NCBI GenBank assembly: GCA_964036665.1
Contig: OZ038533.1
Coordinates: 15,409,075-15,473,074, forward strand
Direction of reading: 5' to 3'
Source of the DNA: Gordius sp. MW1
Taxonomy: Eukaryota; Nematomorpha; Gordioida; Gordea; Gordiidae
DNA: 64,000 nucleotides
The position numbers and the translations under genes were made by a program. The notes beneath the pieces were generated by a model. That model did not search any database and was not told where the DNA came from. It worked only from the letters and a program-made list of their open reading frames with translations. Positions 1-64,000 of the stretch are shown in pieces; the first letter of the stretch is position 1; each line of letters starts with the position of its first letter.

Positions 1-763
1 ACTATGCGAGGAAACAAGGGAGAAAGTATTAGAAGAAGCTGAAAAGAGGTCAAAGCGCTTAGCTGGATATGGTTTAAAGGTCAACGATCGAAAAACGGTA
101 TACATGGAAATAGCGCTACAAGCATCCCATCGCTGGATGAATATCTAAAGTACCCAAAAGTAGACAGGTTTACATACCTCGGTTCGATGCTACTTGAAGA
201 GGGAGGTTGCGAACGGAAGTCAATGCCCGGATCCAAAAAGGATGGCTTAAATGGCGAAGTATATCCGGTGTAATGTGCGACAAGAAAATGCCAATATGGT
301 TGAAGAGCAAAGCTTACAAATCCATCGTAAGACCGGTGTTACGCTATGGAAGTGAAACATGGGTTAAACACCACGGAAGGAAAGCTATTACAAGGCACAG
401 AGATGAGAATGATACGGTGGAGCTTGGGGTATACTAAGCTCGACCATATGACGAATGACTTTTTCATGGCAAAAATGGGTATTCAACCTATGGCGGACAT
501 GATTAACGAAAATCGGCTAAGGTGGTATGGACATATACTAAGAAGGGGCATGGATGACGTAAATAGAAAATTACTGGACCTGGAGGTACCGGGGAAGAGA
601 GGAAGAGGACGACCCCGTGTAATGTGGAAACGGCAAGTCGATAAAGTTATGGAAACTAAAGAGATTAGTCAAGACATGGCACTCACACGGTCAAGATGGG
701 AAAAACTCATCAAAACAAACCCCACCAATGTGGGACCATATAACTGATAAAGAAGAAGAAGAT
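1..763 (+). mobile_element. LINE (non-LTR retrotransposon) 3' end, broken
   Basis: This is the C-terminal part of a LINE reverse transcriptase ORF and the element's 3' end; the 5' part lies outside the window. The frame is broken at least twice: one piece is read from position 4 to about 115, another at 207-437 and the last at 346-747. The last piece carries the RLRWYGHILRR motif and a basic GKRGRGRPR stretch, both common near the end of RTs of the RTE/CR1-like class with an N-terminal APE endonuclease. After the stop the element ends in a GATAAAGAAGAAGAAGA tail. The same 3' end recurs in the same orientation at 63214-63985. It is a dead copy. Confidence 0.85.
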
Positions 764-1554
764 TGTGAGCAGGCAGGTTCCTAATCTGGAAGAAAAGCGC
801 GTGAATATATAAAAATAACCTTATTTCATATCGATGAATAAGTTTAGTTTAAAATGCACTTCAATATACGGAGCGCCATCATTGACAAATATCATGTTTT
901 TGTTTTATTTTAAAAGCACGCATCCACAAATATTACCAACGCTTAGAATGTGATTAGAAAATTAACTATGGCAAACTGATGAGCTCTAATAAGAGCGAAA
1001 ACTTTATATCTCTGTTATTAATTTCGAGTCACATGCTAAAGAGATGGGGATATATAACGTCAAATTAGTCTCTAATTAAAATGGCCTATGGATGGCGCTA
1101 ACTAGAGTAAACTCTTAAGTTAATTGCCTTTCCTAAAATGTGTTTTTTTAAAAAATTTATAATACTTTTTTATTATAATCCTATTACGCGGGGCATACTT
1201 AGCATGCTTTCCCAATGATCCCCCCGTTTTTAAAACGTCGAGTAAGGTCGTTCTGCTCCGTAACATGGTGGGACCAGGGGAAGTAGACCCGGAAGACGGA
1301 AACTAGGGAAGAATGTAGCAAGTACGGCGAGGTAATACCAAAGATATTGCAAAGTCTTGAATTAAACATTATTTTAAGCACGGGCGGTAGTATGACTAGT
1401 TAGTTTTACTGAAAAATTCATTTTTATTCGATATTGCTTAAATGGATGGACTACCACAATATCAGTCGATACGAGCTTTGCTCAATAATTTGGTCAGATT
1501 TTTATAGCTAAAATCTCTAAATTCAAAAATAGAGTTTAGCCAAGTTTAATGATA
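764..1554. other. No gene recognised
   Basis: AT-rich DNA. A GC-richer patch at about 1190-1385 has a 60-codon open frame on the minus strand, but it resembles no protein I know and shows no splice context, so I do not call it a gene. Confidence 0.6.
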
Positions 1555-1712
1555 GAGGGGACCAGGGGGGGGACAGGTAGGGGCGGCTGCCCCCCTTAAA
1601 TCCAAAAATTCATATAGTTATAGCTACTATTTTAATAAATTATCATTTTGTGTCTCCTTAAATCAATAGTACCTCCCTCTAATTCCAACCCTGGCTACGC
1701 CCCTGGAGGGGA
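1555..1712. mobile_element. GC-rich MITE copy (G-run/TACGCCC family)
   Basis: A member of a dispersed family with runs of G near one end, runs of C near the other, an AT-rich middle and the end motif GGCTACGCCC. Better copies are at 27697-27879, 30874-31035 and 59066-59218, where 8-bp target duplications can be seen. This copy has lost its left end motif. Confidence 0.6.
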
Positions 1713-1784
1713 CTTAAATTATGGTAATGGTTCAAAGAAAAAGGAATGATGACTTTTAAAAGCTTAATATTAAAAAATAATTTG

Positions 1785-2061
1785 TGTAACGAAGTGGCCG
1801 GGGGTATTGTACTAAACCATACACTAAATCGACAGAAAGGCACAGAGAGACTCTTTTATTAAATAAACACGGCTTTTTATAGATAACTGCGAGTAATAAT
1901 TATAAAGAAGGACATACATAATCAAATAAGAGATACCAAGTACGGTGTAAACTAAGGTGTATTCAAATGGCTACGATTATAATCAAATGTCTGTGACCGC
2001 GCTCAAGTATAGTAAAAACGCGTGTATTCAAAAAGGCTACCTTGAATACTACTCCATTACA
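1785..2061 (-). repeat. 3' LTR of the gypsy element
   Basis: 277 bp with ends TGTAA...TTACA. On the minus strand it contains a TATA-like CTATAAAAAG and, just after it, AATAAA, which suit promoter and poly(A) signals. 1905-2061 match 8116-8272. Confidence 0.9.
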
Positions 2062-2077
2062 CTACTCCACCCTTTAA
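2062..2077 (-). promoter_or_regulatory. Polypurine tract
   Basis: On the minus strand a purine-rich run (TTAAAGGGTGGAGTAG) abuts the LTR start TGTAATGG. This is the expected place for priming of plus-strand DNA synthesis. Confidence 0.75.
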
Positions 2078-5000
2078 GCGAAACCTTGAGGGTATCTGAC
2101 AGTTGGAACCGATACTCTTTTGTATGGAAGTATGTTGTCTTCTGAAATCGCTGCTGGATCTGGTCGTTTGACTACTCTCATATGGTCGGCGTGTTTTACT
2201 TGAGTTTTGTCACCCAATTGTACGTCATAGGTCAGGTAACTATTTTTCGTAAGGACTTGACCTTCTCTCCAACCTGGAGATCTGTCATTTTGTACCCAAA
2301 CTTTTTGATTTGGAGCAAAATCACGGTATTCCAGGCCCCGGTTCCTGTAATACTTTTGTTTCCAAACGGAATCACTGATTTTCTCCTTCCGTGTCCATTT
2401 TAATTGGTCAAGAGTTGTTCGAAGTCTTCTATTGAACATACCTTCCCCCGGACTAATACCAGTGGTAGTATTTACCGTCGTTCGCATATTAAATAAAACT
2501 TGTAATAAATTTTCACGATCGTTTAGGCCTTGTCTCCTTCCCGCAAAAAATTTGTTCTTTATGGTCCTTATATATCTTTCTGCTAGGCCGTTCGTTCTAG
2601 GGTGGTACGGTGCGCCCCGAAAATGTCGAATTCCATTTCTTTTGCAGAAAGTTGTAAATTCATCTGATGTGAATTGAGGACCATTGTCACTTACTATATA
2701 ACGGGGAAGCCCAAATCTGCAAAATAAAACTCGTAGATTATAAATAATGTTAGATGTGTTGATTTGTTTTATAACCATAACTTCAGGCCATTTAGTGAGG
2801 GCATCAATGCAAACCAGCCAATAATTATTTGATATTGGCCCCGCCAAATCAATGTGAATCCTTTCCCATGGTTTGTTGGGAATATTCCAGCTGGACATTG
2901 GTACTTCTTTCGTTAAAGGCCTACCTTCTTGGCAATTATTGCAACCATTTACAAATTGTTCTATATCCTTGTCCATGTTGGTCCAAAATACATAGTATCT
3001 CCCTGAAGATTTCATCGCTCCAATCCCAGGGTGCCCATTATGTAGTATATTTAAAACCTGTGACTTTAAACCAGAAGGAATAATAATTCTATTATTGAAA
3101 TATAGTAGGTTATCTTCAAATGATATAAAATTCTTTAAATCAGAATATTTTTTAACTTTATCGTTAGAACTATCTCCTTGCCAATTATTTTGAAATAATT
3201 TAATAACTTCTTTTAAAATATCGTCTTTTAAAGTTTCGTTAATCAAAGTTTTTCTATTAATTGTTAAGTCATCAATTAGATTTAATTTAATTATTTTATC
3301 TTCAAGTTCCTCTTCTGGATCATAATAATTTGAAACTGGAATTAACCTTGATAAAGCGTCGGCACATTTATTTGATGATCCCGGCATATATTTAATATCA
3401 AAATTATAGTGCATAAGTTTTGTAGCCCATCTGACTAAGCGATTATTTGTTACTTTACTCAAATCCCTATTAGGACCAAAAATTCTTTCCAAGGGGCGGT
3501 GGTCTGTAATTAATGTAAATTTCCTACCGTAAATGTATTCGTGAAATTTTTGTATAGCAAACATGATTGCAGCAGCTTCTCGGTCAATAACCAAATAATT
3601 ACGCTCAGCTGGACTAAGTGTCCTAGATGCGAAAGCAATCGGTCTTTCATGTCCGTTAAAAAATTTATGTGAAATAACAGCTCCTAAACCTGTTTCGGAA
3701 GCGTCGCATGAAATTATAATAGGTATATTATTTTGATATGGAATTATTGTTTTATCTGTTGAGATTAAGTTTTTTATATTGTTAAATGCCTGTTTTTCTG
3801 TTATAGTCCAATTCCATTTGACTTTAGTAGATGTTAATTTATACAAAACTGAACTTTTAGATTGCAAATTTGGAATAAAACTTCCAAGATAGTTAACTAG
3901 ACCAAGGAATGATTTTAATTCTTTGCGATTAGTTGGTTCTTTAAATTTTTTAATTGCCTCCACCTTATCTCCACTAGGGTGAATGCCATTTGCATCTATC
4001 GTATGGCCCAAAAATTTAACAGATTTTTTGAACAATTGTAATTTGTTTAGGGACGTTGTTAATCCGGCATTTTTAATTAAATTTAGTGTTTCTAGTAAAT
4101 TTTTATTATGATCTTCCTTGTTTTTTCCACTTATTATAATATCATCCATAAAAACACTTACGCCTTTTAAGCCTTTGAGCAAATTTCTCATATAACGGTG
4201 AAAAATTATTGGCGCTGTTGTTAAACCGAAAGGAAGCCTTAAATATTGAAAATACCCTATATGTGTGGCTATGTTTAACAATTTTGAACTTTCCTCCGAA
4301 ACTTGTAATTGCAAAAATGCATCTTTTAAGTCAATAATCGAAAATATTTTACCACCCGATATTTCATTCGCGACGTCCTTGAACGTTGGAAGAAGATCGT
4401 TATCCTTTGATAGATACTTATTTAACGTCACTCTGAAGTCACCACATATACGGACGTCACCGGATTTCTTCCTGATGTTAACCGTAGGTGTTGCCCATTT
4501 GATTGGAGTTGTGGTTGGATCGATTTTTCGAATAACCCCTTCACTTTCTAAACGTTTCAATTCTCTTTCGATAGCTTGACGCATTGGAAATGGTACCCGT
4601 CTCGCCATGTAGCTTATGGGACATGCTGTTTTTTCTACTTCAATCACGACTTTAAGGTCTTTAACTTTACCCAATTTTTGACTAAAAACTGTTGGAAACT
4701 GTTTAAAAATATCGTCTTCCCTTAAATATTTTTCTTTATCGGAAATAACATTTAATTTAATGATTGGTGGAAGTGATAATTTGTATTTAATAATGTGAGG
4801 GATACCGAAAATCAAATTTCCTTTACCTTTAATAACATGTACATCTATGACATGTGATTCATTGTTAACTTCTACCTTGGCACTGCATTTCCCCAAAGTT
4901 TGAATTTTGGTTTTGCCATAACCATATATCTCCGAACCCGGTATTAGTGGTGGCTTTCCTATGCTACGCCACGTTGGTTCATCAATAACTGTGCAAGCGG

Positions 5001-5685
5001 CCCCCGTATCGAATTGAAACGTATATGGTCTCTCATTGATCAAAACATCAATGTCCGCTTTTGTTGTCTCGTCTTTGTTTTTGAGAGCGGATATGTCTCT
5101 TGGCGGAAAAGGAGGATTGTTTCTTGGAGGAAAAGGAGGATTCCACCTGCAATCTCGGGCCAGATGATTTGCTCTTCCACACCTATAACATACGACTTTC
5201 GTGTTCCTAAAAGTGCTAAAATTAGGAACATTTTTAGAAAAATTATTATTCCAATTCCCGAATGTTTTATCCTGTCGTAATTTATTTATATCCAATTCGT
5301 TGGACGTTTCACCTTCAATTGATGAAAGAGCCAGCGCTAAATTTACGGTTTCATCAAACGTTATGTTACCTAAGGGGTATTTGGCCCTTAATTCAATATT
5401 TAGTCTAGGTAATTTGACCCCAAGGATAAAAATATCACGTAAAATTTCGTCAGTTGGTAAATTATATTTGCATCTGTTTATAATATTTTTAAGTTTTATT
5501 GAAAAATCTATTATACTCTCGCTAGTTCTCTCCAATTTAAATAATATTTCTCTGTAATGGTAAATTGAATTTTTATCTGAATATATCCTTATCAAAGATT
5601 CCTTTATTTCCTCATAAGTAACATTATCTACCTCCTTAGAATATATTTGGCTCTTGCTCAAATGTAAACTTCCGATATAAGACAA
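2074..5685 (-). CDS. Ty3/gypsy gag(partial)-pol polyprotein
   Basis: A single open frame of 1203 codons. Visible domains: end of gag with a CCHC zinc knuckle (CYRCGRANHLARDC, residues 166-179); retropepsin with DTGAA at 226-230; reverse transcriptase at about 370-560 with the catalytic FMDD at 512-515; RNase H with D661, E703, D728 and D776; integrase with an HHCC finger (H882, H885, C915, C918) and a DDE triad at D946, D1000 and E1036. The order PR-RT-RH-IN is that of Ty3/gypsy. Its 5' end is not a true start: the frame begins inside gag, where the duplicated copy joins it, so the first 47 or so gag residues are missing from this copy but present in the upstream one. No premature stop is present, so the enzymes may be intact even though the gag start is not. 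Confidence 0.95.
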   Translation of the reverse strand: MSYIGSLHLSKSQIYSKEVDNVTYEEIKESLIRIYSDKNSIYHYREILFKLERTSESIIDFSIKLKNIINRCKYNLPTDEILRDIFILGVKLPRLNIELRAKYPLGNITFDETVNLALALSSIEGETSNELDINKLRQDKTFGNWNNNFSKNVPNFSTFRNTKVVCYRCGRANHLARDCRWNPPFPPRNNPPFPPRDISALKNKDETTKADIDVLINERPYTFQFDTGAACTVIDEPTWRSIGKPPLIPGSEIYGYGKTKIQTLGKCSAKVEVNNESHVIDVHVIKGKGNLIFGIPHIIKYKLSLPPIIKLNVISDKEKYLREDDIFKQFPTVFSQKLGKVKDLKVVIEVEKTACPISYMARRVPFPMRQAIERELKRLESEGVIRKIDPTTTPIKWATPTVNIRKKSGDVRICGDFRVTLNKYLSKDNDLLPTFKDVANEISGGKIFSIIDLKDAFLQLQVSEESSKLLNIATHIGYFQYLRLPFGLTTAPIIFHRYMRNLLKGLKGVSVFMDDIIISGKNKEDHNKNLLETLNLIKNAGLTTSLNKLQLFKKSVKFLGHTIDANGIHPSGDKVEAIKKFKEPTNRKELKSFLGLVNYLGSFIPNLQSKSSVLYKLTSTKVKWNWTITEKQAFNNIKNLISTDKTIIPYQNNIPIIISCDASETGLGAVISHKFFNGHERPIAFASRTLSPAERNYLVIDREAAAIMFAIQKFHEYIYGRKFTLITDHRPLERIFGPNRDLSKVTNNRLVRWATKLMHYNFDIKYMPGSSNKCADALSRLIPVSNYYDPEEELEDKIIKLNLIDDLTINRKTLINETLKDDILKEVIKLFQNNWQGDSSNDKVKKYSDLKNFISFEDNLLYFNNRIIIPSGLKSQVLNILHNGHPGIGAMKSSGRYYVFWTNMDKDIEQFVNGCNNCQEGRPLTKEVPMSSWNIPNKPWERIHIDLAGPISNNYWLVCIDALTKWPEVMVIKQINTSNIIYNLRVLFCRFGLPRYIVSDNGPQFTSDEFTTFCKRNGIRHFRGAPYHPRTNGLAERYIRTIKNKFFAGRRQGLNDRENLLQVLFNMRTTVNTTTGISPGEGMFNRRLRTTLDQLKWTRKEKISDSVWKQKYYRNRGLEYRDFAPNQKVWVQNDRSPGWREGQVLTKNSYLTYDVQLGDKTQVKHADHMRVVKRPDPAAISEDNILPYKRVSVPTVRYPQGFA

Positions 5686-8072
5686 TCCCTATTAGGACCA
5701 GGGGCGGTGGTCTGTAATTAATGTAAATTTCCTACCGTAAATGTATTCGTGAAATTTTTGTATAGCAAACATGATTGCAGCAGCTTCTCGGTCAATAACC
5801 GAATAATTACGCTCAGCTGGACTAAGTGTCCTAGATGCGAAAGCAATCGGTCTTTCATGTCCGTTAAAAAATTTATGTGAAATAACAGCTCCTAAACCTG
5901 TTTCGGAAGCGTCGCATGAAATTATAATAGGTATATTATTTTGATATGGAATTATTGTTTTATCTGTTGAGATTAAGTTTTTTATATTGTTAAATGCCTG
6001 TTTTTCTGTTATAGTCCAATTCCATTTGACTTTAGTAGATGTTAATTTATACAAAACTGAACTTTTAGATTGCAAATTTGGAATAATATCCAAGATAGTT
6101 AACTAGACAAAGGAATGATTTTAATTCTTTGCGATTAGTTGGTTCTTTAAATTTTTTAATTGCCTCCACCTTATCTTCACTAGGGTGAATGCCATTTGCA
6201 TCTATCGTATGGCCCAAAAATTTAACAGATTTTTTGAACAATTGTAATTTGTTTAGGGACGTTGTTAATCCGGCATTTTTAATTAAATTTAGTGTTTCTA
6301 GAAAATTTTTATTATGATCTTCCTTGTTTTTTCCACTTATTATAATATCATCCATAAAAACACTTACGCCTTTTAAGCCTTTGAGCAAATTTCTCATATA
6401 ACGGTGAAAAATTATTGGCGCTGTTGTTAAACCGAAAGGAAGCCTTAAATATTGAAAATACCCTATATGTGTGGCTATGTTTAACAATTTTGAACTTTCC
6501 TCCGAAACTTGTAATTGCAAAAATGCATCTTTTAAGTCAATAATCGAAAATATTTTACCACCCGATATTTCATTCGCGACGTCCTTGAACGTTGGAAGAA
6601 GATCGTTATCCTTTGATAGATACTTATTTAACGTCACTCTGAAGTCACCACATATACGGACGTCATTTCTTCCTGATGTTAACCGTAGGTGTTGCCCATT
6701 TTATTGGAGTTGTGGTTGGATCGATTTTTCGAATAACCCCTTCACTTTCTAAACGTTTCAATTCTCTTTCGATAGCTTGACGCATTGGAAATGGTACCCG
6801 TCTCGCCATGTAGCTTATGGGACATGCTGTTTTTTCTACTTCAATCACGACTTTAAGGTCTTTAACTTTACCCAATTTTTGACTAAAAACTGTTGGAAAC
6901 TGTTTAAAAATATCGTCTTCCCTTAAATATTTTTCTTTATCGGAAATAACATTTAATTTAATGATTGGTGGAAGTGATAATTTGTATTTAATAATGTGAG
7001 GGATACCGAAAATCAAATTTCCTTTACCTTTAATAACATGTACATCTATGACATGTGATTCATTGTTAACTTCTACCTTGGCACTGCATTTCCCCAAAGT
7101 TTGAATTTTGGTTTTGCCATAACCATATATCTCCGAACCCGGTATTAGTGGTGGCTTTCCTATGCTACGCCACGTTGGTTCATCAATAACTGTGCAAGCG
7201 GCCCCCGTATCGAATTGAAACGTATATGGTCTCTCATTGATCAAAACATCAATGTCCGCTTTTGTTGTCTCGTCTTTGTTTTTGAGAGCGGATATGTCTC
7301 TTGGCGGAAAAGGAGGATTGTTTCTTGGAGGAAAAGGAGGATTCCACCTGCAATCTCGGGCCAGATGATTTGCTCTTCCACACCTATAACATACGACTTT
7401 CGTGTTCCTAAAAGTGCTAAAATTAGGAACATTTTTAGAAAAATTATTATTCCAATTCCCGAATGTTTTATCCTGTCGTAATTTATTTATATCCAATTCG
7501 TTGGACGTTTCACCTTCAATTGATGAAAAAGCCAGCGCTAAATTTACGGTTTCATCAAACGTTATGTTACCTAAGGGGTATTTGGCCCTTAATTCAATAT
7601 TTAGTCTAGGTAATTTGACCCCAAGGATAAAAATATCACGTAAAATTTCGTCAGTTGGTAAATTATATTTGCATCGGTTTATAATATTTTTAAGTTTTAT
7701 TGAAAAATCTATTATACTCTCGCTAGTTCTCTCCAATTTAAATAATATTTCTCTGTAATGGTAAATTGAATTTTTATCTGAATATATCCTTATCAAAGAT
7801 TCCTTTATTTCCTCATAAGTAACATTATCTACCTCCTTAGGATATATTTGGCTCCTAATTTTGCTCAAATGTAAACTTCCGATATAAGACAATAATACTA
7901 TTTTTCTAAAATCTCCTGTAATATTTCTAAGACGAAAAATTAATTCTAAATGATAAAGATAATCATCAATATTTTTTGTTGAATCATAAGGTGGTATATC
8001 TCTAACCCTATCAAGAGAATATCCAGAATCTAATTCGGATTTTGACCCAATGTCCGGCTTCTTCTCCGTCAT
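5686..8072 (-). pseudogene. Upstream duplicate gag-protease-RT-RNase H, broken
   Basis: The upstream (5') copy of the polyprotein. 6663-8072 carries the authentic gag start followed by the zinc knuckle and protease. Compared with the downstream copy, a 5-bp deletion at about 6665 shifts the frame just before the conserved RT region. A second frame (6065-6637) continues through FMDD, and after another small deletion near 6090 a third frame (5692-6093) covers RNase H up to TDHRP, where a deletion of about 15 bp and the junction end it. There is no integrase. It could supply a gag-protease protein but not an RT. Confidence 0.92.
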
Positions 8073-8115
8073 CTTGATTGATAATTGCTAGTTAGGTGTG
8101 GAAGGGTTTTTCCTC

Positions 8116-8272
8116 AAGAAGGACATACATAATCAAATAAGAGATACCAAGTACGGTCTAAACTAAGGTGTATTCAAATGGCTACGATTATAATCAAATG
8201 TCTGTGACCGCGCTCAAGTATAGTAAAAACGCGTGTATTCAAAAAGGCTACCTTGAATACTACTCCATTACA
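8116..8272 (-). repeat. 5' LTR of the gypsy element, truncated
   Basis: 157 bp matching 1905-2061 of the other LTR. The part that should hold the TATA signal and the primer binding site (about 120 bp) is missing; the LTR joins directly to a 43-bp leader before the gag start. Without it the copy could not prime reverse transcription from its own 5' LTR. Confidence 0.88.
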
Positions 8273-8841
8273 ATTTGGTTATAAAGAGGGGGAGGGCAGC
8301 TGTCTTTTTTGTCTTACCTTGGTTATTTCAAAGAAGAAGGCCTTATATCAATGGCGGATTTAGCCATATTTTTAACGGGACCTAGGTGAAAAAATACATA
8401 TTTGAATTGTTACGTAAACTCGGTTAAATTACGATATTGAGAAAATGAATCAAGCTCGGGCAATCAAAAACTATTTTTAGATGTAGATACATTGGCGTCG
8501 CCTGGGAGGGGCGGTTGTCCCCCTTTAAATCCAAAAAAATTGTTAAAGTTTATTAAAATTATGGCTAAAATTCTAAAAAGGGATCATTTTGCCCTTTCCT
8601 AAATTATTATTGCCCCCCCCACTCTAATTTCAATGCTGGCTAAGTCCGTGTGAAGATACTTGCATATAAATAAAATAGATGTCAAAAACGTTAATACTTC
8701 AATATTCTTCATTCAAATATGCATAATATAACGCTTTTTATTAATAATAATCATTATTTGTGCTTATTGTATAAAATCCAGCCAGTTTAATGTGTATATA
8801 TCAAAAACTATTTTTTGTTCAAATAAAATAAAACGCATTAG
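8273..8841. other. No gene; one MITE copy inside
   Basis: 8494-8652 is another copy of the G-run/C-run MITE (ends like GGCGTCGCCTGG and GCTGGCTAAGTCC). The rest is AT-rich with no recognisable content. Confidence 0.6.
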
Positions 8842-9059
8842 GTACGCGGATGCGTTGTATTCGAAATACGAATTCGCCCCTAGCTACCGACGTGAGAGAA
8901 ACGGATCGAGTGCGAATATTCGTGGAATTCGTGCGGGTCAAATCAGCTATCAAGGCTGTAATCGATTTAAACGGGCGATTTTTTGGTGGACGAACCGTGC
9001 ATGCCGATTACTATAACCTAGATAAATTTAGGCGATTTGATCTGGGCGAAGGTATTTGA
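8842..9059 (+). pseudogene. RBM17: RBM17/SPF45-like last exon, frameshifted
   Basis: The sequence matches the C-terminal UHM/RRM domain of splicing factor 45 (RBM17), a U2AF-homology protein of the spliceosome. The frame ending at 9059 contains VRIFVEFVRVKSAIKAV, then DLNGRFFGG and YNLDKF before the stop, close to the family's VRIFLEFERVESAIKAVVDLNGRYFGG...YNLDKF. The preceding family motif (CVIFEI) is present as GCVVFEI but in another frame, so one frameshift lies near 8865-8885. A splice acceptor (TTAG) sits directly before 8842. Upstream exons are not visible: a gypsy element and AT-rich DNA occupy that space. It could be a dead exon, a duplicated gene fragment, or a real exon with a sequencing error. 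Confidence 0.75.
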
Positions 9060-9129
9060 AAAAGACCCTCGCCTGAAGCATTTTTATTTTTTGAACCACT
9101 ATCGTATTTGTTTATCACGAACGGAAATG

Positions 9130-9310
9130 TAATATATATATATATAACTCGGGCCTTCGGCCCTCGTGGGAAGGGGAGTAGGGGAAGGGAAGGGGGGGGG
9201 GCGACTCATCTATACTCCGTATGGACGTAGCATATTTGCTATGCAATTTATGGGCGAGAAAGGTTGGAAGGGGCGAGAATGCCTATAGGGGGGTATTAAA
9301 TGCAAAATAA
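9130..9310. repeat. Dispersed repeat with GGGCCTTCGGCCC hairpin
   Basis: Starts after a (TA)n run with ACTCGGGCCTTCGGCCCTCG, a perfect short palindrome, followed by G-rich sequence, the TGCTATGCAATTTATGGGCGAG module and a GGGGGGTATTAAATGC end. The same block occurs at 31430-31610 in the same orientation. In both places a CCAATGG hairpin array follows. Confidence 0.75.
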
Positions 9311-9504
9311 TTAGTTATCCCTTGTAGGGGAGGGCATAGGGTAATTATCAATGTTAACCAATTCAAAAACGAAAAAAATTTCGATTTATTTGGCCAATGG
9401 TCATTTTTTCCATTGGTCAGTAGCCTGCGGACGATCAAAAAGTCATATTATCAATGATATTAACAAGAACAAAATATTAATTTAATTTAAAAAAAAATAA
9501 AAAT

Positions 9505-9592
9505 TTTGCCCTCTCCCGAGCTTGAACCCGGGATATTCAGGTCACCCTGTTTACAAGCCGTGCGCTATAACCCGTCACACCATGCTGGTATT
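9505..9592 (-). repeat. tRNA-derived SINE head
   Basis: On the minus strand the sequence begins CCAGCATGGTGTGACGGG (A-box-like) and, about 50 nt later, has GGGTTCAAGCTCGGG (B-box-like, compare GGTTCGANNCC), followed by an AT-rich tail. It does not fold as a full tRNA with a CCA-ready acceptor stem, so it is a SINE head and not a tRNA gene. B-box fragments of the same kind lie near 11103, 11440, 11785, 12442, 12838, 32520 and 32710. Confidence 0.65.
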
Positions 9593-11934
9593 AAAATAGT
9601 AAAAGTTATTATGTTATTTATATAGATAATGAAATAATAAAGTTCTGTTTTATGTTTAAAAAATCAATATATTTCATCGGTCAGTAGCCAGCGGACGGTC
9701 AAAAAGTCAAATTATCAATGGTATTAACAAGAACATAATATTAATTTAATTTTAAAGGAAAAAATTATAATAAAAATTCCTTTTAGTTTTAAAAAAGGGC
9801 TAAATTCTGAAACTACCCGCCCGATTCGCTCGAAACTTTACCCGTAGGTGCCCAGGGCGGCCAGGGGTAAAATAGCCTTTTCAGATTCCTAAAATACCTT
9901 TTCGTTTTAAAAATATCGGACATTTCCCGGCCACACGTGCGGTGTAATATCTATAACACGTAGAAAATTTTACTAATTATTGAAACTTACGCGCGCCATC
10001 TAATAAAATACAATTCGTGTTTTAATAGTTTAATAGTAGATTGAATTTAAATTAGAAAGAACGGGCTATGATTATACCTTTGAAGGAGGTTTCGAATTTT
10101 GTGTTAGTTTCTATTTATATATTGTATCGTAAATTAGAATCTAATACCTATATTTTAACTATTACTTTTTAGGTTTTCTATGAAATTATAATCTAATTAA
10201 ATGAAATATATTAACCCAATAAAAAAATATATATGCATTTATAAGGTTAAAAATATATATTACATAGTTGGCTGTCTGTTAGACCATCTATAATAAATTT
10301 TTAGGTTATATATAAAATTTGGCCAATGGTCATTTTTTTTCATTGGTCAGTACCAACAGATACTCTATAAGTCAATGATAGCCAAAAAAAACGGAAAAAA
10401 AAATTTTGATGCTCACTTTGGCCAATGGTCATTTTTTTCCATTGGTCAACAACCAACGGACGGCCAAAAAGTCATACTATCAATGGTATTAACAGGAACA
10501 ATCATAAGAGTCAAAAAAACGGAAAAAAAATTTCGATTCACAATTTGGCCAATGGTCATTTTTTTCCATTGGTCAGCAGCCAGGACACGGTAAAAGCGGA
10601 TATAAATTCATAAGAGTCAAAAAAAACGAAAAAAAAAATTTCGAATCACATTTTGGCCAATGGTCATTTTTTTCCATTGGTCAGCGCGAGGACACGGTAA
10701 AAGTGGATATAAATTCATAATAGTCAAATAAAAACTAAAAAAAAATTTTCGAATCACATTTTGGCCAATGGTCATTTTTTTCCATTGGTCAGCAGCCAGG
10801 ACACGGTAAAAGTGGATATAAATTCATAATAGTCAAAAAAAACGAAAAAAAAATTTTCGAATCACAGTTTGGCCAATGGTCATTTTTTTCCATTGGTCAG
10901 CAGCCAACGGACGGCCAAAATGTCACAATAGCAATGGTAATAACAGGAACAATCATAATAGTCAAAAAAAAAACGAAAAAATTAATTTCGATACACATTT
11001 TGGCCTATGTCATTTTTTTCCATTGGTCAGCAGCCAGCGGACGGCCAAAAAGTCTTATTATCAATGGTAGTAACAAGAACAATCATAAGAGTCAAAAAAA
11101 ACTCCGGGATTCGAACCCACAAACTAGTTAAATTAATTAAAATTAAAAGTAAACAGCGTGAGAAGACATTCGATGCGTGACAAGACATTCGGTGCAAGAC
11201 ACCGGAGAGCGTGACAATATATAGATAATGAAACATAGACCCTTGTAGGGGAGGGCATAGGGTAATTATCAATGTTAACTAATTCAAAAACGAAAAAAAA
11301 ATTTAGATTTATACTTTGGCCAATGGTCATTTTTTTCATTGGTCAGTAGCCAGCGGACGGCCAAAAGGTCACATTATCAATGGTATTAACAAGAACAATA
11401 TATTAATTTAATTAAAAAATAAATAAAAATTTTGCCCTCTCCGGGATTCGAACCCACATTAGTAAAGGCATATGGTTTGGTAAAGGGCACAGGGACCCAT
11501 ATCAGTAAAGGCATAGGCTTTGGTAAGGGGCACAGGGACCCATATCAGTAGAGGCGTAGGCCCTTGTAGGAAAGGGCATAGGGTAATTATCAATGTTAAC
11601 CTATTCAAAGACGAAAAAATACCATAAGTTGCATATAGCAATTAAAAATTTCGCTTTATTTGGCCAATGGTCATTTTTTTTATTGGTCAGTAGCCATCGG
11701 ATGGTCAAAAATTCATATTATCAATGGTATTAACAAGAACAAAATATTAATTTAATTTAAAAAAATTTAAAAAAAAATTCGTCCTCTCTCTGGCTTGAAC
11801 CCGGGATATCCAGGTCACAAAGCTGGCGCCAATAACTTGGTGGACGGACAACGGACAACAGAAAACGAGCCCATAAATTGCATAGCAATTAATAAAAGCT
11901 GATCAGAATGAAAGCTAATAAATCATTTTTTAAT

Positions 11935-12035
11935 ATCCCATTGAGGGTTAAGGTTCAAGGTAGTGTTTTAAGTCAGCGTTTTAGGTTAGGATTAGATGCA
12001 CATCAAATTCCCTCCCCATTTGAGATTTAAAAATA
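11935..12035. repeat. Dispersed repeat shared with 62.75 kb
   Basis: About 100 bp (GGGTTAAGGTTCAAGGTAGTG ... GATGCACATCAAATTCCC in part) that is the reverse complement of 62740-62830. The 62.75-kb copy has three CCCTAA-like steps where this one has a shorter TTAGGTTAGG. Confidence 0.7.
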
Positions 12036-13340
12036 AGATCTAATAATTCGATTTATTAATAAGATATCTAAAAATAGTACAGATATCCAAAAATGGTATA
12101 AATTTTTCCATTGGTCAGCAACCAGGACACGGTAAAAGTGGATTTAAATTCATAATAGTCAAAAAAAACGAAAAAAATAATTGCGATTCCCATTTTGGCC
12201 AATGGTCATTTTTTTTCCATTGGTCAGCAGCCAACGGACTGCCTAAAAGCCATATTATCAATGGTATTAACAAGAACAATCATAATAGTCAAAAAATACG
12301 AAAAAAATAATTTCGATACACATTTTGGCCAATGGTCATTTTTTCCATTGGTCAGCAGCCAGCGGACAGCCAAAAAATCTTATCAACGGTATTAACAAGA
12401 ACAATATATAAATTTAAACAAAAAAATAAAAATAAGATTTGGCCTCTCCGGGACTCGAACCCACATCAGGAGAGGCATAGGCTTTTGTGGGGGGGGGGGG
12501 CCTAGGGACCCATATCAGTAGAGGCATAGGCTCTACTAGGGAGGGCATAGGGTAATTGTCAATGTTAGTCAAAAAAAAAACAAAAAAAATATATTTCGAA
12601 TCATACTTTGGCCAGTGGTCATTTCATTCCATTGGTTAGCAGGCAACGGACGGCCAAAAAGTCATAATAGCAATGGTAGTAACAGCAACAATCATAATAG
12701 TCAAAAAAAAACGAAAAAAAAACTTGGATTCACATTTTGGCCAATGGTCATTTTTTCATTAGTCAGCACCCAACGGACGGCCAAAAAGTCTTATCATCAA
12801 TGGTAGTAACAAGAACAATCATAAGAGTCAAAAAAGACTCCGGTATTCGAACCCAAAAACTAGTTAAATTAACAAATATTAAAAGTAAACAAAACAAGAC
12901 ATTCAGTGCGTGACAAGACATTCGGTGTAGCACAAGACATTCGGTGTAGCACGCCGAATAGGCGGACAAACAAAATGGAAAGTGAGCCCATAAATTGCAT
13001 AGCAATTAAAATGGAAAGCGAGCCCATAAATTGCATAGCATTTAATTAAATAGGGGCACAGGGACCCATATCAGTAGATGCATAGGCCCTTGTAGTGGAG
13101 AGCATAGGGTAATTATCAAGGTTAACCTATTCAAAAACGAAAAAAAAATTCGATTTATTTGGCCAATGGTCATTTTTTTCAATGGTCAGTAGCCTGCGGA
13201 CGGTCAAAAAGTCATATTATCAATGGTATTAACAAGAACAAAATATTAATTTAATTAAATATATACATTGGAGGGTAAACGGACGGACATCAACGGACAA
13301 CCAAAAACGAGCCCATAAATTGCATAGCAATTAATATATA

Positions 13341-13940
13341 TATATGTATGTATATTTGTCAAACTTATAATTGTGTCTTCACCATATCGGTAAAATGATA
13401 TTAGATCGAGGGTTAGATGCCCGCGTATTAGTAATCGTAATAGCGCAAATGTTTTCATGAATTTTAGGGTGTTTATATATGGTAGTTTGTATTCCGCGTC
13501 GGAATCGCGCACAAATAGTGAATTATAAGGGCTCAGAGTATCATTTATACAATGATGGATTTTCATGAGCCTTATTTTTTCTGATCACAAGTCTATAAAA
13601 AAATTGGTAGCAATAATATGTTTATTAATATTTAAATTAAATTAGCATACTTGTTTTTATTATTGATTCTTGTTTTTTTTTCGTTTTCCAATAACACTCA
13701 TTAAAAAATACTTAGTTTCAAATAATAACCTGAATTATATAAATAAGCCGTATAACATTGTAAATTTAAAAGTTATTTTATTACTAAGGTGAGGTCAAAA
13801 GGGTTGTAAAAATACTAGCGCTTCATTCATTTATTTCAAATCAATTGTAAAAAAATTGAAAGAATTAATACCTTTAGCCTTTTATTTATCCAATGGTAAT
13901 TTCAGTTAGGGCCGTCCTAGCTTGACATGAGCCTGAAGCA
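13341..13940. other. No gene recognised; one open frame of unknown meaning
   Basis: 13375-13566 is open on the minus strand and less AT-rich than its surroundings, with a mixed amino-acid composition, but I recognise no family and its ends run into SINE sequence. The remainder is AT-rich. Confidence 0.4.
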
Positions 13941-13941
13941 G

Positions 13942-14176
13942 GCGCGTAGCCAGGATTTTCTTTAAGGGGGGGGGGCAAATATCCGAATTTTTTTTGTAAC
14001 ATTTTGATTTTAACATCAAAATTATAAAATCTGGTATAAAACATAATTAAAATCATTATAAATAATTAACTTGGTCAGTTACGTTGCACAAATATAAAAT
14101 ATAAATTTTAAGTCGTTTTTTTCGGAAGGGGAATTTCCCGTTCCCCCCCCCCCCCCCCCTTTGGCTACACCACTGG
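13942..14176. mobile_element. GC-rich MITE copy, long form
   Basis: Left end GCGTAGCCAGG with a G run, right end a C run and TTTGGCTACACCACTGG: the same family as 59066-59218, with a longer AT-rich middle. Confidence 0.65.
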
Positions 14177-14204
14177 CCTTAAGTGTCTTTTATTATTTTA
14201 TTTT

Positions 14205-15290
14205 GGATGTTATTTAAATGTACAGTAATAAATTAAAAAATGCTCAGTATTTTATTAAAGTGCCCAGTTAAAAATTAAAAATTGCCTAGTAAATTAACTT
14301 TAAAATGCTCAGCTTTAAATTAATAATGCTCAGTATTTTTGCTAAAATTCTCAGTAATATAAATTCATAATATATGACATTAATTTATTTTGCGCTTATA
14401 TTTTATAAATAATATTTTAATTAGTATGCAAATTTTTTTAAATAAATTAAGAACTTTTCCCTTCTCCCTTTTTTGTCCCGTTGGTTCGGCACCCACCCCC
14501 CCCCCCCCCTTCCCTTATTTTTTACACTCTCTCTCACCAGGGGGGATGGGGGAGGTGATTTGCCCCTCTCCCCTTTTTTACCTTCTTTCTCACCCGGGTG
14601 GCCCCCCCCCCCTTTTCACCAGAAGGGGGGGGGGCCGGGTGAGAAAGTGGCCTAATAATAAGGCGGGGGCAGATCACCCCCCCCCCCCCCCCCCCCCCGG
14701 ATGGGAAAGAGGGTAAAAAATTCGAGGAGAGGTGAAAAGGGGGGGGGGGCAAATCAACCTCCCCCTGGTGGGAAAGAGGGTAAAAATAAGGGAGGGGGGA
14801 ACCAACGGGACAAAAAAGGGAGGGGGCAAAGTTCTCAATTTATTTATGATATAATCTAGCTAACCAATTTTCATTTAAAGAATTTATTTAGCTCTACAAA
14901 CAATAAATTTGACAACTGTCACCAAAACAGATAAAATTAATTCTATCCTTTTTCTTAGTCGAACTTTTAAGGTCGACTAAACAAAACCCATGTCTTTTTA
15001 CCACATAGATAACACTCAGGACATCTATGAATTGACATTGCTGGTTCAAATCTCGCCTTAATATTAATTTTATTTTAAAATTAAATTTCAGTTACTGAGC
15101 AAAAATTTACTGAATAACATAGAAATAATAACTGAACAAATGAATTAATTACTGAGCAAATAATTAAATTACTGAACATTAAATTATTTACTGAGCAATT
15201 TAATCTTTTACTGATCATTTAATTATTCTACTGAGCAATTGATTATTCTACTGAGCAAAAAGTGAATTAAATACTGAGCACAATAATTTG
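14205..15290. mobile_element. TACTGAGCA element, copy A (non-coding)
   Basis: A 1.1-kb non-coding repeat. Both flanks carry many copies of TACTGAGCA or its complement TGCTCAGTA spaced by AT-rich sequence. The centre (about 14490-14830) is made of units such as ACCCTCTTTCTCACC followed by G runs and TTTGCCCCC, with inverted arms. A second copy lies in opposite orientation at 43467-44807 with matching ends (GGATGTTATTTAAATG and CACAATAATTTG). Its segment around 14955-15000 contains GGTCGACTAAACAAAACCC, which resembles the MITE at 34231. A partial third copy is at 18343-18506. Confidence 0.75.
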
Positions 15291-15292
15291 TT

Positions 15293-15745
15293 GTCACCTG
15301 TTTCACATTAAACAGGTGAAAAAATATTATTTTCGAGTTTAAAACTTGTGTTAGTCATATAATGAACCAATTTCCAAAAAAAAATATTCATTTCAATAGA
15401 TATTAAAGATTTTGGAATTTGTCACCTGTTTCACATTGGCAGGTAAAAAAATATTATTTTCGAGTTTAAAACTTGTGTTAGTCATATTATGAACCAATTT
15501 CCAAAAAAAAATATTCACTTCAATGGATATTAAAGATTTTGGAATTTGTCACCTGATTCACATTGAACAGGTGAAAAAATATTATTTTCGAGTTTAAAAC
15601 TTGTGTTAGTCATATAATGAACCAATTTCCAAAAAAAAATATTTATTTCAATGGGTATTAAAGATTTTGGAATTTGTCACCTGTTTCACATTGAACAGGT
15701 GAAAAAATATTGTTTTCGAGTTTATAACTTGTGTTAGTTATATAA
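15293..15745. repeat. 128-bp tandem repeat, about 3.5 units
   Basis: Units start near 15293, 15420, 15548 and 15676. Each begins with the inverted repeat TCACCTGTT-TCACATT-GAACAGGTGA, followed by an AT-rich body with TTTCGAGTTTAAAACTTG. The units are very similar. The array ends exactly where the retroelement frame begins, so it may be that element's 5' region. Confidence 0.85.
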
Positions 15746-16912
15746 TGAACCCGACTTCTCAATTTTTATTTTGCCCAAGTCCGGCCCGAGCTCGAAAGAC
15801 TTTTTTTATGATTAAATTTTTTTTAAACTTCTCCAAAATTCAGCACTGTTTTAGATCAGCTGCCGCTTTTTTACACACAGATATTTTAAGCGTATATGAA
15901 TCTACAATTAAAGATCTCCTTGAAAAAATTTTTAATCTACCTTTTGATAATACTAGCTGGCTGCAGGCCACCCTTCCAACCAAATTTGGGGGCTTAAGAA
16001 AGGTCCCCACCACTATTTCCTTTGTGGCTTTTCTCTCGTCCTTTAAATCTGTGAAGGATCTTGTTTTTGAATTAACCTTTCAATAATCAATTAATTTTTT
16101 AACGGAATTGGCCATATTGTCTTGGCATGAGAACGTCATACCAGGAACCAGCCTTCCAGAGTCGGCCAAACAACGAGATTGGGATGCCAGTATAGTATCG
16201 CGCTTCGTCGCTTACCTACTTTCGAGTTGTGATACTGTAAAGCATTTTAATCTCAGGTCACTTAGGGTCGACTCTGGTCACGAATGGCTTGAATGTATCC
16301 CATAAACACTCAGGACTTTTTTTTCAAATCCAGAAGTTACGTATGTAAGCTCTCCGCCTAGGTATTAAAGGTACCATAGGATATCCCTGCAATAAGGAAA
16401 TATATATCTGGGCTCATCACCCACTTCATTGCAAGTTAAACAATATCGCTTTATCCGACAACAAAAGATAAACCTTTTAATTCAATCGGCTTTAAAAAAG
16501 GCCGGCACTCCTTCCATCCTTGAACCATCCGATACTTCTTTAGAAGGTAGAATGCGTATCGACGGAGCTTCTATGATCCCCTGGGAGGATGGTAAGTTCC
16601 TAGCATGGGACTTTACCTGCATCGATATCTTTGCGCCAACTAATAATAATTATAATCCGCTTTCTTGTGCCGAAGATAGTAAAACACTCAAATACCGAGA
16701 CATTGCTCATTCTAAGATTTTTATTCCAATAGTAGCTTCCTGTTCGGCTACTTTTGGCAAAAAAGCATTAGCTTTTTTTATATCGATAGGAAACAGATCG
16801 CTAAATACTCACTCAGCTTTATTTAACGCCAATAAATCGGCATTTTGATAGCTAAATATAATTACAAATCTTTACCTGACACATGGCCCGTATTGGCTAT
16901 TGACGAATGTGA
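15745..16912 (+). pseudogene. Retroelement ORF remnant with endonuclease-like C-terminus
   Basis: Three consecutive open pieces (15745-16086, 16108-16305, 16429-16848) form a decayed C-terminal part of a retroelement protein common in invertebrates. The first has WLQATLPTKFGGLRK, matching the family's WRQATLP..GGLG motif downstream of RT. The last has a RIDGASMIPWEDGKFLAWDFT block, matching RPDG.TLIPW..G..L.WDVT; the spaced D, D and surrounding residues look like a restriction-enzyme-like nuclease core. No RT domain is left here. The pieces are separated by stops, so it is dead. The exact clade is unclear. Confidence 0.65.
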
Positions 16913-17028
16913 TGAATAATTTTTTTTATGTATAGTATTATTTTAAGCTCGTTTATTTTATATTTTTTATCGAATAAAAGCATTTTAACATTTAATAAAT
17001 TTATGAATAGATGTATGTGAGTATGGAT

Positions 17029-18027
17029 CATACATACATACATACATACATACATACATACATACATACATACATACATACATACATACATACATACATA
17101 CATACATACATACATACATACATACATACATACATACATACATACATACATACATACATACATACATACATACATACATACATACATACATACATACATA
17201 CATACATACATACATACATACATACATACATACATACATACATACATACATACATACATACATACATACATACATACATACATACATACATACATACATA
17301 CATACATACATACATACATACATACATACATACATACATACATACATACATACATACATACATACATACATACATACATACATACATACATACATACATA
17401 CATACATACATACATACATACATACATACATACATACATACATACATACATACATACATACATACATACATACATACATACATACATACATACATACATA
17501 CATACATACATACATACATACATACATACATACATACATACATACATACATACATACATACATACATACATACATACATACATACATACATACATACATA
17601 CATACATACATACATACATACATACATACATACATACATACATACATACATACATACATACATACATACATACATACATACATACATACATACATACATA
17701 CATACATACATACATACATACATACATACATACATACATACATACATACATACATACATACATACATACATACATACATACATACATACATACATACATA
17801 CATACATACATACATACATACATACATACATACATACATACATACATACATACATACATACATACATACATACATACATACATACATACATACATACATA
17901 CATACATACATACATACATACATACATACATACATACATACATACATACATACATACATACATACATACATACATACATACATACATACATACATACATA
18001 CATACATACATACATACATACATACAT
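17029..18027. repeat. (CATA)n microsatellite, about 1 kb
   Basis: An uninterrupted run of the tetranucleotide CATA (TATG on the other strand) of about 999 bp, some 250 units, with no visible substitution. All frames across it are open, giving spurious repetitive ORFs on both strands. Confidence 0.98.
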
Positions 18028-18342
18028 TTCATCTGTATATATGCTTATCTCTCCGAAGAGAGCCGACTGTCGGACGATTTCAGGATATTGGACTCCAACA
18101 TTGGATGGCTGGACAATTCGAGTTGTATTTAAAGCATAAATATTGAGAAGTATTTTTGTTTGTGATGGTCGTTTGCGTTTCTTGGGAATACAATTACCCA
18201 TACTTAAAATCTAGAAAAATATATTTTTATATAAAAAATTTATAGATTTTAATATCTATGATGATTTATATTTAATATAAATTACTTGTTCAATTGATAA
18301 TTAATAGAATTTGTTGGTATTTAATAATACAACTATCATTTT
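18028..18342. other. No gene recognised
   Basis: The first 150 bp are less AT-rich but open in no credible frame; the rest is AT-rich. Confidence 0.5.
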
Positions 18343-18506
18343 ATATTACTGAGAATTTTGGCAAAATTACTGAGCATTATTAATTTGAGCATTTTAAAGT
18401 TAATTTACTGAGCAATTTTGAATTTTTAACTGGGCTCTTTAAAAAAATACTGACCGCATTTTACTGAGTATTTTTTAATTTATTACTGTGCATTTAAATA
18501 ACAATT
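18343..18506. repeat. TACTGAGCA element, terminal fragment
   Basis: About 165 bp matching the end of copy B (44620-44807): repeated TACTGAGCA steps, AACTGGGC, then TGTGCATTTAAATAACA. Confidence 0.7.
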
Positions 18507-20424
18507 AAACGAAGCTTAAGTGAATTATGTTGCGTTGAGAACCTAAAACAAATTATTTAAGTTAAAATGAATTGAGTTAAGGTGGTCAACCAGCCCAAAA
18601 ATTACAATGTTAACAGAACTAATTTTCACTGTACATAGCCGGGGTCAGAAAAAAATGTTAGCATGGTAAGAATTTATTTTTGGGCTATTATTCAGCTAAA
18701 TGCTTAGTTATCCGTTAAAAAGCAAGTTGGACAAGCTACGAAAAAAATTAGTTGAATTTAAAAAGTCTATCAATTTTAACATATTGGTGTCACAAATATT
18801 AAATGCAAACAGCTGTCATATTTTATTCTTAGTCAATTATTTAGCCAGATTGGCAGTTCTCCATTATAATGCAACAAGTCGAACAAGTTTTAAAAACCAT
18901 CGGTTGAGATTAGCATAGGCAGTCAGTTGAGGCCCAGAAATAAAAATAATTTTGGGTTTGGGCTCGCGCTGGGGTTCGAAAACTAAAAGCCATCAAGCGG
19001 CTTATATATTTTTTATTCGGAGACAAAAAAAAATTTAAAATTGTAAGTTTGCATTATAATGTTAAGATACACAGGAGAGGAGCAGGTAAGGGACAAGACA
19101 GGCAGAAATTTAGAAATATTCGTAGTTTAGATTAGTTACGATAATAATAATCAATTGAGTCTCAATTTATTATTTTTTTGTCGGGGGACAAACATTTAGT
19201 CAGATTAGTAGTTCTTCATTATAAATCAAGTTGAGCATCCTTCAAAAAGAATTATTTACATGTACAAATAAACAATTGGCCTCGGGGCGGTGTCAGACAA
19301 ATGAAATGCAAACAGCGACCATTATATGTTTTGGGGCATTTTTTTAGCCAGAACTCATAGTTTTCTAATTAGTCCCAAAGGTGAGTGATTGAATATTTTG
19401 TGAAACGTTGATCTTTTTTATACTAACTTCTATCGGAAAGGGTCAAGTATAATAAATTATAATGATAAAAATGATGTTTCTTCTTCTAGGACATTACAGA
19501 TTTATAACAACAAATTAGAATGAACGTGCTAAAGGTATTGCAAAAACAATATTAAAATCTTCGCTATTAATGCATATAGTTTTCAGAGTTTAAAGAACTC
19601 GATTTTTATATAAAAAAGTTGGGCTTACATTTTTTTGTGGAATGTGAATAAACTTTCTTCGCGATAATTATTATTATAAGCTATGAATGCTCAACAATGC
19701 TAAAATTGCAAGATTTTATAAATAAGTACATATACATAGTACGTCACTAGCTTTTAATTTTTAAGCTCCTTTAAAAATTGGTTTTCTAAACGTTGCAAAT
19801 TTGCGTCACTAACTCGTAAATCTTCATACTTCTAATAAAATTAGTTATAAAATGAGTTTTTTTGGTAAGTTGTATTTCGTGGCAAACCCTAACTTTCCAT
19901 TGTTCCAGTTTTTTTTACCTCAAAACAATTATTCCCATTCTTTTATTCTAGCTTAACAGTAGCCTTTAACATCATATCAAGTGTTAATAACACTCTTTTT
20001 AAACAGAATATCCATTAGATGAAGGAACCTTTAAAGTCGAATGTTACACCCTAAAATATGTAGACTTTTGTTACAAAAATTAACGTTTGATTATATCAAG
20101 CTCTATCTATTTCAGTAGTATTTTATCCATTCATATTCTGTATTTTTATTGCATTTTGGGATGCCCACTTTTTTGCAGCCTGCCTTCGAGGAGGTGACAC
20201 AAATTGTTTGAATACCCGTCAAAGTAGCAGAATGATGAAAAAGTAGCAGAAAAATATTTTTTTAGATATAATTAAGATATTAGAATAAAACACAAATGGG
20301 GAGGAAATTTCTGATGTATTCTTAAATATAACCCTAACCCTAACTAGGTTAAAACTTAAATTCTATGGTAAGTCCTGACCAATCTTGATGAATTCTGACC
20401 AATTTTTCTGCTACTGGACGACTC
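18507..20424. other. No gene recognised; degenerate repeats
   Basis: AT-rich. A block like TTTAGCCAGATTGGCAGTTC appears three times in decayed form between 18840 and 19370. 20290-20345 has a short CCCTAACCCTAA tract. No frame is convincing. Confidence 0.5.
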
Positions 20425-22008
20425 ATGATGTTGAAATTATGCATAGAAGGTCAAATGATTAATGTGGTGTCCTGATATGCTCCGCAAACAATATGCACAG
20501 ATGAAGAAAAAGAGGGCTTTCGGGAAGAATAAGACGAAACGCTGCACATGATACCCAGAGCCGAGATATTTATAATTGGAGCGGATATGAATGGTCACGT
20601 AGGCAAAACAAGAAAAGGATTTGAACGGTACCATGGTGGAAATGGATACGGGGCGAGAAACGATAAAGACGACGAATATTGAAAATACCCGTAGCATTTA
20701 ATTTGGCTATCATGAATACCTTTTTCAAAAAGAATGTAATAACGTTCAAAAAAGGGAATCGGTCTTTGCAGATTGACTTCCTCTTAATATCAAGAAAGAA
20801 TTAAAGAATGTACGCGATTGTAAGGTTATACCAGGTGAGGCTATTGCAGCCAAGCATAGACTTGTTGTGATGGATTATACCATCTCCAAGGCGAAAACAC
20901 AAAAGTCGAAAAGATTCAATGGGAACATTAAATGGTTCCGGCTACTAAAATTGAAAGATATTTACAATGATCAAATAATTGAACGGCTGAAAATAGATGA
21001 TCAGCAGAATGCTAACGATATGTGGAATAACATAGCTAACACGTTAAGATCAGTAGCGAGATGTGTTCTCAGAGGTAAATCAGGTGTACAAAAGGATAAG
21101 GAGACATGGTGATGGAACGAAGACGTGCAACGCCTAATCAAGTTGAAAAGAAGGCTTTACAAATTATGGTCAGACAACAGAAGTGAAAAAACATGATTGG
21201 CATGTGTGAAAGCTAAAAATGAGGCAAAACGTTGTGTAGCTAAGGCTAAAACAGAGATCTACGAGAATTTGAATGCCAAGTTAACTAGTAAAGAAGGGGA
21301 AAGAATGATCCACAAAATCGCAAATACCAGGGCAAGGGACTCAAAAAATGTAGTAAACGAGAAAACCATAAATAGCAAGTAGGGCATCACTATAAATCTG
21401 GACCATTAAATCATACATCGTTGGGAAGAATACTATAAAGAATTATTAAACAGTGAAAATGGGTTTTCGAACCACTGCTAACGCAAGAACTATGAATATG
21501 ACCCAGAGTTAGAAGTGACAGAAGAAGAGGTTGACCAGGTGCTTAAAAAGATGACCATGGGTAGAGCGGTGGGACCTGATAATATAACTAGGGAAGGTTT
21601 CAAAATGCTAAGACCCTTAGGTGTACATTTACTTGCAAAGCTGTGTAACAAAATACTTGCACGTGGTATGATGCCTGATGAGTGGAGGGAAAGCTATGTT
21701 ATACCAATTTATAAAATGAAGGGAGATGTAATCACGTAATGAAGGTGTGGGAAAGGTTATTTAAGCTAGACTCCAAAAAATAATCTCAATAGATTAACGA
21801 CAATTCGGGTTCATGCCTGGAAAGTCAAATTCAGATGCAATACATGTTTTTAGGCGACTTTTGGAATTATATAAGAAAAAACAAAAGGATCTTTATATGT
21901 GTTTTTGAGGAAGCTTGATAAAGTGCCAAAACAGTTGATATGGGATAGCCTGAGTTCCAATGGTGTACCCGACGCCATAAAAACGTAAAAACCAAAGTTC
22001 AGACATCC

Positions 22009-22414
22009 TAATAAATCCTCGTAATAATAGTATTTATTGATTTGTGATTATGATTTGTTATTATGAATCTAAACTACCGAATACTCTAATTTATTTCGAC
22101 TGAAAAATCCGCGATAAAATATATACGCTTTAAAACATCCGCGATACATTTTTCTGGTTATAATATTCACTAAAAATGCAAAGAATAATAATTAATGGTG
22201 AGGTAATATATTAATACGCGATAAGATGGTAATAATATAAACGATCTATTTATATCGTAAAGATATTAACAATCATGACTCATCAGTTAGCCTAACTACG
22301 CGTAAAGTAAAATTGATCGTATGGTGAATGAATATAATTTGTGGATAACAACCGGGAGGAGTACAAGGGGTAATAATAAAAAAACGTTAATAAGAGAAAG
22401 GGTGGAACACCACA
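22009..22414 (-). repeat. 3' LTR of the small LTR element
   Basis: Forward ends TAATAAATCC and GAACACCACA; on the minus strand it starts TGTGGTG. The same sequence recurs at 23247-23656. Confidence 0.88.
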
Positions 22415-23221
22415 CCTCCCCCTTTAACGAGAAAACCAAGGCTTAATAATTATTTAGCTATAGGTCGAAGCGGATTTAGCTAGAGGTCAAGGCGGCGATT
22501 TACCTTACTTTTTTAAATCAAAGTTCAAACAAACCATAGGTATAACAAACAATATAATTTTAACACTTTTTAAACCAAAAAAGTAATATAATATATCGTT
22601 TTGCTTTTGCCCTCGGAACTGATTCATGGACGACTGATTTACTCGATGAAATCCTGCACTGTGAATCAGTTATTACTTCATGGCTACTGGACTTGACGTC
22701 CCAGCTCTGTAAAGCACCAATGGGGTACTTCACGGCTACTGGACGTTGTCCCAGCTCTGTAAAGCACTACTGAGCAACAGCTTCAACCAAAATTATAATA
22801 AATTTATACTAAATTACCCCACAGAACTTTTATTTTATACCTATACTGTAACTTGCCTTTTTAAATAACATTTCTCTCGCCGCCCCTTTCTAATTTTATC
22901 AAAATCATACGCAAACATCAGACATTGACGAATATTGACCTTCAGAATTTTTAAGGGTTGCTTTTGAATAATTGGTATTTGTAACTGAATCATCTGTTCT
23001 AAGGTGGATCTTGGAATTTTTTTTCGTTCATAGAATATTGCTATTTGTCTTCGGACAACTCTGTTGTTAGGTTGTCGCTGTTTGGTTGGCTGTCTATTGT
23101 TAGGAAGATTGGGGAATTGTTTTCTCGCACTCTCGGATGTTCTTCATTCCCTGTGAATTTAAAAACGAAAGAGTTTCTCGAATAATCGATATGATAGTGG
23201 ATGGGATAAATTTATTTATGG

Positions 23222-23245
23222 TTCGATTCCACCTTTCCGGCGCCT
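23222..23245 (-). promoter_or_regulatory. Primer binding site of the small LTR element
   Basis: On the minus strand GGCGCCGGAAAGGTGG lies 2 nt after the LTR end. Its complement continues into TTCGATTCC, like the T arm of a tRNA, so about 24 nt could pair with a tRNA 3' end. The usual TGG start reads TAGG here. Confidence 0.55.
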
Positions 23246-23246
23246 A

Positions 23247-23656
23247 TAATAAATCCTCGTAAAAATGGTATTTATTGATTTAAATTATGATTTTGTTATT
23301 ATGAATCTAAACTACCGAATACTCTCTTTTATTTATGCGACTGAAAAATCAGCGATAAAATATATACGCCATTTTTCTGGTTATAATATTTACTAAAAAT
23401 AAAAAGAATCGATAAGATGGTAATAAAATAAACGATCTATTTATAAAGTAGAGATATAACAATCTATTTATATCGTAGAGATATTAACAATCTATTTATA
23501 TAGTAGAGATATTAACAATCATGACTTATCAGTCATCAAAAAAAATTTATCGTATGGGAATGAATATAATTTGTGGATAACAACCGGGAGGAGTACAAGG
23601 GGTAATAATAAAAAAAACGTTAAATAAAATTATAAGAGAAAGGGTGGAACACCACA
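23247..23656 (-). repeat. 5' LTR of the small LTR element
   Basis: Matches 22009-22414. It contains a local triplication of ATCTATTTATA...GTAGAGATATTAACA at about 23425-23520 that the other LTR lacks. Confidence 0.88.
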
Positions 23657-24773
23657 CATCCAGTGGTACATCAAAGAGATTCAGTCTAAAGGTCGGTGAG
23701 CATCAAGGATCGGCACTAAGTCCATTGCTCTTCATAACAATAACGGATTCGATAACGAAGGACCTGACGCGAATCACCTTGGGCAATGCTCTTTGCGGAT
23801 GATATAGTGCGCAGCCTCAAATGTGGAATTAGCAGAGCAGTTAAAAGTGTGGATGGACCAAATTAAAAGCTAGGCCTTAAGGTCAAGCGAGATTGAATAT
23901 GTATGATTGGAATTGGGTAATGAATACAAAGAAACACATCTGCAAATCAATGACTGGTGTTTAAGCAGTTGGAAGGAATTCAAATATCTTGGTTCTAGGG
24001 TACAATGTGATGGGGGTGTGAAAAACGAAATCAAGGCAAGAATAAACGCAAGCTGGCTATAGTTCAGGGAGTTGAGTGGTTTCCTATTTGACAAACACAT
24101 ACCACTTAAATTGAAAGTACGGTTATATAACACCGTTATTGTACCCACGGTATTGTATGGAGCGGGACCAAAGCCATTAAGGCAAAAGAAGAGCAAAGCT
24201 TGGCCACAATGGAGATGCGAATGTTAAGATGGATTTTGGGAATAAGCTAAAATATGAGGAATCAAGACTAAAGGGATAAATAAATATGGTTCCGATTTAG
24301 AGAAAGTTGGTGGTAAGAAGATTGAGATGGTATGGCCATTTGGAGAGACGGGAGGAAAGTCACCTGGCAAATCGTATCAAGAAAGTGCAAGTCGTAGGTA
24401 AGCGAAAGAGAGGGAGGGATAAACTAACATGGAAACACAAAATAGATATGGATTTGAGAAGGTACGAGCTAAAGCGAAGCTGGTGTAAGTGCAGGTATAC
24501 ATGCAGAACCTACTTGAAGGAGCTAACCACTAAGTGTGACAAAGTAGGAAAGAAAATATATAATTTAGTCAAATATTGGTTAACTTATAAATTTCTAAGT
24601 ATATTTATATTTGACTGAAGCAGTGATTTTGATACAAATGTTATAATTTGCTAGAACTATCAAATTTAATAAGGTCTTTAATCTAACAATCAGTATATTT
24701 ATTACATAGAAGTTTCTCTAAAACACTCACGAGTACTAGTTTCGACTCAAATCTAAAAAGTGTCAATACACAC

Positions 24774-24927
24774 TGATACAATTGAGAAACTAATTTATTT
24801 GATAGTAAGTTATACATGATACAATTGGAAAAACAACATGGCGAAATGGAAGTCAAAACTAAAAATGCGAAACGATTCATTGTCTCGTTTGGGAATTGAT
24901 ATTAATACAATATTCAAATAAATAACA
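24774..24927 (-). repeat. 3' LTR of the kinesin-carrying element
   Basis: 154 bp, forward TGATACA...AATAACA, matching 26948-27121 apart from substitutions and an indel of about 20 bp near 24905. Confidence 0.85.
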
Positions 24928-24930
24928 TAT

Positions 24931-24948
24931 ATCCTCCCTTTCTTTTTG
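24931..24948 (-). promoter_or_regulatory. Polypurine tract of the kinesin-carrying element
   Basis: On the minus strand CCAAAAAGAAAGGGAGGA lies directly before the 3' LTR. Confidence 0.7.
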
Positions 24949-24952
24949 GCTT

Positions 24953-25200
24953 TTAATTATATTTTCTCGATAAGTATTGAAGGTGGGTTAGGCTTAACTG
25001 ACGGTTATACACTTGCACCAGCTCTTGTGTATCTACGAACCTCTTCCTTAGTTGGTCGACATGCTTCCGCAATAGCCTTCCATCCGCTTCCATCGAGTAG
25101 GACAACGGCTCCGTTCTTGTTGCCATGAAACCCTCATGCCAACCTTGACTCGATTTCTTTCTCACCCATTTCGGTTGCTCGGGAAGAATACTCCTGCCAT
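24953..25200 (-). pseudogene. Retrotransposon integrase C-terminal tail
   Basis: An open stretch ending at 24953, next to the polypurine tract. It reads PKWVRKKSSQGWHEG, then EPLSYSMEADGRLLRKHVDQ, the typical end of gypsy integrases where a chromatin- or DNA-binding tail of the form W..G.I....PLSY.V...G...RRHVDQLR closes pol. Its presence directly downstream of kinesin sequence shows that the middle of pol was replaced, not just lost at the 3' side. Confidence 0.75.
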
Positions 25201-25221
25201 TAATTACTTGTCATGCGCCAC

Positions 25222-25790
25222 GCTATCGACATTGGCAGCAGATTTATGCCAAATCCCGTACTCTAACCCAGAAACGACAGTATCGGTAGGGCCATCACCA
25301 CCCTTGCAATTTTCTTGCCTATCTTTGGCCACTTTTAATATCGGCCTGGCTTCTTCGTTGGTGGCTTCATGCCTTTTGTCGTGGGCCCTTGCATTTATTT
25401 GCTTGTACCATGTCTCGTCTTTCTTGTAGTTGCCCGGTTTCCCATATAAAACGGCCAGATTGTTGAGTGTGGAAAGTATTTCGTAACCCGAATTCAAGAT
25501 GGAACCCGACCCTTTGCTGCTTCCCCGTATATACTAGTTCCGCTATTAGGACCGTCTGAGTCTGCCTGGTTATCTTCGAACCCGAGATCTCTGAGCGTTA
25601 GGTTTGATGCCCTATGGTCGGTGTTGATGGCAGAAATGTCTTCATCGTATTTCTTAATATTCGGCATGTATTCCAAGTGTTTGTCTATTTCTTCCAACGC
25701 AGCCACGTTTCGTTCGCTAGCCATCAGCTTTTGTTGAGTCTTAGCCAACTCGTCTCGTAGCCAAGCATTTTCTTGACACGCAATCGAGGT
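25222..25790 (-). pseudogene. Klc: Captured kinesin light chain segment
   Basis: Kinesin light chain is the cargo-binding TPR subunit of kinesin-1. The segment starts with the end of the heavy-chain-binding coiled coil (CQENAWLRDELAKTQQKL, then KHLEYM and KKYDEDIS), close to the family's CQENQWLRDELANTQQKL...KHLEFM...KKYDDDIS. A frameshift near 25495 follows the acidic linker. It then reads GYEI and TLNNLAVLYGK (start of a central TPR), fused to the end of the last-but-one TPR (YKQINARAH) and the family's conserved IW-V-A-R-E linker, ending at GIWHKSAANVDS (family GGWHKAAKVDS). Most TPRs are missing; the join falls at the repeated NNLA motif. No introns are present. The flanking sequence on both sides is retroelement. 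Confidence 0.85.
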
Positions 25791-26155
25791 TTGATTGTTT
25801 AAACTACTTACATTATGAACTTCTACCATTGGGGGAAGTGGCAGATTTAAAGCTAAGCTCCATGGGAAACCAAAAAGTGGTACCTCCTTACCCTTGCTAA
25901 CCACCACTGTTAAAAACGCTTGCCCACTTGAACTTTCACCGTTGATTCACCCAATATCTCTAGAAATGTACAACCGTATACTAGAGGTGGTATGGCCTTT
26001 CTAAGTATGGGCTGGCCGATTTCTTTCCATAACGATGCATTAATTACAGACACCTGCGCCCCAGTGTCAAAATCCAACACTGTCCAGCGATCGTTGATTT
26101 TCACCCTAATCGTGGCCCGATGCCCTCGACGATTAATCTGGCATATTGAATCCAT
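25791..26155 (-). pseudogene. Retropepsin and start of the pol linker
   Basis: 25910-26155 encodes an aspartic protease core with VLDFDTGAQVSVIN (catalytic DTG) and a flap-like GESTVKVQVG. A stop at 25910 sits next to a +1 continuation (LTVVVSKGKEVPLFGFPW, then ALNLPLP) that matches the protease-RT junction of gypsy elements. Retroelement similarity fades at about 25795, where the kinesin sequence starts. Confidence 0.8.
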
Positions 26156-26181
26156 AGAACCGGCATCATTATCTTCTCCGG

Positions 26182-26928
26182 TTATATATGCTTACTGTAC
26201 CTTAAAATCGTCTTTACAACACCGACGTAATGTTCCCTCCTATTCCACTTTCTACAATACGCCATGAAGGCAGGACACTGATTTGGACAATGATTCCTGT
26301 CGCAACGTTGGCATTTAAAAATCTTGTCGGATTTAAAAAACCTGTCGCCTTGCGTCCTCGATATCTTTTGAACCATAGGAATATTTTCCTGAGTCTCCTT
26401 CTCATCTCTTTCTATTGTTAGTGCCATGTCTAGCACCTTCTAATGTGAGAGGACTTCCGTCCTTTTCCTCACAATTGGAAAATTTTGTCCGAATTCGAGT
26501 TCCAACCGTTGAATATCTACTCCAAAAATCAGCTGATCCCAAATACATGCCTCTATGTCTACCTTAATGTTGCAATTGTGGACTATGGAATTTATTTTTC
26601 TATAAAAATCTAAAACCGATTCACCTGAGCCTCTTTTCGATCGCATCAGTTCCATTCTCGCCGCAAATGCCGAAGTTGTCTTTTTAAATACCTTATGCAA
26701 AGTCGATACGATTTCTTCCCATATGGCATCTTTAAAAAGTTTTGGGTATAAAAACTGAGACAGTTTTCTTAAATTAGCCGTGCCTAAAAATGCTCTAATT
26801 AGCTTTTTCCTTGCCACATTGGATGATAGTCCTATAATATCCAGGCGAGCGTCCACGTAATCTAAATAGTCTTCGATATTCTGGTTGCAGGAATCAAATT
26901 CCTTAGAATAATCCAATTTAAAAGTCAT
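26182..26928 (-). pseudogene. Retrotransposon gag with zinc knuckle
   Basis: 26440-26928 is the gag matrix/capsid part, starting at the ATG 20 nt after the LTR end (MTFKLDYSKEF). It contains the capsid-like FYRKINSIVHNCNI and IFGV steps shared with the gypsy gag at 6663-8072. A frame change near 26438 leads to 26182-26436, with a CQRCDRNHCPNQCP zinc-knuckle remnant. Confidence 0.8.
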
Positions 26929-26934
26929 AGCAGA

Positions 26935-26946
26935 CTCGCAGCGCCA
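26935..26946 (-). promoter_or_regulatory. Primer binding site of the kinesin-carrying element
   Basis: On the minus strand TGGCGCTGCGAG lies 1 nt after the LTR end TGTATCA. Starting with TGG, it fits pairing with a tRNA CCA end. Which tRNA is not clear. Confidence 0.6.
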
Positions 26947-26947
26947 A

Positions 26948-27121
26948 TGATACAATTGAGAAACTAATTTATTTGATAGTAAGTTATATATGATACATGA
27001 AAAACAACATGGCGAAATGGAAGTCAAAACTAAAAATGCGAAACGATTTATTGTCTCGTTTGGGAATGATATTAAAATATTAAACTATATAACATAAAAT
27101 ATAATATTCAAATACATAACA
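26948..27121 (-). repeat. 5' LTR of the kinesin-carrying element
   Basis: 174 bp, forward TGATACA...CATAACA (TG...CA ends on the coding strand), paired with 24774-24927. Confidence 0.85.
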
Positions 27122-27696
27122 AACACCACCATTAAATACCAAATTTAATGCACACTAATGCTATTTCATATATTAAACAAAACGCTCCTTTCGCGCTATA
27201 CTTCAAATTAATTTATAGCACTATCCATAGAAATAATTTCTTCCTTAGGAATTAGTTCATATCGTTATTGTGAGTGAGATGTCGTATCGCGCTAAATTTT
27301 TGGAAAGTTTGTGTATTAAGGTTTTTTAAAAATATAAAGGTTTGCCATTCGGATTTTTTAACACCTATAATATTTTTAATAAAACAGGAGAAATTTTTAT
27401 TCGTATAAATTTTTTGTTAAAAAAGTCGAGAATTCTCGTCGAGACTAAACCGAAATTTTTCTAGACTGAGGCGAGACAAGATCCAGATTTTCAATCGCTC
27501 CCGATACGAGACGAGAATTTGCATTCAAGACCAAGACGAGACCGAAACACTATTTAAAGCTTAAAGTTTTATAGCCATGATATTATATGAGTTTGTTATT
27601 AATTTTAAAGACATGTCTAACTCATTAGAAGTAAAGATAGCTGTAATTTATCAATGTGTGGGCTACTAAGATAGAAAACGATTCAACAATTGAAAA

Positions 27697-27879
27697 CATG
27701 GGCGTACGCAGGGGGGGGGCAGGGGGGGGGGCGGCTGCCCCCCCCCCCCTAATTTATGAAAAAAAAAAATTTTCAATGCAAAAACATTGAAAAATTAAAA
27801 AAAATTATGTTTTGCCCCCCTCTAAATGAACTTTTGAACGTTTTGCCCCCCCCTAATTCAAAACCTGCGTACGCCCATG
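27697..27879. mobile_element. GC-rich MITE with 8-bp target duplication
   Basis: 183 bp. Perfect terminal inverted repeats CATGGGCGTACGCAGG and CCTGCGTACGCCCATG, G run next to one end, C runs next to the other. Flanked by an exact 8-bp duplication ATTGAAAA (27689-27696, 27880-27887). Eight-base duplications are typical of hAT transposons. Confidence 0.9.
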
Positions 27880-27887
27880 ATTGAAAA

Positions 27888-28672
27888 TCATTAAAAATTA
27901 AAACATACTAATGGACATTAACTAAGATCATTGTGAAACTTACGCATCATCGACAATCATTATAAATTGTTTTATTTAAGGAAGGCAAATTATTTTGTGC
28001 AATTTATGACCCCCTTTACATGTATTTGTTTTAAACTCGCACTCTTTAGCAAATAATTAAACGCCTGGTTGAGGAGTATAATAATGTAATAGGCTCCCTT
28101 TGGTTGGATCGAAAGAATATAAAGCCTGATTCTACTAATTCTTTTTATTAGACAGTTGTTCACATATTTAATAAAGATAAATAGACTAAAGGTTAAGATT
28201 ATTACTGAATTTATTTTATTATCAAATTATGGCTACTAGATTACTAATTTGTTGGTAATTACAAAAATTATAAGGTATTAAATTTTGTTGTAGCGCGTCT
28301 TTTAAATAATATGATTCACACAGATATTTGTGAATCCTAATAAGTTGACATAAGGAGATGTATATATTTTCAAAAATAAGAATTGGCATTTATTAATCTC
28401 ATGGGATTATTAAATCATGCATGAGGAAAAGCGTTCAATAATGCGGACTGCAGGGACCAATTATTAAGTACAAAAAAACATATTCTTAAACTATTAACGT
28501 GCACATACTTTACAATATATATATTAACACGTGAAATTTATTGTAACATAATACAATAGGTTTGTCCTTTATAAAAAAATAACTTATAGACTGCCTATCA
28601 GAACTGGTGAAAACGTTCACATGTTAATTTCAAGTTTCAATCTTAATTTAGTCAAACTATATAGTTTACAAT
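27888..28672. other. No gene recognised
   Basis: AT-rich sequence without a convincing frame, splice context or repeat. Confidence 0.55.
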
Positions 28673-28680
28673 GAATAGAA

Positions 28681-29072
28681 GAATCATGTTCAAAATATCG
28701 ACAGTTCATAATATCGACAACCATAAAAAATTAGTTTTTAATATATTAAGTATGTATAAATTGCTTTTATATTATTACATATAGTTTATTATATACACTC
28801 AATTATATAACACCCTTACCAGACTAACTTGTATTTATTAATTATATAATTTAGTATTGAATATATTAAGTAATACGTATAAATTGCTTTTATACACTTA
28901 AAATTATATACCACCCTATACCAAAAAAACTTTTACTTATTAATTATATGATTTAGTGTTTAATATATTATAATAAATATGTAGAAATTGCTTATATATA
29001 ATTTTATATATTTTAATATATACATATATTGGTTGTCGTTATTATGAACTGTTGATATTTTTAACAGAAGCG
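28681..29072. mobile_element. Short inverted-repeat element, 8-bp target duplication
   Basis: 392 bp. Terminal arms: ATGTTCAAAATATCGACAG and TTCATAATATCGACAACC at the left, with the complement GGTTGTCGTTATTATGAAC and TGTTGATATTTTTAACAG at the right. Exact 8-bp duplication GAATAGAA (28673-28680, 29073-29080). The interior is about three AT-rich subrepeats (TATAAATTGCTTTTATA type) also found in the 2.5-kb element at 50983. It is non-coding. Confidence 0.88.
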
Positions 29073-29212
29073 GAATAGAATAGAAAATTTAATTATTTTT
29101 TATTCATTATTGTTTTTCATTTATAGCAGCAATTAAAACACTGTCTAAGATCTCTAATAAATCTTCTGTTCTATCATTCATGACTTGTTAATAAACATCT
29201 TCATAGGACAAG

Positions 29213-29218
29213 TTTATT
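29213..29218 (-). terminator. Candidate poly(A) signal of the neuropeptide gene
   Basis: AATAAA on the minus strand, about 180 nt downstream of the stop at 29397, within otherwise unannotated AT-rich DNA. Common by chance in such DNA. Confidence 0.3.
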
Positions 29219-29396
29219 TAGTTTTATAGGTATAAAATTTAGGTTACATACATAATGATAAATAACTTAATTTTGTCAAAGCAATAATATTATATAAACG
29301 TCAAGGTGAATTAACATTGAAATGACAATTAAATTACATTAAAAGGGTTGTTGTTAGATTCTACGGAAGTCTGATTACATTAATTTTACATATAAT

Positions 29397-32300
29397 TCAT
29401 CTTCTACCAAAACGTAGGAATGGGTAAGCCGTCTTTTTGGTTAAATCATCTGCAAAACAGGGATAAAATATATATTAAAATATGAGCAAAACATTAGTTG
29501 GTAATCATTTTAGGGTAAACAATGATAAAATTCACCTGAACTTCTGAGCCAAATTCTATACGGGCTGTTTTTCTTGTTCCTAGCGTTATCAAACATCATG
29601 GCTTCATAAGCTCCCTCGTCCGAATCTGTCATGATTTGCATTTAAGAATTAGACATTTATAGATTTGGTATAGACAATTTTGAATTAAATCCCATATACT
29701 ATTCAAATCGAGTTATATCTTAGCAAATTTTTATATATTTTTATTTAATTCCTTAGTAGTTTATCTTTAACCCTGCATCAACCACCGATTTTATACAATG
29801 ACATTCTTATTAATAGATTGAATAATCAATATAGTATAGAAAATGGAAAGTTAAGCAAAGTTGTAAAATTAGAAATATTATATTAAAGCCTAATGACAAC
29901 TTTTGCCAAATTGCCACATTTTCATCGTGCGATAAGAAATTGACCAAGTCGTGTGTATAGTCAAATGAATCTTCTCTCATCGAATTTTAGCAAAGCTAAG
30001 GCTAACCAATGTATATTAGCTAAATTCATAAATACTTGATGTTTTATTTTGTCGATTTAAAAAAGCTTTGTCGTTTTAATATAATAGGCATTTAAATGTT
30101 TATTTTAACTTTAGATAATTATTATCCGAATTACGACAAAATTTAAGCCATTTTGGCTAAAGAAAGGATCGATTCTTAAATGTAAATAACGATGATTATG
30201 ACATTAAAGTAAATAGTTATCCTATCCTAATATAATGTCAATTTATCATGTCTTTTTGTGTCTGCTGCTTTGTAATAAGATTTGAACCAAACGAAGACTT
30301 AATTTAAATTTATATTAATTTTAGGGCCGATCGATATAAATTAATGCAAATTCGCTTCAATGTTTTTTTCATTAAAACTAAACTTTTCCTTATAACATAA
30401 TCTTTTTATTTAAGCGAATCCTGTCTTTATATTGCTTGACTTATACGTGTTTTAATAACACATCTTTAAAACATATAGATCATCGAAAATTTATATATGT
30501 TTCGCATCGATTTGATTAATATGCAACATAAAACAATTAACTATTGCTTAAATTAAAACAATGTGCCACTTTATATAAGAATAAAAGCAACTATCGCCTA
30601 GCTGGAAAGGTTCTTTTAAAGGATTTATATAAAACAGTCTTTTTAGATGAATTTTAGTTATATTAATTACAAACCAAGATGCAAGGGCAGGGGGTCCGGC
30701 TGCCCCCCTCTGGCTAATTAGGGGGGGGGGGCAAATCATATATATTTTTTTTTAATTTTAAGAGTTTTTGTATTGAAATTTTTTTTTTAATTAGGGGGGG
30801 GGGGGGGGTCCTGCCTATGCCCATGTTACCACCTACTATATTATTTAAAATATTACTTAGTCATGTACACTTTCATGGGCATAGCCAGGGGGCATGGGGG
30901 CTAATTTACGAGAGAAAAAAATTTCAATGCAAAAACTTTGAAAAATTAAAAAAATTTATGTTTTGCCCCCCTCTAATTGAACTTTTAAACGTTTTACCCC
31001 CCCCCCCCCCTATCCAAAACCTGACTACGCCCATGTACACTTAATTAACAAACATAGAAACTTAATGCATTAATCTACCTTTACAAATTAATTATAAATA
31101 AAGGTTAAAAAAAAATTTAAATTCATTTTATTTTAAAATTAAGGTCAACAAACAAATAATGCAGGCCCAACCCTTGATTTCAGCTCAATACGGATGCTTG
31201 GCATAAATCTCTTTATAGACTATGAAATTTAAATGTAAAATTAATATTGAACTTAATTAAATACTCAGTAGTAAATTGAAAAATGCTCCGTATATTAACT
31301 TTAATATGCACATCTTTAAATTGACAGTATTTTTAGCAAAAATGCACAGTAATTTAAATTAGTCTCGATGTTAACTATTTAGGGCTCACATTTTATTTAA
31401 TATTTTAACTATCATGGTTTCATTGTTTTGATATATATATATAAAACTCGGGCCTTCGGCCCTCGTGGGAAGGGGGAGAAGGGAAGGGAAGGGGGGACGA
31501 CTCATCTGTACTTCGTATAAATGTATCATATTTGCTATGCAATTTCTGGGCGAGAAAAGTAGGAAGGGGCGAGAATGCCTACAGGGGGGTATTAAATGCC
31601 TAATGATTAATTAATTATTTATACAAATTTTCCATTTATAGGCAAAATGTAATATAGGCAAAATGTAATATAGGCAAGGGTTAGGGTTAGATTTAGTGTT
31701 TGCATCTAGTTGCGTATTACATTAGTTTTTATGGCCTTTAGTGATTATGGGTCTAACAAACATTATATTATAAAACATCACAATGTTAAGAATTTGCAGA
31801 ATTGTTGGAAGAAATTTTTGTTGAATTTGAACAATTTTAAATTAAAAAAATCAAAAATTTGGCCAATGGTCATTTTTTCTCTATTGGTCAGTACCAACAG
31901 ATACTCTATAAGTCAATGATAGCCAAAAAAACGGAAAAAAAAATTTGATGCTCACTTTGGCCAATAGTCATTTTTTTCCATTGGTCAGCAGCCAGCACAC
32001 GGTAAAAGTGGATATAAATTCATAAGAGTAAATAAAAACGAAAAATAATTTTCGAATCACATTTTGGCCAATGGTCATTTTTTTCCATTGGTCAGCAGCC
32101 AGGACACGGTAAATTCATAATAGTCAAAAAAAAAACGAAAAAAAGGTTTTCGAATCACATTTTGGCCAATGGTCATTTTATTCTATTGGTCAGCAGCCAG
32201 CGGACGGCCAAAAAGTCATAATAGCAATGGTAGGAACAGGAACAATCATAATAGTCAAAAAAACGAAAAAAATAATTTTGATTCACATTGTGGCCAATGG

Positions 32301-34643
32301 TCATTTTTTCCATCGGTCAGGAGCCAGCGGACGGCCAAAAAGTCCTAATAGCAATGGTAGTAACAGGAACAATCATAATAGTCAAAAACAAACGAAAAAA
32401 TAAACTCGGATTAACATTTTGGCCAATGGTCATTTTTTTCATTGGTCAGCAGCTAGCGGACGGCCAAAAAGTCTTATTATCAATGATAGTAACAAGAACA
32501 ATCAAAAGAGTCAAAAAAACTCCGGGATTCTAACCCAAAAACTAGTTAAATTGTATAGCAATTAAAATTAAAAGTAAACAACTTTTATTTATGTTTATTA
32601 TATAATAAAATGAAACAATAATAAAACAAGCGGACGGCCAAAAAGTCATATTATCAATGGTAGTAACAGGAAAAATATATTAATTTAATTTAAAAAATAA
32701 AAAAAATTTTGCCCTCTCCGGGAATCGAACCAACAATTCAGAACGTTCGCCGGGGTTCGAACCCACATTAATAGAGGCATAGGCTTTTGTAGGGGCACAG
32801 GGACCCATATCAGTAAAGGCTTAGGCCCTTGTAGTGGAGGGCATAGGGTAATTATAGCAATTAATATCAATGTTACCCAATTCAAAAACGAATAGATATA
32901 CTTATGCATTAATTTAACATAGCAATTTAAACCCGACCCCGCCCGAAAGTGAGGGAGATAGAGATGAGGGGTGGGGCACCTCTTTCTCATGCATTAATTT
33001 AAAAAATCGATAACCTAATATACCCAATGCAAATAGATAGGGACGGACGGACGGATGGACAACGGACGGACAACAAAAAACGAGCCCATAAATTGCATAG
33101 CAATTAATTATGTATCCAATCAGCTTAGATCTTCCAACTTTCTTTACCTCCAACAAGTAATGACTTTGTGATTACATCCCGCAATCCGACCAATAATTCT
33201 GATAGAGAATTTTGTAAAATAATCTGTTTTTAGTTTTTTCCTACAATTACCAGTTTTTAATACGAGGTTGAAGGTGCCAAAAATGACCTTTTTAAGCTTT
33301 TTTGAGGCTAAATTGCCAAGGTTTTTTTAATATTTAGTGAAAAATAGTAATATATTCATGTAGATTAAAGTTTCATCTAGTGATGAGATAATTAAGTCTT
33401 AATGACTATTGATTACACTTAAATATACCCTTAAAATTTAAAGATTATGCAAGACACATAGAAGGTCATTATTTTGAGGGCTCAAATAGGACGTAAAAGT
33501 TTAAAGTTAAAACTTTAAAATCTTTACAACGAAGATTAAGCTAATATCGTTATAATTAATAGTGATACCATCGCCAGTTATTCCTATATGGCCGCAAATT
33601 AAAAGTCTTATTAGAAATTTATTCGCAAATGTTGTTATAATAAGGCATATAAAAATTGTTTTAGGAGAAAAACGTTGGTCGTTTCTTTAAGTTAAAAGAA
33701 TCCTACTCCCTAATCTCATTTTGAAAAGTAATTTGTTGGGTTACATTTTTTAAAAATAGGATCTAATTTGCGAGAAAATACTTCGAACTAGTCCCTTTAA
33801 AAACTTTAATTATGGCCCTTCATTGATTCTGCGCATCAAGATGACCCAGGTTTAACTCCAAATATTAATATTTAGTTTAGTTTAGGGCAAATATTTTGGC
33901 GGTCAATTATAAAAAATGTTTATAACTTCTTATGGTTTATTTTTTTCTTGGTTATAAATTTCTTTGCCAAGAAGGAAGCTTTATGTGACCACTGACCAGC
34001 TAGGGTGTTATTTTGCAAATAAAGAACATAATTTAGCATTGCCCTTCATGCATGTATTATCATTTCCCTTAATAACACCATGATACTAAATAGTATCGCT
34101 TATTTTAAAGTTTAACTTTCCATATGAATCACTGAATTAAGTACTCTTTTCCAAATGTTTTTGAATATTCATATTTGCAAATCGATAAATTATTTTAATC
34201 CTACGTCGTTCTCTGTATCCATGTTGATTAGTGATGTAAAAACGGCTGGGTTTTGTTTGGTCGATTTTTGGTTTGAGTCGATAAAACTCAAACGGACGAA
34301 AGGTTTTTGGGTCTATTTTTCTTCGTCACATAAAACAAAAGGTTTTTTGGTCCAACCTTTGGACTGCTTATATTTTAGTCGACTATAACCAAAGGTCGAC
34401 CAAACAAAACCCAGCCGTTTTTACAACATTAATGTTGATGCCATTACCTTGATCCATTGAATCGGAAACCACGGTTTGTTGGTATTTGACAAGCATGGGA
34501 CAAAGAAGGTATCTAGGTCTTTTGGGTAAACCATTAGCGTCATTCATGCATTCTTCAACGCTCCTATACGCCCAGGCGGTATGCCAGGATGAGAGGGTAG
34601 TTAAGCATAACACTAACAGCATCATTATCCAAGTTGAAGTCAT
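29397..34643 (-). CDS. FLRFamide prepropeptide (myosuppressin-like), spliced
   Basis: Coding parts are 34448-34643, 29536-29625 and 29397-29449, with phases that fit (1, 1). Splice sites are G|GTAATG, ACAG|AT, G|GTGAAT and TTTTGCAG|AT; a TCTGCAG acceptor 3 nt before the ATG implies an upstream 5' UTR exon. The product has 112 residues: a signal peptide (1 to about 25, MMLLVLCLTTL core), two cysteines 16 apart (C32, C48), then dibasic KK sites and the C-terminus KK-TAYPFLRF-GRR-stop. Cleavage and amidation would give TAYPFLRFamide. Arthropod myosuppressin precursors have the same plan: two cysteines with 15 residues between, SDDL before the last dibasic site, and one FLRFamide at the very end. 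The peptide here is two residues shorter than the usual decapeptide and lacks the DVxH core, so another FLRFamide family is possible. A second dibasic-bounded stretch starts NSPYRIWLRSS. The 4.8-kb intron joining the first two parts is my inference. Confidence 0.68.
29626..30678. other. Intron of the neuropeptide gene, 3' part
   Basis: AT-rich DNA without recognisable genes or repeats up to the first MITE. Confidence 0.5.
30679..30826. mobile_element. GC-rich MITE copy, decayed
   Basis: G run and C run with the right end CCTGCCTATGCCCATG; the left end is degenerate. Lies 47 bp from the next copy. Confidence 0.6.
30874..31035. mobile_element. GC-rich MITE copy with target duplication
   Basis: 162 bp, ends CATGGGCATAGCCAGG and CCTGACTACGCCCATG. 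Flanks TACACTTT (30866-30873) and TACACTTA match in 7 of 8 bases. Confidence 0.85.
31430..31610. repeat. Dispersed repeat with GGGCCTTCGGCCC hairpin, second copy
   Basis: The same block as 9130-9310, in the same orientation, again followed by CCAATGG hairpin units. The pair probably represents one larger compound repeat. Confidence 0.75.
31855..33110 (-). repeat. CCAATGG hairpin/SINE mosaic, second cluster
   Basis: Hairpins near 31858, 31957, 32065, 32164, 32291 and 32418, B-box pieces near 32520 and 32710, the GGGCACAGGGACCCATATCAG block near 32790 and, at 33035-33110, GGACGGAC steps and GAGCCCATAAATTGCATAGC. Same content and order as parts of 9.4-13.3 kb. Confidence 0.8.
33111..34230. other. 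Intron of the neuropeptide gene, no feature seen
   Basis: AT-rich; no frame or repeat that I can support. Confidence 0.5.
34231..34429. mobile_element. Tc1/mariner-like MITE beside a splice donor
   Basis: 199 bp with long terminal inverted repeats (GTAAAAACGGCTGGGTTTTG, then TTTGGTCGA, and their complement), flanked by TA. Inside are further GTCGAC-type arms. It ends 18 bp from the splice donor of the neuropeptide's first coding exon (34448). Relatives: 36257-36446, 43190-43374, 46709-46865. Confidence 0.82.
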
Positions 34644-34646
34644 GAT

Positions 34647-36256
34647 CTGCAGATTTAGATAAATTATATTTAATTTCGTCAAGATTGAAGGTCGCTCACT
34701 TTTAATTACAGGCAAAATTAGCCAAGAATACAAATGCCACTTTATAATGGTTTCTGGTTTGTGAATACTTTATTATAGATAAGTTATATCCTTACTCTAT
34801 GATAGCAACAAATGAGTCTTTTGGTCTAAATAATTTTGAATAATAGTAAAAAGTATGAGGTCGTTTTTAATTACGACTTGTGGATGTGTCATTAATGTGT
34901 ATTAATCACATACTTTTATTTTTGCAATTACACTGATATCAATTAATAGAAACGGGCCTGACGATAAGCAGGTACATCGCGAGTGTAAGCTAGTATCAAC
35001 GTGTCACAAACAATGGAATAAATAGTTAGATTTGAATATTGCTTGTTAAAATTGAAATATGGGGACCTTTGAAAACTAAAACTATGATCAACACAAAATT
35101 AGATCAAATTGTAAACTTTTAGAATATAAAGGATAGTCTAAAATATATCATGTTCGTTAATTGCAGATTAAAGCTTTGTATGATTTTATTAATAAACTAG
35201 ATCAGATTTAACCCATTCTGCATACATATATTATTTATAATCGCGAGTTTAATGCAAATGTAGTCATGATTTATCATTGTTAATGTAGGATGTTTGAAGT
35301 ATTTAAAACATCTCCAGTGTTTTTTCAAAACATTTTAAGAGTATCGAGCTTTATCAGTATCACTTATTAATGTTTTTAAAAAGACCAAAAAAAGCTAAGC
35401 TTAAAATTAAATGCCAACTAATCCTAATAATTTAATGCATCAAGCCCTTATATAGAACTAGGAACAGTCAAGTGATAAGTTTGTATGTTATCGCTAATAA
35501 GTATTATGCACGTTATAAACGCGTTAAGGTACATAATAAGATTAAAGGCTTGGCAATACCCATTTCTATTGTCACCCACGATGGATTTGATACTCTTTAT
35601 GTATATAGAGTATATTAAGTGACAAAAATGTAGGCTCTCACTCACATTCTTATAAAATTGGGAAAATTTGTTTTGTCACAAAAAGTAAGTTGACGTCGCA
35701 AAGGCATATATTCGCAATTCTTGTAGCATATTGACTTAATCAATTGATTAAGATAGTTGAAGATTGGGATGATTTATTATACAAATTTTCAAAAAAATAT
35801 TCCCTTGTTTATCTAAAAAAACGTTTTCGTTTTCAAGATAAAGATATATACACGAGATTGATTAATTTTAACAATTTTAATTAACTTTTGCTAAATATTG
35901 TTTGTAATAACCTATTAATTTTTGGATCGTTCAAAATTTTAAATTAAAAATCGCACTGTTCAAGGTTAAAACATTTTCTTAAAAAAGGTTGATTGATTAT
36001 AAGCCATTCCTTTAAATACAAATTTAAGTTTAATTCAAAATTATTGAAGACCTGGTTATCATTTTTATTATCAATAAAATTTTGAGACGATGTGCAGATA
36101 GAAAGACTAAATACTTTATTTTAATCAATTTCAGGAAAATTTTATTTAAATTGGGTAAAAAACGTATGGTAATATAAAAAGTAGTTAATGCTTAGCTAAA
36201 TTTATAATAATGAAATACACTATGTATTTATATAACTCCCTTTCCTGCATCCACTG
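34647..36256. other. No gene recognised (5' flank of the neuropeptide gene)
   Basis: Should contain the 5' UTR exon and promoter of the neuropeptide gene, but I cannot place them. Otherwise AT-rich. Confidence 0.4.
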
Positions 36257-36446
36257 ATTCGGCTGGGTTTTGTTTAGTCGACGTTTGGTTTTAGTCGACT
36301 AAACATAAACAGACCACAGGTTTTTGGTATGTTTTTTAATCGACCTATAGGCTCAGGCGAAATTTCAAAAACAGTCTAGAGTCGACCGTTACTTTTTCTT
36401 GGACCAAATGTCGATCGAACAAACCCAACCGTTTTTACAACACTAG
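36257..36446. mobile_element. GTCGAC MITE, second copy
   Basis: GGCTGGGTTTTGTTTAGTCGA at the left and AACCGTTTTTACAACAC at the right; the left tip is missing. Confidence 0.75.
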
Positions 36447-39400
36447 CGCGCACACGCTGTTTTACTGGTCTACAAATAAACAATTTGACCGAACGGCTCT
36501 ATCTAAAATCATTTACATTTTTCTCGATTTTTAACTGCCGCTTTTTTATTTTTGTAAATTGATTATTATGTTTGGTTTGTGAAAAGGTTTCCAAGCATGT
36601 TTTTCCAAAGGTAAAATGGCCGCTCCGACTTATTTCCGCTCATAATAATTCATACATAAATATTGAACGACAGGTTTAATCCGATCAAATGTACATCGGA
36701 CACCGGCCGAAGAGCAAGCTGACTATGCTCAACTAAAGGGAAGTTTTTTTGTCAAATTCGCGCTTGTTTATAATATTTATAATTTCTTAAAGAAATGTAA
36801 ACAAACCTATTCGTTGTTTGGAATAACAATCGGGTTTTTATTTTTATTAATTTTTGTAAAAGCTTAAACGTTTGATAATTAGGTATGAAATGCCTAAGTC
36901 TAACATCCAAGCACCTATAGATTCTCCCCGCTCCGTTCCTTTATATAAAATATCTCACGTTATATTTCGATACCCTAATTTGACAAAATATGGGTTAAGA
37001 GATCAAAACCTAAAAATGTAATTATTTATATTTTTTAAAATTATCGGACCAACTAACAAATAAATAGTTTAACTTATCCCCAAATTTTTTAATTTTAGTA
37101 GCTAATAAAACTTTAAAATGCAAATAATTAAATTATAAAAGCTTATTTAATTTAACTTGTAAAATTATTAAATATTTTTAACGTTAAACGTTAATTTAAA
37201 AAAATTTAGTTAATAGTAGGGAGAAAGGACTCTTTTATTCATTATACTATTCCTTGTTTAAAGTTTAGAAATTAATAGCAATTAAAATCGATAAGGAAAA
37301 ATAAATTTGGAATGTTAAATGTGCAAAAAAAGGATTTTAAATTTAAGAGGCCTGGCTAAATTAAAAAGTAAAAACCTGGGACCGGGCTCGGGCCTAATAA
37401 AATATATTTTACAGTGCTTTAGATTTACTTTGTTATTAATAAACAACTTTGAACTAAATTCAAGGGCAATGCGTTGCTTGATACATGTGTTCAAGCGTAA
37501 AATCTTGATAAAAATGAGTTTTTAAAGCATCTTTTAAACACGGTAATTACCACTCACTTATTTACGAAAATAGGTATTGGCATTGCGACAGAATGGCAAA
37601 ATTATCTGATCATTATTTGAATCAAAAAGGGTATTTTTATAAAGGAATGCGCAAAATCCAATTAAAACGCATAATAAAATGGAAATTTGAAAATGTTTTG
37701 ATAAGTGGTTCCAAAACTTTCTTATCAGGGGCACCATCTAGAAAATTATCTTCCCGAATAAAAATTTTAATCCTGATCAAGCTAAACTTGTTTTTACATG
37801 GGATGTCAATTATCAGGATTTTAAAAAATAATAATTTATTTAGTTATAAATAATAAATATTTTTTAGATTAATAGCATTTATATCATCACACAGACATTA
37901 TTCAAAAAAAATTAGTATAATTAGGTGAAAAGGTGATGTATTTTCAGCAAAGTTTCTATATATTGCCTTAGAATTTTCAATAAAAATCAAAACTTAAAGT
38001 TATTTTAGTCAATTTCTTGCCACTCTTGGCAGATAAATATTTTAAAAGATCAACAAAATTTATACGCAATTTTATTTTTAGTAATGCCAAAGCGTTAATT
38101 TATATTCTTGTGAATTAACTGATAAATTGCAGCAATTTTATTAAAAATCTCCAATTTAAAATGTAATGATATGATAAATATAAAGTCCATTTATGTTTTT
38201 GTAATTAAAATTCATAAAAATCAACTTAAATATTAATATATTAAATTACTTGAGTGTGCCTCATCTTTTGTAGGTATGTTTTATAAAATGTTAAACTTTG
38301 GTTTAAAATATTTTAAAGAATTTCTATAACTTAAATTATGTTGGACAGAGAATAATTTTGTTGGATATAATAATATTAATTGGGTTGTGAATTGTAGAAT
38401 TAAAAAAAATATATATGTAATATTGTATGTATCTGCAATTGACTTCTTGATCGATTAATTTTTGAAATAATAATCGATGTGTTATTTTCTTGATAAATAT
38501 AAACGCGTTTATAAAAATGATATTTCTGATGTTATATCATAAAATTACTTAAATATAAATAAAAAAAATGTTGTATTAACTTCAATTTCTTTAATAAAAG
38601 GAACAATAATCCAAGCTTTTATAGGTTTGTTTTTAAATAAATATACAAGCATAAATTTATAAAAACGCTAAACTTATACACTGATCTGTAATAAATAAAA
38701 ATTTTAAGGTTTAAAAAACATAAATTTAGCTTTTAATCTTCCTAATACATTTAAAAACTTATATTTTTATGAATTTAACAGTAATTACCTGTAACTTTTT
38801 AGTGAATTAATGCAGGGGGGGTGTGATGGAAAATTAGTATAAAGAAGCAAAAAATGCAATTGACGAAGCTACCCTCGCCTCCCTCCCCCGCTTTGATTAC
38901 ATATTGATAACAAGTAAATTAAGACACGCTATCAAGACCGGGTCTTGCTCATCCATATTAATTATAACCCTTTTCCCTCCTTTATTAATAATTTATATGA
39001 CATCATTTTATTTATCTCTGGTGCTCACCTGGCCTAATATTATTCCAGTAAAAACACATCACCTTTGACTCACCCATAAAAGCTTTTATGAAGTTTGTAG
39101 AAAAATTAATTATGTATGCTAAGCAAAAATCGCGTATTATCATAATATTAAAAATAAACAGTTTAAATTTTTACATTTTGGGTCAAATAATGAATGAATT
39201 TTTTTATATTTTATGCTCATTAAAGATAAATAAAAATTAGTTTTAAGGGAAGGAGCATTGCATCTTCCTGCCTCCCTCTGGCCAAATTTTACTATGCATT
39301 TAAAGAAGTTACTAAAATGACAAGTTATGGCGTTTACGATTTTTAAAAAAAGTATATTGAAAATAAGATCTTTCGGGGGTAAAAAACCCCTTTTAAATTT

Positions 39401-41046
39401 TGTAAACTACTTAAAAATGACGTGTTCCGTCAACTTTTAACAAATTTTATAGTAAAAAGAATATACTTTTTAATATGAATAACGTGTAAATATATATTTG
39501 GAGAATTTAATAATCTTTAAACCCATCTTAAAGTGAAATTATCAGCCTGGGGCTACCGAAAGCGGGGCTATCGTGTCCTTTTACTCATTCATGAATTAAG
39601 CATGGTGCATAATTGCTATCAGAAAACTAACTTTGTAATATCTGAACAAAAAAAAATCGTTGAACAAACGAAGTTAAGTTCACATTTAAAATTAGTATAC
39701 AATTTTTTTTTAAATTTTAAGCTTTTCATATTTTAACAATATAGGCACATGCACTAAATTAGTTATACATTTGACTTCAAATAATAGAAGAAACCTTAGC
39801 CTAATTTAATGGACACGTTTACCCCGGTCATTTTTCGAAGTTATACAAGTTGTCCTTTTTTTTGAAACCCTCCTATAAAAAATATATAAACTGTGTTGCT
39901 ATACTATTTTTTCTTCTAACAAACATTGTAGACACTATTAGTGAAAAACTTTATAAAAATCGGTTAAACAATTTTGCCGGCTTTTTAAACTTTTTATGGT
40001 CGAGATAGCCCCGGTTTCCCCACTACTATTTAAAAATTGGTTATGCGCTTATACAACTAGGTTTATGCTAGTGCAAAAAAAGGCATCGAAAAAATTATCC
40101 AAAGAGCTCTTAAATTAATTGGGATCATTTAGTTCCAAGGCAGCTTATCTAAAATATCCATTATCAAAAATCAATTTAAATATATTTGCCCTATACACAG
40201 ATTAACTTAAAGCCGAGTATTTTCTTATGATAATAAAATAATTGTGAAATTACTAATTTTCCTCCCTAAAATCATGACATAATTCGATTATATTTATCCT
40301 TAGCCTTTGAATGCATCTTAAATTTAGTAAGTTTATATTTAATGGTAATTCAAACACGCCAAGGAAATGTCTTATATATTTCTACTAAATGAAGTAGATT
40401 ACATAGAGCAGTTTTAAATTTTCTTATAGGATTCATCAAAAACAAAAATGTTTGAAATTCATTAATAAATCCTAAGTTCAATCTTATATAAATTTCTCAT
40501 TTAATACTGTAACTAATATTATTGGCTCTCCTGATTTGATAAAAAAAAATAAGTCTATAAAGGTTGGAACTAGATTATGATTTAGTAACCTTTGCTTTGA
40601 CACTTAATTGTATTTTACCAAAAAACTACAATACCCATTTAATTCAATTAATTCTGATTAAAGCAACCTAACAAATTTTAATTAAAGTAAAATCCATGTG
40701 TATAACCGTTAAGAAAAGGCGTCTAAACTTCAACTATTGATTTATATGTTTATATATATAGTTCACATAAATCAAAATCAATGCAAGATACAAAAAAAAC
40801 TCACATTCAATCAGGTGCGAGATTATTAAATGATTTATTTGAATGTATGAAAAAAAAACTAATTTAAAGTTAATGTAAAGTCTTCAAAATCTAATAAATG
40901 CCGTTTTAAGCCATTTAAAAGAACTACATTTGTTATTTTACCCAAGTTTAAAATTTATTTCGTATACTCTTGTTAAAAAAACTATGAGTTCTTACAACTT
41001 AGAAGAATTTAAAACCGTTTTCAAAGCTATCTCATGTGTCTAGAAC
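36447..41046. other. No gene recognised, 4.6 kb
   Basis: Very AT-rich. Small open frames at 37319-37525 and 37593-37853 are rich in K, I, L and N, as expected by chance. A short GC-rich patch near 37365-37395 (GGGACCGGGCTCGGGCC) resembles the ends of the foldback element at 41047. Confidence 0.5.
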
Positions 41047-41711
41047 CTTGCAGGGGCCGTGGCCCAGACTTGGCCCTGCCCAAGATAGTTTTGAGCCAGG
41101 CTCGAGTAGAATTTAATAAAAATAATTGGGTTTCGGGCATGGGTTGGGCCGGAAGGGACAGCCATACCTGAGGCCCGAGCCCGCTTAGAATAAAAAACCA
41201 GTATAAAATAAATATTTTCGTACAGCGTACATTATATAGCTTATAATTTCAGCGCCTCCCCTTTGTCTATAGTTTTTTTAATCAAAATTGCCAATATAAT
41301 CTAGTATTTATATGCATTTATAGTAGCTATTGTAATTTCATTAATAACCTAGATAAATATTTCAAAAAGCTTATTTATTGTGAACCATTAAATAAAATTT
41401 ATTTTTTAAAGTTAGATTTTTACGTTAAAATAATTAGTTTAATAATAATTTGTAGCAGGGGAAATTGCATTCTTATAACAAACATTATCCATTTTAATAA
41501 GAATAAATACATACAATTTTGATCAATATTTATATGGTAAAATATTTTTCAAATGTAATCTTGGCCTAAATGTATTGTTAAAAAAATCGGCTCGGGCTCA
41601 AGCTTGGGTCTGGCCCTATAAAATCATTCCGGCTCGGGTCGGGCACAGGCAAACTTAAAAAAAGTTTCGGACTCGGGCAGGGCTCTGGCCAAAGAAAATT
41701 CATTTTGCAGG
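41047..41711. repeat. Possible foldback element with GC-rich ends
   Basis: GC-rich ends facing each other: CTTGGCCCTGCCC at the left and GGGCAGGGCTCTGGCCAAA at the right, each followed inward by GGCTCGGG-type steps, around an AT-rich centre. Similar patches lie at 45580-45925, 37365 and 54955. Confidence 0.45.
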
Positions 41712-43189
41712 TCTCCTCTATATGTACCCTTCTCCATCTCTTAATGCCCATTTTATTAGATGTGTACTATAAAGATTAAGTGCTTGATATTGATTTATTT
41801 TTTGCTAGCAAATATGTATTTATATAAATAATTCTCTTGAGATTTGAATATTTTTGTAATAGCCCAAAAGCTATAATAGATATGAAAATTAATGAACGAC
41901 AAAGGGTCTAATATTAGGTATACACTTAGTCTAAACGCTTATAATAGTTTTCTAAATGTTAAATCCACCAAGCAATCCATCATCATTTCTTTTCGACTTA
42001 TTAATATCTCCATTATTTATCACATAAATATTCATGGGTATAAATTGATATATATAGTGAAATGTATGTATGTAATATTAAGTCATATATAATGTCATAT
42101 TTTTATTCCACATTTTAGGTTTAAGGCTAGATATGATTATTTTTGATAAATTTCCATATTTCAAATTTAGAGTGTAATATATTAACACCCTGTTTGTGGT
42201 CGACGAGAGTAACCTATAGATTCCGAAAGACTCTTAATCACTATCTTCTAGATCTAGACTATCTTTAGCACGTTGTTTACTTAATGTTCAATGTCGCCTT
42301 ACCAAAATATTTGATTACCATATTGATTGAGTATTTATGTATCAATCATGATGTCTATATATATACTCGCATTACCTTTAAGCGAATTTGATTGAATTAG
42401 AAACTAAAGTTTTATTGCTAGCATTTTTAAAATATAAATAGCGGATCATTTATTCGTAGGTTTAAATAAATTCGTTCAAAAGTAGTATAACACGATGAGA
42501 TTAATTTTTTAGTGATACGGTTTGATTTATTAGAAATCTACCAGAACATGCAAGAAAGCTGTGGATTTGGTCAATTAAATCTCTCTTGAGTACAGGTAAC
42601 GTATAAGGATACAAGCTTGATGTCTGTTTAATTAGTAATACAACGCATAAAAAGGAACCCTTTTGACGTCCTCGTGCTATCATTTACAGTAGATGATAAT
42701 GCTGTACGTTTAAATTACATTAGGAAAATGGTGGCTCTTATATGGATTTGGTTAGGATCTACAGATTTGCAGCACTTTTTACGATATTATAATTTTGCAC
42801 CACTAGTACCAAATAATGTTAAATATTCATAATTGCTAAATATTGTCCCGCCTTGCGATTACATGAATAATTTGCTTATATTTATTGCCATTAAAATGAG
42901 GCATGAAGTAATGATTAAAGCAGCAAATATGGTTAAGCATGTCATAATATTACCAATTTATGCATTTTGCGTTCATTCTGACCTAGGGGTTCCAAAACAT
43001 TGAACAGGACATTTATCACACGCTTGATAACCTTAATATTGCATACGAAATTTAGACCTCACTATATATATAAACACGTTCATTATTAAGTGTTACTTTT
43101 TGCTGATATTTGATACAATATTTTTGGGGTAACATAAGAGTTCTAAGCAGTATTTATTAAATATATTCAGCAGATGTTACTTTAGTTTG
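41712..43189. other. No gene recognised
   Basis: AT-rich. A 60-codon open frame on the minus strand (42501-42683) has a normal residue mix but no family resemblance. Confidence 0.5.
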
Positions 43190-43374
43190 ACAATTGGGTT
43201 TTGTTTGGTCGACCTTTGACTTTAGTCGAGTAAACATAAACAAACCGAAGGTTTTTGATCTGTTTTTCTTATTCTACCTCAAGGTTTAGTCGAAATTTGA
43301 AAAACAGACGAGAGTTGACCGCTAGTCTTAGAAACCAATGGTCGACCAAACAAAATCAACCGTTTTTGCAACAC
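43190..43374. mobile_element. GTCGAC MITE, third copy
   Basis: TTGGGTTTTGTTTGGTCGACC at left in part, GGTCGACCAAACAAAAT and CCGTTTTTGCAACAC at right. Confidence 0.75.
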
Positions 43375-43466
43375 TAATAAAGACTTAGTATGTCTACTAG
43401 AAAGATTAAATTTAAAAATTTAGCTTTCTCTTACTACATTAATGGTTAAAATATAATTTTTTAAGA

Positions 43467-44807
43467 GATCAAATTATTGTGCTCAATATTTAATTCATTT
43501 TTTGCTCAGTAGAATAATCAATTGCTAAGTAGAATAATTAAATGCTCAGTAAAATATTCAAATGCTCAGTAAATAATTTAATGTTCAGTAATTTATTTAT
43601 TTGCTCAGTATAATCAATTGTTTGTTTATTGTTTCTATGTTGCTCAGTAAATGAAATTTGATTTTAAAATAAAATTAATATTTAAGCGATATTTGAAACA
43701 GTAATGTCAATTCATAGATGTCATATTTGTTATCTATGTGGTAAAAAGATATGGGTTTTGTTTATTCGACCTTAAAAGTTCGACTAAGATAAAGGACAGA
43801 ATTCATTTTTGTCTGTTTTGGTGGCAGTTGTCAAAATTATCGTTTGTAGGGCTAAATAAATTCTTTAAATGTAAATTGGTGAGCTAGAAATATCAAAAAT
43901 AAATTAAAAACTTTGCCCCCCCCCCCATTTATTTTTTACTTCACCAGAGGGGAAGGGAGAAGGGGGGGGATGATTTGCCCCCCCCCCCCCTTATATTTTA
44001 CCTCTTTCTCACCAGAGGGGGGGGGTGATTTGCCCCCTTTTTTATTTTTATACCCTCTTTCTCATCCGGAGGGGAGTGATTTGCCTCCCCCCCCCTTTTT
44101 TCACCCTCTTTCTTATCCGAAGGAAGGGGGGGTGGGGTGATTTGCCCCACCCCCTTATTTTTTTTTCTTTCTCACCCGGGAGGGGGGAGGTTGATTTGCC
44201 CCCCCCCCTCTTTTTTTACCTCTCCCTTATTTTTTACCCTCTTTCTCATTCGGGGGGGGGGTATTTCTCTTCCCCCCATTTTTCACCCCCCTCCCCTTGG
44301 GGGGCAAATCATCCTCCCACCCGAGTGAAGAGGAAGGTAAAAAAAAATGGGGGGGGGCAATCACCTCCCCACCTCCCCCCTGATGAGAAAGAGGGTAAAA
44401 AATAAGGGGGGGTCAAATCATCCCCCTTTCCCCAGGTGAGAAAGAGGGTAAAAAAGAAGGGTGGGAACAAATCATCCCCCTTTTCCTTAATGAGAAAGAG
44501 AGTAAAAATGAAGGGGGTGAAAAAGGGACAAAAAAAGGGAGGGGGTAAATTTAATTTATAAAAAAATTGTCCAATTAAAATATTATTTATAAAATATAAG
44601 CGCTAAATAAATTAATATCACAAATTATGAATTTTTATTACTGAGATTTTTAGCAAAAATACTGAGCATTATTAATTTAAATCTGAGCATTTTAAAGTTA
44701 ATTTAATGAGCAATTTTGAATTTTTAACTGGGCACTTTAATAAAATACTGATCACATTTTACTGAGCATTTTTTAATTTATTGCTGTGCATTTAAATAAC
44801 ATCCATT
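43467..44807. mobile_element. TACTGAGCA element, copy B
   Basis: 1.34 kb, the inverted counterpart of 14205-15290. Repeated TGCTCAGTA at 43484-43660, a unique arm to 43910, then at 43911-44560 about ten units of CCCTCTTTCTCACC, G run, GATTTGCCCCC, inverted about the centre near 44300, then TACTGAGCA steps to the end. It has no coding capacity; open frames across the G/C runs are artefacts. Confidence 0.75.
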
Positions 44808-46708
44808 TTTTTATACAAAGTTTAAATGGTAAGTGAACTCATTTAAATCTATATAATTATATAAAAAAGTGCCGTCCTGGTTTCTAAAAATCCCAACTTT
44901 TTAAATAGAAACTTTGCAGGCCCACCGACAAATTTTCACCTAAAATGATCACTAAATGTTTTACCAAGCACATTCCAAACTATGCTGAGTCAAACACTGT
45001 TTTTAGAAACTTAAATTACCTAACAGATAAATCGCAAAAATTAATGTTAAGTTTGACCTATTATTACACTAATTTGATTTGTAAAATTTCTATTGAAAAA
45101 ATATATAAGCTAAAAGAATACTATCATAAATATAGACTATGCCTACGTTAATGAATGTAAACGTTTTGTTTGTAATAGGATATTAAAGTAAATTGGTCTA
45201 CTAAATATTATATTGAATTAGCTAACATTAGATCTAGATTAAAATATTTTTTTTAAAATCAATGGTATATTTATATATACTAATAAAAATAGCAAACATA
45301 TTTATATAAGCTGATAACAATTGCAAACAAAGCTATGTTAGCTTTTAATAATTCCTTCCACCACCACTTAAAGCTCAAAAGTCAGCAAATCAATGAACAA
45401 TTGAAAAAGTAAAACTTTTCTATTAATTCATATTGACTGCCGCTGCAAAATTTAGATTTAGAAGTGGATCGGAATCTTTTAATTTATATTCTCTGTATAC
45501 TAATATTAAAAAACTGCATTATTGTGCCATCTAAAGTTAATTACAATTACAAGATTTAAGGTCATAAGGACTAAAGACTAGAAAAGGCCGACCCGGCTCG
45601 TTTCCCAAATTTAGATCTTTTGTGCGAGGCCGGGCGGGTATTAAATTTGGGTTTTTATTATTTTGTTTTCATGTATTCCTTTACAACTTCTTTTTATTTT
45701 ATTGTACAATATTTATCAAGCGTAGGACTTATCCTAAGATAATTGATAACTAAATATTTTTGGAAAATATAACAATTAACGAATGTATGCTACTAAAAAT
45801 TATAAAAATTATATTCCAAGTCGGGGAATTCTGGGAGGTTTAACCTTTCGGGCATGGTCGGGAGGACATTTGGAAGAGTTGGGGCGGGCAATTTATTCAT
45901 AAAGACAGGGTCGGTTCAAGCAACCTTTTTATAATTACTAGAGGATCGCATTTTTGTATAAAAAAGTAAGTAATAGATTTAATTAATTACTTATATACAT
46001 ACATAGGCACATAAATATTTTAAAAGACTTATCAGATCTTATTACTACGTGTTTTCTCTCTTTATCATTATATTAAAGCTATTTAAAGTTCTAATATAAC
46101 TTTTAGGAATTTATTCGTTTATTGGGGCACCACTTTGTTTAACTTTATTCTTTTATTAAATACAATAATTTATTGAGGTCTAGAGCGAAAGTTGTGCATC
46201 CATATTAAAAATTCTTTGAGTTTTAATTAAAAATATTAATTATGAGTAAGTCGCATCAATTTATTCCACTAACTAATGTCGCGTAAGTAACACGACGTTA
46301 GGTTTAGGGTTCAAAAAGCCTCTTTTAAACCTTATTTATGTTGTAACTAAGGCTGAGTGCAAATGAATTGAACAAATATTGATATTATTAATTAGTTAGC
46401 ATACTATTTACATTTTTAAAATTATAATTAATTAAACTTAACAAATGCAATTCGGTCTTTTAATTAATCAAAAATTCAAAGCACAAATTAAACTACTTTC
46501 GCTATATAATTCTAAATTTTTATCAATCAAAATCTCCACTTTAAAAAAAAATTAAAAAAAACTAAGGAACAATTTTGAAAACGTTTGAAGTCAATTGTCT
46601 AATAGAATTTATATAACTAAGGTTTTTAGAAAAAAAAATTTGAATTAATTTATATTTGAAATGGTACCGAAACGTATAAAAAAAATTATTAGCTTTTATG
46701 GTTTTGAT
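44808..46708. other. No gene recognised
   Basis: AT-rich, apart from a GC-rich repeat at about 45580-45925 (GGCCGACCCGGCTCG and GGTCGGGAGGACATTTGG parts) related to the foldback-like element at 41047. Confidence 0.5.
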
Positions 46709-46865
46709 TAATGTTGTTAAAACGGTTGAGTTTTGTTTGGTTGACGTTTGGTTATAGTGGACGAAACATTAACAGACCAAATGTTTGACCAATTCCTTTG
46801 GTCTGTATATGTTTAGTCGACTAAAACCAAAGGTCATCAAACAAACCCCATCCGTTTTTACAACA
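46709..46865. mobile_element. GTCGAC MITE, fourth copy
   Basis: TGTTAAAACGGTTGAGTTTT at left, CCATCCGTTTTTACAACAC at right. Confidence 0.75.
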
Positions 46866-47256
46866 CTAGTTTTGATATTAATTTAATGGAAATAGTTATA
46901 TTCATAGACTAATAAACTGCTCATCTCTTATATATTCACGCATCAAAAGTGTTGCAAAAAACGACCGCCATTTTGATAAGTGAAGTAGAGTTTGTATAGC
47001 GATGGATTGTATTGGACAATAATCGTGGATCTTATAACATGAAACAACCCATTTCAATCATTATAGCGATTTTAAAAATTCATCAAACCATATGAATTGG
47101 CCAAAATTCATGTTTCACTTTTCAAAATGGATGCCAAAATGTGGAACACTTTTGGAAAGGGAATGAGCAGTCTATTAGTCTATGGTTATATAATATAAAT
47201 ATTTAGTAAACATAAATAATCTGACAGATAAATTCAACTAGATTTTAAATTTACAA

Positions 47257-47516
47257 CTAGCTGACCCGGCAAACCTTGTTTTGCTATATACATTATTGTT
47301 AAAAAATACTATAAGTGGGTGGGGATGTGGTTAAAATAGGAATGGAGCGTTGTGACAATGATGGCCTATAAACAGAAATTATCAATTTATTTCATCCTTT
47401 ATACTATATTAAATTAAGAAATTTATTTTAAGTTTTTTAATAGCTATATATACATAAATTATGGCAATTAAAAAATAAAATAATACAAATGACGAAATGA
47501 GATAAATTTATCATTT
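47257..47516 (-). mobile_element. Helitron 3' end
   Basis: On the minus strand the end reads GCAAAACAAGGTTTGC, CGGGTCAGCTAG, followed by T: a short hairpin a few bases before CTAG, as in Helitrons. The 5' part is interrupted by the LINE at 47517. Confidence 0.65.
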
Positions 47517-50485
47517 TCTTCTTCTTTCTATGACTGTTTGTCACCTAAGCTGATGGTCAGCTCTTTCAGCATTCTTGCCATTTGTTTCTTGTTTACATAG
47601 ATCTTTCTTTATCTTGTGGAATTTCATATCGTGCCGTATTTTATGAATCCAGGTAAGCTTGTGTCTTCCTCTCCTTCGTTTTCCTGCGAAATTTATCATT
47701 TCGATTTTCTTTCCGACGTAGCTATCGTCCCTCGACATGGCCATATCATCTTAGTCTATTTGTTAGGAGCTTTGTCGTAATAGATGTAGTACTCAAAATT
47801 CTTCTTATTTCTTCATTTCGCCTATGTTCCTTTTTGCTAACTCCTAGCACCCATCTTAGCATTCTCATCCATGGCCGCAAGACGTAGCTCTTCTTAAGTA
47901 TAGCCCATAATTCCGAGCTATACAGGACTGTTGGCTATATGATGGATTTATACGGTGCGCCTTTTAGGCTTCTCGGGATGTTTTTGTCACACAGAACGCC
48001 TGTCAAGTCCCTCCACTTGAGCCATCCTGAATTTATCCTTGCTTGGATTTCTTTATCCATTCCACCATCCGATTGAAGTGTTGATCCTAAATATTTAAAG
48101 GAATCCACGCTTGAAAGTTACCAATCGCCTAAAGTAAGGAATGCACTTAGCTAGTTTTCATCCGATTTAAACTTTGTCTTCATGTATTCTGTTTACTTTC
48201 AATTTACCCTGAGACCACTTTCTTCTATTGCATTTACCCATCTTTTTACTGTATTAGCCAATTCTTGTTCACTTTTGGCACAGAGGATTTATTGTCTGCA
48301 ATAATTGCCTAGCTTCCTCGCCCAAATCCTTGGTAATAATACCATTATCATTATGAATAGGAAGGGACTAAGAGTTGAACCTTGATGGACTCCTTTGTTA
48401 ATGGCAAAGTCCTTTGTAGTCCCCACCGTTGTTCTAACATATGTTCTATTTCCCTTGTACATATCTTTTATTGCTCTGACGTATAATTCTGGAACATTGT
48501 TTTCTTTAAAACATTTCCACACTGAGGAACTTTCTTGGGCGCTTTTTCTAGACCGATGAAACACATGTGCAAATCCTCTTTCCTTTCTTTAAACCGTTCT
48601 TGATCTTCTAACACTGTTTAGAGCGTCTGCTGTAGACCTCTCCGGCATGAATCCGAATTGGTTATCTCGAATTTGAACCAAACTTTGAAGCTGTTTTTCG
48701 ATCACTTTTTCCCACACCTTGAAAGTTTGACTAATTTATCCCTCTGTAATTGTTGCAATCCTCAATGTACCCTTTCATCTTGTATATCGGGATCATGTAG
48801 CTATCCCTCCACTCGTTAGGCATTTTACCCGTTTCAAGATATTGTTGAAAAGGTTGGCGAGGAATTGTGCCCCAGTATTGCCTAACGCTTTAAAGCCCTC
48901 TATTGGTACATTGTCTAGTCCAAGAGTTTTTCTACTTTATTTTACCCATAGCAACTTTGACTTCCGTTTCCGTGATCCAGTCCGCTGTGTTTAATTCTCC
49001 TATTGTATTTTCCTGCTTAATTTCTTCGACTACAGGCCCCTTATCAATTGATAAATCACCTATAATAGTCGTACCATCTTTGTAGTATATGGTTGTCGTG
49101 TGTTCGTATTTCTCCCTTTTGACATTTGATTAGCCGGCATTCTAGGTAATCTTTAGAATTTCGGGCCCTTGACTTGCGATTTTGTAGATCAATTTTTCTC
49201 CTTCCTTTGAGTTTAGTTTTACGTTTATATCGTCGTACACCTTGCCTTTTGCTTTTGCTACGGATTTTTTAGCCGATCTTTTAGCTACTTGGTAAGCTTG
49301 CTTATCATTACTATCCTTGCTTTTATACCAAACTTAGTACAATCTCTTCTTTTCCTTGATACATTTTTGCAATTCTTCATTCCACCACCACGTCTCCTTG
49401 AGAATTCTTTTAGTGGGCTTGCTTTCACCTAGTATTTGTTGTCCCGCTTTTCGCATTGTGGCAGCTATACCATTCCATTGATCCTCACATGAAGTATTTT
49501 CCTTAAATTCAGCATGTTTAATTACTTGTTCCTGAAAATGTTGGATATTATCCTTTAGTTTCATCCATTGTATAGTAGCCGCTACTCTTTGTACCTTTTG
49601 CCCTTAACGCCCTTTAATATAAAGTCCACCAACAGTTTGTGTTGGCAGGCCAATATTTCACTCGGTATTACCTTAACATTTTGAACATACTTTAAGTGGC
49701 TCTGTTGACTAGAAAGAAATCTATCTGAGTGGTACGACTGCCGCTTTTGTACGTTATAAGATGTTCCTGTCTCTTTTTGAAGAAGGTATTTCCTATTGCT
49801 AGGTCAAAAGCTTAAGCAATTTCTAGAATTTTCGTACCTCCTTCATTTCTTAGGCCTTAACCCCGACCACCGTGATTTCTTTCTAATCCTCCCCTTGATT
49901 TGCCCACGTGTCCATTGAGGTCGCTCCGATAATTATTAGTCCCTCTTCACCGAATTGGGATAGAACATCTTCAAGCTCCTTCCAAAAAAACTCTTTTTCC
50001 GCCTCAGAGCATCCACTTTGAGGGGCGTATGCTGATATAACGTTTATCGTAGTAGATTTATAACAAAGCTGTATCGCCATAATTCTGTCATTGATTCTTT
50101 TAACGTCGACGACGCTGAAATTCTTCCGATAACACTATACCGACGCCATTCCGATGAGGTTCTGTACCGTAAAAATATAATTTATATCCGTCACCTATAT
50201 ATTTTGCTTTTTGGCCCATCCATTTGGTCTCTTGTATACAAGCGATATCGATTTTTCTCCTCCTTAGAACGTCTGCCAATTCTTTGTTCTTGTAGTCCTT
50301 GTACCAATATTCCATGACCCAAACTTTAGCCTACGCAAACTAATGTCTTTAACCGCTTCCGTTTGTTGAGAGAGCGATAGCCTTCGTTTATTTCCCACAC
50401 ATTCCAGGCGAATGCAGGCGTCGCTTAAGGGGGACGCCCTAGCTTGGTTTTCATGCTGCTTCTTTGTTGTAGAATACATTTTGGT
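47517..50485 (-). mobile_element. Near full-length LINE, decayed (endonuclease + RT)
   Basis: Read on the minus strand. The N-terminus at about 50479 leads to GSWNIG and an APE endonuclease (50100-50315: DIACIQETKW; 49883-50080: NVISAYAPQ, then LIIIGA where the family has GDFN). The linker is at 49334-49564 (TWWWNEELQ). RT motifs follow in broken frames (48289-48564: GVHQGSTLSPFLF; YADD is lost). The C-terminal tail is at 47541-47744 (GKRRRGRHKLTWIHKI), and the element ends in a GAAGAAGAAAATGATAAATT-like tail. It is about 3 kb and the closest to full length of the LINEs here, but has many stops. The 5' end abuts the Helitron end at 50496. Confidence 0.88.
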
Positions 50486-51017
50486 TTATATGGAACTAGC
50501 TGTGCCCGGCCAAGCGTTGCTTTGGCTCAGTCCTTAAGTGGTTAATTAAGTATAAGCTATTAATAAGACTTATCTAAAATGGGGTCATATATGAAATAAT
50601 TTATAATGTGAAAGGTCCGAATGATTTTATGAACCCACTATTTTTTGTATATATTTATATAATAAGACAAAACAAATGCAAATTCTGTTTTAGTCATCAA
50701 ATCCGACTAAAATTAAATGTTTTTGAAAATTGCTTATTAATGCTGTTACTTATTATACAATAATACCATTATTTTATTTTTCTAGTTAGCTGATTTATTT
50801 GAAATACAATTTTCTTTAATATAATAAAATAATTAATTGAAGGATGGATAATTATTAAAAATATGCTTCTATGATCGACCACGTGATAATAATGACAAAA
50901 ACTGCATAATTTAAATTTTATTTATTTAATTTAAATAGTTTGTTAAACCCCAATAATTTTAACCCATACTGTAACATTTTTAGAATCATGTTCAAAATAA
51001 CGACAGTTCAAAATACC

Positions 51018-51258
51018 GCTTCTGTTCACAATGCCAATCGTCCATAATGCCAATGCTTTAGACCGCCAATGGCTTAACCAATCAAAATTAAGGGGTAGGG
51101 TTAGGGTTAGTGTTAGGGCTAGGGTTAGGGAATATTATAAGTACAATTAGTACACATGGATATAATATAATCATTATAATAGAATTAACTGTATAATGAG
51201 CTATTACTTAAAAATAATACAGTCATTGGCATTGTGGATGATTGGCATTATGAATGGG
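51018..51258. mobile_element. Nested inverted-repeat element with TTAGGG-like core
   Basis: Arms CACAATGCCAATCGTCC, ATAATGCCAATG (51027-51055) and the complement (51224-51252). The centre has a GGGTTAGGGTTAG tract with variants. Its left tip CCGCTTCTGTTCA is the same as the outer element's right tip, so it belongs to a related family. Confidence 0.7.
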
Positions 51259-51309
51259 ATTCTGACAGCTTTACAAATTAGACATTAAATCTACAATCAA
51301 AATTAGCAA

Positions 51310-51845
51310 AAAATATATGAACATATGTTTATACAAATAATTGTATATAATATTATATATAGAATTATATATAAGCAATTACTACATATTTAATATAATA
51401 TATTATACACTAAATTATATAATTAATAAATCCAAATTATTTGGTATAGGGTGGAATATAATTAAGTGTATATAATAAAATATATGTAATTATTTAAAAG
51501 CAATTCATACATACTTAATATATTAAATACTAAATTATATAATTAGAAAATTCAAATTAGTTTGTTATAGGGTAGTATATAGTTAATATAATAAATATAT
51601 GTAATTATATAAAAGCAATTTATACATACTTAATATAATCAATACTAGATTATATAATTAATAAATACAAGTTAGTCTGGTAAAGGGTCGTATATAATTA
51701 AGTGTATATAATAAAATATATGTAGTAATATAAAAGCAATTTATACATACTCAATATATTAAATACTAAATTATATAACTAATATACGTAGTTTGGTATA
51801 GGGTGGTGTATAATTAAGCAATATATAATAAATTTATTATATAAA
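51310..51845. repeat. AT-rich tandem subrepeats, about 115 bp, four to five units
   Basis: Units contain AAAAGCAATTTATACATAC, TTAATATATTAAATACTAAA and TTGGTATAGGGTGG. The same units make up the interior of the short element at 28681-29072. Confidence 0.8.
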
Positions 51846-52784
51846 GGATATCATCCGAGTGCTATCTCATGCCTTTAGATTCTTGTTTACAAGTTGATTA
51901 ATGGAATATTTAGAATGATAATTGATATTTGAGAGGATAATCTCAGCTTAAACATATAAGAGATTTGCTAAAGTTTTTTTTGTACTTTAATAGAAAACAT
52001 ATTAAATTTTAAGAGGGCAATCTCTTTAGCCATTAGATTAAATAGAAATCATACATACAATTTATGATGCTATATAACTTAATTAGATCCTTAAAGATTG
52101 TAAAGGGATCATTACTAAATATGATTAGTATCAATGTGCATGTGATGAGATAAGCTTTTGTATTTAGTTTTTGCTATTATTTTAAAGCAAATTTATTTAT
52201 ACCTGAATCACTAACTATATCTATTTTATTTTTATCCACCTCAACTAATGTTTACTTATTGATGTACTGTTATATTGATATATAAGATGATTGATGGATG
52301 AAACTCTTACCCCAATTTTTACATTTAATGCTTACAAAAGAGCCTAGAAAAAAATGCTTTAAAATCTTGTTCTTGTTTTAAAAAGATCTAATTAGAAAAT
52401 GTTATAGCTAGTTGTGAAAATCTGGTAACTATCAATAACTTTTTAAGAATGTGAAAAATTTTATTTTTTACCAAACTTAATTTCAAGAAATAAGAAACAC
52501 TAAACAAATTTATAATAAATTAATAATATGCCATAGACTCTGAAGCTGTTGAAGGGCAAGAGGCAGTAAAACATTTGTAATAAGATTTGTTGGGCCTCTT
52601 TTGACTTGTCATATATAGGTATGAGGAGTAATACAAGATTAATCCTCCTTTTTGGGGCCTAAGATATTCTGGGGAAGCCACTAGGTTAATAAATATAAAT
52701 TAGTTGAATCTTAGATATAAATACATATTTTGTGAAGATAATGAAATAAATAAAAAACTAGGTAGTATAAATATCAAAAAATAC

Positions 52785-53275
52785 CTCTGTCCATTTGTTG
52801 GTAACATCCATAATTTGTGATTATCAGTAGGTATAAAATGGCTTATTTGTGTATTAGGAGTGGCCACACTTTGCTGAAAAAAATACAAAAATTAAACAAT
52901 ACAATACTTTGTGGCTGTTCTTGCCTAACTAAAACTCTAGGCAATATTCTCGGATAGTTGGTTGAAACACCTAATGACTGACTTCTTAGTGTATTATGAC
53001 TAGCAATCTGTTGATCTAAAAAAAGATTAGAACAAATTCAGCAATACAATACTTTGTGGCTGTTCTTGCCTAACTAAAACTGTAGGCAGTATTCTCGGAT
53101 AGTTGGTTGAAACACCTAATGACTGGCTTCTTAGTGTATTATGACTAGCAATCTGCTGATCTAAAAAAAGATTAGAACAAATGCAGCAATACAATACTTT
53201 GTGGCTGTCCCTGCACAATTAAGGCTCGAAGCAGCAGGTGATTAGATGCAGAGATAGATGGGTGATCATTCTGGC
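52785..53275 (-). pseudogene. Exon-like blocks, tandemly duplicated, family unknown
   Basis: Four blocks bounded by AG and GT on the minus strand: a 53198-53275, b 53053-53160, c 52908-53015, d 52785-52873. Blocks b and c are near-identical 108-nt copies. Blocks a, b and c all start in phase 2 and end in phase 1, and all end with a similar peptide (VLVRQEQPQ in b and c, IVQGQPQ in a). The spacers a-b and b-c are 37 nt (GTATTG...TTTTTTTAG). Block d (QSVATPNTQISHF) is open only in a frame that does not fit the end of c, so the chain is broken or d belongs elsewhere. I recognise no domain. The reading as exons rests on open frames, phase agreement and splice-site dinucleotides. Confidence 0.4.
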
Positions 53276-53514
53276 CTATATAATATAAATTTGAAAATAA
53301 ATGAAATTGCACTTGTAGGCATGAATAATAAATGAAAATATTGATTGCACTTTGTGATATGGTAAAATTTTAAAATAAACGTTAAAATCAACGGTATAAT
53401 GATTGGTTGTTTACTTAAGATATGTGACATATTATATAAATTTCGATTGCGAAATTGTCTATAAATTTGATTGGTTGTCAGTATTATGAACGGTCGTTAT
53501 TTTGAACAGAAGCG

Positions 53515-54125
53515 CATTTTTATTATACTTTTAAATATCTAATTCGAGAAAACTTCAGCTTTGTATGTATGACGTCATTATTGTATATGCTGCTATAAAT
53601 GAAAGTGGACGGGAAATGTCAGATATTTTTAAAACAAAAAGGTATTTTAGGAATCTGAAAAAGCTATTTTACCCCTGGCCTATCTGGGCATCTACGGCTA
53701 ATTTTTCGCTCGAATCGGATCTGAAGTTTCAGAATTTAGCCCTTTTTTAAAACCAAAAGGCCGAGAAATGTCCGATATTTTTAAAACTAAAAGAAATTTT
53801 AGCAATCTGAAAAAGCTATTTTACACTTGGCCGCCCTGAGAACCTACGGGTAAAGTGTCGCGCGAATCGGGCCGGTAGTTTCAGAATTTATTCTCATTTA
53901 AATATCTCATTTAATAAAAATTAATGATAGATAAATAATGACATTTATATATAAATAGCATTTACTCAGAATAATCAACGTTGGACTATTTTATATTACA
54001 TTTAAATTATATTTACTTTCATCTTTCTCATTTAAGATATCTCATTTAATGACAATGAGAAAAATTCATCTTCTTCACCTATATATTTTCTCAAATAATC
54101 TATAATTTTATTTATTTTAGGTTAA
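53515..54125. repeat. Degenerate copies of a Helitron-type module
   Basis: 53640-53760 and 53800-53890 repeat the block with GAATCTGAAAAAGCTATTTTAC and a GC-rich CGAATCGG step. Further copies are at 54470-54570 and, inverted, at 9780-9930. Confidence 0.65.
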
Positions 54126-54345
54126 TTCATAAATTTTATGTTGTCACCGTTAAGAAAAGATGACGTTTAAGAAATTTAATTCATAAATTTTGTTGTCTTG
54201 TCACCGTTAAGAAAAGATGACGTTTAAGAAATTTAATTCATAAATTTTATATTGTCATCGTTAAGAAAAGATGACGTTTAAGAAATTTAATTCATAAATT
54301 TTGTGTTGTCACCGTTAAGAAAAGATTACGTTTTACAAACTACTA
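54126..54345. repeat. Tandem repeat of about 55 bp, four units
   Basis: Each unit has AATTCATAAATTTT, TGTTGTCACCGTTAAG and AAAAGATGACGTTTAAG. Units start near 54126, 54180, 54236 and 54291. Confidence 0.85.
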
Positions 54346-54617
54346 TAAGTGATACACTTTACTAAAGAACTGTCTGTATATTCAAATTTTCGACGAACGC
54401 GAGGAGGTGCGTTTGATTGACATTTTATTGAACGTCAAAACGTATAAAACCCAATATCTCAAAAATTAAAAGGAATTTTAGAAATCTGAAAAAGCTATTT
54501 TACCCCTGGCGCCCTGGGAACCTAGGGGTAAATTTTCGCGCGAATCGGGCCGGTAGTTTCAGAGATTAGCCCTTACATACATATATACATATATACACTT
54601 TACTTTATATATATAGA

Positions 54618-57303
54618 CTAGCTGTGCCCGGCCAAGCGTTGCTTTGGATTAGTCCTTAATTAGCTAAATAATTAGTATGAATTAATAAAACATTTATGAA
54701 AAATTTTGGGCAATCGTTTATGATGTAAAAAATATAGGGAAAGGCATACTTATTCATAATTAAATAGATATATAATAGTTTAAAATACTTATAAGGTATT
54801 TGTTAATTTTACATGTTGAAAAGTGCGATGTTAACGATAATATGCATATTGGGTAACAAAAATTTATAAACCATTGCAATGGCTAAGCCCATGGGTATAT
54901 TAATTTTGATTGTACATATACGGGTTTCAGTTTACCTGAGTGATGTTAAGATATGCCCGACCCGTCGGGCCAGGTTCGGGCCTGTCTTCGGACGGCCGAA
55001 AGAAAGCTATGCTTAATTTATGGAATAAGGATAAAACTGGGAGATTGATATGGTTGGTGGGGAAGAAACATATTGCTATTAGTAGATAGGCTAAAATGAA
55101 GATATATACAGCTTCACATGTTTTGGAGTTATAAAATTTAAAAATGCACGTGTCCAGTCAAAATCGTGGCTTCTTCAACGTTGCACATCAGCATTTAACA
55201 GCGAGACGTAAACCATTGCAAAGTTTTGGCTGACTGAAATTACACATCGCGATACTTGGTATGCCAATTTTTAAATGCAAAATGTGAGGTGGAATCCCTG
55301 CCAGATCATTTGAATTGAAAGATTCGATTGGATAATTTGCGTCATCAATAACAAAAGCAGTGTCAACCGCTTTGTAAGTAATTGGATTGCCTTGTATGTT
55401 AGACAGAATGAGATTGTTAAGCTCGTTGACGTCATTATTCTTGGGGGCGAGAATAGCCAGTTGGCGGAGCCAAAATCGCTCATGATAATGGGCGTTAATA
55501 TTTGGAAACATTTTATCAACCAAGCAGTTTAGATGGAACAAAATTGCAAATGTTGGTAGGAAAAGATATCCGTCCTGAGCATATATCAACGTGCACGGTT
55601 CCCTTCCCAATTCCTAGCAATTAATGGGAGAATATCTCACATACAGGATGATTTTGAAATACTACACTCATATTAGTAGTTAGATTTAATGTTTTGACAT
55701 AAGGCAACAAAATAGAATAATTTAGGCAGGCATTAATTTCGTCCGCAGGGGTGGATCGTAAGAGAACCGGTAAAGTTTGCCTGAAATCTCCTGCAAGCAA
55801 TAACCTTGCGTTACCAACAGGTTTGAGGGTTCTTTGTAAATCTTGCGATTACCGATTAGAGCTTAGAACAATTTTTCATAATCCATTGTGCATTCATCCC
55901 AAACGATAAGCTTGCACTTCTGAAATACTCTACCCATTCCATTTGTTCTGGAAATGTTGCACATTAGAGTTTCACAATAATAAGCGTTTAAAGGCAATTT
56001 TTATGCTGAATGAGCAGTTTTTCTACCGGGTAATTATGTGACAGCCCTTCCGGAAGACGCTAGAGCCACGGCCATATTAATTTGGGAACGAATAGTTGCC
56101 AGAGCTGTCAGTAGGAAAACTTTACCAGTTCCTCCTCAAGCATCTAAGAAGAAAACTTCTCCTTAATCTTTATTAACAGCAAGCAAAATCTTATTGTAAA
56201 TGGCTTTTTGTTGCGTCGCTATCTTTGGAACATTAGATCGCATGAAAGACAAAAGATCATCTTGGTTGTATTTTTGTTTAAGATGTAAGTCTATATACAT
56301 TGGAGCAGCAGCATATTGACATAATGCAGGCATACCCAGTTGATTCAAAGCTTTGTTTCAAGTTTTTAAGCATAAATCTTATAATACTTTTTGTAGCAAA
56401 CGACAATCCAGGTTTTGGATTAGGGGGGGGGGGGGCGGGGTGGGGGGGGCGTTTTAAGTTCAATTAGGGGGGAGGCAAAATATAAATTTTTAAGGGTTTT
56501 GTATTTAAATTGTTTTTTGTCATTTAAGGGGGGGGGCCTAAACCCAAGAGTTATCTACCTAGACTATTGCGTTCCGCATTGAATGGTTGCCAGCTACCAC
56601 CATCCTCTGTTGATCTTCTTTTTTATAAAGGATACCCATCACTGCCCGTAATCTCTAACTAATGTAGAGCAGACGTTCCGATTCAATTTTGGCTAACATA
56701 TTGCATTGATGGAATATTTGGCGGCATTTTAAATATGTTCTTCGTGCTCTCGAAGCATTATTTTGTATGAATAATAGCTCATATAACTGCATTTCAAGTT
56801 TGTTGGTTAAACATTGTCTGCATTTATCAACTTACCGTTATAATCTTTTTGTACTTTTAATATTAATAACCGAATTCATAAAAATAACAAAAAAGCACGA
56901 AACGTGGGAATGTTTCTAAAAGCGCGCGTTATATTTATTTAAGAAAATGGTGATGTTTTACGGTATCGAGAATATTTATTTGTTACAGCTTTATATATTG
57001 TAAAAAAAACGGGCGTAGTTGAGTAAAAAATTGAGACACAGATGACAAAGCAATTGTGGAAAAAAGTTTAAGGCAAAAAGTAGCACCATAAGATAAATAA
57101 GTACAAAAAACGTAGTAATCCGCTAGATGGCGGTATAGACTACCAAAAAACATGGTTCCCGCTATCGCAGGTTGATAAAAAGTATCTATAAACCATCTGC
57201 AATGCTAAGGCAATAATCTGGCCAAATTTGGTGGCAATCGGTTGATAACTCTAAAAGTTATTAGCGTACAAAAAAACGGGACTTAGATTTTTATATATAT
57301 AGA
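54618..57303 (-). mobile_element. Helitron with decayed Pif1-type helicase
   Basis: On the minus strand it starts with TCTATATATATAAAAATC (57303), preceded by A, and ends with the hairpin GCCAAAGCAACGCTTGGC, CGGGCACAGCTAG at 54618, followed by T: the A|T insertion, TC start and CTAG end of Helitrons. Length 2.69 kb. It contains helicase remnants but no recognisable Rep nuclease, so most of the large RepHel protein is gone. A degraded G-run MITE sits at about 56424-56545. Confidence 0.82.
55188..56900 (-). pseudogene. Pif1/RepHel helicase remnant
   Basis: Broken pieces on the minus strand. 56100-56160 has the Walker A region as GGTGKVFLLTAL after a stop. About 55870-55930 has IVWDECTMDYEKLF (Walker B), and about 55740-55830 GNARLLLAGDFRQTLPVL. 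55188-55610 has AILAPKNNDVNELNN and GIPPHILHLKIGIP, then PKLCNGLRL. These follow the order of the Pif1 superfamily-1B helicases carried by Helitrons, which unwind DNA during rolling-circle transposition. At least four stops or shifts break the frame. Confidence 0.85.
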
Positions 57304-57663
57304 TGAGGGAGTATTGATATTTCGGCCTTCCAAGCCTGACGAAACTATGTTAGATTTTGGCGCTTGACTACCTACTATTCTTTATGATGCCGTCATTTTG
57401 GTAAATTAAACTTTTCTTTAGATCACTCGTATTGATAGGCTAAATCTAGCACTTCCATTTCACTAATACTCCCTCAAAAAGCCCAGAAATTTTAGTCTGA
57501 CTCAAGAACCTTGCCATTAGGGTGACTCCACCAGTAAAAAACACAAATTGTGTTTGGCTACCAAAGGTATAGCCTCTTGGATCACGAGAGTACACAAGCT
57601 CAACCACCACTACAAGGTATTTCGATAAATTTATCATACATTTCGATATTAATTATAAAATAA

Positions 57664-58447
57664 TCTAATATATAAAAATGAAACTATGTATGTGTGTATG
57701 CCGCCACCAATTTTGGAAAACTACCGGACCGATTTGGCTTAAAATTTCACACTTTATTCCTTACACTCCGGAGCATGTTTTAAGATTTGTTCAAGCCAAA
57801 TCGGTCCAGTAGTTTTTGAGATATTTAGTTTTAAACGTTTTGACGTTTAATCGAATGTCAATCAAACGCACCCTGCGTATCTATCGTTTGTAGTGTGATA
57901 AATGTAGGCATGTGCTGTTTTTACGATTGAAACATTGAGTATCAAAGTCATTTTTTTGCTTATTTTTCACCTCAATTATTATTATTATAGGACCGTCGTG
58001 TCCCCTCCTGCGTGGCTAAATAAATTAAAAAATCTAATTTTGTCATTTTTTGCGCGTTAAATAAGGAGAAAAATTAAAATAATTTTAACAAAGTGCCAAT
58101 AAATGTTGATATATCTCAGTTCTTCGGATATTATTAAGTTCAGAATTAAAAGTTTTATTCAGAAACAAATAATTATAATTATAATATTGTTTCTTAATTA
58201 CAAAAAATTAAAAAAAAAGCTTAAAGGGCCAGGGGGCCAAAGATTTTTCCCTTGGGGGGAGGCATGGGACCAGTTCTCTCTTGGGTGGGCCTGACCCTCT
58301 TTAACTATTTGTTTAAAAATCTTTGCATAATAAACACTTACCAATATTTGATATATTCTTAAACTATTGAAATTTATCTATAAGAAATATATATTCTGCT
58401 AATACACCCGGGTAAATGGCAAAACAACGTTTGCCGGGTTCAGCTAG
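57664..58447 (+). mobile_element. Non-autonomous Helitron, 784 bp
   Basis: Starts TCTAATATATAAAAATGAAA after an A and ends GGCAAAACAACGTTTGCC, GGGTTCAGCTAG before a T. The 5' part has ACTACCGGACCGATTTGGC and its inverted partner GCCAAATCGGTCCAGTAGT 80 bp further on. It has no coding content. Confidence 0.8.
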
Positions 58448-59065
58448 TATTATATAAAATGGCATTAATTTAAGATATGTCTGTAATGCAATGTAAGATT
58501 TATAACCTTAAACCCATCGGAATTAGAGGGGGGCAAGAATGAATTAGAAAGGGGCAAAATAATATTTTGATAATAATTTTAGAATTTTTGGACGATTAGG
58601 GGGCAAGACCGAATATATACATAATAATCTTTTGCTCGCGCCTTATGGTCTGTGTCATTTCAATGGGCTTGCATTATCTTAAGAGCACGGCGATGAAAAA
58701 TATTAAATTCACCGCCAATAAATCATGATTCGAGCTTATTCCTGAAGTCATTTCCCACTGCCACGTATAGCTGTCCGTGGGAAAAGCATGATGTGCCCAA
58801 AACTAAGCCACATAGACATATTGCTGATATGTTAATAAATTAATAGAAAAGTTTTTATAAATAAATACTTCAGGCTTTTTATATAAGAAAGATTATTTAC
58901 ATTATCGTATTTGCATGATGAAGTTGGGTATGCTTGATATTTTATTAAGTGAGGGGAGCAAGGAGGGGCGGCTGCCCCCTATAAATCCAAAAACCCCCTC
59001 AAATTCCGATGCTGGCTACGCCCATGCTATATGGTATTTTTATAAGTAGAATACTTTGCCTTTTT
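58448..59065. other. No gene; two decayed GC-rich MITE pieces
   Basis: 58511-58600 and 58949-59031 are fragments of the G-run/C-run MITE; the second keeps both GC arms and the end GCTGGCTACGCCCATG but lacks the middle. Confidence 0.6.
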
Positions 59066-59218
59066 CATAGGCGTAGCCAGCATTGAAATTAGAGGGGGGC
59101 AATAATGATTTAGGGAGGGAATAATCATTTTTTGAAATTTTAGCCATAATTTTAATAAATTTTTGGATTTTGAGGGGAGCAGCCGCCCCTCGCTGCCCCC
59201 CCCCTGGCTACGCCCATG
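59066..59218. mobile_element. GC-rich MITE with exact 8-bp target duplication
   Basis: 153 bp, left CATAGGCGTAGCCAGC, right CTGGCTACGCCCATG, flanked by GCCTTTTT (59058-59065 and 59219-59226). Confidence 0.9.
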
Positions 59219-59663
59219 GCCTTTTTATATAAGAAAATTATTAACATTGTTGCATTTTACAAACAGGATCCCTGTATGACGTCATGAAGTTGAATACGAT
59301 TGACATTTTATTAAGTGTCAAAACGTATAAAACAACAATACTAAATCGTCTTGTTTAAAAAATAGTTTAAGACCTATTCTCAGACCTACCAAATATGCAC
59401 AGAAATTTTCATAAGAATCAGTCAAGCCGTTTTGGAGAAGTTTGGCTACAAACACCGTGAAACGAGAATTTTATATTAGATTTTATAAACTTCTATCAAA
59501 TTATTAAATATAAATTAAAGCATAAGACAAAAATCGATGAGCGTTCATATAAATTACAATACTTTTATCACGAAATATTTAACAAAATTTCACATATCCA
59601 TCATGAGTTAAATAAAAAAAATATACATCGCTATAAAGGTTAGAAAAGTCTTTTTTAAATATT

Positions 59664-59669
59664 TTTATT
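59664..59669 (-). terminator. Candidate poly(A) signal of the START-domain gene
   Basis: AATAAA on the minus strand 14 nt after the stop codon, implying a very short 3' UTR if used. Confidence 0.5.
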
Positions 59670-59682
59670 GATCTGAAATCAA

Positions 59683-61218
59683 TTAAGATCCAGTTTTTCC
59701 GTTTAAGTCAATTGCTTTGCTGAGATTAGTGTAGAACGAGACTAAATTTGAGGGTAGAGCTGCGTGTATAAGCGAATGTGGCAATTTTCCTCCTAAATCA
59801 GCTTGGATATAATGAATTAAGCGCGTTTTCCCAGGTTCACTTTAGTGATAAAACATAGACAGCTTGTGTTTTTTAGAATAATTTTTACAAGAATTTTAAG
59901 TTTAATTATGTATGCTCCAAAAAGCTCCAATTACAAAGAAATTTTTTTTAAAATTTTCAATAAAATCTTTCAACATAGGTGAGCTTAGCAATTTTGTGAA
60001 TAATTGGATGGCGTTCGTTTCAAAAAGTTTCAAGGCAGGTTAATATCATGCTTAAATATAATTTGTGGAACTCTAAGGGAACTAATTGTTAAATACAATT
60101 CTTATAATGCTTTGGCAAATAAGATTTCAACAAAATTAATATTCTTTAAATTGAAAGGCTGCTTTATAAAGTAGCTTGGGTCACCTAAGTCACGAAGTTT
60201 TAAAATGCAGTAATAATTTAAATAAATATATATAAATATTGTAGTTAGGAAGTAAAATGTAATTATGTAACTTGGGAATTGGAAAACAGAATATTCCACA
60301 TGGATAGTTGAAGCCACGGATATAGGAACCTTGTCCCACAGGATATTTTGAATGTGTCACACTTTGAGCTGGATTATGTTTAAAATCATTTTTAAGATTA
60401 GAGATTTTTTATGAATTATGTTTTCTTAAAAAACAGGATAAAGGTTTTTTTTGAATTTACATTATTACATTTAACAAAATATCAAATTAAAAATTTCTTG
60501 TTCAAGAAATAGATAAGATTATACAAACTCACAGGTAAAGCACATGAATTCATCATTTTTGGTAACTTTAGTGACATCAACAAATTCACGTCCTGAGACT
60601 AGTCCCATCAAAGAACCCTTGACCAATGCACGGGTAATGTATACATCCTAAAATAATTTAATTTTTTACTGCATATTTAAACTTTCATATATTAATGTCA
60701 ATTAGTATCTCATATTATGTCCCATTTAAGAGTAATATAACTAATGAATCAGAAATTCATTAAAATGTGATTAATTAAAACAGGTAAAATTATTGCACTG
60801 AAATTTTTACAATTGAAACCTTCTCATATTCTTCAATTTTTTCCAACATCTCCAGACTTTTGTCCCATTTTAATCTTAAATTCATAGTATCATCCCTGAC
60901 AGGAAAAACAAGATTAAATACAACAGAAGGAGGTGCATTGAAACTGCAATCCAACTTATATCTATAGAAAATATTACACATTTGTATAACTTAATTATAA
61001 TTACTAATGCTATTTATCAATAATAAAAGGCATTTTACGCTTACATGTAACCTTCAAAATCAGCCGATGACCGATATAAGACTTTTGCATTTCCCTAGAT
61101 AATTATAGTTTAAATTGTTTTAAATACAAACCATTTTTTTAGCTAGTTTCCAGCCATCTAACTTATTGTAGTTCACAAGTTTGTCTAAAACTAAATTTGC
61201 AATTTCAGAGTAACTCAT
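59683..61218 (-). CDS. STARD5: START-domain lipid-transfer protein, six exons
   Basis: Exons: 61132-61218, 61045-61094, 60811-60961, 60533-60647, 60272-60368, 59683-59839. Every junction has GT-AG and the phases agree; the sum is 657 nt, 218 residues plus stop. Members of the STARD4/5/6 group are small one-domain proteins (human STARD5 has 213 residues) that carry sterols or bile acids between membranes in the cytosol. Matches along the whole length: GWKLAKK near the start, DFEGYIYK, LKWDKSLEM, GLVSGREFVDV (family SPRDFVDL), RGFNYPCG (RGFNHPCG) and QADLGGKLP...FYTNLSKA at the C-terminal helix. No signal peptide or membrane segment. Intron lengths are 37, 83, 163, 164 and 432 nt; the first is close to the smallest that animals splice. 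No frame is broken and the spacing is compact, so it is probably a working gene. STARD4 is the main alternative name. Confidence 0.9.
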
Positions 61219-61724
61219 TTTTTGTATCAGCTGTGTGCTTTAGCAACTCAAACCATCTCGCCAAACTCAAAGGCAATATTGTGATTGGTGGAAATAATCA
61301 CATGACTAAAAAAATTTAGTTTTGATTAGTAAGCGCGCTATTTTTGTCGTAGTTTTAATAATCTAATTTTATATAGTAATTTGATTTTAATATTTGTTTA
61401 GGTTACGGATTATACAACTATTTTAAGGAGAAACTGCTTTAATTTTATATGGGGTACGATATTACTGCAAGGATAGGGCAAGCAGAGGGAGAGGCAAATT
61501 GACTATTCTATGAAACAATGGTACACAGTATAAAAGGTGCGTTAAGTAATTATTAGAAATAAGGTATAATTGGTAAAGAAATTGCTATTAAAGAGATTTT
61601 TAATGCCTAGATAGTATTTCTGTGTAACTATCTCCACCTTCAAACAGTTAAAACTCTGGGTAATTTAATCAAAGTAGATATAACATGCTTAACACCTTTT
61701 AATCTTTAGTAAAATCCCCTCTGT
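61219..61724. other. 5' flank of the START-domain gene
   Basis: Holds the presumed promoter; I see no clear TATA box or other site. Nothing else recognised. Confidence 0.4.
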
Positions 61725-61931
61725 TGTGACAGGTATTTAGTTATTTGAATATAGGTTTCGCTAATTGTAACACTTAAAAATACACCTTACAAATTACCTA
61801 TTTTTAATATATGAATTTTTAGTTTGTATATATTACTCGCAGTTATCTATATAAAGCTCTTGTTATTTAATAAACGAGTCGCTTGAATTTAAATCTCAGT
61901 TTTGTGTTCTACCCTTGCCACTTCATTACAC
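61725..61931 (+). repeat. Solo-LTR-like remnant
   Basis: ATTACTCGCAGTTATCTAT, AAAGC and TTATTTAATAAA steps and the end TTGCCACTTCATTACA match the second half of the gypsy LTR at 1785-2061 read on its coding strand. The first half is unlike it and no clear target duplication is seen. Confidence 0.5.
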
Positions 61932-62304
61932 TCTAAAAATTTAAATATTGTACAAACAAAGTTTAGTAACATTGCAAAACATTCCTCCTATTAAAATCAG
62001 TTAAATAGGGGGTTTTTGGTGGAGTTTGTTCATGAGATGACAAAAATTTATAGCGCTTAGGGCAAAGTCGGATGTTATTTAACATCTTTGAATTAGCCGG
62101 AATAGCTGTATGGGTTTGTTTGAAGAAGAATGATAAAAAGTTTAAATCAAGGTTTTTTATTATTATTGTCATATGAGTTTACAACATGTTATTTAAAAGG
62201 GTAGCACCTACGCAACGGTTTATCCAAAACAATCGAGAAATACACGTATTCAATGAACCTGTGTCTAGATATTGCAAAGTCAATGACGAATATATCTGTA
62301 TAGT
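61932..62304. other. No gene recognised
   Basis: AT-rich, ends at the truncated LINE start. Confidence 0.5.
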
Positions 62305-63985
62305 TAGGACATAGATGAACAAGATGCAAAAAGGAAAAGAAAATGGCCCAGATGGAATACATATGGAAGCATTGCTCGGATGTTGTGAAGAAGGAGTCAC
62401 CACCTTGACGAACCTCCTTAACAAGATATCGGTAGAAGAGCGAATTCCTAATCAATGGAGAGCAAGCACGATTATACCCTTATTTAAAGGCAAAGGAGAC
62501 CCTCAAGACTGTGGCAATTACAGAGGTATCAAGCTAACTTGTCACTCATTGTAGCTTATGGAAATGATTTAAGTAACAAGGCTGAAAAACGAGGTGGAAA
62601 TATCGGCTAATCAATTCAGATTTGTGGTCGGCAACCACAATCGACCCAATGGATTCATGCCCAAAATACTAGTGGACAAAATAAAACGGATATGCATGCA
62701 TGCAGGTACATTTACGGTATTAACTTTTCCGACACTTTCATGGGGAGGGAATTTGATGTGCATCTAATCCTAACCCTAACCCTAACCTAAAACGCTGACC
62801 TAAAACACTATCCTGAACCTTAACCCATTATAGATCTTGAAACGGTTTTAAGATCTTGAAACCGTTTCAAGCGCAAAATAATGGATAAGTATGGCGAAAA
62901 GAGGAAAGACCTACATATGGTATTTATCGACTTGGAGAAAGCTTATGACACGATCCCCCGCGATTTAATATGGTGGTGCCTGAGAAAACAAAATATCCCT
63001 GAGCCATATATACGGCTTATAAAAAATATTTATGAAGCCTCAAACTCTTGCGTTAGAGCGACAGTTGGAGACTCTAAATCTTTTCGGGTTGAAATTGGAT
63101 TACATCAAGGATCTGCTTTAAGTCCCTTTTTATTTAATATAATTATAGACATGATAACGAAGGACATTCAAAAGCCATCGCCATGGGGTATGCTATATGC
63201 CGATGATATAGTATTATGCGAGAAAACAAGGGAGAAAGTATTCGAAGAAGCCGAAATAGGTCAAAGAGCTTAGCTGGATATGGTTTAAAGGTCAACGATC
63301 GAAAAACGGTATACATGGAAATGAACGGTACAAGCACCCCATCGCTGGATTACCATCTAAAGTACCTAAAAGTAGACAGGTTTACATACCTCGGCACGAT
63401 GCTACACCTAGAGGGAGGTTGCGCAACAGATATCAATGCCCGGATCCAAAAAGGATGGCTTAAATGACGAAGTATATCTGGTGTAATGTGCGACAAGAAA
63501 ATGCTAATATGGTTGAAGAGCAAAGCTTACACATCCATCGTAAGACCTGTATTACTCTATGGAAGGGAAACATGGCATTAAACACCCCGGAAGGAAAGCT
63601 ATTACAAGCCACAGAGATGAGAATGATACGGTGGAACTTGGGGTATACTAAGCTCGATCATATGACGAATGACTTTTTCATGACAAAAAAGGGTATTCAA
63701 TCTATGGCGGACATGATTAACGAAACGGCTAAGGTGGTATTGGCTTATACTAAGAAGGGACACGGATGATGTAAATTGAAAAGTACTGGACATGGAGGTA
63801 CCGGGGAAGAGAGGAAGAGGACGACCTCGTATCACGTGGAAAAGGCAAGTCGATAATGTTATGACAACTAAAGAGATTACTCAAGACATGGCACTCACCC
63901 GGACAAGATGGAAGAAACTTATCAAAACAAACCCCACGAATGTGGGACCAAATAACTGATAAAGAAAAAAGAAGAAGATATATAA
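62305..63985 (+). mobile_element. LINE RT part, 5'-truncated and broken
   Basis: Same family as positions 1-763. It begins inside the RT: 62315-62554 has GPDGIHMEALLG and WRASTIIPLFKGKGD. After an insertion (about 62690-62876) the frame 62881-63273 carries FIDLEKAYDTIPRDLIW, GLHQGSALSPFLF and the catalytic YADD step (LYADDIV). Further shifts at about 63260 and 63465 lead to the tail RGRGRPRITWKR-like region and the 3' end GATAAAGAAAAAAGAAGAAG. No endonuclease part remains. Confidence 0.88.
62690..62876. repeat. Insertion with CCCTAA steps inside the LINE RT
   Basis: Splits the RT frame after the ILVDK step; CAAAATA on both sides may be a target duplication. It contains CTAATCCTAACCCTAACCCT and an inverted AAACGGTTT...AAACCGTTTC pair. 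62740-62830 match 11935-12035 in reverse. Confidence 0.6.
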
Positions 63986-64000
63986 ATCCTACAAATACTA

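Follow-up and report, generated by a model that had tools for sequence, protein, structure and literature searches.

A hairworm Ty3/gypsy-type retrotransposon with a spliced kinesin light chain segment in place of pol

Anatomy of the element

We analyzed a 64,000-nt stretch of DNA (hereafter the window) from the hairworm Gordius sp. MW1. Its minus strand between positions 24774 and 27121 carries, in this order, a long terminal repeat (LTR), gag with a zinc knuckle, a protease (PR) region, an intronless segment of kinesin light chain (KLC), the C-terminal part of integrase (IN), a polypurine tract and a second LTR (Table 1). We classified it as a decayed, non-autonomous Ty3/gypsy-type element. 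Reverse transcriptase (RT) and the integrase core are absent from the copies that carry KLC, which occupies their place, and thus the element is a non-autonomous derivative.

Table 1. Features of the KLC-bearing element, with positions in the window
Feature	Position	Strand	Basis or remark
5' LTR (TGTTAT...GTATCA), 174 nt	26948..27121	-	pairs with 24774-24927; ends set by eye
Putative primer binding site, beginning TTGGCGCTGCG	26930..26947	-	directly after the LTR
gag, closed by an in-frame stop in the window copy	26440..26928	-	ORF; weak Pfam match, Retrotrans_gag/PNMA
Remaining gag with degenerate zinc knuckle (CQRC...CPNQC...YC, by eye)	26190..26439	-	ORF in the same frame as gag
Aspartic protease region (FDTGAQVSVI), frameshifted	25780..26189	-	Pfam and alignment to copies
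Derived PR-KLC junction	25779..25780	-	lacks about 114 nt of the RT N-terminus that older copies have
KLC segment of spliced exons, from part of E1 to E8, less two internal stretches	25223..25779	-	alignment to host exons; limits approximate
First deletion inside KLC, 261 nt net (87 codons)	25472..25476	-	host 458 joined to 723, with 3 nt between
Second deletion inside KLC, between homologous TPR repeats	25414..25441	-	host 781 joined to 1006, 28-nt overlap
KLC-integrase junction, end of host exon E8	25222..25223	-	alignments and junction probe
Integrase C-terminal part	24953..25222	-	aligned to integrase-bearing relatives; ORF 24953-25210
Polypurine tract AAAGAAAGGGAGGATATA	24928..24945	-	nearly unchanged in other copies
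3' LTR, 154 nt	24774..24927	-	pairs with the 5' LTR; ends set by eye

The paired LTRs expected from the first-pass annotation are present, with 91.2% identity in a local alignment. They have TG...CA ends, whereas two related copies (L011 and L021) end in ...AATA instead. The 5-mers flanking the element, GTGTT and GTGTG, agree in four of five bases. The putative primer site begins with TTGG just after the LTR, and its first bases also follow the 5' LTR in three other copies (L002, L011, L021); a bacterial-code tRNA scan of the window found no tRNA. The LTR type is common to the window copy and L002, and at most about 50 nt of it align to the LTRs of L003-L008, a mismatch that suggests LTR exchange.

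The same annotation had placed gag, zinc knuckle and protease on one side of KLC, and an integrase tail and polypurine tract on the other. All these pieces are in place, but Pfam supports gag and protease only weakly and the reading frames of the window copy are disrupted: it has the in-frame gag stop at 26440, frame changes in PR and KLC, and a stop that opens the integrase tail. The gag match (Retrotrans_gag, E 0.018) and both protease matches (PF13975, E 3e-4; PF13650, E 4e-4) are below the curated cutoffs. The zinc knuckle is degenerate, while its position and its conservation among copies (70-94% identity for the gag remainder that includes it) are consistent with a Ty3/gypsy gag. Pfam gave no match for the integrase tail alone, which was assigned by its alignment with the integrase end of relatives, including one (L057) with an rve_3 match that is likewise below cutoff (E 4.5e-4). 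The KLC identity of the central segment is beyond doubt, as a 109-aa piece encoded by positions 25204-25533 matches human KLC1 (3nf1_A) with an E-value of 4.7e-22.

Several other features lie at lower window coordinates than the element. Positions 17029-18027 (999 nt) are filled by some 250 CATA tetranucleotide units without a mismatch (100% match), in keeping with the strong GC skew there. Four families of direct repeats link 22054-22384 with 23292-23616, the copies being about 1,190-1,250 nt apart; they represent either a duplicated stretch or another small terminal-repeat element. These repeats are flanked by broken pieces that by eye resemble non-LTR reverse transcriptase (20777-21739 and 24301-24618).

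Dispersed copies, donor gene and relatives

The genome assembly (211.8 Mb, 12 contigs) was searched with probes from the KLC part, gag and the tail, and element pieces were mapped on the fetched loci; the counts for junction, RT and gag probes given below are lower bounds. The gag and knuckle probe had 42 matches. One order of parts is common to all eight copies of the window subfamily (L002 without gag), and older copies keep it with gaps or insertions. Both element ends were readable in four copies. Two of these have perfect 5-bp target duplications (CTAAC in L002, CGCAT in L021), the window copy has the four-of-five match described above, and the copy at C2:17157 has none; their LTR pairs are 95.5, 95.5, 91.2 and 93.9% identical, respectively, in local alignments. 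The dispersed copies, two of them with their own perfect duplications, show that the element moved again together with KLC.

The host KLC gene was identified at C2:1481500-1491400 (locus L055), separate from the window. It bears introns, and we delimited nine exons from the coiled coil onward: eight are preceded by AG and followed by GT, while the ninth (E9) is preceded by AG and has an arbitrary cut as its end. The spliced frame is open, and in a midpoint-rooted tree of 17 KLC proteins, 16 of them chosen among 120 listed, the host protein groups with that of Gordionus (Nematomorpha) with support of 100/100. The element copies match the spliced form of this gene: they align to it exon after exon with introns missing at the exon joints, eight separate exons being matched, at 79-84% identity (14 rows). 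Since the copies span host exon joints without introns, the source was an mRNA, and uptake of KLC as genomic DNA is ruled out.

The intronless KLC segment reported for the window is thus real, but it is not the full captured piece, having lost the two internal stretches listed in Table 1. The mapped copies jointly cover parts of every exon from E1 to E8 except about 41 nt of E3; therefore the captured piece, of about 1,157 nt, was probably contiguous at capture and was trimmed afterwards. The first deletion is common to the window subfamily and to L019/L036, L022, L024/L045, L027/L041, L040 and L042, and the second is common to the window subfamily. A copy on C6 (L036) has a deletion of nearly the same span as the second one with different ends (host 800 to 1022). 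Such later deletions took most of the TPR repeats. The simplest reading is that a single ancestral capture probably took place and that KLC has shrunk since.

Several loci required separate interpretation. Insertions inside KLC in L041, L046-L048 and L022+L039 were rejected as introns: they lie within exons, at host positions of about 1150, 829 and 875 (exon joints are at 817, 901, 991, 1091 and 1230), and duplicate 7-8 nt of KLC at their borders, and on both counts they resemble ordinary transposon insertions. The KLC matches at C8:4.50-4.55 Mb were considered as the host gene and dismissed, because they carry element joints and are old, broken element pieces. This cluster (L049-L052, C8:4504-4552 kb) has 5' and 3' halves kilobases apart, one of them inverted; the halves overlap in KLC content (host ~440-571 in both) and retain TPR1 and more of the captured KLC. 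At C1:10099-10196 kb (L046-L048, L054) there are four near-identical repeats about 29-35 kb apart, in each of which a KLC-element piece adjoins an oppositely oriented gag-PR-RT piece. In L002, KLC reads through into the integrase tail as a single frame of 280 open codons (1252-2091, minus strand) although gag is deleted; given an LTR pair at 95.5% identity, this frame could be due to chance.

In copies that reach the 3' joint, KLC closes with ...GTCGATAG, where exon E8 ends ahead of its GT donor; integrase follows, and from there the copies align to the integrase end of relatives. In the host alignment, the KLC matches that reach the 3' end stop no more than 2 nt from the end of E8; in a separate exon alignment, two of nine matches extend 3 nt beyond it. 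A 101-nt probe across this joint had 25 matches in the genome, and the joint is spanned in 23 of them, on seven contigs (C1, C2, C3, C4, C6, C7, C8). These 23 include the four C1 repeats and three joints on C8 that lie in one cluster. The remaining two matches are the host KLC gene, for the KLC half only, and one place for the integrase side only.

The 5' joint exists in two forms. Older copies change from the RT N-terminus (...GCAACTCCTAGATCT) to KLC at AGGTTGTG, a point 72 nt into exon E1 (host position 2060 in the reverse complement of L055), and at this position RT continues in the pol-bearing copies. This ancestral joint is spanned in 8 of 19 probe matches. In the window subfamily, eight copies in all, a further in-frame deletion of about 114 nt begins just after PR and extends to the start of KLC. 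The resulting derived joint is spanned in 8 of 35 probe matches, the window included, and the others match one side only. The copies with shared junctions that the first-pass annotation called for were thus found on both sides of KLC.

The relatives with pol that it also anticipated do exist. In four loci (L012, L017, L018, L020), PR continues into RT, and their gag, knuckle and PR are 79-93% identical to the window copy. L018 has an RVT_1 match (E 2.1e-12) after PR, and L057, the integrase-bearing relative mentioned above, lies downstream on the same contig and was taken by position as part of the same element; together they give the pol order PR-RT-...-IN. BEL/Pao elements have the same pol order as the Ty3/gypsy order tested here. 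We set them aside on RT motifs and on the nearest informatively named proteins to the L018 RT piece, which are K02A2.6-like. An RT probe from L018 scored 40 places among 45 candidates, 30 of them (L018 included) at 94% identity or more, so that the RT-bearing family appears to have been active recently. Judging from these sequences, its members could supply enzymes in trans. In the gag tree, KLC copies are intermixed with pol-bearing copies, and the history of the family is thus partly recombinant.

Codon-position patterns in KLC and gag

We used the distribution of changes over first, second and third codon positions to compare KLC with gag. The KLC rows are 14 stretches of at least 23 copies, some of them partial; the gag rows are 18 stretches (7 from group A, 5 from group B, 5 pol-bearing, and L053, which was used in the alignment and tree only). 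Sites at which the element copies are uniform but unlike host KLC number 4/3/29, a pattern that a constrained host gene alone could produce. For shared and near-fixed changes among copies, with one exception allowed per group, the counts are 19/14/24 in KLC (p 0.16 versus equal) and 20/18/62 in gag (p 6e-9), and under this one counting rule the two differ (Fisher p 0.020). The result is similar for the 11 copies present in both alignments (14/13/20 in KLC versus 19/15/62 in gag, Fisher p 0.019). Changes confined to single copies number 90/82/75 in KLC and 53/56/73 in gag.

Because some KLC copies group with pol-bearing ones in the gag tree, exchange with autonomous copies may have contributed to the gag signal. 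The significant codon-position bias in gag, set against no significant bias in KLC, indicates that KLC is probably a passenger, though it may have been under weak constraint early on.

Origin of the element and known cases of gene capture

Altogether, we estimate at roughly 88% the probability that a Ty3/gypsy-type retrotransposon acquired, on one occasion, an mRNA-derived piece of the host KLC gene, from within E1 to the end of E8, which took the place of pol between early RT and a point close to the end of integrase. The missing target duplication at C2:17157, the imperfect one of the window copy and the mixed gag tree weigh against this reading. The first-pass annotation had proposed a retrotransposon with a transduced KLC cDNA, and the directly observed junction copies, spliced KLC and RT- and integrase-bearing relatives agree with this proposal.

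It had also named two ways in which the structure might mislead. One is an assembly chimera of the KLC gene and a retrotransposon, for which we found no support at all; it is ruled out by the 23 dispersed KLC-integrase joints on seven contigs, with the host gene separate on C2, and its probability is negligible. The other is an insertion of KLC in its own right, such as a processed pseudogene made by a LINE that landed in the element and spread with it. This would account for the missing introns. However, element coding sequence bounds KLC on both sides with about 2.3 kb of pol missing between (a distance estimated on a relative at C5:17185-17189 kb), so that KLC replaces rather than interrupts; in addition, KLC ends at a coding exon and continues into integrase without any 3' UTR or poly(A). 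We therefore rejected the processed pseudogene, which we regard as very improbable.

The joints themselves suggest how the capture may have proceeded. A random junction would fall within 1 nt of one of eight exon ends with a chance of only about 2%, and the position of the 3' joint at an exon end, together with that of the 5' joint inside an exon, suggests a spliced KLC-provirus transcript followed by template switching. In this scheme a provirus would have been located in sense orientation behind exon E8, and KLC transcription would have read into it, with E8 spliced to a cryptic acceptor in integrase. The resulting RNA could have been co-packaged with normal element RNA by virtue of its 3' LTR end. 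Minus-strand synthesis would then have copied integrase and after it KLC until, within E1, it changed template to the RT region of the normal RNA, giving a product that retained the LTRs, primer site, gag, PR and polypurine tract. This product would have spread on the RT and integrase of its pol-bearing relatives, and its KLC would have decayed afterwards as a passenger. Chimeric RNA, co-packaging and recombination are described as a general route of capture in one report (PMC4299795). The candidate acceptor has AG directly before the joint position in 14 of 16 integrase-bearing loci without KLC, and by eye a weak pyrimidine tract. Against the provirus step, no element sequence was found in the host KLC stretch (BLAST on L055, E up to 1), and the proposed provirus itself was not observed.

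A variant of the preferred capture would dispense with the provirus: both junctions would be non-homologous template switches between a normal KLC mRNA and element RNA, the exon-end position of the 3' joint being a coincidence. The 5' joint, lying within an exon, requires such a switch anyway, and the KLC and integrase sides share AG at the 3' joint, so a chance switch may have occurred there; the low chance of landing at an exon end counts against it. We consider this variant a real but less than even prospect. It is unlikely, in turn, that KLC is or once was of use to the element, say within a Gag-PR-KLC polyprotein attaching particles to kinesin. In the window copy, PR and KLC are read in a single frame (ORF 25494-25946), as are KLC and integrase in the 280 open codons of L002, the first KLC deletion and the loss of the RT N-terminus are both in frame, and KLC changes lean slightly to third positions. 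Yet this lean is not significant and differs from the gag pattern, and most TPR repeats are gone. Equally doubtful is a fuller version, in which KLC, in frame between protease and integrase at capture, worked for the element, perhaps by linking Gag particles or the polyprotein to kinesin-1 for transport, and decayed later, the 3' joint being the fossil of a spliced host-provirus transcript. If it were true, the element would have experimented with a motor adaptor in the role of a replication gene.

Capture of host genes by LTR elements has precedents in maize Bs1, oncogenic retroviruses and crocodilian endogenous retroviruses (ERVs); the first-pass annotation had pointed to acutely transforming retroviruses and a few plant elements in which host cDNA replaces pol or gag. 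Bs1 is a non-autonomous element. Acutely transforming retroviruses arise from chimeric host-provirus RNA and recombination during reverse transcription, lose viral genes and need a helper. The KLC element resembles them in its proposed chimeric RNA route, gene loss and need for a helper, but it has no oncogene, shows no env and belongs to a family of germline retrotransposons.

Like the KLC element, Bs1 is an LTR element carrying host gene segments, termed transductions (PMC13317346); it is a plant element with segments of three genes, whereas the KLC element is from an animal, carries one gene and has its RT-bearing parent family and ancestral joints still present. Crocodilian ERVs captured KIT-ligand or nectin3 mRNA and likewise occur in several copies, in one case with a viral domain replaced (PMC4299795). 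These are vertebrate retroviruses in which env or nothing was replaced, in contrast to pol here, and purifying selection was reported for their KIT-ligand, whereas KLC shows no significant constraint (PMC4299795). Bdelloid rotifer elements are also invertebrate LTR elements with acquired genes; however, their additional ORF3, shared among retroelements, is added to a retained gag and pol, while KLC substitutes for pol (PMC5408684). A retrotransposon of the worm Bursaphelenchus captured a nodavirus-like element, which is again foreign RNA-derived sequence, but of viral rather than host origin (PMC5177903).

Searches of the open-access literature showed no capture of KLC and no Ty3/gypsy element of an invertebrate in which host mRNA takes the place of pol, and those on nematomorph genomes showed nothing on the KLC element. 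A protein search for KLC-integrase fusions returned 64 candidates, none with E <= 0.001, in collections of a kind that often omits transposon proteins.

Host-gene capture by LTR elements is known, and the KLC case is well documented through its own copies. One assembly contains the donor gene, its captors' RT-bearing parent family, older copies that keep the ancestral joints and a shrunken subfamily, so that both joints, the succession of events and what became of the captured gene are directly readable. Few genome papers on hairworms came up in searches of the open-access literature. The 3' joint at an exon end informs how retroelements acquire genes, and it suggests that the capture route of oncogenic retroviruses is also possible in a hairworm Ty3/gypsy element.
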